Source: Umbelopsis ramanniana AG
Taxonomy: Eukaryota; Mucoromycota; Umbelopsidomycetes; Umbelopsidales; Umbelopsidaceae
DNA: 64,000 bases
Assembly: GCF_025399195.1 (NCBI RefSeq)
Contig: NW_026252114.1
Coordinates: forward strand, 1 to 64,000
Reading direction: 5' to 3'
Under the pieces are notes generated by a model, which saw only the letters and a list, made by a program, of their open reading frames with translations, made no database searches and had not been told where the DNA came from. A program made the translations under genes and the position numbers. Below, one piece after another: positions 1-64,000 of this stretch (positions are counted from its first letter, which is position 1; each line of letters begins with the position of its first letter).

Positions 1-532
1 GCGAGATATAAAAGTTGATTAATAGATGTAGATATCAGCATTGGTGAACACAAGTGAAGAATGATATATGTTCAAGATCAGCGGGACTGACTTCTCCAAC
101 TTAGACTATCTCATGATTTTATGAAATTGCTATTGGCAAATAAGCAGTCAGCTCATATTGTGGTAGGCAGAGGTGCATATTCGAAGAAAACAATCGTATA
201 TTGGAAGATATCCGTTTTAATTTTTTGGCAGAGTTCAACATTTTGATACGAAGCTAAACTTATATGATGTCAGCGCAAATTATTTCTAAAAGGACTGTAT
301 TTTCAATACATGATAACTGACCGGCAAAATTATTTAATAATATACAGCTTGCAAAAAAATATGATCTTATTATTGCTGCTCACTGTTAGTCGGGATAGGA
401 AAATATAATTCTTTTTTTTGGGTAGTTCTGAAGAAGTAAACAGCAATAAACCTGTACTGATTTAAGGTCATTTTGATGAAAAGCACCTTATTTGTCTCAT
501 GAAAAGGACGATAAATATTAAAAAAAAGAAAT
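1..532. other. A+T-rich intergenic DNA
   Basis: I see no open frame of useful length and no protein similarity on either strand. The stretch is A+T-rich with many short A or T runs. On the minus strand its last bases (about 521-527) form the T-run that would end transcription of the adjacent tRNA. Confidence 0.5.
521..527 (-). terminator. Pol III terminator of tRNA-Ile
   Basis: Seven consecutive T on the minus strand, five bases after the discriminator base of the tRNA, fit a polymerase III oligo-T terminator. Confidence 0.7.
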
Positions 533-605
533 TGCTCACTACAGGGATCGAACCTGTGACCTTGGCGTTATTAGCACCACGCTCTACCGACTAAGCTAAG
601 CGAGC
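533..605 (-). tRNA. tRNA-Ile (anticodon AAU), no intron
   Basis: The minus strand folds as a 73-nt cloverleaf. The 7-bp acceptor stem pairs GCTCGCT with AGTGAGC (one G-T pair), followed by discriminator A. The anticodon stem TGGTG/CGCCA encloses the loop CTAATAA, giving anticodon AAT (AAU), which decodes isoleucine AUU and, after A34-to-inosine editing, AUC and AUA. The T arm CAGG-TTCGATC-CCTG contains a standard box B. No intron interrupts the anticodon loop, and CCA is not encoded, as expected for eukaryotes. A run of seven T on the minus strand just downstream (527 to 521) is a typical RNA polymerase III terminator. Confidence 0.95.
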
Positions 606-1739
606 TTCTTGTTGAGGAGTGACTCTGTCGCAATTTTATTCAAATGAGCAACTACGTAATATTTAAAAGCCAGTTTACTCAGTGGATTATGGAGTTAATC
701 ATTTCAAATTTTGTCAGCTGCTTTATATTAGTAATAGCCTTTGCTAGCATGCAGTTATAGTAAAGAATACATTTTTTTGAGCCATATAATCGTCTTTTCC
801 CTTTTTTTGAGACTCCGCTCTCGATCGCAAAATGCTAACCTGACGACGTCAACACCTGCGATGCGCTATAAGCATAGGCAACCCGCCGAATTGAGCCAAA
901 ATAAAAGTGTTCGTAATTTTTATTTAAAAAAAAACTCTGGAATACGTGGAAGTGAGGAAGCTCTCAGCGAAGTTATCTCATTCCTGTTTCAGAATCAGGA
1001 GCAAACCATCCTATTCACGATGAACAGTCTCAGCGTCATATGTAACTCAAAACTCATGGCTTGCAATTTATTGTCAGCATACATTTCAATCTACAAAGGA
1101 AAAACTTGGACAGAAATAAATGCGCCGCCACTGGGTAATATCGTTCCCCACATATATACTCATCCAGGATTTTTCTCAAAAACCTGTTTGCTGACCCAAC
1201 TTGAAGCGGGATCGCATCTTCGTAGCCATGATCTTAACCTGCGATTATCCGGGATGTTCCGCCGATTGAATAGTATGGTCGACCATTTTATTTATGTGCT
1301 CTGTAAAGCAGTTTGAATATACATTGGCGATATGTCTTCTACTACTGGCGACTCCAAAACTCTGGAAGATCTTCAAAACATATGTCTCAGTATCATGAAC
1401 GGCGATCACCGCAGCTCATCAATCGCTGTCTTTTGACATCTGTGCAATCTGTCCTTCATAATTGAACGCGCCCTCATCCTAAGCATAAAATTATGCGCAC
1501 AACTCGAGGGCCTCTTTTGCGGACTGTTTGCTACTTCTTTTACTACCACTCGCTCCAGCATATATTCGACTCAACATCCTTCAGGAGAACCCTCTCCATC
1601 AAGCCTTTATATTTTGAATCTTCCCACTTGTAATCAGAAGCATCTGTGCAGGCTTTTGATCCTTTGCTTTTTGCTCAAAAGTAAGCGTTTTCTCTTATTG
1701 GACCTACGTGCATTAGTACACATAGGCAGTTCCCCGTTC
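606..1739. other. No recognisable gene upstream of a LINE relict
   Basis: A 191-codon open frame runs on the plus strand to 1316, but its composition is not protein-like, it resembles nothing I know, and no plausible introns extend it. It may be decayed 5' sequence of the retrotransposon relict that follows, since further broken frames continue from about 1614. I do not call a gene here. Confidence 0.4.
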
Positions 1740-2720
1740 ACACTCCGTCGGCCGCTCTTTCATCGAGAAGCCTGGATAACCGCTGAAGAATTGAACAAAA
1801 TCACCCGCCGAGAGAATATCCGCACATTCCGCCCTGTCGATTACGAAATGGAAGAGCCAATTAAAGAAAACTTATGAATATAAACATAGGATTGCTCATG
1901 CAAACGGCCTATCGGTCAATGCTATAGACGACCTTGTGTCCTATTGTCAAGACTTTTACTTACTGTCATGGTCAAAACCTAGCTACTGCCAATTAAAACC
2001 GGCTTTCCAACCACCTAGCGCCAACATAAATGCCGTGCTATTGAACCTAAAAGCAGCCTTAGAGGCTCTGCCAGGCCAGTATATGTCTCTTAGTAAATCC
2101 CTCCTTTTCCTTACACCGTCACTTTCCTTTCCTCATCATCCCGTTACCCTTTTGCTGGCTTCTGTCGGCAACCTAACCCTCGCATGTACATACCTTCCAC
2201 CCGATTGGACTCCCGGAATGTCTAAACGTGCTGTCGTAAATCCCTAGCACACAAACACCATCATTTGCGGCGACCTCAATGGTCGCATCGGCGAATGGCT
2301 TGGTGACCGAATCTGGAACTCACGTGGCAGACCCTCCTATGATGAACTGAAAGACACTCGCTGCCCATTTTGAACCGACAACTTGCATTTAGTGTCTCGA
2401 CTCTGTTAACACAGAAAGCAAAACCACCTTCTCCAGCATCATCATCGATTTTTCCTCAGCATTGGTCCACTCACTGACGCGAAGATGGAGGTTTTAACGG
2501 AACGTTCCTTATCATCCGACCACAAGATGGTGCACCTGAGTTCTCTCTTCGATGACAACGGTGCTATCTTGATACCCCAATCAATCAAAAGGACGTGGAA
2601 CCTCCCTTCTCTGAAGAAAGAAGATGTTGAGAAGCTGTACAAGCAAAGTGGGGAATTGCAGGAGCACACTCCCAACCATTGGGATACCGATGGAGTCCCA
2701 CCAAATGCACCATTTTGAAT
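1740..2720 (+). mobile_element. Relict non-LTR (LINE) retrotransposon, APE-type endonuclease region
   Basis: Broken frames on the plus strand carry landmarks of an apurinic-type endonuclease (endonuclease/exonuclease/phosphatase fold) in the correct order. First comes a segment with LACTYLPPDW near 2185-2210. Then, in another frame at about 2260-2370, IICGDLNGRIGEW holds the catalytic GDLN motif and an RGRP segment follows. A third frame at about 2510-2540 has SDHKMVHLS, matching the terminal SDH motif, followed by a WNLPSLKKEDVEKLY-like segment that in mucoralean LINEs lies between endonuclease and reverse transcriptase. In-frame stops and frame changes between these blocks show that the copy is dead. 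I could not identify a reverse transcriptase downstream. Boundaries are approximate and no target-site duplication or poly-A tail was located. Confidence 0.6.
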
Positions 2721-4121
2721 GCCGAAAACAACCGGTTCACACTATATAGGATATGCTGGGCGAGTTAAGCATTTACCTTGAGAGCCTTGCTCAAGTAGCT
2801 ATCTAGCTTGCCAAGGTAGGCTACCGTTACTTGGACAGAAATTCCGTTCAACGATTATCTGCCAATTTGCAGGAAGAGCACGACTCTCGCAAACAGCCCT
2901 AACTGAACTCAAGAAGTTAGTACAAGGCAACTCACCTAAGATTGAGTTTGGGCCAGAGCTCCTCGACCTACTAGATATGGCCGGTGCGGTGGATACAGAT
3001 CTTCAACTAGATTTTCTCTGGGTGAATGAAGATGGACAACAGCTTGCAGGAAAAGTTCTTGATTAGCCAACCAATTGCATGCATATCAAAATTTTTTGAC
3101 TTCGGCAGAAAGCAATGCTAATGTGAAAGACAGGACTGAGCGGATAAATGGCCTGAAGAAGCGAGCGTACCCTTGTTCGAGAAAGGTTATACCTAACTTT
3201 TCCTCTCAAATCCCGGTCTATCCCATTCATATTGACGAACCTCCCCCCACCCACGAAAAGTAACTACCCCCGCCACTACTCCCGGTGTAGTGCTTCGAGT
3301 ATGTAGCCTACTAGCCGCGCGAAAGGTAACATAATCGGTGACTATTTTTGAAGGACTTGGTATGTTTAAATATGTTTTCATTCCTCTCTTGTACTAAGAT
3401 GTTTCTTACTCAAAAATTTAGCCACTTGCCTTTCATAGTCGGGCTCTGTAGAGCACCAATAAAAAAAACTTTACTTGAAGCAAGCGAGAAGGCTTTCTGA
3501 CCTGTCCCAGGTTTCCATGGTAGCTTTTGCTCCCTTGTTTTCCAAAAAAAAAAAGTCTACTCGAAATGCAAGAAACCGCAAACTCGAACCAGAAGTTGAT
3601 AATACGTAATGCCTGCATCTGGTCAAACACCTATGTTCCTTGAAAAGCGGTACGCTTCCAACCAACCTTGCTCAAGTCGTATACCCGATGTGTAAACGAA
3701 CCGATTCCCTCAAAAACATGGTAACTCCACTTACGTCCACCACATGCCTTGAACAGTCAGAGGGGCAACATCAGTTTATTCGGTGACAAGGAGACTGGCT
3801 AGTATTCACCGCACATTGTACTTGTCACTACCGAGCTAAAGTCTTTGCAGATACTCAGTACAAGACAGACGTGTGACTTATGGCATGAATGCGACCGCAC
3901 AGTCAACTCGTACGAACTTGCAAAACCTTGGAAAATTCCCAACCCAGATTGAATGACATGATCTAACCTTTGTAACGTTATTATCTTTTTAAGAAAAAGA
4001 GAAGCTCGAATGGACAGCCAAGTTGAATAGTTGGCAAAGGCAAAACAAATGAGAATTTTATTGGCCGCAAGCCAAAATGCGTTTTTAGAATAAATATACA
4101 TGAAAATGACAAGACAATAGC
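2721..4121. other. Gene-free stretch after the LINE relict
   Basis: Only short frames below about 100 codons exist, none protein-like. The first few hundred bases may be more of the decayed LINE body, because fragments with mixed coding flavour occur to about 3060. The last part (about 3700-4121) would hold the 3' UTR of the minus-strand RhoGAP gene that ends at 4122. Confidence 0.4.
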
Positions 4122-7100
4122 TTATCTCAATAGTGCATTCGGTGGAGTAGAACTAGGTAAATAAGATGTTGATGCAAGTGCCGTTGGAGAAGAAGATAGA
4201 TAAGGTGGCTTTACATCGACTTGCACGATGGGAATAGAACCCGTCGTGCCGCTTGGAGGAGAGTTCTCTATATCTCGGCTGGGAGTAGAAGATTGGCTAC
4301 CAGAATGGCTCTTTTTAGCTTTCATCAAATTTCCACAGCGTTTCAAAACCTCTCGTGGGTTGAGCTCCGCGAGACCTTCGCCATAAGATAATTCTAGCAA
4401 CATAGGCTCCAAATACTCGGGTATAAGACAGAAATCGATTTGGTGTTCAATAAGCATCTTCACTGCCTGAGCGCAATGCCATGTATCTTCTTTGTTTGGA
4501 TCTTTGCCACGCGCCGACAAAACATTAGGAGCAATCACAGTTGCAATATTTCCAACGTCCATTTTGCTGCCATCACCGTCTGCAAATGTGGCCACATACC
4601 GCAAAAATAAAAACAGGACTTCCAGAGTATCTCGGTTTTGTTTTGGTAGAATGCAGCATGCCAAGTGAAGAACGATTTTTCTCTCCGCTTCATTTTCGAG
4701 CTCTGAAGGTAAAGTGTTGTTAGTTTTTCAAGTCATCCCAACTTTCCATCCACATATAACTTACTTTGAGAAACGACAAACAGCTTATAAAGCTTGTAGG
4801 TAAGTAGCGGTTCCGGAAGTTCTCTCAAAAACTTTTTCAAAAGAGCTGCAATTTGAACAGGTGTTTCATTGGCCAAATTGACTTGAGCTGGATTTTTATC
4901 GATTTCCTCGCTAAGTTCCTTGAGACGTCGAATGTTGCCGTTCTTTCGGAAGATACCTTCGACCGAAACGTCTTTTTATATGTAAAAAGTCAAAAGATGG
5001 AATACAAGTCAGCATTGCGATAGCCAAGGGACCGGACCGAACAAAAAGAAGCGTGTACATACCCATTTGTTTCAATACGGAAAGACTATCTTCGATAAAA
5101 GAAGGAATGCGCAAGCGGGATGGACCAGCACCCAAGTTGGATTCAACACCGGTCCGTTCAATCAAAACCTCAAAAGGTACACCAAAAGTGCCTTCCTCTG
5201 TGAGTAAGACAGAGTAAGTAACCAAAGTCTGCGCGCTATTTCTGAACACTGTGCGGCGGCCTTACCTTTTGGTTTAACAGCTTTCTTGTTTCCGGCCTTC
5301 AAACTGGTGACAAACTTGCCCCAGAGAGTTTCATTTTTCTTGTCGTCAATTAAATCCACTAGTTCTTCCAATGTAAAATACTCTCGAACTAGTTGCTCCA
5401 TGTGCAATACAGCCAAATACTTCATCATAAAAGAATCCAGTGCACCGATTTCTGCGAGATAATGAGCCTTTGGTCTAGATGCTGACTTGCTATGGTACAC
5501 ACGTGGACGATAGGAATTGTTGCTGTTATCAGGACGTGCACCGTCGCTTCGAGGCGCCATCTCAATAGGCGATCCACCTCTAGGGCTTGTATTCAAAGAC
5601 TGAGAGCTTCCAAAGTAATCTGCCTCGTTGGTAGGTACTGCTGTGGTCGGACTGGGTGTCTCCATAAGCACCGAGCGCTTACCCATGCGATAAGAGGTAG
5701 TCATTTTCCGACGCATGTGGGTGGATTTCATCCGCTTGATATCGCCAAGATGGATAGCAGCAGATGTATCATCAGCATTCGAATATGATTTGGATCGGTT
5801 GTCCTCACGCAGATGGCCAGCGGGTGTAACGCTGGTAGATTTGAGTTTCTGACCATCATAGTCCATGGTAGGGATATGCTCTAAAAGAACTTAACATTTA
5901 ACACTTGGAAAAATAAAATATTTTCGAATCGAATGCTCCTCTCTCCATACCTGAGTAATCCAAAAGGGTGTAAAGTCGGCGAAGGGCAACTCGCAAAAGG
6001 AATGAATACTGTTGCAATTTCGTAACATAATCAAACTTTGCCTCAATGTTTTCCAGCTTTAAAGTAGTAGTGCAGGTGTTACAATAGATCTTCATGGTAT
6101 CGAGATGCAATTTGGTGTTGTCCAAATTTGCTTGCAAAGGTGAATGACAGCTTGAGCATTTAAAGCAGTCGCAGTGCCAGCGATTCTGGTGATACCTGTA
6201 GCATTCTTCCTCACAAGTGATTTTACAAACTTGGCATAGGTCTGAAGTGACATGCAGGCCAGATTCCAATTCAGCTCTTTCTTCGCGTGAAGCTAGCTGC
6301 ATGAGGTCGTTTAAAAAATTGGGAATAGCAACTTGAGAATGGTACTTTTTCTCGAGTTTCAAAGCCCCGCTCAATGCTATACGAATTAGGATCTTGAGGT
6401 AATGGGCCAGACCAGTAACAAGTGACAGCAGCTCTTCTGTAATTCCAATCATCTGCATGCCATTTTCCTGGGTATGCGACAACAACGAGAAGAAATTGAC
6501 AATCTTCTTGCAGAGCCTTTTCGCCTCTGAGGTGTACAAAAGTGAATCGCCGACTTTTTCGAATTGTGATTTTAGCGAGTCGATGGCGGCGAACAAAATA
6601 TCAACGTGGGTGATGAAGCGTTTTGCCATGTTGACACCTTCTATATATGCACCATTGGATACATGCAATAACATATCGGAGATACAAGCAGCAGCAGATT
6701 CTTCAAAAGCAGAGAGAACGGTCCAAATCTGATACATTTGATCTTCCATATCGGATTGTGCTTTTTTCAATTCGCTAGCAGTAGGGATCGGTTTGTGGAC
6801 AGTTTCCGTTAGCCCATCCGGGACGCCTTCCGAGAAAGTCTGAGATAATTTGACATTCCAGAATCGATTGATCATATAACATTCAGGATGCCAGTGTTCG
6901 TTGACATTGTTTTTATCGATCTCGACGAATTGCTTGAGAATAGCTGTCTCACATCCAGCACAATTGACAGCAAATTGCAGAGAATAATGATAATGACAAA
7001 ATACTTTGCCATCGTTTTCATAATAGGAGTCTTCCGGTCCAAAGGCGGTTGGGCACAGAGAGCAAGTAAAATGCTCTACGTGATACTTTTGACCAAGCGC

Positions 7101-7700
7101 AGTAATGTATGATCCTTTCAGGGCTTCTCCACAGCTAGCACATACAAGGTTCAGTCTTCTAAAATAGTCACGCTCGCATAAAGGTTGAACTTTTCCATCC
7201 ACTTCGATAGGGAAAAAACTTGCTGCTACATCAATACCGCAGTCCTATAAACATAAAAGTTGTTAATGCACATTGCTCCAGGAACAAAAATGTAGAAATA
7301 AAATTGAGCTGGATCAGCTGGACTAATGCATAAACGGTATTTTGATGGGACCGGGTGAGATGATTATCACGCCAGAGTCCCACAACTTCGGATTATGCTG
7401 ATAGTCAAGTGAGCAAAACTCGTTCCTTGACTTCAAAAACAAGCCAATCAAGGAAAGGAACTAAAAGATGGAAATGCACATGTAACTTACAGCACATGTA
7501 AAGCACTTGATGTGAAAAGTGCGATGAAGGGCTCTTATGAAATCACCAGTCAAAGGTTCCGAGCATTTCTCGCATTTGTGCGTGGTGGTATTCTGCGACT
7601 GGATTACAGTCGTTTCTGGTGTTGGTTCCGGTTCATGTTGAGGAACAAGTACGGAATTTGCAATATCGGACAGGTCATCGTGTTTGAGTGTAGATTCCAT
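4122..7700 (-). CDS. LRG1: LIM-domain Rho GTPase-activating protein (Lrg1-like)
   Basis: GTPase-activating protein for Rho-family GTPases, by family expected to act at growth tips on Rho1 and cell-wall synthesis. Six exons join in phase: 7700-7491, 7244-5951, 5880-5266, 5197-5063, 4971-4765, 4702-4122, giving 1,013 residues. Three LIM zinc-finger domains are visible: two in tandem near residues 43-165 and a third near 405-460 with regular Cys/His pairs. A C-terminal RhoGAP domain (about 707-930) opens with GTFGVPFEVL and carries the arginine finger in GIFRKNG (Arg near 760). A Ser/Thr-rich linker lies between. This LIM-LIM-LIM-RhoGAP order is that of yeast Lrg1. The start is the first ATG of an exon that leads directly into LIM1. 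The tail after the GAP domain is Ser/Pro-rich. Confidence 0.92.
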
Positions 7701-8794
7701 AGTTTTGAGCAGGCATTCAAGGATGCGTCAATGAGAAAGGGTTTGGGAGTTGGGACTTCAAAAGGATTGGAGGTATAATAAAAAAAGGAGAGGAGAGAGA
7801 GAGAGAAGAAAGGCAGAGGTAGAGAGAGAGAAAGCAAAAGAAGAAAAGTTAGGAAAAGGGCAAGGGACCTGAACGAGTATTTGATTCTAAATTAAGCGTT
7901 TGCTGAAATGAGGCCGTGTTGCAAAGCCTTGTTCGCTGGGGGTCGTTACTGAGGGGAAACTGGAGCGTAAGTAATTCGTTCAAATCTGAGTTACTGAAAG
8001 TATTTAAAAACGTGCCCAGAACGTCGGCAAGTCAATCCATGAGTACCTAATATAACACGCTCAAAAGTGAGCATAGCGGTATTCTTTTTGAAACCATTGC
8101 CACAAGATCTGCTAACAGAACTGAGATGCTCTGCATGCTAGTGCCTGAACAGCTGCAGGCACTACTTTGTTGCTAAGCCCTAGGGCTAAAATGGTTCTTT
8201 TATATATGCCATTGCAACCGTAATTTGTCCACATTCGACTTCCGACCCCACAACATCGGTGCTGATGGCGTGTGTTTCATTGTCAGTAGGAGTACTGGCT
8301 ATGGCCGGAAGTCTCTCCCAATGCAATGGCGGCTTAGGATACGTTGGGGTTGTGCCTTGGGTTGACCTTAGCAGTGGTACTTTGGCAAAGCAAGAAGATT
8401 GAAGGCAAAGGAGTGGTACAGAGTTGAGTATGTGTTGTGTTCCCAGTGATCACAATGGCGTTTTCAACGCTGTTTCAGCCAGCAGTGTCAGTCCGTACAA
8501 TCCAAAGTTAATTTTACATCTTCCGTTTACCTTGCCGACGATTATAAAGTATGAACGTGGTTTTTTTTTTAAATATATTTTATCTTTTCCCTACAGTGTA
8601 ATTGAACTAAACCGAATGAAAATCAGTCTCTATCTGTTCAAGTGTTTGCAAGGGATGATGGACGTAGTCAAGTAACCCGGCCTGTGAACACAGCTTTTTT
8701 AACGCGATGTGGTGTTCCTCTATATTTTAGCATAAGAAAAAAAAATTTAAAGCAAGAAGCCGGGGACAATCGTCACAAATTTTGGCCTTCGCTG
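7701..8794. other. Divergent promoter region with purine-rich tract
   Basis: This stretch separates the LIM-RhoGAP start (minus) from the RAD17 start (plus). A purine-rich tract of GA repeats on the plus strand spans roughly 7785-7850, which is pyrimidine-rich on the RhoGAP sense strand and typical of fungal 5' leaders. Short open frames at 8424-8794 show no recognisable protein; part of one continues in frame into the RAD17 first exon, so the true RAD17 start could lie further upstream. Confidence 0.4.
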
Positions 8795-11217
8795 ATGTCC
8801 CTTTATAATGGTGGCGATTTACATTCTCCATCAAGTTCAAGCGAAGCAGGAACCCCAAAAAGTCCAGTAAGTTATTACTGACAGCAACATGAATCAGTGA
8901 CCTCGGTTTTGCCTAATTGTTTTGAAATTACAGCGATTCCTATTGCCAACCACATCCAGTCAGACATTTCATAAGAAGCGGAAGAGACAACCCTCACCAA
9001 CAAGACGTAGCAAAAAGGATGATATAGTATGGGATAGATCAGGTAAGAAAGACGGGAAATAAGAGCGAAGTCCAGGTATCATTGATTGTAACCATATTTG
9101 AAGACGCGGGCAAAGCAGAGTACACAACTAGCTTATGGTTTGAAAAATACATCCCCAAATCAGAGGTAAGCGAGCGTATCAATTGGAAGCACTCAGAATA
9201 AGTAGAAGGGCTATAGGACACTTACTGCGATGTGAGCAGAAAGATCTAGCCGTAACACCTGCCAAGGTGCGTGCGGTGAAAGATTGGATCACCGAATCCT
9301 TGCGGACAAACACACAGAACGGGAACAAGGTAGATACAAATTTTAGGCAACAATTTCGTGGGGTTGAAATAAATGCTGAAAATAATATTGTTGGAAAGCT
9401 TTTGATTATCAGCGGTCCATCAGGGTGTGGTAAAAGCACAACGGTACGAACTTTGGCCCGTGCGATGGCATTTGATATACATGAATGGATGCCGTTTGGT
9501 CCGACAACAAAATGGAGTGATTTAGAAGATAAGCAAGGTAAGATGCTTGATAGAGGAAAGACGGTATTGTGATAGTACTACTTTTTAGTAACCGGAAGAT
9601 TAGACCATGAGTCGATGATGTCAAATTTCATCGAGTATTTAACACGTTCATTACGGCATGACAAGGCGCTCCGAAGTACGACCTATTTTTATTCACAAGA
9701 ACGAAAGAAGGTTATTTTGATAGATGATATACCAGACCTTAGCAATGAAAGTTCAAGACAGCGATTTCACAACTTTATACGGAGTATCTGCAAAAAAACT
9801 GATACTCATGTGCCTGTAATTTTGATGCTCACTACCATCGAAGAGAGTCGCGGCGATGAACCAGCTCAAGGTTATAAGAGACATACCTATGACTTTTCAG
9901 AAAGAGGGGCCATACCAGCGGACATCCTACGGTCCGCATTCTGTACAAAAATTCAGTAAGCGTTTGGACCTTCCTGTCGGTTCGAAGTATTTTGCAGATG
10001 CATGCTAATTCTAGCGATTCGTCCCTTCGAAAACATCAGATACACTTCAATCACTCCGAAAAAGCTTACAAAAATAATCTCGTCAATATACAAATGTGAG
10101 GCGCTAGAGGCATCAATAGATTTTGAGGCAATTGCAGCTGTGAGTAATGGAGATATCAGAAGTGCTATCAACAACCTTCAGTTTTACGCCACTCCAAAGC
10201 AACATAATGATAATATTGGTCATTTAGAGGCGAGGTAAATATGCTTCACGCTGGCAAAGTACTCAATCGACTTTTCATTCTAACGACAGCTGATCTTTCT
10301 CCATCTAGTACGATGAGTCGAGAAGCATCTCTAGATCTCTTTCACGCAATCGGCAAAGTTCTATATGCCAAAAGTAAGTCATGAATTATATAAGGTTGTC
10401 TTTGATATGACGTGCTCATGCAGTTCAATTTGACTTAGGGACGTCAAAGGGAATCTTAGAATCAAACCCAGAGGTAATTAGCAGCTTATATGTGACTACC
10501 GATAGATTATATCTCTTATACCATTGGTTGCTATTGTTATTAGGATATACTTGCTTCCCTTTGTGTTCCGGAGCAAACATTCATCTTATGGTTACATCAG
10601 AATTATCCTCCATTCATGGAAGACATGGATTCGTGTGCTAATGCTATGGATTATCTAAGTTTGGCCAACCATCTTGCTTCTTTCGGTGAAGGACATGTAC
10701 GTCCCCTTTTATCCAGTTGTAACAAAACAAAACTTAACAGTGTCTGACAACGTTCCTTTCGTTTTATCATTTTAAGATTGGCACGCATTACGAAAGCTTG
10801 CTAGCAGTTAGGGGCATGATGCATTCTCGTAGATTACCAGCAAGTTACCATCCTGTTAATAAGCCTGAGTTCTGGGAATTTGTGGGAAGCAAGACTGATC
10901 TAGGTAAGGTTGTTTTTACCGACTCGGTGCCCGCCGGGAAAATAGTTTTTGGTCAGCCACGTTAGGTAATACAGACCAAAAAAAAAAATTCTGACTCCTA
11001 TTTCCCTCTAGCAACTACTCCACGGTCTTCTGTGTTACATGCATCATTAGACTGCGGTTCCATATTGTACACCAATGGCTCCGAGGAAGACGATGAAGAC
11101 ATCATAGATATATGGAGTGATGAAGAAGCGGACGACGACATGTGGGGCGATCTTGATGATGACTTACTAGCAGCCCTTCCAGACTCTCAAAATCTAGAGA
11201 CCGGCATGGAAATTTAA
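8795..11217 (+). CDS. RAD17: Rad17/Rad24-type checkpoint clamp-loader subunit
   Basis: RFC-like AAA+ subunit that loads the 9-1-1 clamp at damaged DNA in the nucleus. Eleven exons join in phase: 8795-8866, 8934-9042, 9104-9165, 9240-9537, 9589-9955, 9998-10234, 10309-10373, 10439-10473, 10544-10696, 10777-10903, 11012-11217, giving 576 residues. Seen: a basic N-terminus, the entry motif LWFEKYIPKSE, Walker A GPSGCGKST, a Walker B-like VILIDDIPDL, then NGDIRSAINNLQF (sensor 2 region) and SREASLDLFHAIGKVLY, both characteristic of Rad17. The C-terminus is very acidic (EEDDEDIIDIWSDEEADDD), as in many Rad17 proteins. The intron at 9956-9997 is only 42 nt and is the least certain. The ATG at 8795 fits the first splice, but the exon frame is open upstream. 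Confidence 0.9.
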
Positions 11218-11409
11218 GAACGCACACTCAAAATAAAAACTCCTTCCCCGTATCCCACACTCTTCTTTCCCCGTATGAACACGTTGGCTACAGTTGAATA
11301 AGCGGTTATATTTATTTGTGTTATAGATACTGCTTATTGATTTTGTGGTGTAAGGAAGGAAATAAACCTTTATCCGCTATATAACAATGAAGGTGCTTTT
11401 TGTATTGGT

Positions 11410-12587
11410 TTAGTTGAAGATGGGAAGGTTGAAGCCATAGGTGACAGGATCGTTGAAGCGCATGTTAAGGTCAAGCTTGGCGATCTGAGCCATATCAGCC
11501 TCGGTCAAGGACCATGAAAGGACATCGTGGTTGGAGACCATACGAGCCTCGCTGGAGGACTTGGGGATGACAGCGATACCCTTCTCTACGGACCAGCGCA
11601 GCAAAACTTGGGCATTGGACTTGTTGTGAGCCTTAGCAATGTTGGAAATGACATCGTGCTCAAGGAGAGGAGCAGCGGTGATAGCATGGTCAACACCGAG
11701 AGAGACGAAGGAGGCAGGACCGAATGAACTGTAAGCAGTGATTTGGATACCTTGTTCCTGGACCCACTTAACGAAGGTGCTTTGCTGAAGGTAAGGGTGA
11801 AGTTCGACTAAAACATGGGGGAGACACTGTTAATCGACGTGACTATAAACAGGCCTTCTATTTTCATTTAGGCTTACCTTGAAGAGCAGCAGGCTTGATC
11901 TTAGCATAAGTCAAGAGGTCCATAAGAAGCTGAACGTTGAAGTTGGAGACACCGATGTTGCGGGCAAGACCATCCTCAACCAACTTCTCAACCTCAGCCC
12001 AGCACTCGTGCATGGGAGCACGGTCAAGAGTGACCTTTTCCTCACCAGGCTGGAACCAGCCAGGGGGGTAAGCGGTCTCGATGGCAACGTGCTTCAAGGG
12101 AACGGGGACTATGGAAATACGCTGTCAGTCAAAAACCTAACCAATTACCAGACCCTTACAGCATTTGTGTACTCACAGTGAACCAAGTAAAGATCAACAT
12201 ACTCAAGGTTGAGGTCCTTGAGTTGCTTGTTGAAGGCTTCACGGACATGTTCCTTCTTGTGGTAGGTGTTCCACAACTTGGTGGTGACTGAGCAGGTGGG
12301 GTCAGCTTTCTGTACAAGGGTTTCACGCGATTTCTCGCCATCCATACAAAAAATCTCTTACCGAAAAGTTCTTCACGCTTGACAATACCCTCGTTGATAG
12401 CCTTGTTGATACCACGGCCAACCTCGACTTCATTGCCATAGTCAGCAGCACCATCAATCAAACGGTAGCCGTTCTTGATAGCAGTGTAGATGGTGTTCTC
12501 AGCATCCTCGTTGGCAACCTTCCAGCAGCCAAATCCGACAAAGGGCATCTTGTCGCCAGTGCGGTTCAAAGTAAGAGTAGAGGCCAT
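11410..12587 (-). CDS. XYL1: NAD(P)H-dependent D-xylose reductase-like aldo-keto reductase
   Basis: Cytosolic aldo-keto reductase that would reduce D-xylose to xylitol, the first step of fungal pentose use; other aldoses are possible substrates. Exons 12587-12362, 12287-12177, 12108-11878 and 11807-11410 join in phase to 321 residues, the usual length. The N-terminus [11 protein letters not shown] and the segment [14 protein letters not shown] match xylose reductases. The catalytic tetrad is intact: Asp45, Tyr50, Lys79 (VTTKLW) and His112 (DLYLVH). The cofactor motif [13 protein letters not shown] holds the Lys and Arg that favour NADPH. The C-terminus [16 protein letters not shown] resembles the xylose reductase ending. 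Glycerol dehydrogenase or galacturonate reductase activity cannot be excluded from sequence alone. It lies tail to tail with RAD17, 192 nt apart. Confidence 0.88.
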
Positions 12588-12869
12588 TTTGTATTCTAAC
12601 GATTTTCAAATGAAAAGGGGATGAAAGATGATATTTTTGAAAGAAAACAACTCTTAAATAAGTCGAGCGACAAAGTCACGCCCCAGAAACCCCGCAAAGA
12701 AACTCGAGGAAAATACTCAAACCTTACGGAGATTTCTTCCGTTTTTGGATTGCTGGGTTGGCAGACAGAGAGATGGGATGGGGGAGATGAATGGGAAGAT
12801 ACGACGTCACCTCTTTATAATTTTTTTATGATCAGTCAGGAAGTATTTAATTGGCACGTCTATTTTAAC

Positions 12870-14208
12870 TCAAAGACTCTTTTTAACGAGAAGGGAATCC
12901 AATACGGCAAGAATGGTCCACTTTCGGTTTTCTGCCTCAGGGAAGACTAATGATCGATCAGAGTAGAACACTTCGTCATCAACTTCTTCAGGCTTTCGAG
13001 GTAAGCAGTGCATGAAGATCCAATCAGGTTTGGCGCCTCCACGCTTAGCTAAGTCCATGGTAACTTGATAGCCCGCGAATTCAGCCAATCGCTTAGCCTT
13101 CTCCTCTTCTTGGCCCATGCTGACCCTAAAATATTTAGAATGTTTCAGTACTATTGCTTTTTGACCACCGAAAGTCGGCTATGACACAGGACATACCAGG
13201 TATCAGTGACAATGACATCAGCATCTTTGATAGCTTCCTCAGGAGATGTGGTGAAGATAAGTTGAGTGCCTTCTTTCTTAGCTTCAGCCTTGGCGATGTC
13301 CAAAACATCTTGTTGGCACTCATACCCCTTGGGGCAAGCAGCACTGAGATGAATACCAACTTTAGGAAGAGCAACCATAAGCTCTTGCAAGATGTTATTG
13401 GCATCACCCACCCATGCTACCTTCAAACCAGGAAGTGTTTCGCTAGGGTGTTGCTGATGAGCTGTATATTCGGTAGGGTTGAGTGTCTTATGATGACGAT
13501 ATTCGTGGAGTGTGACAAGATCAGCCAAGATCTGGGTAGGATGATATTTGTCGGAGAGTGCATTGATAACAGGCACACTAGACTCCTTTGCCAAAGTCTA
13601 TAGTGAAGGGGGTTAACATTCATCTACCAGGAATACAAAAAAAAGGGGCCACACGTTTACTTACGACAATTTCGTCATGACCACCAACTCGCGCCATGAT
13701 ACCATCAACCATGGAGCTGACTACGCGAGATGTATCTAGAAGGGATTCGTTCACACCGAGTTGAATATCCTGCGCTCCCAAAAACATGGCGTGTCCACCT
13801 AAATATGAAGATCGACCATTATTTAGTTAGTACGATGGTGAGTGTAAGCATATTTGCTGATCATGATTACGCGTCCATACCTAAATATGCCATGGCAGAC
13901 TCAGTGGCGACTCGAGTACGTGTGGAGCGCTTTGAGAACATAACGGCGAGGGTCTTTCCGGTGAGCGGACGAGTAGGTGTGGAAACATTATACTTTGCCT
14001 CAACTTTAAGCTCAATTGATCGGGTCAAAAGGTTATAAAGCTGATCCTTTGTCAAGTCAGCAGTTGACAAGAAATGTTGTGGTTTTGAAGTTTGGGTTGA
14101 GAAAGAGTTGGAAGAAGACATAGTAGAGTGTGAAATAGATGGAGTAACGATGCGAGAAAGGAGAGAAGAAGAAGTAGACTTGGACAGGGACTTTATCAGC
14201 GATGCCAT
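12870..14208 (-). CDS. ARG3: Ornithine carbamoyltransferase, mitochondrial
   Basis: Transfers the carbamoyl group from carbamoyl phosphate to ornithine to make citrulline (arginine biosynthesis). Exons 14208-13881, 13798-13665, 13597-13197 and 13125-12870 join in phase to 372 residues. The first 40 residues are Ser/Thr/Arg-rich without acidic residues, a typical mitochondrial presequence. The carbamoyl-phosphate site STRTR is at 95-99, HPTQ at 173-176 with the ILADL extension, and the ornithine-side motif HCLPR at 327-331. GDANNIL replaces the common GDxNNV. All catalytic motifs are present, so the enzyme looks functional. The start ATG at 14208 is preferred because it gives the presequence; a second Met (residue 30) could yield a shorter form. 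Confidence 0.95.
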
Positions 14209-14666
14209 ATTTAAAGTCGGGAGGACCGGGTGAACAGATGAAAGTCAAACTCAACTTTTATATTTGCACGGAGATGTTCCATCTGTTTTGTGACTGCAAC
14301 TTGACTCACAAAATGCAAAAATTCGATCTCACCACCTGCAAAAATTAGCCCGCTGGCCAACTTTTGGCAGCCATTGAAGATGAACGAAATCATCGTCAAC
14401 GCGCATTTTTTATTTCATGACATTTGCAGATAATAAGCATTAGATCTCGGAGGGTTTACTATCATTGAACGAAATTGTCACAAGGAAAAATGGCAGTGAT
14501 TGGCGCAGAGCGGAGAATGTTCGATCGAGAGAGGTGTGTCATAACAAAACGCTAGGGGGACATCTTGTGTCATCAAGAGAGTTTTTCATTCGGATAAACT
14601 ACAATCCATTTAATTTGCAAAAAAAAAAAACCACATGTATTCAGTCAGTTATACTATTCATCTCAT
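14209..14666. other. Promoter of OTC gene and 3' flank of AP-1 sigma gene
   Basis: Intergenic stretch between two minus-strand genes. It should hold the 5' region of the ornithine carbamoyltransferase gene (14209 upward) and the 3' UTR of the AP-1 sigma gene that stops at 14667. An oligo-A run lies near 14620-14630. I recognise no other feature. Confidence 0.5.
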
Positions 14667-15522
14667 TTATGAATTCTTTTGTTCATTCGCTTCCTGTTCC
14701 TCAAATTGATCTTGCTGTGTAATTACTCGTAGCACTGATTTTTTACTGGATTCCTGCAACTCGCCAGCTATGAGCAGTTCGTCCAATATGAAATAAGCCT
14801 ATAGACAGGTTGAAACATTCAGTAACTCAGATACAACTCATGGAAACACTAGACAATGTGTTGAGGTTACCTTGTGGAAGTTGAAAATTAGGTCAAGTTC
14901 GCAGACCTGAGAAAATGGTTGGTGATTGGTCAATTGTCAATTTCTACTTGTGCAATCTACAAAAGTACAAATACTTACATTGCCAAAGTAGCGGTCGAGA
15001 ATTTCGACGTATCGGTGAACAACTTCAAGAGTTATCAATTCGTTATCGTTTGAATTAATCCCGGCTACGAAGAAGAGACTTGCATATCTGAGAGATAGAA
15101 ATCATTCCATTGCTGGCTCAATAAACACATTCTGATCTGTTCAATGAAGATATATCAAACCGTTTTGTACCTTCGATAGACGATTTTGGTATCTAATGGT
15201 AACGTATATGCTAATGTTAGAATCTCAAGCGTGTCACTCCGCATTTATGAAATTGGACAAAGTGCATCCATTCACTGAAGCCATCCCATCCGTACCTTTA
15301 TACTCGAGAAAGTTGCACATCTTGACTCTTCGTGCAAGAACGAGTTGTGTAGCATCCTTTACGATCTTTGCTTTCTCCTTTGGTGGGATGGTAATGAACC
15401 ATTTTGTCAAGCGGACCTTGCCTTGCCTACTGACAAGAAGAAGCCAATTTATCTGAATGGAAAATGATAAGTACACTGATTGGTTCTGATCGTTCGTTAT
15501 AAGTAGTGATGCATACTCCCAT
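14667..15522 (-). CDS. APS1: AP-1 complex sigma subunit (small clathrin adaptin)
   Basis: Small subunit of the AP-1 clathrin adaptor, acting at the trans-Golgi network and endosomes. Six exons join in phase: 15522-15517, 15452-15296, 15192-15171, 15087-14979, 14906-14871, 14798-14667, giving 153 residues, normal for the family. The first coding exon is only six bases (ATG GGA), and the third only 22. Seen: [15 protein letters not shown] at the N-terminus, then [19 protein letters not shown], and [18 protein letters not shown], all typical of sigma-1 rather than sigma-2 or sigma-3. The sixth exon ends in a short Gln/Glu-rich tail. The six-base exon is inferred because it restores the family N-terminus (Met-small-Ile-Asn-Trp) with a GTATGC donor. 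Confidence 0.93.
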
Positions 15523-16010
15523 TGTGGCCTGCTGCTTTACTAGATGAATGAATGGGTTGAGATGAGCTTTAGGCTGTGTCCGCCATTTTTAGGCGGGCAA
15601 CTTTGTCACGCACCACGCTGTTCAAACTCAGCGCACCAATTCAATCACGACCCAGTTGCAATATCGATTCAAGTGAAAAGCAAATTTATCTACTTTTGAA
15701 CAAAGAAAGAGGAAGACAGGGAACAATTTAAAAGATGTTTGCAATTCTGCGTACGTATGTGGCAGGTAGGTTGAAAAAAAAAGAACAAATATACATTGTC
15801 GTTGTGCATTATATGGTTATAATTTTTTGTCGACAAGAAATAAAGCGTTTGCTAAGGTTGAAGCAATTCCATAGAAATGAAGTCGAGGCAGTGTTGTGAT
15901 AGAAAAACTAGCCATGCATCGTATTTTTTGGTTGTTCAGCAAAGACAGTCAGCTGTCATGATCTAGTGAAAAAATGAGGTTTTCGTAGGGTCTTCGTTGG
16001 TGCTTTACAG
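15523..16010. other. Promoter of AP-1 sigma gene
   Basis: Stretch between the AP-1 sigma start and the end of the upstream minus-strand gene. An ATG at about 15735 on the plus strand opens a short frame followed by a donor-like GTAGGT, but I found no convincing continuation. No other feature seen. Confidence 0.4.
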
Positions 16011-17078
16011 TCATGCATGCTGTGTATTGCTACTAGAAGAGCTGGATTTTGAAGGTGATGCTATGGGTGTGGTTACTGGTTGTGTTGATAGCTTAGAGAA
16101 ATGGAAAGGTGATGCTTTGCGCGAGAACTTGTCAGACTTGCTACCTGTTTAGACGTTAGGGATTTCGTTATTTACACAAGCTATCAGCAATACCAACGTG
16201 AACTACAATGCTATTTACTTTGCTTTCTATTTGGGCTCCGGCACACTTTTGTTGGTGTAGTACTACTAAACTTTGTTGGCTTGGTTCTGTCAAGTACTAT
16301 GTTCAACTTCTTTGTCATGGTAAATCCCTTTGTTTAAGCGATCGCTTACCTAGATCGCGCATATTTTGGTATGTATTTAGGATCATATCCGATTAAAGGT
16401 GCTCCAAATGGCGGTGGTGTTCGTACTATACTCTTTGTAGGTGTCACGTAGTCCTAAATACAAATGAGCAGTGAGACTTGGGGAAAATTTGGAACGCTTG
16501 ATCCACTGCAAGCTTACTAACTTCTTCAGGTCTTGACCTCTTAGTTGACTTTTGAGGTGTACGCGCAATATCAGTATCTGACTGCTGATTTGCATCAGAG
16601 TATGATGTTCCACTCATTTTCTCAGGCGTACGTAGAGGATCATCGTTCGTGATATTGCGCAATCTGCAGACGTAATCATTTATAAGTGAATCCCAATAAT
16701 TCGTATGGTATCGTAAGATGGTACCTTTCGGCCTGCTTCATTGACATAGTTTTTGCTTCTTTGTCTCTGGAACACTTTATGCCAGGCGCGACTAAGCCAT
16801 CGACACGGGAAGGAAAGCGAATCTCGGATAGCTTCCGGACGCCTTCTATGTGGGACGTATCTGTATCGCTATCTGAGTCTTCTCCTTCTGAAGACTCGCT
16901 CTCCCTTTCACTATGTTCTTCGTCATCTGAATTGGCTAATGCATTTATATTAGGTTTTTGCTGTCATAATTGTACAAAATTGTACCTGAACAGTAGCGTT
17001 TTTACCTAAGAAAGGATTATCGTTGTCTGTTACCGGCTCTGGAGCGCTTTGGTTGCTTAAGTTTGCACTGCTTGGCAT
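16011..17078 (-). CDS. Unrecognised Ser/Thr-Pro-rich protein
   Basis: I do not recognise this protein. Six exons join exactly in phase: 17078-17006, 16926-16725, 16663-16522, 16453-16350, 16265-16219, 16144-16011, giving 233 residues; this consistency and good branch points (CTAAT, CCTAAC) support a real gene. It has an acidic Ser/Glu/Asp stretch (about 25-48), a conserved-looking core FPSRVDGLVAPGIKCSRDKEA, and repeated CDK-type sites: TPEK, TPQK, TPTK twice, RTPPPFGAP. The tail is Ser-rich and basic. No membrane segment or known domain is visible. The sites suggest a nuclear, cell-cycle-phosphorylated protein, which is inference. An upstream in-frame ATG at 17168 would add 30 residues. It is divergent from the Nup155 gene, about 400 nt away. 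Confidence 0.65.
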
Positions 17079-17479
17079 GTTGAAGGAAATGGTGGATGAG
17101 AGCGTAGCTTCAATCGAATTACTTATTGTCTGGGAGATTGTCAGTTCGAAACTAAGCGTCTGTTTCATCCCGTGTCTCGCAATAGCTATACAAAGCGCGT
17201 TTAGGACGGCTGTTAAGAGGCAATTGTCGAATAGGAATTAAGTCTATTGTAATCCTTGCTATGACGATGGGACTCGCAAGTTTGTTATTCAAGACCTTTT
17301 GAAATGGTGAGCGTACAGGAAGTATGGCCGACTTTGCTGTAATTTGACGTTTTTGAAGGCAGCAGTGGTTTAAAGCTTGATCATTGCGGCTCTGAAAAAG
17401 CCGACGTCACAGTCACTCAGAGATTTTTCCTCTCAAAAAACGCGAAAGGTCAGCTACGATCAGTCTTGCCCTGTCCGTC
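17079..17479. promoter_or_regulatory. Divergent promoter region (Thr-Pro-rich gene / NUP155)
   Basis: About 400 nt separate the two start codons, or 311 nt if the minus-strand gene starts at 17168. No clear TATA box or recognised operator is visible. Shared regulation is possible from the arrangement only. Confidence 0.4.
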
Positions 17480-20400
17480 ATGTCTTTCCTGGCAACAAGC
17501 AGCTTCCAAAGCCAGGTGTCTGCACCTCCAGACGCTTTGAAGCAACTTTTTGAGGCAGGAAAAGTGCTTGAAAGGCAAATGGGAAGAGATAGCAAATACC
17601 CAGATCTTGCAGATCTCCTAATGTGTAACCTTTCGTCCAACACTTTCGACTCGAACGCTTTAATCTTCCTGCTGAAACCAACGCTTACTCTACACTTCTA
17701 TCATTTTAGCTCCAACTTCTGGTGAATACGAACAACCTCTTGGCGCTTCTAAACAACCATTCATGAAAGCGGTTTCACGCCCATTGCCCGACGTACTTTC
17801 AGAACAACTAAAAGGTAAGGCATATCAACATCTAACAGCCTTAGCTTCAGCAAGCATTGATTTATAACATACTTGTATAGACATGCATTGTAGAAGTTTT
17901 ATGGGCTTATTTCCGGAAATTGATCGAGCTTGGATAACTTTCGACCATAGACTGTTTTTGTGGAATTACGTGGACGGGTAAGCCATTTGATTTATATCCG
18001 CAACACGGAATGTACCTTTAACATGAACCGTTACAGATATGACTTTGTTTGCTATGAAGATCAGGATCAAGTCATTGTGTGCGTTGGCTTGGTAAAACCT
18101 AAACCAGGTATTAACTTCTGTTACAACTTTGCAATGAAAGCCATTGTCCACAAAAATTTGACCTTCAATTTTTTTTCTTTGGCTTAGAAATGATGATCGA
18201 TAATATTTCCCATGTACTCGTCATCGCAACGCCGCTGGAGGTAATCTTGCTTGGTGTCTCAGCCGGGAGAGAAAACGCCTTGCCCGGAAACACTCTTTAC
18301 ACTACATATCTATCAGTTCCATCCGACAATGTGTCTATGACCAGCATTCATGGATCAAGTACTGGACGCATCTTTATGACTGGAAGTGATGGACATGTAT
18401 ATGAAATGGAGTACCAGGTATGTGCAAAGCGAATACTAAGACTACTTGTGAGGTAACCTATGTACTAAAAGGATGTCGACAGCAAAATGAAAGCTGGTTT
18501 CGAAAGCGCTGCCGTTTGATCAACCATACCTCAAGCTCATACGCTAGATATATACCAACTCCTCTCAACTTCCGCCCCGAAGGTACTTCAATAATGGTTT
18601 TTTCTTAACCTTGTACGCATTCTCTTTTACTGACAGTCATATTCCCTAGATCCCATTAAAGCCATTGCAATAGATACAGCGCGCAATGTTCTCTATATGC
18701 TTTCAAAGAAGTCCAATCTTGAGGTAAAGAATGTAATGCATATCAAAATGAACGCGAGGGACGGTTTCTAACGGTAGGTCATAGGTTGTGTATCTGTCAG
18801 TGGACGACAAGGGCTTTACTCGAGCAGCAAAGAACACTGAAGTTTGCAAATCTGCTCAGCTCATGTGCCCAACTTCTCCTCTACTTGAAACTCAAAATTT
18901 TGAACTTGTGTCTATCCACCCAATATCTGAGCGCGAGTCCAAAAAGATTCATCTCGTCGCTGTCACATCGACCGGATGCAGACTGTATTTCACACATCAT
19001 CGCAATGGTTTGCGCAACAGCTTTCCCATACCACCCTCAACTCCTCCAAATGCTTTGGAACTGGTGCATGTTCGAATACCACCATCGCAACAAAATGGCA
19101 GATCATTAGGGCTTCTCGGCAGAGATACAGACGTCGCTAATATCAGCATAACCTTATATGAAGATGCCGTATTTTTGGCTGCCAAGGACGACAACGAAAG
19201 ATGCGATACCCTTATTACTGCAGCTCCTGATACTGGCAAAATTATGCTTAGCTCTCAAACAGTAAGTATTTGCAATGGCAGGTGTCTGGAGAGAATGAAG
19301 TGTTGATTAACATCCGATTGCTAGCAGGCTTCTAAAATGCCACTGGCAGAGTTCAGTAACCGTATGGAGCTTCCTGGCAAGACGTGGGCTATTGCAGAGT
19401 ATTTAAACAATACATCAAAACTGACCGACTTTGGCATTAGTGAATTAGGCGCGCATCTTGCAATGCCTCCTCGACAGTTCCTTGTTCTTGGAAACAATGG
19501 CTTAACATCATTCGTCAAGCAACGGCCGGTCGATACACTTCAACAACTGCTTATAGAGAACAGCTCCAATCTGATGATGAGGGAAAAAGAGCTCACTGCC
19601 TTCTTTCAGCATTACGGTCGAATAGAAGCTTGTGCGATGTGCTTGGAGATCGTTTGCTTTAACTCTAACGAGAACGGCGAGCCTGCCAACCCTCTCTCAA
19701 TATCTGCTGCCGATGTCTTCTACCAGTTTGGTGGTGAGCCAACGCTAAAGGAGAGCAGCTATCCATCTGTTTCGAATGATCTTGGTCGACCTTTGGTACA
19801 AGTGGAGACTAGCTACAGTGGCCGACATGATGGCTTGGCGCTGTATCTTGCACGAGTTGTTAGACCAGCTTGGAAACAAAAGCTGTTTGAAGTCAAGTGA
19901 GTTTAGAGCGTTTGCCTAATTATTTGGGACCTGAGCTAACCATGATGTCGACATTAGGCCCACAGAACCTTCAGTGAATATACAGGGTCTCATCGGCGAG
20001 CATGTTTTCACTTCAATTCAAAAAAACTTGGCCGCACTGAAGAAGTTTATGGATTCGTAAGTTTACAAAGTTCTTCTCCGTGATATATGCATGTCTGCTA
20101 ATATTCCTTGTTTACAGGCGGCCTTCATTGTATGCCTTGCCTAGTCCGTCGGAATCCAAGTACCAGTCTATAGATCGACGACTTTTGCAGCCCTTATTGG
20201 TAAGTAAGATAGTATTATGCAATGTCAATGGTGGCAGTGTCTGACACATCCGACTTTTCAGAATGAACAACAATCCCTGCATGATTTATACCAACTTCTT
20301 GGCCAGTGCATCGAAGCAATCTTCTTTATCCAAAACATATTTTATAATAATCCAGCAAAGACATTCCAAAGGTAAGCCATCGATCCGTATTGAACTGGCA

Positions 20401-22575
20401 GTCGCATGTTGGCCACATAGTAATTCTGGTCCAGTGTTTCTCCGGATGTGCAAAATCGCCTCAAGGAACTCACACTGGAGAACATCTTGATCACCGAGCA
20501 AGGGCGACTTTTGACACGAGAACTCGCAACTATTTTCATAAATTCCCGTACTGGTCAAGCATCCAACAGACTTATCAGTGATGCGCTACAAGCAGGATGC
20601 AGCACTTTCTGCAATGCAAATGATATTACGTATTACAAGGTGAGTGAATTGTATTGGTAGATAGCAATGTGGAATGTCGCATACTTACTTATCATTTGCT
20701 CCTATTCAGGCTGTCGAGTTTTTGAAACTTGCAAAGGACGTATCGTCAGAGGAGGAGAGAGAAGCATCTCTGCAGCGGTCACTGGAGTTGTTCAAGAATG
20801 TTGCTGGAATTATTCCTTACAATAAGTTGCGCGAAATCTGCCTCGACTATCGAAATCTTGGATTCGCCGTTGGTGGAATCCAACTTGCACTTGCCTGTGC
20901 CAGAGCTATCGATCCTCAAAACAGTGGTACATCATACTTTGACGAAGGCAAGCCAACTCCAGACCCAAGAGAAGCAACTTATTCTTTACGCTGCCAGTGC
21001 TACAGTTGCGTCTTCGATCTGTTGGTTGACGCCAAGTATTTGAGCGAGTCACGCAAAGAGACTGTGGATAGAAGGGTCTGCCGCGGCGATCCTATAAAAT
21101 ACAAAGAATCAGTGTTCGGTCAAGCACTTGCATCGGATGACCGTGTATTCCATTTTGAGCTGTACGAATGGTTCCTCAGAGAGGGTATGACCCAAGAATT
21201 ACTTGAGGTGAGTACCCATGTAAATTTGGTATACATGCACACATAACAATGTGATCTAATATGTATCTGGTAACTTTCAGGTCAACACTCCCTATGTTAT
21301 TCCTTACCTCAGATCCCATGGACCGTTCTTTTCCGAAAAATCAAGCTTACTATGGCAATACTATCGACGAAATGGACGACATGACGAAGCTGCTATTTGC
21401 CTTAAGCAACTGGCCACCTCCGATGCTGAAATCGATCTTAACCAGCGTGTCGAATATCTGTCGACTGCCATAGAAAATGCCCGCAGCTTCAAGGCCAAAT
21501 CGTACCAAACAGATATCACCAATCTCTTGCGTGTACTAGAAGAAACGATGGAAATTGCTGAAGTACAAGTTGAAATACGACAGGTATTGCAGCAAACCAT
21601 GGACCTAACCGGATCATTGGCCGTTATCAATACACAGTTACTGACTGTGACTGAGGTATGAACATAGTACCCATTGTTGCAATGAGGCGTTTTTTTAGTG
21701 GAAAATTAACCAACCGTTGTTGCTTTTCTCCAATACCTGTAGTTATATCATAACTTTGCTGAGCCGTTTAACATGTTGGAGCAAATGCTTCTAATTTTCA
21801 AAGTCTCCAACAACAATGATCTATCATTGACCACTCATGTTTGGACTGAAATCATTCGGAAAAGTAAGTTTTGAATCGTCAGAGTTTGAGGTTTTATTAC
21901 TATGGCTAATCAATTCTGTCAAACGTTTCATAGACGAGGAATTCGCCAAGCAGCAAAATAGAAGTGCATTGGCGTCTTTATCTGCATATGTTCGAAGACT
22001 TGGTCAACGTTTCTTCCCATCTAGATTCGCCTTCCCACTAGGTAAGTGTTTCAATAAGCTGTGTAAGCAATACTCATTGTCACCATTGACATTGTATTCT
22101 ACGTAGATGTGTTGTGTGAAATGCTCGAACAATTTGCATACTCCTACATCGATCAAGTCGAGCCAGGCTGGGTCATCAATACCATGCGAAGTGTTGGTGT
22201 ACCATATGAAATGCTCTTTGAGGCTTACCTAGTGATATTCGATGCCAAGGTTTGTGAAAAAAATCTGCTCAAAATTAGATCCAGCTACAGTACTAATGTC
22301 TGTATTCATTACAGCGACCGGCATGGCGTGGCCAGCACGAAATAGACTACTTGCTGACCCAGATACTATATCTGACACGTTCCTGGTTAGATTATTTGGC
22401 TGGACCAAGTGTCACGGAAGCAGAAAAGCAAATGCTCGATATTAGCAACTTGCGATCGGCTATTAATAATTTTGAAGAGGTTTTGAAGAATGGTCCACGA
22501 CACTTGGTGGACTCCAAAGTTAGAAAGGATTTGTTGAACGGCTTTCACGAGGAGCTTGCAAGAGCAAGCAGCTGA
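17480..22575 (+). CDS. NUP170: Nucleoporin of the Nup155/Nup157/Nup170 family
   Basis: Inner-ring scaffold nucleoporin of the nuclear pore. The gene has many short introns (first exons 17480-17624, 17710-17814, 17881-17978) and ends at TGA 22573-22575; I did not fix every junction. The N-terminal half is the beta-propeller: MGLFPEIDRAWITFDHRLFLWNYVDG is followed by YDFVCYEDQDQVIVCVGLVKPKP, the family signature. The middle holds SGRHDGLALYLARVVRPAWK and the rest is an alpha-helical solenoid, ending in a charged helical tail. Expected length for the family is about 1,300-1,400 residues, which the span allows. No FG repeats are present, as expected for this scaffold class. The start is the first ATG and leads directly into the helical N-terminal segment. 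Confidence 0.92.
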
Positions 22576-22786
22576 ACGACTACACATTGCCTTTATCTTA
22601 ACAGTAAATAAATGTAGCAAGTTACTTCAAAGTTCTGATCTCATATGATAGTGTTTCGTCTGTGGCTATGTAACAAGTGAACACGCGACGGCCTTTCCAG
22701 CCTGAACGTAAAAATTTGGGAGGTTTTTTTGGGAGTTAAGAAAGTGTATATCACGTGTATTGTGACTGGCAGTCATAAGCTTCGAT

Positions 22787-22813
22787 TTTTTTTTCTTTTT
22801 TTTTTTTTTTTTC
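22787..22813 (+). promoter_or_regulatory. Poly-T tract upstream of NOG1
   Basis: A nearly unbroken run of T with one C lies about 60-85 nt before the NOG1 ATG. Poly(dA:dT) tracts of this kind exclude nucleosomes in fungal promoters of ribosome-biogenesis genes. A palindromic CACGTG sits nearby at 22752-22757. Confidence 0.45.
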
Positions 22814-22870
22814 TGAGAATTGTTCCTCGAGTATAGCAGACGGCTCCTTCTTACTGTACACTTTAAAGAA

Positions 22871-25139
22871 ATGTCATTGTACAACTTCAAGAAAATACAG
22901 CCGGTGCCGACGTCAACCGACTTCGTCGACATTGTCTTGTCCAAGACCCAGAGAAAGACTCCTACCGTCATTCACAAGAACTACAATATTGGCAGAATCA
23001 GACAATTCTACATGCGCAAAGTCAAGTTCACTCAAGATTCTTTCGATGAGAAGTTTAAGTTGATCTTGGATGAATTCCCTAAACTCGATGTAAGTTTCGT
23101 TAGCTAGCCAATACTACCAATGTTCATTATACTTAAAACCTTTGGCCCTGCTTTAGGATATCCACCCATTCTATTCTGATCTGATGAACGTCCTTTACGA
23201 CAAGGACCATTACAAACTTGCCCTCGGTCAAGTCAACACAGCTCGCCATCTCATTGATCAAGTCGCAAAGGATTACTGCAGACTGTTGAAGTTTGGTGAT
23301 TCTTTGTACAGATGTAAGCAGCTTAAAAAGGCCGCCCTTGGAAGGTAAGAAAAAAAATTTAGGACCGCTTATTACAATTCGGTTTCAGAGCGTTAATCAA
23401 ATTATTTTTTTTCGCTAGAATGGCAACAGTTATGAAGCGCCAAAAGGACTCGCTGGCCTATTTGGAACAAGTTAGACAGCATTTGGCTCGTCTTCCTTCC
23501 ATCGACCCCAACACTAGAACTCTTTTGATTTGTGGTTATCCCAATGTTGGAAAGTCATCCTTCATCAACAAAGTTACTCGAGCTGATGTAGATGTCCAAC
23601 CTTATGCTTTCACTACCAAGTCATTGTTCGTCGGTCACATGGATTACAAGTATTTGAGATGGCAAGTCATCGATACTCCCGGAATTTTGGATCATCCTTT
23701 GGAAGAGCGAAATACCATTGAAATGCAGTCTATCACTGCTATGGCCCATTTGAGATCTTGCATCATGTACTTTATGGATTTGTCTGAACAGTGTGGTTAC
23801 AGTGTTGCCGATCAGGTAAGTTAGCCATACACAATGGAGCAAACGTTTGTTAGAAATGAAGGCTTTTACTAATCGTTTGTGTGTAGGTTGCTCTTTTCCA
23901 CAGCATTAAGCCTCTCTTTGCCAACAAGCCAACCATGTTGGTTATCAACAAAATTGATCAGGTTAAGCCCGAGGATCTTCCCGAAGATCAGCAAAAGATG
24001 ATTCAGGACATTGTCGACCAGGATGGTGTCACCATGGTCTCTATGTCTTGCTACTTGGATGAAAATGTCATGCAAGTTCGTAACACCTCTTGCGACAAGC
24101 TGTTGGCTGCTAGAGTCGAGATGAAGATGAAGGGTCAAAAGATCAATGACGTTATCAACAAAATCCATTTGGCCGAACCTGTTGCCAGAGATAATGTTGA
24201 CCGTCCTGCTCAAATTCCTCAGGCTGCCGTTGGTCGTGCCAGATTCGACATGAAGGATCCTAACAGACGTCGCCTTGAACGTGACATTGAAGCCGAGAAT
24301 GGTGGTGCTGGTGTTTACAGTGCTGACTTCAAGAGTAAGTTTCCCGGTGACATAATGGTCTTTCTCGATACACATTTACTGATCTATTTGATTTACACGT
24401 TAACAGAGAGATACGACCTTGCCTCCGAAGACTGGAAATACGATGTCATTCCCGAATTTTGGGAAGGTCACAACATTGCCGATTTCATTGATCCTGAAAT
24501 CGAGGAGAAGTTGGAGGCTTTGGAGCGTGAGGAAGAGCGCTTGGAGAAGGAAGGATTCTATGAATCTGAAGAAGAAATTGTAAGTACACAGAAATATAAA
24601 GCGTGAGTTTACACAATTCGATAATGGATATTAATCATGTCTCGTTTTTTTAGATTGATTCTGAAGAAGAAGAGCTTAAGGCAACTGCTGAAACTATTCG
24701 TGAAAAGAAGAAGCTCATCGTCCAAGCCCATCGTGCAGCCAAGGGCAATCGTAACATTATACCCAAGATGGTCGCAGGTCGTGCTAGCACTGTTGATGAT
24801 ATGAATGATCACTTGTCCAAGATGGGCATCGATGCCAGTGCTGTCGTGGACCGTGCTCGCAGCGTTACACGCAAGCGTGCACGATCTGAATCTAGAGCCG
24901 ATGATGCCGTCAGAGAGGCTAGTGTTCTTCCACGAGGAGACTCTATGATCAGAGATAGAAGCACTGCTGGTCTTCGTAATGTTAAGCAAAAGGTCGAAGC
25001 AGACAAACAAAAGAAGGTGTCTCAACGACGATCAAATCTCTTCGCTAAGCGTGGTGAAGCCGATCGTGACATTCAAACCAAGATGCCCAAGCATCTTTTC
25101 AGTGGTAAAGCTGCTGTTGGCAAGAGAGACAGACGTTAA
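22871..25139 (+). CDS. NOG1: Nucleolar GTPase NOG1 (60S ribosome biogenesis)
   Basis: GTPase of late nucleolar pre-60S particles, inserting its C-terminal tail in the peptide exit tunnel in yeast. Six exons join in phase: 22871-23089, 23157-23344, 23419-23815, 23887-24334, 24407-24579, 24654-25139, giving 636 residues, close to yeast Nog1 (647). The N-terminal helical bundle starts [13 protein letters not shown]. GTPase motifs are intact: G1 GYPNVGKSS near 173, G3 DTPGILD near 220, G4 NKID near 289. The extended acidic Glu-rich segment ([15 protein letters not shown]) and the basic C-terminus ending [19 protein letters not shown] are family features. The ATG at 22871 gives the conserved N-terminus. 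A long T-tract (about 22787-22813) lies just upstream. Confidence 0.97.
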
Positions 25140-25574
25140 ATACTGTTATATGATTTCACATTTTTTCCCGCCCGTTTTTATAATTTCTTTTATTTTTTTT
25201 CTTTTTTATCTTTCTCGCATCACCATCCTCTTTGATAGAACGTTTCATTTGCTGCATCTATTCCACAGAAATAAAACTGCATCTTGTATTACCATATATC
25301 TTGATCTTTTCATGAGCCAAAACCGCAGATAGATGACAGTCATGCAAATGGCAAAATTACCAGCCACTGTGGGCATGGTAGAAACCTTCTTCGATTTAAA
25401 GTATTTGTCATATTTTTTTGAGTTCATTCACTTCCATTTCTGGCGAAGAGCCATTCATACGACAGTGCATGCGAAGACCTGGCGTTCTACAAAGGATAAC
25501 TTTATTTTAAAGTACTGTTATCTGGTATGCTTTTATCTTTGTGCTGCTGACAAGGGCAACCTTTACTGGTGCCT
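25140..25574. other. Convergent 3' flanks of NOG1 and the SET gene
   Basis: The stretch separates two convergent stops. It is T-rich after NOG1 (25160-25215) as expected for a 3' UTR and poly-A site. Short open frames here are not protein-like. Confidence 0.5.
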
Positions 25575-26204
25575 TTAATTCTCGCCTCTTTTCTCTAAAA
25601 GACGTTGGATATGCTCGCTCAGCTGGAAGTTCTTCAGTGTTGCGGTATTAATCTTGCTTGCTCCTTGAACTGTTTTGATGCACTGCAATGTATTTCATCC
25701 TGTCAATATTTGTTTCTCAAGTACTTTTCCACTCCCTGACATGTACGTACCGAGCTTGAACCGCACCAGCAGTCAAAAGGTTGGGCTAATATATACAGTA
25801 GCATCGTATGTCAATATTGGTTGTATCCGTCGTTTGTATAACAAATTTGATATCTTACCCATGTCCCATTCGGTGGAAGGATAAAAGAAAGTAATTTCAT
25901 CGCCAGTAGCAAGATCCACATTAGCAAGGACTGCTCTTCTCTTGAGGTCTAGGACAGCAGTGGGACTGCAAGAATGATTCATGTAAAGTAAATCACTGTT
26001 GAGTTCTACGTGCTCGTCTTCACTGATTTGAACGCTGGAGTAAGCCTTGGGTCCGGCAGTCAAGCCTTCAAGCGAGGCAATAACCTCTCCCTTCTTGTAG
26101 CTTTTAGCAGTAAGAAGCTTTGAGTTGTAATTTTCAGGATCGCCAATCCATTTGACTAGAAATTGCTCAGGGTGAGTGGGTTTATATGAAGTTGAAGAAG
26201 GCAT
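25575..26204 (-). CDS. Small SET-domain protein (possible protein lysine methyltransferase)
   Basis: Exons 26204-25859, 25785-25751 and 25682-25575 join in phase to only 162 residues, essentially a minimal SET domain. Motifs seen: an N-terminal segment KGEVIASLEGLT, the catalytic-pocket motif LLYMNHSCSPTAVLDL (NHSC), then GDEITFFYPSTEWDM (conserved Asp-Glu and Tyr), and a post-SET-like Cys cluster FDCWCGSSSC that would bind zinc near the active site. The tail LQLSEHIQRLLEKR-like helix follows. It lacks any targeting or chromatin-reading domain, so substrate (histone or other) is unknown. Similar short SET proteins occur widely in fungi without assigned function. It starts 34 nt from the divergent unknown gene at 26239. 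Confidence 0.82.
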
Positions 26205-26238
26205 TTTTTTTTGAAAGTGAAGACAGTGTGACTAAACA

Positions 26239-27248
26239 ATGACAGACGAAAAAAAAATTGGTTCCCAAAGAAGTTCACTCTCATTTAAATCATTCCGATC
26301 AACAATAAATATGGCTGACTATAACGAGTATTCACGTGTAGACGTAAATGTATGGGGTCATAGTACATTTATAACAGCCAAGTACAATGCCCCGACTCTG
26401 TGTGATGCTTTGGAAGCACAGGAAGCCTTACGCAGAGGTCAAACACTCTCCGCTTGTTCAATGTCTCAAAAAGTGGAGACTTTACACGTCTATATATTTA
26501 TAAGTTTTGGCGATTCGACAGTAAGTGAGATTTTGCAATAAATTCATTGCATTAATCTGCGGTCGTTATGCAATCTACAAGAATTCTGCAAATATATTTG
26601 GGTCCCGATAGCTGTCGTACTGTGGCAAACAATAATTGTAGTCCGACGACCGCAGGGAGCAGCGATATGCAGGCTTTACGCCATGCGCGAAATCTCCGTA
26701 CCGTACATTCCTGACACTGTGGGTCTCGTTTTGCTGAGGAGATCCAATATTATCGCATCAGTCATACCCATTTACGATCAAATTGATACACAAAGATGTG
26801 TACAACTATGGTATAGCGCGCAAACGCTCATCTTAGGGAAATTTTTTTGAAAACCTTTATGAGTCGTCTGAGTTGAGAGATCACGATGAATGTCTCAACG
26901 GCTAAACACTTATATTTACATCTTTATTCAGCAGCAATTTTATGACAGCAGTGAAGTGATCGCCAATATGGCCAATTCTGGCTCCACGATTGATAGTGAG
27001 ATTTTTAAAGACGCCAAATACATTTCTCATCTAGGACCGAATATCCTTCCAACCGCCGGTGTAATTTTTGTCAATATAGCCCTTACATTATCACCCAAAC
27101 ATGATACTTTTGATTCTGCGTCAAGCTTGCAATAGGTGGCTTACTGAATGCCATGGTGGATAAAGAGCCCATTTTGCTCTCTAGATATTCTCCTAGTGCC
27201 TATATCAACTTCATAAGAGTTTTCAAGGACACAATCAAATATAGGTAG
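26239..27248 (+). CDS. Unrecognised protein, tentative four-exon model
   Basis: I do not recognise this gene. A tentative model joins 26239-26520, 26656-26799, 26932-27058 and 27136-27248 in phase to 221 residues. All four blocks have protein-like composition and standard GT-AG ends: GTAAGT after 26520, GTACAA after 26799, an ATTCAG acceptor before 26932, an AATAG acceptor before 27136. Segments include NVWGHSTFITAKYNAPTL, ISVPYIPDTVGLVLL, ILPTAGGLLNAMVDKEPILL and a final SPSAYINFIRVFKDTIKYR. The first intron (135 nt) is longest and least certain; the frame is also open from 26542 to 26655, so other splicing or a decayed gene is possible. No signal peptide or clear membrane segment. It shares a 34-nt divergent gap with the SET-domain gene. 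Confidence 0.4.
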
Positions 27249-27571
27249 GTAAGAACGGAGCCATCAACAAACTCATGCTAGCCTCATGTGTATGTGGATG
27301 AGATAAAGGTTACGGGGTAAATTGATAGTGTTATGAGGAGGAAAATAAAATTACAAGAAATCTTTGATTATCTTTAAAATATATACAAATTTTATCTCTA
27401 GCTTTCGATCTTTGACGTCTCAATGATTTACTGCAGTTTTTTGAGACAAAGGATAGCGGGTTGTGGGGCTTTGCGGGGCTTGTGTTTTGCATCTGGTGGT
27501 AAATGTCGACTAAGTCAGCGTGGGGAAGTTACCTTATTCCCAACCGTAAGGCGAAGAGAGCATACATGTCT
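27249..27571. other. Convergent 3' flanks
   Basis: Between the stops of the unrecognised plus-strand gene and the UBL3-like minus-strand gene. A+T-rich early part with an AATAAA-like signal (AAAATAAAATT near 27345), otherwise nothing recognised. Confidence 0.4.
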
Positions 27572-28293
27572 TTATAAGATGATGCAGCATTTGCACTGAG
27601 CATTATCAGCTTGCTTTTTCGCTTCTGTAGGAACGATGATGGTCGACAAATATTGACATTAGTTGGCCGAATTACATCATGATATGCTTATCACCACACA
27701 TCGCCTTACCATCCTCCTTCCAACTGGTAGCCGTACGGATACTTAGATGTACCGTAGTCATCCTTCCATTTTTTATATTATTCGCTGTAGTGATAACGCA
27801 AAGATTAAATATTTCCTGCCGTACGGTTACACAAATGAAAGCTGGGCAGTATCAAATCACCTTCCAGGGTAGTATCGTTGGCCAAGAACTTGCCCAAATA
27901 AATGACATTCATTTCTTCCACTGTAGTCGGTGCATTGATATTCCATTCTGAGATTGGTCAGTTAGCAAGCTGGGATTATATTTAGAAGACGATGACAGAT
28001 AGCCTACCTTTAGGCCATTGCTTCAACACCTGCATTTTCACTTGTGTGATGGTATCATTCTTTTCTGTATCAATAACAAGCTTTTTGCCCGAAACCAGAA
28101 GAAGATTCAAGCGCACTTTGTCGCTTGGTACAGCTGCTTCCTTAGGCTCACTGCTGCATTGAGAGGTGGTTTCTTCGTCATTGTCAATTGCGATTTGCTC
28201 AGTCGTCTTGGGAAGGTCATGCACTGTTGCTGGCTGCATTTCCATACTGACAGCTTCCTCTGTTGAGGATGGGGCAGTTTCCGTCGGTGGCAT
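27572..28293 (-). CDS. Membrane-anchored ubiquitin-fold protein, UBL3/MUB type
   Basis: Exons 28293-28008, 27947-27861, 27784-27710 and 27624-27572 join in phase to 166 residues. After an acidic Ser/Thr/Glu-rich N-terminus (about 1-57) comes a ubiquitin-like fold: VRLNLLLVSGKKLVIDTEKN, ITQVKMQVLKQWPKEW, VIYLGKFLANDTTLE, and TTVHLSIRTATSW. The last exon ends CKCCIIL, directly comparable to the CCVIL ending of animal UBL3, so the protein is predicted to be prenylated at the C-terminal CaaX-like box and held at membranes. UBL3/MUB proteins act as membrane-bound modifiers or E2 docking sites in vesicle sorting. There is no C-terminal GG, so it is not a conventional conjugated modifier. The ATG at 28293 is the first in frame; a CACGTG lies upstream at 28361. 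Confidence 0.85.
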
Positions 28294-28658
28294 GATCAAT
28301 GCTTCCAAACCAAACGGGTAACCTGGTTTTTTTGAACCGCCATATGTCTGAATCACACATCACGTGGCTGTTCATGCCTCCGTCGTACCGCCACAGCCTT
28401 CCCAAGCACAAAGGTTCAAACAACTATACTGTTGCTTGATTAACGCTTGTAAGCAAATAGTTGAGAACAACTGAAAGATAATAAAGTCGTAAAATGAAAG
28501 AGCAGATCGTCATTTACTATCAGAACGAGCTTAGAACCCATGTTACCACCATCAAGGTTCGGCACAACAATACCAGTCATGACACGCTGGCCACATGGCG
28601 GAATTTTAAAAGTTTCAAAAGAAAAGGAGAACAAGCTTAACTGCATGCCGTAGAGTTG
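28294..28658. promoter_or_regulatory. Divergent promoter (UBL3-like / START protein)
   Basis: A 365-nt divergent region. A palindromic CACGTG (bHLH-type site) sits at 28361-28366. The minus-strand frame stays open upstream of the UBL3-like ATG, so an additional upstream exon for that gene cannot be excluded. Confidence 0.4.
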
Positions 28659-31600
28659 ATGTCGTCCCGTAACTCGACTCAAGAGTACTATGAAAGGACT
28701 CTCAAGGAAGCGCAACGATACTACAAAGCAATTTCCTCTGCTTCAGATTGGGCAGAAATAAAGCAACGGCCTGCCAAAATAGCAGCGGATCGCATTCCAC
28801 AACTGCATGTATTCAAGCGACGAGAATTGAATAAAACTATAGAAACATTTAGAGCAACTCGTATCGTTGATTGCGAAGATACTCAAGCTGCTTTGGATAG
28901 CTGGCAAGGTATACTCGATAACTCGGAATGCAGAATACTTTGTAAGTAGTGATTTCCAAGCTATAAATAAACGTAAAACTCTGCTCAACCTTACTAACGA
29001 ATTTGTTACGAAAGGGGATTCCACGGTGGAAGACTGTACCGTGCTAGAGCTAGCAAAAAATAACGCAAGAATATCCAAAATACTACTGAAGAACAAATGG
29101 AGCTCAAAGTAAGTACTCAATCGCCGAATGTATTACCGTGCCATGGTTCTGGTATTAATTACGGTACAGTCCTAGAGATCTCATTCTGATAGAGGGCGGC
29201 CAGCGATTTGATCAATCTTTCCTTTACATTGCGTCATCCCTACCACCATCGAAGGATCAACCTAAAACATTCAGACCGGCGAATCCGTATGTTCGAGCCA
29301 ACCTTACACTAAGTGCCTTTCACATTGAAGCAATCAGCCGAAATCAAATCAAAATCACAGTATATCATCAGCTGGATCTCAAAGGATGGATAACATTTTC
29401 AATATCGTCCTATTTATCTCGTATAATACCAGACTGCCTTGCGACAATGGAAAGTCATGGTATCCCACCAAGCATATGTTGCTGTGGCACTGCTATCCAG
29501 CTGATTCACCGTCGATACAACCCTGCAGACAAAAGTCTCGTCATTCAATACAAAACCGAAAAGGGGCCATCTAAGCAACACTATTCCAGTGAATCGGACG
29601 AGGAGGATTATGGAAATAACATGCAGCAATTTGGTAGATCCATGCCTTCCATTGGAAGTGTACCGATTGAGCCTAACCATCCTATCGAACGAAAACGGAG
29701 TGTATCCTCCAGTTATGAAGCAAATTCATACTTATCTTCCTCAATGAACCGTGGAGGATTTATGAACCCAGGTTTTATGTTGTCATCTTCACCTACGTCA
29801 GGGATACGGGCAAGTTTCGGCAGCCGATCAAAAAGCGCATCCTTCCACACAGGCACCCTCACAGCCAGCCGAAGCTTCTCTAATTTAGACTACAGCGCAA
29901 GGAACCAACCAACAAGCAAGCTCGACTATTGTCCTGAAAAAAGTATTCAGTTGAACGTCTTATCGGAAAAATGGACGGAATCACGCGCAATCGATATTGA
30001 AACATCAAGCCAGAATGATGACATGCTTGAGCAAGAAGAAGCCATACAAAGAAACAATATTGCAGCAAAATGCTATAGAATGCTACGACCCAAGGTGTAT
30101 ATGCTGGAGATTTGCCAAAGCCAGCTGTCTGTCTTTAGTTCTGACAGTATGGATGATCACTTGGGTAGTACTTTAGATGGAGTAGCGGTGTCGAGCACTA
30201 AGCAAGCAAATGGGCGACAAGGTGATGGTCCTGATGTCGTGACCATATCCATTACACTTCGATCAGATCCTTCAGTGGATGAAACAGAGACCCAACAGCC
30301 TGTTTTTCTAAATGGTAAAGAAGTTGTTGTCTTGGACTATATTGGACAAAACAGACGCTGGAGTAAATCGGAATCTGGAACCTTCAAAGGCACATGTTAT
30401 TTTGATATTGATGGCGACATCTTTGGTGACATTATGGATATTCACGATGAACAACTGTCTGCTTCTGATGGTTATTCAGACAACACGGCCATTGCGAGAA
30501 AAGAGAAGCCGTCCACCGACATGCAAATGCAAAAAAATCTCTTTGGGAGCCAGGCTTTTGGTGAACCTACTGGGCCGCTACCTGTGCAAGAACCAAAGCC
30601 ATTGGTGAATGCACATGACACAATCTTTAAGGCGCTGGAAATAGAAAGCTCGAATGATTTGACTACGAAAGCTTCGGCAACCGTGAATGGCATTATCAGC
30701 TATGAACGGGATCTTGCGGATGGAAGCAAAATTGCCGTCTCAGAGAGTATATGGGAGAATTGTAGCATATGGGACGTCAAGGCAATTGTTGATTGTCCTG
30801 GTATCGCTGCACAATGTAAGTTTACCTATTCATTTCAATTTCTTTCTGAATGCTGTTTTAAATACCTCCTTGCATTTATTAGGGGATCCCGCATACGATA
30901 GTGGCCAAGTAATTGGTAATCTATCACCTCGATGCACAGTACACTCGTCCTATTATAAATCGTCTTGGAGGGCTAGGTGAGTGGTGGTACGACGAAAAGT
31001 TAAAAAGGTGTAAGTTATGGCCTACTAATTATGTTCTTTAGCTTGAAGGAATATTTGTCTGTAAACGCCACATATGCGTCGTTATCTCGTCTGCGATACG
31101 TTAGTCTATCTTTTGATGGAGTCAGCGACGGGCAAAGCATTGCCAAGCAAACAGCCGGCGATGGCAGCTCATATTTGTTGAACGGCTGGCAAATGGACTC
31201 ACTTGATGATGGATCGTGCTCTGTCAAATACCTAGCTCAAAAGGATGGCAGCAAATCTTCTCCTAATTATGTTTCAAAGCCAAGCGAGCATCTTATTCCT
31301 GATCTTCTATCAAAGGCAAAGCGAGATTTTGTCAGCGGTGATACTCCACCAACACTTGCGTACATCGTAAATGGAAGCCTTAATAGCGTGCAATTCGATT
31401 CGCGAAATAGTAGCTGGCGATGTCAATATGAACAAAGCAGTGCTCAAAAGACTTCATCATCCAGCCACCACAGCAGCATCGTATATCTACGATTACCTGT
31501 ACAAAAGGATTCCATGAAGCAGAAAGGATTTTCCGTCAGTATCGATCCTCCGTGTGATCATTTACTTACCGTCATCAACCTTCCAAGTGACAAGGCTGGA

Positions 31601-34301
31601 ATTTGGCTCCGAATTGAACACAATCAAAATGGTATGACTCACGACAACGGAAGCACCCTATTGCTTGTCAAACGCTCTGAGAATGTTGCCCAATTGCAAG
31701 TTAATGGCTCAACTCCGCGGCTTACAGACTTTAATAATTATGCTGAAGTCGTGCATTTCGTTTCACAAGAAGACTTGCCCTTGCAGTTGTTGGAGAAACT
31801 TCAATCCAATATGAAGAACATTTCCGCGACCGATACTCTACCTTCTAGGCTGGCTAATGCATCAAGACTGAGTATGCCTATGTCAGATAGCTCTTCTCAT
31901 ACATCAGCCAAAGCCGGTAGTGTTGAATCAGATCAACAAACTGTAGAGGATAGTACAAAAGATGTGACACCAAGTATATTTGATGAACTGCCTGTCAGCA
32001 CTCATGATCAAGCGGCTGCTGCATGCTTGTATTTACATCGTATGAGCGATCAGCATTTTGGATGGGTCCATGTATCTGATCGGAATGGGATGCGGATACA
32101 AAAGCGATCTGGAGGCGAAGCTGCTCCTGTTGAAACGGTTGCATTGGATACAAATGCCACTATAATATCAGACACATTGGAGCAACAGTTCCCTACTATA
32201 CCGGCTCATCTGATGCTTATGAAAGGCACTAAGGTCATTGAGAATTTCTCCGTGGAGGAAGTTGCATCTGTGGTGGCAGAGCCTGGTTACATTCGAGACG
32301 TTTTTCAAGATACCGTTCTGAATGTGGATGTTATGAAGCAATTTGTGAATGGGCATGCGTGCGTAAAAGCACAATTGAAAGCATGGTTTCCTTTCAAGTA
32401 AGTAACGAGATAAAATTGTGTATTCGCGTATGATCCCTCATTCAACTTCTCTATGTTTTCTCCGTAGGGTTCGAGATGTGTATATAGCGTCCACTACAGC
32501 AACAGATACCAGTTCCAGCGGCCAAACAACCAGAATAATACATGCGGCCACCTCAATCTCCAATTTCAAAGTAGATATCGAGACATCTAATCCGTTGGCA
32601 CATCTTTACTTATCAGGTTGGATATTGGAAGCGGTTGACCCATACACCACTACTACCAATCATCCGATACCTTCTACTCGAGTCACTTACATGGGGTGCA
32701 TAGATCTTGGTCAGAGTATTCCAGCTTATATCAGCAATATGGCGACTTCTAATTTGATCAAGAGCATTGGCCGTGTCGAATCCCTTTTGAAAGCTAGTGG
32801 TCCACCCCCGAGGCTACTTTCTCCCATCCCATTTGCTGATCTACAAGGGGGCGAGCTTCGATGGAGTGGGAAAGGCATTGCCTTTGCCGGAGACCAACTT
32901 GTCGAGGTCCAATATGTACCATCGCAAAAGCATTGGATGGTTTCAAGCTCTTTCGATCATGCTAAGCTCACACTGCCTCAGTCTGCATCGGATCCATCTA
33001 TCAAAGAAGATGCTCCGCAGACACTCAAGCAATCACCAATGACGTCTATCTCCAGCACTATGATTAAATCGCCTCTTTTATCTGAGCGAAGAGGTTCGGC
33101 TCCAGGACGGATACCATTGGGAGTTTTGTCGAACAAGCCAAAGATGGCGCATTCCAAGTACCCTTCGTTCTCTAACCTCAAGTCAAAAGTTACATTGATG
33201 GATGTAGTGGTGGATCTTAAGTCATTTGACAAGGGATACCACTGCGAAGTTAGATTTTCAGTGGAGCCTGGCCATAGTATCGACTTATCCGACAAATTGA
33301 CCGCTCGTATAGAGCAATTGCACCCGGAGCCTTCTTATCTTGTTGGCAGTGCTGGTTCACTACCTCCGATCAAACATCATATAGAAGTCAAGCTGGACTT
33401 GGAGAGCGTCACCAAGGAGATGAAGCAACAGTTGTACAGTGAATTACATAATTATAAGCTCACATTCATACTTAACCCAGTGACCGATACTCACTTGCTG
33501 GCGAAAACCAACAAGCTCACCATATCTGGTGTTCTTGGTGAAGATGAGGATAAATGGAAAGGCATCAACTTAATCAATGGGCAAGAAATAACCTTGAATC
33601 AGGACACCAGACTGACCTCTTTGAGCGGCAGCCATGCTACCGTCACAGATGCACGTCCATCTAAACAGGAAGTGGAAACTGGAGAAAGCGAAACAACCAT
33701 CGCTGCTGTGTTTTCCAATGTTGTATCCCATCCTGCATTATCTTGGATAACACATTTAAGTGGAAGTGCTGCTACCAATGCCACTGTGGAGAGGGAAGAG
33801 CAGACATCTCCTGTGTTGCCAGCAACAGCCTCAATGCAAGACGCCATCGAAACGGAGCCTATGAGCAAGTCAGTGAGTTCGCATATTCAAGATATCAGTA
33901 ATATGGTTTTATCACCTTTTATACCTGGATCTCCTTCGCCTCCACAACTCTCTCCATCCAGTGCTGAGATCATGCATGAGCTATACACAGATGGCAAGGA
34001 CATCACCGGTTCAGACGATAGGAAATCCATAAGATCTTCTACTGCCGAGACTCAGACGGTCGTTGTAACGCCTTCGCATTCAAGGTCGCATGCGCTCTTG
34101 AGACAATTTGCCGTCATCTTCCTCTTATCTATTCTTATTGGAGTTTTAATACGATCGTTTGCAATATTAGCAATCGACTCTGATAATGAGGCTGCCACCA
34201 TACGACTCCTTGAAACCGATCCAAGTAATATCAAGCAAATATGGCGTATGCGATGGTTTGGTGGATGGGACGTAGAATTCATTGCCGTCAAACGTCGTTG
34301 A
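28659..34301 (+). CDS. Large START-domain membrane protein
   Basis: Six exons join in phase: 28659-28908, 28961-29108, 29170-30815, 30883-30976, 31042-32397, 32468-34301, giving 1,775 residues. At least two START (lipid-transfer) domains are visible. One lies near 29.2-29.6 kb: VYHQLDLKGWITFSISSYLSRIIPDCLATME. Another covers 30.69-31.2 kb (SESIWENCSIWDVKAIVDCPG...WDPAYDSG). A START-like end also lies at 32.6-32.8 kb: GWILEAVDPY, then TYMGCIDLGQSIPAYISNMAT and RVESLLKASGPPPRL. Low-complexity Ser-rich linkers separate them. A C-terminal transmembrane helix (LLRQFAVIFLLSILIGVLIRSFAIL) is followed by a short basic tail. Role is inferred: membrane-anchored lipid binding or transfer. I know no named orthologue. 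Confidence 0.75.
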
Positions 34302-34656
34302 GGCATTGTAGATATGTATATAATCAAAGTCGTTGCCCAATGAAATTGATAAAGAACAAACGATTTTATATTTCCTTTATAAATCTTTGAAAAATTGAGG
34401 ATGTACTCCTCCCCTATGATAAGGTATGCTGCGATGTTAGTCCTAATACGCATATATTTGCAACATGGCCGCTAAAACAGCATGGAATTCCGGACAGGAA
34501 ATATACAAAGACAAGGTTTGAATCGATGTCCGCCTATATATTTGAAAACGGCTAAAGTGATATGATAATATACAGACGATGATTATGAACCAGGAGATGA
34601 CGTTCATCTACCATGATAGCTGCCCAACGTTACTACGGCATAAGGTACAAGGTCTA
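34302..34656. other. Convergent 3' flanks (START protein / ANCHR-like)
   Basis: Short stretch between two convergent stops. It is A+T-rich and would hold both 3' UTRs. Nothing else recognised. Confidence 0.5.
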
Positions 34657-35619
34657 TCATTTGGCGCCGCGTCTCTTGGAATAGCGTTTCCACTTATGCG
34701 ACTTGAGGTCATAGTCAGCATCAGGGCCTTGATGACCTTCTTTGAAACAGTGATTACAATATACGTCGTCGTCGCAGTCAATACATACAATCGTTCCATC
34801 TTCATTGCAAATACCTGTCATGACATAGCAAAGTTACTCTGAATGTTCTATACAAAACCGCATAAATGGTGCGAATACTTACAGCACCATCCTTCTGTTT
34901 CGTCTTCTTCATCTTCTTCGAATGGCTTAGGTGGTGGAACGTAGACACGGTTGTATTTTATGGGTTCAGCGGTTCCAGATGCTGGTTTGGCATTTTGCAA
35001 GACAGCCTTCATATCCTTACTGAACGCAGCAAATCTCTTTTCCAATATATCGTCGCTATCACCATGAAGGTCTTTGTACTTCTTTTCGAGCGCGACCTCC
35101 TCTCTGACTTGTCGGACGATGTCATCTTCCTCGGCAGTAGGCGCATAATCGTCCTCACCAAGGAAGGCGTTGACAGCGGCGTTAAGTTTTGTGTTATGCA
35201 TACCTGCTTTAGCAGATACTTCAGGGCCACTTCCTAATATATCGGCAAGGTAGTCTTCATCATCATCCGACGAAACAAAGTCGGCTCCCATGCCATCGTC
35301 GAGCTATAAAGAAAATATTTCTCAGTAAGCGGTGAGAAAACGATGCCACACTGCAAGTCCTCCGTACCTCGTTGCTGGTATTGTCCGGAACGGAGTAGTT
35401 CAACTTTTTTTTATTCGCAAGAGGCTCGTGGCCGAAGATAGCCATAAACCTCGCATTAAGAGCCTCATCGCTGGAATGCTAGAAGTTAATTACTGCGTGT
35501 AGGAGGACCATCCAATATATACGGTAAACATACGTCAGTTGGCTTGGATCTATATCATTGCTGTCCTTCAAGTTTGCAACCCTCTTGGCAATGTCATCGT
35601 CATCTGACGGTCGAGACAT
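34657..35619 (-). CDS. ANCHR/ZFYVE19-like protein with C-terminal cysteine-rich domain
   Basis: Exons 35619-35534, 35470-35368, 35303-34883 and 34814-34657 join in phase to 255 residues. The C-terminus holds [32 protein letters not shown], a Cys/His zinc cluster very like the B-box-like C-terminal domain of human ZFYVE19 (ANCHR, abscission/NoCut checkpoint), ending in a basic KWKRYSKRRGAK. The acidic middle and repeated short motifs such as LNARFMAIFGHEPL and LEKRFAAFS resemble its MIT-interacting helices. The N-terminal FYVE finger of animal ANCHR is absent. By analogy it may bind Vps4/ESCRT-III and regulate abscission or septation, which is inference. All three intron phases close. Some plant and fungal homologues have the same FYVE-less layout. 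Confidence 0.78.
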
Positions 35620-35755
35620 GAATAAAGGTGATTAGGTGGATTTCTTATTTATGTTGATCCGTCAAGTGATCGTTTGAAAAGAAAGCTCATAAAAAAAATA
35701 ATGTACAATGTGCGGTGTGATCTATTATAGTGGCCATTTTTTCCTCTCTAAAACT

Positions 35756-36455
35756 CTAAGCGGTCAATGTCCTTTGAACCAGCTCAGTTATACCAACGTC
35801 GTTTGTATTGAATTCAAAGCAGCCCCAGATGACAGCCGCTGATGTGGCTTTCAATCCCCATCCCAAGTATTTGTTTGCTCGAGGATAATTTCTTGCAGGG
35901 AAATAATCTGTGATACATGCGTCGAAGCCGATGTGAAGGTGAAGAGGGAGAACCAGCCCAAGTACGCCATCCAGAACTGGATGTGCTCCGTAAATGACTT
36001 GGGTACTGATCAATGGTATCAATGCTACTGAAGCTGCTCTTTCGTAGGACCAGTGGAAACTACCGTCGACATAATTTGGCATTACAAACTTGGACACTTC
36101 TTTCTCGTCCTTCTTTTCATCCTTCTTTTCATCATCCTTCTTTTCGTCGCTTGCCTTCTCAGAGGTTGTTTCATCCTTAACAGCGTCTGAGTGCGGAAAA
36201 GATAAACAGGTTATTGATATAAACATTAAAACGGGTTAAGAATTATACTTGGCACATACCAGCTGTCGCCTTAACAGGCTTATCAGGGGATGGGTTGGAG
36301 GCTAAATGAATAGCGAAGATTCAACAAAGGCGAAACAGAGCAATGGCCGGGATGTTGGTAGACTGCTTACCACTGTATGGCCTTTTTGGCATATGAGCAA
36401 AGGCACTTCCCTGTCTCAAGTGTTGAGACAAGCGCAAGCTTCTTAGCAGAGACAT
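35756..36455 (-). CDS. SDH4: Succinate dehydrogenase membrane anchor subunit (CybS)
   Basis: Small membrane subunit of mitochondrial complex II, carrying part of the heme b and ubiquinone site. Exons 36455-36371, 36301-36260 and 36186-35756 join in phase to 185 residues. The N-terminus MSLLRSLRLSQHLRQG is a typical presequence. The CybS domain starts at GSFHWSYERAASVALIPL and includes HLHIGFDACITDYFP, with the heme-ligand His and the Asp-Tyr of the quinone site, within three membrane helices. Between presequence and domain lies an unusual highly charged Lys/Asp/Glu stretch of about 25 residues encoded by AAG/GAC/GAG repeats (about 36100-36165). The DTWD1 gene starts divergently 180 nt away. 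Confidence 0.93.
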
Positions 36456-36634
36456 TGAATTGAGCTGGATTCAAGTAAACAGAGATCTGAGGGTCGTTGA
36501 GGCACTCTTTGAAAACATCGTTTTTACAGGACTGCTTCTTGGTCTTTGAAATTTCTCGCCCATTTTTTTTTTGCGAATTGAATCTACCTGTCAAACGATT
36601 TCACAGCAAACAATACTTTACAACTTTTTCATTC

Positions 36635-37663
36635 ATGAGTGAGACACCTGTAGAATTGAGAGGTACATATAATAGCTTCCACCTTGAGGCATTTTAAAAC
36701 ATCGCCGTCTTGCAGTTTGCTAAATCAACCATTCTATACAGAATCTAAAAAGCGACCTGCTCCCGCTTCAGAATCGTCAACGTTTGACGACCTCAAAATA
36801 CAAGACGATAGTATACTGCACAAACACAGCGATCGAGAAACATGTCCAGACTGTAAAAAGAGCGCAATGTACTTTTGCTACCGGTGCTTCAAGCCATCGA
36901 CTATTAGTGAGGGTCATATCCCGCAGTTAGAACTCCCAATACCAATGGATGTGTAGGTACTACAGAATATTGCAGATCGACCTACAACTTTTGATCTAAA
37001 CATTCTACCAGTATAAAACATGAACAGGAACTAGATGGAAAATCGACAGCAGCGCACGCAGCAGTTATTGCTCCTCACAATGTCAAAATATACAATTGGC
37101 AATCCATCCCACAATACGAGAACCCTGAAGAAGTGTTGCTCCTCTTCCCTGGACATGTAAGTTAAAATGACCACATCGTTCGTTTTTCGAGATCTCAATC
37201 GCAGAATCTAATCAAGCTACCAACCAATTTTAAGGACGCTCATACACTCGAGGAAATACCGAAAGGGTCGTTCAAAAAATTTGTCGTCATTGATGGAACA
37301 TGGAAGCAGGCTTCAAAAATAGTTCGATTGTCTCCTCAGCTACAAAATGTCCGCAAAGTCACTATAGCGCCGAGGAAGACTTTGTTCTGGCGGTACCAGA
37401 GCTTGAGTGAGAATTACTTGGCGACCATAGAAGCTATATACTACCTTTACCGCGAATATGCAGAGGCATACGAGATGAATGGCAAGCCTTATGATGGAAG
37501 ATACGACAACTTGCTCTTCTACTTCAGATACTTCTATAATTTGATTCAAAGCAAGTACAAAAAGGAGAACAAGAAGTACACTCATCGACAGCGTGAAGGC
37601 TACATTCAGTACGACGACTCAGTTGATGCCAAAGTCGATGAAAACAAGTCTGTAGACGCTTAA
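36635..37663 (+). CDS. DTWD1: tRNA-uridine aminocarboxypropyltransferase, DTWD1 type
   Basis: Predicted to make acp3U in tRNA from S-adenosylmethionine (DTWD1 acts on U20 in animals). Exons 36635-36662, 36742-36952 and 37012-37156 join in phase; the last exon starts at 37204 or 37237 (both acceptors are in phase) and ends at 37663. Features: a short Cys cluster ETCPDCKKSAMYFCYRCF, the segment VLLLFPGHDAHTLEEIP, the DTW signature as VVIDGTWKQA, then RKTLFWRYQSLSENYLATIEAIYYLY, which matches DTWD1 rather than DTWD2. The C-terminus is Lys-rich. In the signature Asp-Gly-Thr-Trp replaces the name-giving Asp-x-Thr-Trp order acceptably. Function follows from the family. Confidence 0.88.
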
Positions 37664-37936
37664 TCTCATATATTGTCCAATATAACCCTGTAATAATAAA
37701 GGAAGTGGGTAGCCAACATTCAATATCAGGATAGTCCAAAAATGCCCGTGGACGCGCATATCTTTGCTTTTTAGATTTTTGATTTAATGTACTGTGCTGT
37801 GGTGTGTCATATTCATAGACCCAAAAACCACACGAGAATGAGAGTTTGCCACAGATGATAATTTTAAAATACCTCTATAGCAATGGAGGTCAACGTTTTA
37901 CATATCCATAATGAACTGAGATAAAAGAAAAATTTT

Positions 37937-39904
37937 CTATAGCAAAAGGTCATCGAACGCATTCGTAGATGGTTTAGTCTGTTGCTGCTGAGCAGGTTGA
38001 CTGGTGAAACTACCAAAGTTGTTCATGGGAGGCTTTGAGGAGGCGTTAGCCCATGAGCTCCACTCTGACGCTGTTGCACTGCTCTTCAATGAATTCATGG
38101 AAGGTCCGACAGTGGGCTTGTTTTGGTTGTTACCTTTTCCGAGGGAATCAAGAGAAACCAAGCTCGATGCTTGGGACCATAAGTCATTGCTCTTTCCTGC
38201 CGTGGTAGCAGGAGGGCTGGAAGGGTTGTTTGCAGTTACATGTTGACCCATGGGTGCCATTGAAGACATATTTTGAGCATTCATTGTGGCAGGAGCTGCG
38301 CTAACATTGGAAGGAGCGGGTGCAAAGCTATCATCGCCAAGAAGATCAAACAAATCGTTGCTTTGAGCAGGCTTGGATGGTGCAGCCACCTTGGAGCTTG
38401 CGGCAGATGGTGCTGTAAATGTATTGGTAGAACTGATGGGGGCGGCGCTTTGGAAATCATCAAAGTCATCTATGGAATGGTAGAGTTAGAATGGGCAAGG
38501 TAAGTCTATGTTATAATCAAACCTTTCTCTTACCATTCGCAACTCCACCAGATGAAAAGGTACCCCATTCATCATCGTCAGCCACGTTGGAAGTGGGCTG
38601 TGTGCTGGTGTGTGAGGTTGTGGGCTCATCAAAATCAAAGAGATTAACCTCTTTAACGGGTTGCTTGGCTGGCTTAGGAGAAACAGCTGAGTTGGTATCC
38701 GAGTTTGCTGTCTTTGTCTTACTCTTGTCGCTTGAATCATCATCTTCAAAAGATCCATCATCATCGTATTTTCCTTTATCGTATGAATCAGAGAAGTCAT
38801 CATCAAAGCCTCCGCCGAAACCACCACTTCCGCTATAACCGCCACCTGCGCTGAAACCACCGTTACCACTGCCACCAGCAGTGTAGCCGGAATCACTGCC
38901 AAAGCCGCCATATCGAGAAGAGCTACCACCGCCACTATAACCACCACCACCGCCCGAAGAGCTAGAAACGGCTGTGTACTTGTTGCGGTTATGCTTGGCC
39001 TTCTTCCTCTCAGCCTTTATCTTCTCCACATCGCTAAGGAGTTCAGCAAGCTCCTTTGCTCGGTTACGAACTGGTGTGTTGTAAACGAGTATCAATCGTC
39101 AAGACTTCCAAATGATAGTATTTCCCAGGGTGCAAATTGCGACATAACATACCATTGATTCCTTGATCTTTACCCTTCTCATCTATGTAGTGGAAATTGC
39201 GTAGTATTTTAATGGTAGCCATATGCGATCTTGCCTCGTCAATGACACGCTCAGCGCCGTTCTTCACCAAATATTCCAGTAAAACGAGTGCCTGAAATTA
39301 ACGATACAAATACCATTTCTTGATCAATCGTCATACTTATGCTTAAATTGTTATCAAATAGCATGTGTTATACGCGTACCTTGTATATCTGTCTCCATTG
39401 TTTAGCTTCTTTCTCGGTGAAGCGTTTGAATAGAGTGGGCATAATCTCGTTAAAGTATTGGCTATACGAAAACATCAAATGTTAAACAGATATCTGCAAG
39501 TGGATGCCCATAGTCAAGTAGTCAGCTTACTAGTTGAAGGTTCCTTGCGCGATTTCCTGCATCAGTGTGCTTGAGGCACCCCAAGGCTCGTTATTCGTCG
39601 CTTCATGAACTTTAGCTTCCATCTCTGTGTAATTCAAGACGACATTGCGTCTATAACATACGACATTAGGTACTTTTATCTTCCTACGTTGTCTCCCGAC
39701 ATGAGATAAGCATGCAACTGAGTCGACTTACACTTTGTTGATGACATCCTTAAAGTGGAAAGATGAGTAAAATTAGAATCCTTAGGTTTAGATTTGGAAT
39801 CATGACACTCCCAGGCGAGAAGGAGTGATTTCATGCTTAGGGTTGCAATGCCTTACCTTGACTTCCCACAAGTCTGGAATCTGGAATTGTGACAATGAAT
39901 TCAT
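37937..39904 (-). CDS. ENTH-domain clathrin adaptor (epsinR/Ent3-like)
   Basis: Epsin-type adaptor that binds phosphoinositides and clathrin machinery. Seven exons join in phase: 39904-39857, 39748-39732, 39650-39531, 39461-39380, 39291-39153, 39070-38534, 38469-37937. The ENTH domain occupies about the first 150 residues: IPDLWEVKDVINKVRNVV, NNEPWGASSTLMQEIA, YFNEIMPTLFKRF, ALVLLEYLVKNGAERV, RNRAKELAELLSD. A long glycine-rich region with Tyr/Phe-Gly repeats follows (about 38780-38965), then an acidic segment, NLFDFDEP and DDFDDFQ, which resemble gamma-ear/GAE binding motifs, and NDLFDLLGDD, a clathrin-box-like motif. This favours the Golgi/endosomal epsinR class over plasma-membrane epsins, as no UIM or NPF was seen. 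The start ATG needs no extra intron. It may cooperate with AP-1 (sigma subunit at 15 kb). Confidence 0.88.
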
Positions 39905-40168
39905 TGGTAAGATGACGAGTCAATGGTTGAATAGCACCGCTGCAAGGAATAGCCACCCCCTCGTAATGCGGCATTTCAAAAATTAATGGCGCACATTTTT
40001 CGTGCCAACAAGTTGAAAGGTTTTTTGTGTGTGAACCGGTTTTATTTTTTTTATACACATTGAACTGCTTGTAAATCAAACAGTTATTTCAAGAACGTTT
40101 GCTTTCCATAAACTATACAAAGGAGATTGCTATTGTTGTGGGAACCAAAGCACATGGAGTGGAGTTTT

Positions 40169-42248
40169 CTAAGCAAGGTAGGTAGAAGCAGAGACATTAC
40201 CACCACGGCCAGTCCAGTTGGTGTGGACCCAGGTACCGGGCTGGTTGAGGAGCTCGTAGGTGTGAGCACCGAAGTAATCACGCTGAGCCTGGAGAAGGTT
40301 GGCAGGAAGCATCTCATGACGAAGACCATCATAGAAGTTAAGAGCAGTGGACAAAGCAGGGGTGGGGATTCCGAGCAAGACAGCGTTGGCGACAACGGCT
40401 CTCCATGACTCTTGAGCCTTGGCAGTGGCCTCCTGGAAGAAGGGGTCGAACAACAAGTTCTCGAGGTCGGGCTTTTGAGTGTAAGCATCCTTGATCTTTC
40501 CAAGGAAGACGGAACGAATGATACAACCACCGCGCCACATAAGAGCAATACCGGCGTTGTTCAACTTCCAGTTGTTCTCCTTGGCAGCTTGACGCATCAA
40601 CATGAAACCTTGAGCATAGGAGACAATCTTGGCAGCATACAAAGCTTGACCGAGTTGGTCCAAGAACTTCTTCTTGTCACCAGTGAACTTGGCGTCCTTA
40701 GGTCCATCGAGGATCTTGGAAGCACGGGTACGCTCATCCTTGAGGGAAGACAAGCAGCGAGCATAGACAGCCTCACCAATGAGAGTGACGGGGATACCAC
40801 GGTCCAAAGAGTCAATGGCGGTCCACTTGCCAGTTCCCTTTTGACCAGCAGTGTCACGGATCTTCTCAACAAGAGGAGAACCATCAGTGTCCTTGAACTT
40901 GAGGATATCACGGGTAATTTCAATCAAGAAAGAGTCAAGTTCTCCCTTGTTCCATTCTTCGAAAACAGCAGCCATCTCGTCGTGGTCCAAACCAAGACCT
41001 TCCTTCATGATTTGATAGACTTCGCAAATAAGTTGCATGTCACCATATTCGATACCGTTGTGGACCATCTTGACATAGTGACCGGCACCAGTTTCACCAA
41101 CCCAGTCGCAGCAAGGTTCGTTATCAGCCTTGGCAGCAATAGCCTGGAAGATGGGCTTGATGGCGGGCCAAGCAGCGTTGGAACCACCGGGCATGAGGGA
41201 AGGACCGTAGCGGGCACCTTCCTCACCACCAGAGACACCGGAGCCAACGAAGAGAATACCCTTCTTCTCGAGCTCTGCAGTGCGGCGGATGGAGTCAGGG
41301 AAGTGAGAGTTACCACCATCAATGATGATATCACCCTCCTCGAGGAAAGGAAGAAGTTGATCAATGAAGTTATCAACGGCATCACCAGCCTTGACAAGGA
41401 GCATGACCTTGCGTGGGCGCTTGAGCTTAGCGCAGAGCTCTTCAATGGAGTGAGCTCCAACGACATTGGTACCTAGTTGAAAGGGAGAATAAAATAAACG
41501 CCGGTTCGTTACACATGACTGTCAAATACTAGTTTTATCGCGATGAAAAGAAAACCCAGTATAAAATGTCGGAGGAAGAATATCGATTACAAATTTAAGC
41601 TGACGAAGTTCGATTGTCTTTGCTGACATAGCATCCCCCGTCCATACGCGCATACACGTTGTAGAAAGAGGAGGAAAGTGACTACTTACCCTTGGCTTCG
41701 TTTTCCAAGAAAGCGTCAACCTTGGAGGTAGTACGGTTGTAAGCACAAACGACGAAACCGTGGTCGTTCATGTTGAGAATCAAGTTTTGACCCTAAATAG
41801 AGAGCTAGAGTTAGAACATGGATGATTCTGAGAGCCCAATGTCAACAACAGTTGAGTGTGGCTAAATTTCGGCGTCACAACCATGAAACATGCGTAAGAG
41901 GTGGTTTTGGCCCTCTTCCCACTTTGGTGACGTTCAACCGGTAGTAGTACCGATGTTGCCGTCGCCATTTGACAATAGCTACAAACTCTGTGCAAACGCC
42001 GAAGACACATAAACGAAGCCAAACCCGCAAGGTTCCATTGGTATGACGGCCGAAAAAAGAATGAAAGACGCTCACCATAACGGCCAAACCGATGAGACCA
42101 ATATCAGCACTGGGAGTAGCATGGATATGACGGGAGAGAGTGTGCAGTCGATTGCTTTAGTTAGGATCGCTACTTTTAAGCACTATGCCATGCTTAACAT
42201 CAAAAATTGGGAAATAAACCATGACACTTACACAGCTTGAGTGGACAT
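40169..42248 (-). CDS. GND1: 6-phosphogluconate dehydrogenase, decarboxylating
   Basis: Third enzyme of the oxidative pentose phosphate pathway: 6-phosphogluconate + NADP+ to ribulose 5-phosphate + CO2 + NADPH. Exons 42248-42232, 42109-42076, 41792-41690 and 41472-40169 join in phase to 485 residues, the standard length. Seen: the nucleotide-binding GLIGLAVMGQNL, NRT, DGGNS, the signature GAGHYVKMVHNGIEYGDMQ, and the C-terminal tail RDYFGAHTYE with HTNWTGRGGN. The catalytic Lys in HYVKMVHN and the Glu in GIEYGDM are present. Two tiny 5' exons (17 and 34 nt) precede a long final exon. Codon use is strongly biased (highly expressed gene), which produces a long antisense frame on the plus strand that is not a gene. 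Confidence 0.98.
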
Positions 42249-42933
42249 ATTGGAAGTAATGTAAAGTTGTTAAGAGAAAAGAGAACAACGCGATTCTCCA
42301 AAATTGATGCTTTGATTACATTTTATGCCGCCCGACGGCAGGGGATTGGATGAGATGAAAGCCCCGGACTGACGTAAGCTTTCACTAAGCTAGGATGATT
42401 TTTTTATGTAGAGAAATCCCCCCAAAATTTCCCGCAGCCTCCCGAAGACGCTTAAAACTGCATGCATTGACTCCGCGAGATATGAAGAACTTGGGACTAT
42501 TTAATGATTCAAGCGTCTACAGCTATCCTGTTTACCATTTTGCAAGATGGGTGCGGATATAAAACGATCAAAGGCTATATCGCTATCCATCATCAACACG
42601 GGACCGTTAAAAATTCAAAAAAAAAAATTATCAAAAGTCCGTAGACTTTGGGGGCGCTGAGTCTCAACTTGGTACGGTGAGCCCATCAAAAAAAAAAGGT
42701 TGGGAATTTGCAATAGATGGTATAAACTCCATATGGAGCGTAGCGGGCATACAAAGCTAAGCTTTCTATTGATGTTGATGATCTTGGTAACAGATTTCGC
42801 AATACAGGAGTTATAAAATAAACGATGGTCAAGTGAAAGGAATGATTTGAAACGGTATATCCTTCTTCCCTTATGGTGGCAAGGTAAGGGTTAGCCCTTC
42901 GGTTCTTCAAAAAGCACGGTGGAAACAAAAAGG
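42249..42933. other. Promoter of GND1 and 3' flank of upstream gene
   Basis: The stretch is the 5' region of the GND1 gene (minus) and the 3' UTR of the next minus-strand gene. Several oligo-A runs occur (42618-42628, 42688-42699). No gene or known site recognised. Confidence 0.5.
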
Positions 42934-45114
42934 TTAATGATATTGATAACCAGGCACTGGGTATGGATTATAAATAATCTGTTGCTGATGTTGAAGCATC
43001 ATCTTTTGGTATTGTGTCGCAGCGAGGTAATCAGAGAAGCTGGAATAGGTGCTCTGCTGACGGTAACAGCGGTAATGCCATTTAAGCTCATTATCTTCAT
43101 TCATAGCCAAAATATGCTCATCCTGATTCTCTTCTGAACAGACCTGCTGTGTGCGACGAAGAGAGCTTTCGCTTTTCCTATGCTTCACGACGTTTTGCGG
43201 CTTGACAGTTAACTTTGGCTCAGCATCTAGTATTATGGGCACGTGGTTTAGTCAAACGGGTCTCATTTGTCATCGCACTGGTGAGCAACTTACCTGAAGA
43301 AAGAGGTGTTTTGACTCTTTGAGGTGATTCGTCGTAGAGTTCTGAAGGAGTGAGTGGCAAATTGGGGGTATCACTTTCGTCGGTGATGGATGAATTGTTG
43401 GATGATATCCTGTTGGAGGTAGGCGATAATTGGGCCCGTTGCTTAACGTGACTGTGATGGTCATTTCTGACACTATCGAAACCTGGCTCAGAAATAGGAG
43501 AAGCGGGCATGGGCGGTAAGTCATTGTCTATGTATCGCCTTCTGGCGTGTGGGTCGCTGCTAAAGCTTTTACTCTTACGCAGAACATTCTCTCTGAGCAT
43601 GCCCTTTTCGCTTTGATGACTGAGCCTGATCTCATTGTTGAGTCGTTTCTTGTGGTGATATTGTACATGGGATGCAGGTGAAACATCACTGATAATTTCC
43701 CGAGATGCATGCGGTGGTCGAACCATTTGTTCAGGGTACGACGGAGCTGTTCCAAGATGATCACGGTTGAATGTCTGGTAAGGACTGGAATAGGCTATAG
43801 GATTAGCTCGGCCACCATGTGGGTTAGCAATAGGCTCGCGGTCATCCATCCTAGGACTCAATTCTTGCATAGAGTGTACGTTCGGTAGACGATGAGTAGG
43901 TGAGGGGTAGTTAATCGGGAGAGTTGGCATAGGGTTGGTGTTCATAATATTAGTGGAGGGAGGAATGTTCTGTAACGAATGGTAGCGACTAGATGAAAAC
44001 AAAGGATGCTGCTGTAGCCTGAAACTCTTGGATCGCATACTGGCCATGCGAGCTTCTGCTCTGTGTCTCTCTTTCATTTTATCAATCATTTCTTGTTGAG
44101 TCTCCGCTGGTGCCTTCTGTTTGTATTTGTTCTGCAACTTCAAATGACTTGGTCTACCAGGCACTTTATGATTATCACGGTATTCATCGTCAGAAGCTTC
44201 AGAGTCTTCGTCTTCTTCAGAGTCAGAAATATCTGAGTCCAGAACGATTGGCGCTTTACGTTTGTCCGCCGACGGAGTAGACTGTCTTTGTGGAGGTAAG
44301 GGCGGTGGTTCCTTTGTGGCTGGCGTTGAGGAAGACAGCGCTGCAGTAATGCTGTTGTAATCGTTTAGCCAGCTATCAGCCCTTGTGTTGGAGGCGAAAG
44401 AGGATCCACCGCCGTATATACTATTGGAACCAAAGACACCGTTAACTCGACAATGGCCGGAAGTGCTTGATGGCTCGTGTGCAAGATTATGTGCCGCGTT
44501 GGCAGCCACGTTTGTTGTGTTTGCCGTCGTGTTGTCTAGTTCTAAGGCGCGAGCTAATTGGAGACTCAAGCTAACATCACTTTGTAGATCATCTATTGTA
44601 AGAATCGCGTCAACAAACATTGTACATCATCAGAACAGATGATCGATTGTTTTGTAGGCGCTAACGAATGGTCATGAACAGTGTTCAGCAAGCTGTTTGG
44701 TTGGTAACAAGCACATGCCAAAGCACGAGTTGATTGACTACTAATCAAATTATTTTTCAAGATACTTCCCTTGACCAAAACGCTATCGCTACTACGACGA
44801 AAGAAAATATTTCGATCGTTTTCATTCGAGTTTTGCACATCTAAACATACAAATATCATACCTAGTGGCTTCCACTTGTTTTCTCCATTCGATTGCACAC
44901 TGAGTTCTCCCAAGATATCATCCATAAGACTGGTGTTCTGGGTATCTGCCTTAGTAGCCAAGGCGAGAACAGCATCAGTATTAGCGACAGTCACTTCTAG
45001 CACATTTTTTTCATCGGCAATTTTCGCAGTCGTTGATATTGGTGGTGCTGGTCTTGTAACTGGTGCAACTGATTTGGATGATTTTGTTTTCTTTCCAAAC
45101 GTAAAAAAGCCCAT
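42934..45114 (-). CDS. Unrecognised low-complexity protein, possible trafficking/signalling scaffold
   Basis: I do not recognise this protein. Exons 45114-44862, 44592-43294 and 43226-42934 join in phase to 614 residues. The N-terminus MGFFTFGKKTKSSKS is basic and carries a Gly2, a possible N-myristoylation site. Further on come DDLQSDVSLSLQLARALELD (an amphipathic, UIM-like helix), a proline stretch EPPPLPPQR that could bind SH3 domains, an acidic stretch DSDISDSEEDEDSEASDDEY, a charged helix QEMIDKMKERHRAEARMASM, and long Ser/Pro/His-rich disorder with RKSKSFSSD-type phosphosites. The C-terminus is Gln/Tyr-rich. No enzymatic domain is visible. Everything beyond composition is inference. Confidence 0.7.
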
Positions 45115-45872
45115 ATGAGTTGGGAGTTGGGCAGTTGAAGAGTACTGTTGGGAAAGGTTATGTGTAAAAAAAACAAAAGCAACGGAGGAAGAAAGTGGGA
45201 AAAGCTAAAAAAAGAGTAGGAGCCGATCAAGGTCGATTTTTGACAGATACTTCATCTGATGAATTTTTGTTTTTTTTTTCCAGTACGAGAGGGCAGTCCG
45301 CATGTCGAGGCCCATGTATCCGTGAAAAAACGTGGGACGCGTTGAACAAATGCGTCATTCCACATTGAGCCGGTACCCACATGAGGGCTTCCAGTCGTCG
45401 CCTTAGCTATTCATCCAATCGGCGCAAGAGTGTATACCATGGTTTAAAGAACGAAAGGCTTTCTACAGTTCACTCCTATTTGAATGTGTAAGTAAATATC
45501 GAAAAAAACTTTTTTAGAAGTATATTGACAGTGGTTGGTTGGTCTCTCTGACATGTGTAACATCCGTGAAAAAGCCATTAGGAGGCATCTAGCGGTCGAT
45601 CCGAAAGAACCACCGACCGCATATCGCCTCTAAAATGACAGTATGCTTGCCGCGGCATGCGTTTGTGTTCTTGTATCACTAAATCGGATGCCGGGGCAGT
45701 AAACATGGTTGAATGTGGTAAGCACATCGTCGGTATACAGACCATTCTGTTCCTTGTGGTTTGCCTGCAATTGGTCAAACCGGGGGGTCTCATCGTCTAA
45801 CTATAACAAACTCATCTGCCATGATGGACTGTACAAACGCGTCTATATATTTATTGATACACTACAAAACGT
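45115..45872. other. Intergenic; possible tiny gene not established
   Basis: This holds the promoter of the gene starting at 45114 and the 3' flank of uS13m. On the plus strand an ATG at 45381 opens a 35-codon basic frame that ends at a perfect GTAAGT donor (about 45487), but no downstream exon convinces. A T-run lies near 45268-45280. Confidence 0.35.
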
Positions 45873-46465
45873 CTAGAAAAATTTGGTATTGAAGAAACGT
45901 TCCAAAGGGGATTGAACACTAGGGAATGATTCAGTTGATAATCTGAAAGACGGCAAAGCAAGGCAACGACGACGGTTAAGGAATTGAAAAGGGGAGCTTT
46001 GAAGGGAGTGAATTGTACTTACGAGCTGAACATTCTTCTTTGAACCCATCTTCCATTCAACTTTTTAGCGGTCTTTGCGTTGTTCCGCGTTCTTTGACCA
46101 CGAACTGGTAAGCTCATAGCATGGCGACGTCCAGCGTAGGTGTTGATGCTACGATGGTGCATGACATGGTCGCGCACTTCTCGCTTAAGATCGGTTTCAA
46201 TGTTCATATTCGCCAATACGTTAGACAAAGAGTTGATTTGTGCTTCCGATAATTCGGCCAGTTTGCATTGTTTGTGAATGGAAAGTTGATCACATATCTT
46301 GCTAGAGCTAGTTGGTCCAATGCCGTAAAAATATTGCAAAGCAGTGCTTTCAAAGACAGAGAGAAAGCAGAATTTAGAAACTGTTAGATTTTAGCTTATG
46401 GCATGGAGTGATGCATACCTCACTAGCTTTCTGTCAGGCAAATTGACACCTAGTAAATGCAGCAT
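45873..46465 (-). CDS. SWS2: Mitochondrial small-subunit ribosomal protein uS13
   Basis: Protein S13 of the mitoribosome small-subunit head, contacting tRNAs and the large subunit. Exons 46465-46419, 46346-46023 and 45942-45873 join in phase to 146 residues, about the length of yeast Sws2 (143). The first exon encodes MLHLLGVNLPDRKLV, the family start (no long presequence). ALQYFYGIGPTSSSKIC is the helix-two-turn-helix signature, and HHRSINTYAGRRHAMSLPVRGQRTRNNAKT is the conserved rRNA-binding loop. The third exon adds a 22-residue tail. If the last intron is kept, a TAA inside its donor ends the protein right after RRMFSS, so a shorter form is possible. Confidence 0.9.
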
Positions 46466-46609
46466 GGTTGTTGTCTTCCTTTATTTTTTTACAAGCAACA
46501 ACACAAATTCAAAAAAGGCCCTGAAGCCACCAAAACCCAGTCACAATACACCACTTTTTTTTTTTTGTGTCTTCGAAAAATTATTACCGCCTCCATTTGA
46601 TTCAACACC

Positions 46610-47813
46610 ATGTCACGGCCAGAACACATTGCGCCTCCAGAAATTGTAAGCGACGGATTATAATTGCTTAGCACTAATGTGACATAATTTTTGAACCTCG
46701 AGACTGACTCACTGTCTCAAATCTTTTAGTTCTATGGCGAGACTGAGGCAGTTAAATACACTGAAAAGTAGGTCTTAACTATGTGCTTGCTTGCCCACTG
46801 AATCTCGCTTGCACGACCGAACCTCTTACTAAAAGTGTTATTCCTATTGTAGCTCTCGAATAGCTGCTATTCAGGCAGAGATGGCATATCGTGCTCTTGA
46901 ATTGCTCAATTTACCAGAAGACGAACCTGCATACATCCTTGATATTGGCTGTGGATCAGGATTGAGTGGCGAGATATTGGAAGAAGAAGGTCATATATGG
47001 GTAGGCATGGATATCGCGCCATCCATGCTAGGTAAGTTTATAAATTTTCAAAACGGAAAGGCAGGGCGATAGCACATGAAATTCCAAAGAAGTGGTTACT
47101 CACGTATTTCCTAAAATGTAGACGTCGCTAAAGAAAGAGAAGTCGAAGGAGATTTGTTCCTCCAGGATGCAGGACAAGGAATGGCTTTTAGACCAGGAAC
47201 ATTTGATGGAGCCATCAGGTATTTAAAGCAAAGAGGAATTTGGGGAAATTCCAGTATTTTACCATATACGGACTCAAATCACTAATTGAAGGAGGGGTTC
47301 CCATACAGTATCTCCGTATTACAGTGGTTATGCAATGCTGACAAACAGATCAATAATCCAAAGGCACGAATCGCAAGGTTTTTCTCAACGTTGTACTCAT
47401 CTCTCCGAAGAGGAGCTCGTGCTGTCTTCCAATTTTACCCAGAGAATGATGATCAAATCCAAATGTTGACAGACACAGCAAGTAAATGTGGTTTTGAAGG
47501 TGGTCTTCTAATTGATTATCCCAATTCCAAGAAGGCCAAAAAGTATTACCTATGCTTATTTGCTGGACAAGCTGATGGACACAAGAACCGCATGCCCACT
47601 GCATTGGGAGAGGATGGCAGCGAGCATCCGGCTGTGGCAAGTGTGGAGTTTGAAAAGCGAAGAATCAAGGAACGTCGACGAAATGACAAGCGCCGACCTG
47701 TCAAAGATAAAAAATGGATCATGCACAAAAAAGAAACGGTGCGAGCAAGAGGCGATCGTGCTGTTGTAGCTGATTCCAAATACACTGGTCGTAAAAGAAA
47801 ACCTCGCTTCTAA
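46610..47813 (+). CDS. BUD23: 18S rRNA (guanine-N7) methyltransferase Bud23/WBSCR22
   Basis: SAM-dependent enzyme that methylates a guanine of 18S rRNA (G1575 in yeast) with Trm112 and is needed for 40S maturation. Exons include 46610-46645, 46730-46767 and one from 46853, then two more ending at 47813. The N-terminus [28 protein letters not shown] is the family start. The SAM site is [12 protein letters not shown], with GMDIAPSML as motif II; the core continues [29 protein letters not shown]. The C-terminal WBS-type tail is very basic ([23 protein letters not shown], ending GRKRKPRF). All phases checked close. It lies head to head with uS13m, 145 nt apart, so two ribosome-related genes share a promoter region. 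Confidence 0.95.
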
Positions 47814-48227
47814 ATAATCAATAAAACAGAATGCTGAAGTATTTATTCTTGCCAATTGCGGACTATTAACCGAAAATATCTGGGTTTCTCTCCCAGAAAT
47901 AGCACTTCACCCACTCATTCATCTGCTGCCTCTGTTATTTTTTTTTTATTTTTAATCCTTTTCTTTTAAGCTATAGGATCTTCCTCTTTATCTCAACCAC
48001 TACTTTACTCAAGACAGTTTGTTGGTCGACCAGGATCTTCTTGTTTAATTTTTGTGGTTGAACTATAACTTGATCAATACCCATTTTTGCCCTAATTTCT
48101 TCGGCTTCTATTTTTTTTCTTCTGTTTACTACTGTTCGTCCTTTTTCTCTCAGCTTACCGCCTTCTGATTTTCATCCCATCAATCTGCATTCTCTAATTT
48201 CGAATTTAGCCATTTGCTGACTTCGCA
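47814..48227. promoter_or_regulatory. Pyrimidine-rich promoter/leader of chitin synthase gene
   Basis: After the BUD23 3' end the plus strand becomes strongly pyrimidine-rich (about 47930-48185) with long T and CT runs, the usual look of a fungal core promoter and 5' leader of a well expressed gene. Confidence 0.5.
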
Positions 48228-51200
48228 ATGCCCAGAGGAAAGAACACTGGTAACAAGGGTGCAAACGCCCTCCAAACTGTCGACCTCAGCAAGCTAGAAT
48301 CCACTACGGACGAGGACTTGACTCAAATCTTGAAGGCTCGATATGAACAAGATTGCATCTATACACGTATTGGAGATCAAGCCTTGGTATCTGTAAATCC
48401 TAACAAGAGCCTCAGCATTTGTACGGATGATCAGTCTTTAAACTATGTAGCAGAATACAAAGACACTAGTGGTCAGAACGCCAATCAGCTACCCCCGCAT
48501 ATCTTCCAGCTGGTCAACCAAACATATTTGCACATGCGAAGGACTGGTGTGGATCAAAGTATCATTATCAGGTATGTAATGAAATTGCCCAAGGGTAGGG
48601 GGCTATTCAGGGACCCCGTTCAAAAATTTCGTGTTTGAGGACGCCTATCTCTGATCACTAATTTTTTTTTTTTTATGGCAGTGGTGATTCAGGCTCTGGT
48701 AAAACCGATGCGCACAAGTTGGCTCTTCGTCATCTGGTCGCCCTCAGCAGCCATAAGAAGCCTTCCAAGATCCAGACTCAGTTGCTGCATTCTCAAGCTA
48801 TTCTGGAGGCCTTTGGAAATGCAAAGACCACTCAAAACAACAATGCATCTCGTTTCGGACGCTATACGGAAGTTCAATTTTCAGAAAGAGGTCGTATTAC
48901 TGGTGCAAAACTTTTAAATTACTTTTTAGAAAAGCGCCGCGTAACAAGCGCTCCAGAAGACGAACGTAACTTCCATGCTTTCTACTACCTCTTGGCTGGT
49001 GTCCCGGCTGAAGAGAAAGCAGAGTTACGTTTATCCGATCATTCCAGCTTCGCCTATCTCAGTCGATGCCGTTCTCAAACAACCGCCGATGACGCTACCA
49101 AGTTTGAGGAACTTAAAACTTCCCTGAAAGCCTTGGGGTTCCAGAAGAAGCATATTGCTCGCTTGATGCAATTGCTTGCCGCTATTCTTCACTTGGGAAA
49201 CATTATCTTTGTCGACGATCCTTCCAAAGGACAAGACGCAGCCAATGTGAAAAATGTCGAAGTTTTGAGTTTGGCAGCTGATTTCCTAGGCGTGGACCCC
49301 CATGCACTTGAATTGGTGCTGACTTACAAAACTAAATTGATCAAGAAAGATGTGACAACCGTTTTTCTCAATGCGGAGCAGGCCAGTAAACAGAGGGATG
49401 AATTGGCAACAGCATTGTATTCGTTGATGTTCACTTGGATTGTTGAACAGATCAATATTAAGCTGTGCAACGACAATTTCCACAGCTTTATTGGTATCGT
49501 TGATCTGCCCGGTCCTCAAACCACCCAAAGTTCAGGTCAGGCCAAATTTGAACAATACTGTGTCAACTACTCCAACGAGAAATTTCATGACTTCGTTTTG
49601 CGTCAAATTTTCGAGCAAGACAATGACATTTATGAACAAGATGGTATCAAGATGCCCAATGTGCCCTACTTTAGCAATGCAGCCTGTGTCCAATTGTTTG
49701 ACAAACCCTCCAATGGTCTTAACGCTATTCTCAGCGAATGCACCGCCAAAGCGCAAAAACGTACAGACGACAATATGTTGGATTCGTTCGTGAAATACAA
49801 TAACAACCACGATTCCTTCTCCAATCGAAATGCTGATACCGGGGCAAGACAATTTACCGTTCAGCATTTTGCCAATCAAGTTGCATACACCCCTTATGGC
49901 TTTATCGAGGATAACGGTGATGCTCTTAGTGCCGACTTTGTAAACTTATTCCGAGGCAACGCTGAAACATCTGGATCATTTAACTCGTTTGTTCTGAACC
50001 TCTTCTCTCAGCAAGCTGTTTCCACCCAATCTCACCCCAAAAGCTCTGACGATATTGTGGCTGCACAACAAATCGCTAAGCCTGGACGCGCTCCATCCAT
50101 GCGACGTAGCAAGTCACAGCGAAAGTCGGGAACGGGTAAGACGGACCAAGACAATCTCGTCAAGGTGAAAGGTGATACCAAAGGCACCACTGCGGCATCG
50201 ATTGGGGTCATATCACAATTACAATCGGCATTGGAAGAGCTTATCGCTACTCTGGAAGAGACCACACCATGGTTTATCTTCTGTCTCTCCCCCAACACGT
50301 CTGGCTCAGTAAATATGTTTGATTCCAAACGTGTCAAGGCTCAAGTGCGTTCTTATGGCCTTCCTGAAATTGCCAAGCGATGGGCAAATAATTACACCAT
50401 GATCTTGGACCACGAAGAATTCCTTACTCGCTATCAGGATATTCTACTCAGTATGGGGGTTGAGGAAGACAGACTTCCACGATCGAAATGTGAGGCGGTA
50501 GGCACCATGTTTGGATGGACCTCCGCCCAGATGGCTATTGGTAGTATGAATGTAAGTTAAATGAAAAACAACAACAACAACCATGTATCCAAGCGATCAC
50601 GAGAGGAGCTTGTCTCTAATTTTGAACCCCTTTTAGGTATATTTAAGTGAGTCGTCATGGCGAAACCTAGAAGACAGTTTGCGTGGCCAAGATAAAGAGG
50701 AGCAGCGAAAGGCTAAAGAGGAAAGAAAGAAAGACGATGGTATGCAGGCGTTAAGTTCTACTCGTATGGGTCGCCTGGAGAGCGTTGATAGGCTGTCTAA
50801 CCAATCTTATGGATCAGGATCAGAATTGATTCCAGCAGTAGCAGGTGGAGCAGCTGCTGGTGGCCTTCTCAACGTGTATGAAGAGAAATCAGGCTTTTCT
50901 GAAGATCAACACTCATATTACTCTGAAGACGAATATGCTCAAGACGAACAATATAGCGGATATCAAGAGAATGAATCCACTTTCGGCTCAGAGGCGTATG
51001 GAAATGTTCCTGGACGTGAAATGGAAACCAAGCGAATGCTGCCCAACGATACCGACGCTGTTGATATCGACCAAACAGAAAACAAACCAACGGCTGGTCG
51101 TCGAAGGTGGCTTTGGTTCGTTATGTTCTTGACTTGGTGGGTTCCCAAACCTTTCATGATCTGGTGTGGACGAATGAAGCGCAAGGATATCCGTGTGGCA

Positions 51201-54200
51201 TGGCGCGAAAAGTTTGCTCTGTGTATCATCATTTTCTTGATGTCGGCATTCATCATTTGGTTCTTGGTCTTCTTTGGTGAATTGATTTGTCCTCATCAAG
51301 ATGTCTATTCGCAATCCGAACTTCAATCTCACAATGACAAAAATGGTGCCTATGTTGCTATACGTGGTGAGGTATTCGATCTGACGTCCTTTGCACCTCA
51401 TCATTGGGCTATCGATGTTATCCCAGTTAGTTCAATTCTCAACAATTACATGGGCACCGATGCAACCAACTTGTTCCCCGTGCAAGTCTCTGCCTTGTGC
51501 GATGGTACAACTGGCTCCGTCTCTCCATTTGTGTCTCTCGACTATCAGATCAACCTTACCGATACCAATGCTCAATACCATGACTTCCGTTACTTCACAA
51601 ATGATTACAGACCTGACTGGTATTTCGAGCAAATGCAAATGATGCGAAAGCTCTACAAAGTTGGCAGAATGGCATTTGATCCCAGCGATGTTTACAAGCA
51701 AGCTACCACCAGTACAGTTATGAATGGCATTTCAGCTTACCGGCAATGGGCTATCCTGAACAACAACGTCTATGATCTTACTTATTATATCATGGGTGGT
51801 CGCTACTTGAAAGGCCCCAACAATCAAACCGCTCCCGCAGGAACGTCAACAGACTTTTTGGATACCTCAGTGGTCGAACTCTTCCGTCAGCTGGCCGGGC
51901 AAGATATTACCGATAGTTGGAACAAATTGCCATTGGATTCTGCGCTTCGAGATCGTATGGAAGTGTGTCTTCAAAATCTCTTCCAAGTTGGTGTAGTCGA
52001 TAGTCGCAATTCAGCTCGCTGCTTGTTCTCAGAATATCTGTTGCTTATTATCACTGTTCTCCTTTGTGCGGTCATCGTCTTCAAATTCCTTGCCGCATTG
52101 CAACTTGGAAGTCGGCGTGAACCGGAGGAGTACGACAAATTCATCATCTGTCAAGTACCTTGTTACACTGAAAGTGAAGAATCTCTCAAGAAGACCATCG
52201 ATTCTATTGCCGTGCTTAAATACGACGACAAGCGAAAGTTACTCTTCATTATTTGCGATGGTATGTTGATCGGTAGCGGAAATGACCGTCCAACACCTCG
52301 TATTGTGTTGGATATTCTTGGCGTTGATCCTAATGTCGATCCGGAGCCACTTTCTTTCCTTTCTCTTGGTGAAGGTCAAAAGCAACATAACATGGGCAAG
52401 GTGTACTCTGGTCTTTATGAAATTGCTGGTCACGTTGTGCCATATATCGTGGTAGCCAAGGTTGGCAAACCTAGCGAACGTCAAAAGCCTGGTAACCGTG
52501 GTAAACGTGATTCTCAAATGATCTTGATGCGATTCCTCAACAAGGTTCACTTTGACTCTGCCATGACGCCTATGGACCTGGAAATTTTCCATCAGATCAA
52601 AAACGTTATTGGTGTGAATCCTTCCTTCTATGAATTCATTTTGATGGTGGATGCTGATACGGAGGTCTTACCTGATGCTCTTAACCGTATGGTGTCTTGT
52701 TTTGTACACGATGCCAAGGTGATCGGTCTGTGTGGAGAAACTACCCTGGCTAACGAAAAGGACTCTTGGGTCACCATGATCCAAGTTTACGAATACTATA
52801 TTTCCCATCATCTTACCAAAGCTTTCGAGTCTTTGTTTGGATCGGTCACCTGTTTACCTGGTTGTTTCTCCATGTATCGCGTTCGTTCAGCCTTGAAAAA
52901 TCAACCTTTATTGGTTTCTAATCAAGTTATACAAGATTATGAGGTTAACGTTGTCGACACTTTGCACAAGAAGAACTTGCTTCATTTGGGTGAGGATCGT
53001 TATTTGACGACCTTGATTCTCAAGCACTTTCCCAACTACAAGACCAAGTTCACTCCTGACGCTACTTGTAAAACTAACGCTCCGGACACCTGGTCTATTC
53101 TTCTTTCCCAAAGACGTCGGTGGATTAACTCTACCGTTCATAACTTGGGTGAGCTGGTCTTCTTGCCTCAATTGTGTGGTTTCTGCTGTTTCTCTATGCG
53201 GTTTGTTGTCTTCATCGATCTTATCAGTACCCTCGTGATGCCTGCTACCGTTGGTTATATGGCCTATTTGATTTACGAATTGGCGACCTCTCCTAATGGT
53301 GTTCCCGTCTGGTCTATTGTCACTATTGCTGCCGTTTATGGTCTTCAAGCCTTTATCTTCATCATCAATCGCAAGGTATGTTCCATTCACATTTCTTTGG
53401 CTTAATGTTTTACAGTGTGTAATAGCGATAACCTAATATTTTATTGAACTTTTTGCATTTTCATTAGTGGGAACATATTGGATGGATGATCGTCAGCATC
53501 TTCGCTATCCCTGTCTTCTCCCTCTATATTCCAGTGTACTCTTTCTGGCATTTCGATGACTTCTCTTGGGGTAACACTCGTGTTGTGGTTGGAGAAAGTG
53601 GAAAGCGAGTGCTTGTTCCTGAAGATCAAGGCAAATTTGATCCCAAGTCCATCCCAACCATGACCTGGACGCAGTATGAAGAAGGCTTATTCCGAGAAGA
53701 CGGAGCAGGAGCTTGGAATGATAATGCATCTGTTGGATCTCATCGTACGGGTTACACTCAAGGCAGCTACCGTAGCCATCCTTCCCACCAAATGGCCGCC
53801 CAGTCGGCTTATGGCGAAGGAGCCTCCATGTATGATGAACAACTCTATGGTGGACGTAGCCGATCAAGGTCGCCCGCACCTATGGTACCTTTCAATGATG
53901 CTGCATCTTTCCATCCGTCTCTTGGTGGAGGCATGGGTATGAATCCACGCATGTCTACGGCTTACTCTGATATGATGAGTCAACGCGGACCTGCATTCGG
54001 ATCGCAAGCAGACTTTAGTGCTTACGCTATGTCAAGACCTGGTAGCACCATGATGCCGGCGTCATCGTCAATGATGGACTATTACGGAGCAGCAACCTCT
54101 GGATCGGTTCAAGGCGAGGCCATGCCATCGAACGAGCAGATCATGGACGAAGTTCGTAACATTCTTGCCAATGCCGATCTCATGTCCATTACCAAGAAGC

Positions 54201-54301
54201 AAGTCAGAGACAGACTAAGTGAAATGTTCGGAGTTCCCATGTCCAGCAAGAAGGAGTACATCAATAGCTGTATTGAGACCGTCTTGCGCGGAGACAACTA
54301 A
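48228..54301 (+). CDS. Chitin synthase with N-terminal myosin motor-like domain (class V/VII type)
   Basis: Cell-wall enzyme polymerising UDP-GlcNAc to chitin at hyphal tips and septa. Exons 48228-48571, 48682-50551, 50637-53375 and 53468-54301 join in phase to 1,928 residues. Order: myosin motor-like domain (about 1-750) with P-loop GDSGSGKT at 116-123 and switch I NNNASRFG at 167-174; membrane segments; a cytochrome b5-like domain (GAYVAIRGEVFDLTSFAPHHW, about 973); chitin synthase domain with VDADTEV near 1409, EDRYLTTLIL, and the signature QRRRW near 1563; further membrane helices; and a C-terminal DEK_C-like helical domain (about 1873-1926). Switch II reads VDLPGP rather than DIxGFE, so motor ATPase activity is doubtful while the synthase site looks intact. 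No IQ motif was seen. Confidence 0.95.
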
Positions 54302-55159
54302 ACCAGCAGCATTTCATCATGATATCCGGATGAATCAATCCTACCTACAAAAAAAAAAAAAAGACTACTACAGCCCCTCCATTATTCTATAACTCCCAAC
54401 ATCGAATAGACAAACACCCATTTCATATTCCCTCTTCATTCACTCTTTTCTTTCACATATGCTGTTGTATTTCTTTCCTTGTCTTACCTTGTCTATTCAT
54501 ACTGATCTTTTATTTGAAGTCCTCCACAATTGTATACAACACCGCAAATTTTTTCCTTCTTCTCCCACAATTGAAAACCAATTCACCTAACTAAAAAATT
54601 TCAATACACAGCAAAATAAATACATTGCATCTCTCATAAGAGGATTTGTCAAAACTGGATTCTCAACATTCGGTCATATCGCCGCTGTTAGTAGAACTTA
54701 TGCAAGTCTTCATGTTGCACCAAAGTGCTAATTGAATTCGATTGGGTAAAACGTGCAGTAACAAATGAGCTGGAAGTCTGGTTTGGTTCTCGATAGTATG
54801 AGCAGATTAGTTCAGCCCTCATTCATGCCTATGATCTCTCGAAGAGTGTGATCCATACCAGTACAGAAAAAGATGTGCATGAGCATAAAACATCGCTGAG
54901 AAGGTGGAAATGAAAGCCAGTAATGGAAGCTGAGTTTGACACAAAAAGATCCTCAACGAGCAACTTGTGCAACACCAGGGAAATTGTAATTATTTTTTTT
55001 ATATAACATCCAGATGTTCTCTCGTCAAACCAGTTTTCCCAACCTCTCTTTACTTCCTTCCCTTCCTTCCCTTCCTTACGCCATTTCGATCAGATAGCGG
55101 CCTCCTTACATTCCATTCCTTACACTGAACATTAATACAAAGACCAACACTCGTTTCGA
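54302..55159. other. 3' flank of chitin synthase and promoter of protease gene
   Basis: The first part is pyrimidine-rich with an oligo-A run (54348-54363) and would hold the 3' UTR. A short CCTT/CCCTT repeat lies near 55047-55077, about 90 nt before the protease ATG, inside a pyrimidine-rich leader. No open frame of interest. Confidence 0.5.
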
Positions 55160-57159
55160 ATGAAGGTTTTCACTCCCCTATCGATTGCTTGCTTAGCACT
55201 CGCTGAAATCGCCCAAGGAGCTGGTGTGACCCTCAGCTTCGGCCGTAAGCACCCTAGCCCCTCCGAAGCTTTGGCTGCCAACAAGGCTCGTGTCGAAAGT
55301 TTGGCCAATGGCCACACTCGCAGCCTTGCCGCCGGGTCAACGACTTACCCTATGTTCAACTCGATTTGGAGTGTATGTATACGAAAAAATATTTGGTACC
55401 TGCATTGAAAAATGAGATCGACAAATAACACTGTCTATATTTAAACTAGTACTTGATCGATGTTGATGTTGGCACTCCCGCAAAGCCATTTACTCTTATT
55501 TTCGACACTGGATCTTCCAACACTTGGATTCCCGACAAGTCCTGTGGTAGCAGCTGCAGTGGTGCTTCTCACGCATTCAACTCCAATACGTCTTCCACCT
55601 GGGTTAGCGATAGTGGCAACACTATGGATATCCAATATGGCTCTGGATATTGCTCGGGAGTTCTTGGAACAGATACCCTTGCTTTCGGTAGCTCACTTAA
55701 GGTGCCTAAACAAGAAATTGGTTTGGCTACAACTGCTGCCAGCTCTATCACCAGCAATGGTGTGGATGGTATTCTTGGTATGGGCCCTGATAGCTTGAGC
55801 GCTGGATTCAACAGCGGTAAGTGGAACCATTTTGCCAACTTGCTTATTGCATGCAAATCAAGAAATTCATTTCTATATAAATAATCAGAGGGCAAGGTCT
55901 TGAAGACCCCTGTCTCCAACATGGTGGCAAATAATCTTGTTACCGAAGACGTTTTCAGCGTTTATTTTGCTCCCGAGCCCGAAGGCGATTTCTCAGGTTC
56001 CGTTAACGGTCAAGTTACCTTTGGTGGCCTTCCGGATTCCAGCTTATACTCTGGATCTATTCAATATGTATCCTTGCTTACAAGCGGCACCGCATCTGTA
56101 AGTGACCACCAGAGGCTGAAATTCAGGGTTCCCGTGTAACCTGATGCACATGTATTTACACAACCTTTTCTCAAAAAGAAATACTGGGGTATTCCTCTCG
56201 ACAATGTCAAGGTCGGTAGCGCTGTTGCCGTCAGTTCCTTTGATGCAATCGTCGACACTGGAACCACTTTGATTATCCTCAGCTCTGCTGCTGCCACTGC
56301 TATCTACAACAAGATTAGCGGTTCGCAGTATAACAGTGATGCCGCCATGTGGGAAGTGCCTTGCAAGACCCTCAGCTCGCTTCCTACTATTACCTTTACC
56401 GTCAACGGTAAATCATACCCACTCACACCTGCGCAATACACAGTTCCTAGCTGGGAGGTGAGTAAAGCGTCTATTGTTCCGCATCCTAACAAATAATAGT
56501 AATACTGACTTGCATTCATTCTGAAGGTCACTTCATGGGGTACCCCTGACACTAACATGTGCTTCTCATATATTGTTGGCGAAGACATTGGTATTCAAAT
56601 CATTGGACAAAAGTTCTTGGAAAACTACGTGTCAGTTTTTGATGCCGATAGCAACCGTCTTGGATTAGCTCCTCGTGCTGGTAGCGTCGATTCATCCGTA
56701 GCTACAACGACCACAACCAAGAGTACTACCACCGCGAAGAAGACTACCACCACCACCAAGAAGACTACTACCACCAAGAAGTCTACTACTACCACCAAGA
56801 AATCTACTACCACCACCAAGAAGCCTACTACTACCACCAAGAAGTCTACTACCACCAAGAAGTCTACCACCACCAAGAAGTCTACTACCACTAAGAAGTC
56901 TACTACCACCAAGAAGGCTACTACCACCAAGAAGACTACTACCACCAAGAAGACTACTACCACCAAGAAGGCTACCAGCACAAAGTCTGCCACTGCCACT
57001 TCCAGCTGTACCAAAAAGTACACTGTAAAGAAGGGTGATACTTGCTCCAGCATTGCTTCCAAACTTGGTGGCACTACTGCTGCCAAAATCATCAGCAATA
57101 ATTCCAAAGTGAATAGTGGCTGCACCAACTTGGACATTGGCCAAGTATTGTGCGTTTAA
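55160..57159 (+). CDS. Secreted aspartic protease with Thr/Lys repeat linker and C-terminal LysM domain
   Basis: Five exons (55160-55372, 55450-55816, 55889-56097, 56179-56457, 56527-57159) join in phase to 566 residues. Residues 1-20 are a signal peptide (MKVFTPLSIACLALAEIAQG), followed by a propeptide. The pepsin-family (A1) fold has both catalytic motifs: FDTGSS with Asp90 and VDTGTT with Asp289, plus YGSGYCSG as flap and the closing segment IIGQKFLENYVSVFDADSNRLGLA. After the usual protease end (about 406) comes a linker of about 100 residues almost only Thr, Lys and some Ser, then a LysM domain (about 515-566) starting KKYTVKKGDTCSSIASKLG, with three or four Cys. LysM binds chitin/GlcNAc polymers, so the protease is likely tethered to cell walls. 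Secretion and wall binding are inference. Confidence 0.93.
56692..57000 (+). repeat. Thr/Lys-coding minisatellite inside the protease gene
   Basis: A tandem array with units of about 15-18 nt (ACTACCACCAAGAAG with TCT, GCT, CCT or ACT inserts) encodes TTTKK, TTTKKS, TTTTKK and similar units some eighteen times. Sixteen or so Lys-Lys pairs sit among Thr clusters. Such tracts are usually heavily O-mannosylated linkers in fungal secreted proteins, and they vary in copy number between strains. Confidence 0.9.
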
Positions 57160-57415
57160 TTAACAAGATATAACCGTATAATGAACACGTCTCCTTCATC
57201 AACTTGTTTGTTCAAGCATAATATTAATGAGAATAACATTAGTGCTTTTCTTGTCGTCGTATAACCCTGTCGGTTTAAAATTGCAATATCATGTAATGTC
57301 ATTGCCGAGTCATCATGACCGAAAATTTGACTGCAGCACTTTTTTCTTTTTTGGGCTGATCTTGTTTGCCACCCTCTGAACTCAATACCCCACACTTTAT
57401 AACGTAACAGAACCA

Positions 57416-58531
57416 ATGTGCCAAGATTCCATTGACCAATCGGCCTATAGCGATCTCTTGATTGAAGAAAAGTTTGACGATGACTTATACAAATATCTCT
57501 GTGACAATCACTGCCATCCCCACGATGACGTTGACAAGCTCGACGAGATTGCAAAGTTACGGACGGGCCACTTGACGCTTATGGGCGTGCGTGAACAGGA
57601 TTGGGATACAGTCAAGAAAGTAGTTGATCAGTCATCCATAGACGATGAAGACGGCGTGGAAAGATGTATCCCGAGTTTTGGTATGTTCGAGTTTCAATTG
57701 TAGGGTAAAATCGATGATAACGGCCAGCTAACACCTATCATTTTAGGTGTGCACCCATGGTATGCGCACTTGGTGCGAGGGGCGGCAAGGAACCAAACAG
57801 AAGCAGCTGAACAACACTACAATCGTGTACTGACATCTAAGGACGACTCGGAAAAAGCAGATTTGATACAACATCTACCCACACCTTCCAGCGATTGGCT
57901 TCGAACCTTACGGGCCAACCTTGAAAAATATCCACATGCACTTGTTGGGGAGGTTGGATTCGATCGATCCGCCCGTTTGTTACCGGCTGGAGCAGAGCAC
58001 TGGCATGGGGTACGACCGACGGAAGTGAGATGTACTCCAGAGCATCAATTGGAGGTTGTGTCCAGTCAGATTGAATTAGCCCGAGATCTGAATCGGTCCG
58101 TTAGCTTACATTGTGTTCAAGCACATGGGATGGTGTTGGACCTGCTACTGCGAAAAGCAAATGAATGGAGAAAGAAGGATATGAAGACTCCGTTTCGCAT
58201 CTGTTTGCATAGCTACGGTGGTAGCCCAGGCATACTACCTAGCTTATTTGACATCAAACGTCCTGTCAAAGTCTACATGAGCTTTTCTGTTGCTATCAAT
58301 GGTCGATTAGGGAACAAGCTGCTCCAGTTGATCGAAAAAGTTCCAGACGACCGAGTTTTAATCGAGTCAGATTACAATACACCAACTGGTATCGACGATG
58401 CTATGGTTGATATCACCAAGGTTGTTGCTAAGGCTAAGAAGTGGTCTATTCAGCAAGTTGTTGAAATAACAAGAAGAAACTGGTTGGAATTTATCAATAT
58501 CTCTGCTCCTAGCGGTGAACATCGTGCTTAA
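57416..58531 (+). CDS. TatD-family metal-dependent hydrolase, Scn1-like
   Basis: Exons 57416-57680 and 57747-58531 join in phase to 349 residues. TIM-barrel hydrolase of the TatD group, closest in layout to fission yeast Scn1 (a Cut9-interacting protein), with possible DNase activity. Metal-site motifs are present: DNHCHPH near the N-terminus, SFGVHPWYAH across the exon junction, GEVGFDRSA, SLHCVQAHG, LHSYGG and LIESDYNTP with the final Asp. A longer insert (about residues 90-140) distinguishes it from bacterial TatD. Substrate is unknown; the exonuclease role is by family only. The ATG at 57416 is the first in frame and leads directly into the barrel. Confidence 0.87.
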
Positions 58532-58703
58532 AATAGCGATCTACAAGAGGATAAAAACGTAGAATGTTCTCTAAACGATATTGTATTTTTGTTCTTCTAA
58601 AAAAACATCATAATGGCATGATATGTACAATAAAATCGAATATACACACATCTTATTAAGACTAGAAAATTTACAATGTCTCTAATGTTGATGGATAGAG
58701 CGG

Positions 58704-60129
58704 TCATGCGGAGACTAGCGCGCTTGGTCTTGTAGAATAGCCATTCGTTGATAGAAGGGCTGTATCGCTTCGATTGGAATATTCCGCCTCGTCAATCTCA
58801 TCCAAAGTCAAGTTTTCGGCCTGATTTCCTAGACGCGGGATTCTAACGTAGGCATCCGTGCCAAATCCATCCATGGTGAGAACGCTGAGTTCACCTCCCC
58901 AGTACTCAGCATACACTTTGCTCATAGGAAGTCCAAAACCAAGTCTCTCGTCGACGGCCTGTTTTTCACGTTCAGCCATGCTACCTCCCATCTTCTTTAT
59001 ATTCTTGAATTTCTTGAAGTCGTTCGGTGCACTGGAATAACTCCACAGCGTCTTAAACACTTCGTTTGAGATGCCTCCAGCATTGTCGGACACACGAAAT
59101 AAGATGTCCGTCTTGTTCTGAGCAATGGTCAAGCGGACTGTCTTTGTTTCCGAGTTCTCGCACTCTACTGAATGTCGAATGGAATTGGTCAGCAATTCAT
59201 ACAGGATGTATTCTATATGCTCTGGAATATAGGCGAACACCGCTTCATTTCGCGCACTGCCGTCGATGATAACATTGACAGTTCGACCGTGACTCTTCAA
59301 TACATGCTGCGAAGAAAGTGCAACACACATTTCTGCCATTTCTCGTGCACAGCATCGAGTAAAGATAATTCCAATATAACCTTCTTCATCCCATGCGGTG
59401 TTGTGGTTGGCAGTAATGGCTAAATGCTGCTCAGCAATGACCCGTCTTGATATCCTTGATCTCAGCATAGTATTCATAAATCGATCAAATGACGCGGGAG
59501 CGATGAATCCTGTACATTCTGTCGCACCAAGAGCAAGTTCCGGTATGACAAAAAGACCATCATCAAGCAAGCCGTTGAGCAAGTCGCAGAAGTGTTCATT
59601 ATCCTCCAAGGTCTTGATGGCGGGGTATTGACGAATCTTTTCAAATGCCTCCCAGTACATTCGATAGATCCGCTAGTAAAAACAAACAATAAAGCCCTAT
59701 ATTAGACAAGTTGTTACGCCGTAACGCTGACCTTCTTCCTATCCAACTCACCTCTATGTGCGGATTGGTACCAACAATAAATGGTAGTTTCTGGAAATCT
59801 CGAATGCGGTGGGCCAAGCGGATGGTGATTTCAGTGCGGACATAGTTGGCACTATCGATCAAGCGATCGTCTGTCATATGACGCCCATAAAAAACCAGTT
59901 GGCGAATGGTGTTGGGATTGACGCTTTGATCGACGTACCGATCTAATACTTCGTTATGATAAAAGCTTTTCGGTGCAGCGGTATTGTGCCGACGTTGCTG
60001 CCAGTTAGCTGGCATCTGTATATGACGAGGATACGTCATTTTCGGGTATGGTCTAAATGTTGCAGCCAGTCGACCGTATGCTGGCTTGAACAGCCTTCTA
60101 GCTGATAATTGACATAACGATCGATTCAT
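58704..60129 (-). CDS. Mitochondrial pyruvate/branched-chain alpha-ketoacid dehydrogenase kinase
   Basis: Protein kinase of the GHKL fold that phosphorylates and inactivates the E1 subunit of pyruvate (or branched-chain ketoacid) dehydrogenase in the mitochondrial matrix. Exons 60129-59752 and 59672-58704 join in phase to 448 residues. The first 50 residues are Arg/Ser-rich, a presequence. The N-terminal helical bundle includes LVFYGRHMTDDRLIDSANYVRTEI. ATP-lid motifs: N box YELLTNSIRHS, G1 DNAGGIS, and G2 GFGLPMSKVYAEYWGGEL. The DDGLFVIPELALG segment fits the Pkp-type fungal kinases. Which of the two complexes it targets cannot be decided by eye. The tail is Ser/Thr-rich. Confidence 0.93.
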
Positions 60130-61175
60130 AGCTTCAGTGGTTTCTCGTCCAAAAGAGCCATCCGACCCCGGTGGTTTAACTTTTTTTAAATTTTACTTGT
60201 CTGAGTTGAGAAGATCATTCTGACTCACCCACTATTGGACCAATGCTGGTAAGATATGGTATCCGCCATGAATGGAAGCAGAAAAGATTTAGGGCATAAT
60301 GGGCACGAAAGAATAGCCAGGGAAAAATTATGGTTCACAAGTCATCACCATGGCTTTGGAATTCTCGGCCGAATTTTCCTTCTTGGTTGCTGTGGGTCCA
60401 CCACCTCCACCAAAAAGATAATCGAGACCAGCAGCAGCCTGTAGCTGGGATTGGCTTACGTACACACGAATTGCATTTGGCTTAGGCACAGGAAATTTAA
60501 GTGCAATTGCTGATCGTTAGGTTGGCAAACCATGTTCAAAGTTCAACCATGGCTGCAGTCTTCTGCAAGTCATATGCTCATCTTGGGACCATCATGCTGA
60601 CCGCCAAATTGAACAGCGGAAGCCGAACATAACCTACGTATTGCTCAGCGCTTGTAGAAATGAAATACAGCTCTAAATGAATGGCTCTCTCAATTCAGCC
60701 GAACCCAAGAAGTACTTGCTCTATTCCATGGGTAATTTCAGCTCTTTTACCGAAAGATCTAGCAAATTACCGAGCCGTCCCCGCTAAAGGGGGTTAGGTA
60801 GAAACCGATAGGGACACCCGAGCAATTGTGCATTTCTCGCGCTCACCCAACCGTGACCTCATCTCCTTTACCACCGCTCCCACTCTGACTTCCTGATCGG
60901 TATACGAAATTATCGATAGACGGTGGTATGACGAACGAATGCGTTCCACCAGAGCCGAGAAGCCTTGTAGCAGGTGTGGCTGAGTGGAGTAGCATCAAGT
61001 GCTTCGCTTGTAGCACTGGCCCCTATCACTTTTTTTTTTTATTTTACTTTTTCTCTTCACTCTTCCTCACATATTAGTGCTTCTCCCCTGTTCGCTTTCT
61101 TACATATCCATCCCTCTCGTTTATATTCACTACCCTTAATACTACCCAAGAAAAGCACTCGATCGAAAAATAGTA
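60130..61175. other. Large divergent promoter region (PDK / RhoGEF)
   Basis: About 1 kb between divergent starts. No protein-like frame was found. A box-A-like TGGCTGAGTGG occurs at about 60979, but no tRNA folds there. The part before 61175 is pyrimidine-rich (about 61030-61130), as expected for the RhoGEF 5' leader. Confidence 0.45.
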
Positions 61176-64000
61176 ATGTCGGTAAAGGTAATATAATCTG
61201 AAAAATAAATAGATCCAAGGTCGCCTGCGAAAAGAAATCGAACGCTGACTGAATTTATGCTAATCGTTACTTTCCCCTAGACACTTGAAGCACGACTCGA
61301 GGATCATGGATACATACACCACTGTAAACTAGTTCGAATGCTCCCGGCATCATCCAATCGCCTATCAACAAGCGAGTACAGCGACCCAATAAAAGCGCTG
61401 CTCGACAAGATTGAACGTCCATTGGTAAGGTGACATTTCCTCATGGAGTTCAGCATTCGCAATGTCGGGGTTGACATAGATCTTTTTAGGCACAACACGT
61501 CGACGTACTTCTCAGTGAAGCTGGGCGTAGCAGAACCGAGGGTGAGTGTCATAAATTTTGCTCTTCTTTTTTTTTTCCCAACACTCCCTAGTAGCAAACC
61601 GACCTCGTGTCTGTTCTATTGGGATCCTCTTGGATATCAACTTCAAATGGTTTACTCACACACTCATCACTACTCAAAGAGGAGCAAGAGTTTTATCAGC
61701 AATTTATCAATGTTATTGGATCCACCACCTTAACGGCCGGTATATCCAGTTCTCGTACGAACAAATATGTAATCGAACCACGTATACAGCGCGAATATGT
61801 TGCCGTAAGTCATTTTATTTATTTATTATTTATTTATATTGTGGTTCACTTTAGTGCTCTCCCAAGCAGCGATCACTCACAATTTCGTTTTGCTACGGTG
61901 CTTCATCCAACTAGAATGACGAACGACGATCGTATGTCATCCGAGAGCTCATAGAAACCGAAGAAAACTACGTAAAGAATATGAACGTACTCAGCGATGT
62001 AAGTCACTTTTTTTCTAGAAACGCCTCTACCCAATGACCCCAGTAGGGTTCCCTTTTTAAAAAAGGAATGGTCCCTAAATTGTGTCATAGGTGTTTGCAC
62101 GGCCCTTACGTGCCTATGCCAAAGACAAACGAAACTTTGTACTAGGCTTGTATGAATGCAACAGCATGTTCATGAACATTGAAATGCTCGTCGAAGCTAA
62201 CCAAGGATTTCTGGATAACCTGTATCGTTGGAGACAACCTGGGTCCAATCTTTTATTTGGTGATATATGCGCCACTCATGTACGGTGACTTGAATGATTT
62301 ATATGCCGTACTCTATAGGCGCCTCCCGCTAACGCACTTATCCCTCCATCGATATGACTAATTTCTTTCTTAGATGTTTCGATGTGAATGCTATAGCAAG
62401 TTCCTGTCTGGCGTCGAAGATGCTCAAATTATTAATTTAAGAGAACAAAAAATCAATCCTGCTTATCGAGCTTTCTTGGATGTAAGTAGCCTGCTCTCCC
62501 TTGAATGGTAAAACAGTGCCGGGACACGTCCTCAAATGTTTTCTATTTCTTTTCTCGTAGCGAGCAAAAGATCATCCAGAAGCTAAGCGCCAAACCCTAC
62601 ATGATCTTTTGGTACAACCAGGTCAGCGAATCGGCCGCTATACTATGATGCTGAAAGGTAATCATCCCATGCTTGCGTTTCTTACACACCTAGCCCGCCC
62701 GACCTTCTATTTTAAGCGGGAATACTAACCTCCCCCCTCAATCTTCGTAGAATTGCTCAAGTATACTTCAAATGATCATCCTGACTACCCTGGTCTTTCA
62801 GCCGCTTTGAAGCGCGCCGAAGAGATTGCCACCATGGCAGACGACACAAATACCAGATTGGCCAAAACATTTTTCAACATGCACAAGTCGATTGAAAATT
62901 GTCCAGTGAGTGCCATTTCCTTCCTAGTCTGTGGTGTAACGATGTACAGTCATACCAACTTTTTCTTTCAAGGCACCGTTAATTAATCAAAATCGACACC
63001 TCATTCGACATATTGACGCAACCGAACTTGACATCATCTCAAGAAAACCGCTGAGACCAGTTACCATTTTCCTTTTCACCGATAAGGTTATGGTTGTCCG
63101 TCGTCCTGCCTACAACGTCAACGGATTTGAACTATGCGGACTTGTGAATGGCCCTGAAGTCATCATGCGCACCAGAAGCAGTTCAACCAGTGGATTGGAG
63201 TCCTTCCTTCCGAAACGAAATGATAAGTCCAAACGAAATAGTGTTCAGGAAAAACGTCTGAAATTCAAAGGATGGGTTGGCCTTGAAGCTGTGGAACTCC
63301 TGGACGGATCCGGTGACTTGCTGCCGTCATTTATGCTGCAAACCAATGCCACATCAATGTCCGCTGCTGCGAAGCAGCCCGCATCACCGACCGTGGCCGC
63401 TAACATGGCTCTAGAAAATTATTTTCTCGAGCAGCCATTGAGACTTTTCTCTACCAGCCCTCCTCAGGAAGAAGTACCCATTACCCGATCGCAAATATCC
63501 GTACATAACCAAAAGAAGGAAGAGTTTTGTAAACAATTTCACAAGTCCAAGGCCATTTTGAACCAAAATGGTGAGCCCTCCCCCCAGTTACACCTATGCG
63601 TGTCATGCCACGGGTGCCTCTCTTCACTGTCAAATCTAACCATGTCCTTTATAGATTCTACTTTGGTTACCTACTACCGAATGTGGAAAGAATTCAACCT
63701 GTACAGTAATTTTTATGATATAGACAGATACCCTGCTGAATGCCACAAGGTGAGTTGGAAAAACCCCCCGTGAGAATGATATCTGACAATTTGACTGACA
63801 TGTGTTTGCTATCTCGTTCATAGAGCAATACAGCTGTTTTGTATGTTGACGATCCTAATTCCGATGTCCAGCAATGCCTAGCCAGAATGAAGAACCTACC
63901 ACCTGTCCTTGGTATAGTCCAAGTGGTACCTGATGAAGGTTTCAGGTAAGCATTCATGCACGAAAGAGGAGAGAGGGGGTTTTTTTGGTTGGCACTGGCT
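61176..64000 (+). CDS. Rho guanine-nucleotide exchange factor (DH-PH), 3' end missing
   Basis: Activator of Rho-family GTPases, cut by the window end. The model starts with a 12-nt exon (ATG at 61176, MSVK), then 61281-61424, 61490-61541, 61680-61804 and others, all in phase. The DH domain starts at NDERRSYVIRELIETEENYVKNMNVLSD (about 61915) and continues VFARPLRAYAKDKRNFVLGLYECN, the region MFRCECYSKFLSGVEDAQ, and DLLVQPGQRIGRYTMMLKELLK, the conserved DH helix. A PH-like segment follows (PVTIFLFTDKVMVVRRP). A donor GTAAGC after about 63947 shows that the gene continues beyond the window. No CNH, PB1 or SH3 domain is seen in this part. It may pair functionally with the Lrg1-like GAP, which is inference. 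Confidence 0.85.

Follow-up and report, generated by a model that had tools for sequence, protein, structure and literature searches.

Positions 55,160–57,159 (+) of the window, the stretch of 64,000 nucleotides of Umbelopsis ramanniana DNA that was analysed, were occupied by a single five-exon gene encoding a protein of 566 amino acids, according to a splice model, Pfam matches and a colinear homologue (P0001). The four introns (77, 72, 81 and 69 nt) all had GT-AG borders, and the splice junctions were in phases 0, 1, 0 and 0, so that all exons were in frame. Exon 1 (55,160–55,372, +) encoded an apparent signal peptide (approximately residues 1–20) and an apparent propeptide, both judged by eye, and extended to residue 71. 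The N-terminal lobe of a protease was encoded by exon 2 (55,450–55,816, +) and the C-terminal lobe by exon 4 (56,179–56,457, +), with exon 3 (55,889–56,097, +) between them. The last exon (56,527–57,159, +) encoded the end of the protease, a linker and a LysM domain, followed by a TAA stop codon (57,157–57,159). Upstream on the same strand lay a chitin synthase with a myosin motor, with the domains Myosin_head (E 3e-124), Cyt-b5, Chitin_synth_2 (E 1e-208) and DEK_C. Its mapped part covered 48,662–54,301 (+), although the true 5' end may differ, and its stop codon was 858 bp upstream of the start codon of the protease-LysM gene. The initial annotation did not include this neighbour. The next gene downstream encoded a TatD-type hydrolase.

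The Pfam family Asp (PF00026) matched residues 71–405 (E 3e-72) and covered profile positions 1–314 of 315, i.e., the full domain. The catalytic residues were compared with an alignment of 59 rows, with P0001 as row 1 and the window protein itself left out. The aspartate of the first catalytic motif (DTGS, residues 90–92; 55,504–55,512, +) was kept in 58 of the 59 rows, whereas the aspartate of the second (DTGT, residues 289–291; 56,254–56,262, +) and the flap tyrosine (Tyr134; 55,636–55,638, +) were present in all of them. A structural model of P0001 had the bilobal pepsin fold (Foldseek match to 1pso, E 1e-32). Judged by its sequence, the protein is an A1 pepsin-family protease with intact catalytic residues and a predicted acid protease. 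Directly behind the flap, the window protein and P0001 had a cysteine (Cys139; 55,651–55,653) that was found in none of the 58 other rows; it is possibly unpaired and near the active site.

The protease was followed by a linker of 108 amino acids (residues 407–514; 56,677–57,000, +), which contained 56 threonines and 28 lysines and had a net charge of +27. Its DNA consisted of 13.8 copies of an 18-bp unit with 83% matches. In the P0001 model, the linker region was of low confidence, indicating disorder. The LysM domain (residues 521–566; 57,019–57,156, +) was recognized by Pfam (E 1.1e-11; 45.0 bits, with a curated cut-off of 20.9) and in a search of the genome (E 9.5e-12), and a beta-alpha-alpha-beta LysM fold was predicted. 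Its four cysteines (517, just before the profile match, 529, 555 and 565) were arranged as in the LysM domains of plant chitinases, and its nearest solved relatives were chitinase LysM domains. The domain is predicted to fold like those of plant chitinases and, by analogy, is a putative binder of chitin or other GlcNAc polymers. A search for viral folds gave two matches to Pandoravirus (E <0.001) and numerous weak ones to phage LysM domains, none of which bore on this assignment. The initial annotation had described in-phase exons coding for one protein, a signal peptide, a complete A1 protease with both DTG motifs, a Thr/Lys repeat of about 100 residues and a cysteine-containing LysM domain, uninterrupted by a stop in the last exon; all of these elements were recovered.

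P0001, a metagenome-derived protein of 521 amino acids, shared 62% identity with the window protein overall and 71% over the protease. The two aligned without gaps across all four splice junctions and had the same domain order and the same ten cysteines, while the linker of P0001 was shorter (64 aa) and richer in lysine and serine. The unbroken reading frame of P0001 on a contig of 1,896 bases suggests that its source was a spliced transcript. Tandem repeats are liable to misassembly, and the protease and LysM domain could in principle be separate genes or have been joined at a misassembled junction. We considered such an artefact of the gene model very unlikely, verging on negligible. The last exon was one open frame and contained neither an internal stop nor a GTRNG donor, which makes a hidden intron between the protease and the LysM domain unlikely. 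The openness of the frame was modest evidence only, as it was also retained in 35 of 2000 shuffles of the linker DNA. The colinear P0001, in contrast, was the decisive control against a frame accident, since it kept the domain order, the frame and every cysteine at 62% identity. At the level of sequence, these comparisons confirmed that the architecture of A1 protease, linker and LysM domain is real and encoded as one protein.

This architecture is apparently rare. Among the best 120 of 445 hits in a protease homologue search (from 7997 candidates sharing most words), two carried a LysM domain, P0001 and P0041 (NQZ79_g2514 of Umbelopsis isabellina). The table of these 120 assigned a LysM domain to P0001 only, and that of P0041 was found with our own LysM profile. 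Its input comprised 27 of the genome's 29 LysM matches, the window domain and segments of P0001, P0024 and P0036, which makes the matches of the window protein and P0001 to it inevitable; P0041 did not contribute to it. P0041 scored 43.7 bits with this profile (best of 2000 tail shuffles, 11.1 bits), yet its LysM region scored 12.3 bits with Pfam, below the cut-off, and was therefore counted as divergent. P0041 resembled the window protein in its A1 protease, Thr-rich linkers and C-terminal LysM domain, but it was longer (676 aa), shared 39% identity and contained two Cys-rich modules between the protease and the LysM domain. These modules (C..GYSGK.NG.GPTGACCT.SDDC...C..G.C; residues 446–491 and 551–596), for which Pfam reported no family, had a further copy at the end of a small protein of secreted appearance, encoded on the contig of the window (C28:145.9 kb). 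Of the A1 proteins in a set of 147 database proteins, only P0001 and P0041 gave a significant LysM match; the scores of four animal proteases (E 0.09 to 0.8) were attributed to chance. A homologue search with the LysM region yielded seven candidates sharing words, none with E ≤0.001, and did not return P0001 despite its LysM domain, so that it carries no weight for the question of rarity.

Within the genome (22.8 Mb, 123 contigs), the 29 LysM and 39 Asp matches, both lower bounds, coincided only at the locus of the window (C28:55–57 kb). No further gene of this type was found, although a LysM domain as divergent as that of P0041 could escape the search. A paralogous protease on contig C32 had no LysM domain in the 4 kb inspected by eye (plus-strand frames of at least 45 aa). 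The best 120 of 445 hits contained no orthologue from the sequenced Umbelopsis vinacea or U. isabellina; these species were represented there by more distant proteins only (P0042 and P0041, respectively). A U. vinacea A1 protease matched this genome with 95, 88 and 73% identity over its three best stretches, which, together with the match of a U. isabellina chitin deacetylase given below, suggests an Umbelopsis close to U. vinacea (Mucoromycotina, Umbelopsidales). In the literature searched, partly through listings and the beginnings of abstracts, no A1-LysM protein was described, and the terms "chitin-binding" and "fusion" did not occur in PMC8778642. This agrees with the initial annotation, which was not aware of any characterization of the architecture, although it does occur in two proteins of the databases, P0001 and a variant, P0041. 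The parts are ordinary, while the combination is apparently new as far as the searches reach and is conserved in one close relative.

In a phylogeny of 36 chosen rows, two of them with very long end branches, the window protein and P0001 formed a pair (support 99/98) inside a nine-row clade (94/87). P0041 was placed apart from them together with P0042 of U. vinacea (100/99), in which a profile scan found no LysM domain. The LysM domain thus either arose twice or disappeared from several lineages. A relative from the Endogonales (P0039) ended in a Thr/Lys-rich tail and had no LysM domain, which suggests that the tail preceded the LysM domain.

Similar linkers and LysM domains were also found on other proteins of the genome. 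A chitin deacetylase (contig C27) had similar Thr/Lys linkers between its LysM domains, and its gene and the linker DNA of the protease had an exact stretch of 38 bp in common. A LysM chitin deacetylase of U. isabellina matched this genome with 78 and 74% identity over the two best stretches. A small LysM protein (C14), with no enzyme domain in the frame read, had a similar linker after its LysM domain, and on contig C11 a LysM domain was followed by KKSTKK repeats. The protease is best read as having been built from the linker-LysM kit that is also used on the chitin deacetylase, and it is plausible that LysM modules were swapped by recombination inside the linker repeats. Beyond the LysM domain and KKSTKK linker at C11:316.8 kb, another frame resembled an expansin-type domain by eye. 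A locus at C44:12.9 kb and P0036 each combined LysM with an unnamed C-terminal stretch, and these stretches appeared alike by eye. An array of LysM-rich frames with 15 LysM matches was located at C9:125–133.5 kb, and a GH18 chitinase frame lay just beyond it on the same strand (C9:123.1–124.0 kb).

The protein is probably an aspartic protease of the pepsin type that is secreted and remains attached to chitin, most likely that of the fungus's own wall. After secretion, the propeptide would be removed at acid pH. The Thr-rich linker would be O-glycosylated and serve as a long, flexible spacer, its lysines would stick to wall polyuronides, and the LysM domain would dock on chitin. The anchored enzyme would then trim or turn over proteins beside the chitin. 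A protease tethered to the wall had already been proposed in the initial annotation, and both the predicted similarity of the LysM domain to those of plant chitinases and the similar linkers and LysM domains on the chitin deacetylase of the same genome fit tethering to the wall or to chitin. Some features count against anchoring. In the second binding loop, the window protein had Asn-Ser and P0001 had Asn-Lys in place of the usual Asn-Pro, and a single LysM domain on its own is often a weak chitin binder. Chitosan, being cationic like the linker, might repel it, and proteases could cut the KK-rich linker and free the enzyme.

Alternatively, the protein may be a precursor whose linker is cut to yield two products, a protease in soluble form and a small LysM protein that is free to bind fragments of chitin. 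Besides the KK-rich linker of the window protein, a KR pair occurred in P0001 at residue 465, a short distance ahead of the LysM domain, and the genome encodes the small LysM protein on C14 with no enzyme domain in the frame read. The window protein, however, contained no KR or RR pair anywhere, KK is a poor Kex2 site, and a linker was kept between the domains in both the window protein and P0001, though with a different length. We regard this reading as improbable.

The same anatomy of protease and LysM domain would serve if the LysM domain aimed the protease at foreign chitin-protein material, such as arthropod cuticle or other fungi, from which protein would be stripped extracellularly for food. 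Umbelopsis is a soil saprotroph (as stated in parts of PMC7928374), and this rationale has been proposed for chitin-binding proteases of chitin-degrading bacteria, one of which, a protein that joins an M60 peptidase domain to two CBM5/12 domains, was upregulated on chitin (passages of PMC8802321). Another enzyme of this genome with a LysM domain and a similar linker was, however, a chitin deacetylase, a type of enzyme that in the Mucorales acts jointly with chitin synthase on the wall of the fungus itself (passages of PMC6433966), and the neighbouring gene of the protease was a chitin synthase. Scavenging on foreign chitin is unlikely on balance, though it retains an appreciable chance.

When loci were grouped by coordinates, the 39 Asp matches corresponded to 23 A1 loci, and 21 chitin synthase loci were obtained. 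The protease-LysM locus was the only A1 locus that adjoined any chitin synthase locus. With an assumed gene number of 9,900, the chance of such adjacency was about 0.4% for a given gene, and about 0.1 A1–synthase neighbour pairs would be expected. The adjacent myosin-motor synthase, close by and on the same strand, makes the protein a candidate for a protease that works at sites of chitin synthesis. Inside vesicles or on the outer side of the membrane, it could activate or turn over chitin synthases while its LysM domain holds it on nascent chitin. Some chitin synthases are zymogens requiring proteolysis; according to passages of a 2019 review, the specific proteases were still to be identified, and putative proteases were recovered when three synthases of Neurospora were pulled down (PMC7389182). 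The adjacency was, on the other hand, spotted post hoc in a single genome, and gene order in fungi rarely reports function. Moreover, chitin synthase activation sites may face the cytosol. The zymogens named were yeast Chs1 and Chs2, while yeast Chs3 needs no proteolysis (passages of PMC12653383), and myosin-motor synthases were not described as zymogens in those parts of the literature that were searched. We consider activation or turnover of synthases by this protease highly improbable, and give similarly little credence to the narrower proposal that it works with the neighbouring synthase and either activates or removes synthases or wall enzymes at the point where new chitin emerges. If true, it would provide a concrete candidate for the in vivo chitin synthase protease of early-diverging fungi, and the locus offers a named gene for the old question of which proteases activate chitin synthases. 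The readings of an anchored protease, scavenging, a precursor and synthase activation are not fully exclusive of one another, and the probabilities given to them need not add up to unity.

For the anchored protease, chitin binding and activity would imply that the LysM kit of wall-polysaccharide enzymes also serves fungi to direct proteases to chitin; such an acid protease immobilized on chitin might be of use in biotechnology. To our knowledge, fungal LysM effectors are defined by the absence of recognized domains other than LysM, and Ecp6 and Mg1LysM have no enzyme domain. The window protein differs from them in its A1 domain, and the effector role suggested in the initial annotation found no support here, with a single LysM domain joined to an enzyme in a genus of soil saprotrophs. 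As predicted for the window protein, bacterial chitin-binding proteases such as the CBM5/12-M60 protein of Andreprevotia (passages of PMC8802321) combine a secreted protease with a chitin-binding module, but the protease families and binding modules differ from A1 and LysM. Alteromonas AprIV is a further example of such bacterial proteases. The Umbelopsis LysM chitin deacetylases (P0024 and the C27 protein) likewise join LysM to a wall enzyme via TTTKK-type linkers; they have a polysaccharide deacetylase catalytic domain with several LysM domains on its N-terminal side, in contrast to the A1 domain and single C-terminal LysM domain of the window protein. With the pepsin family A1 (MEROPS A01A: rhizopuspepsin, polyporopepsin, cathepsin E), the protein shares the fold, two DTG motifs, the flap tyrosine and an apparent signal peptide and propeptide. 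In 53 of the 59 aligned family members fewer than 15 residues follow the protease, whereas the window protein continues for 160 residues with the linker and the LysM domain: both halves are familiar, their union is not.
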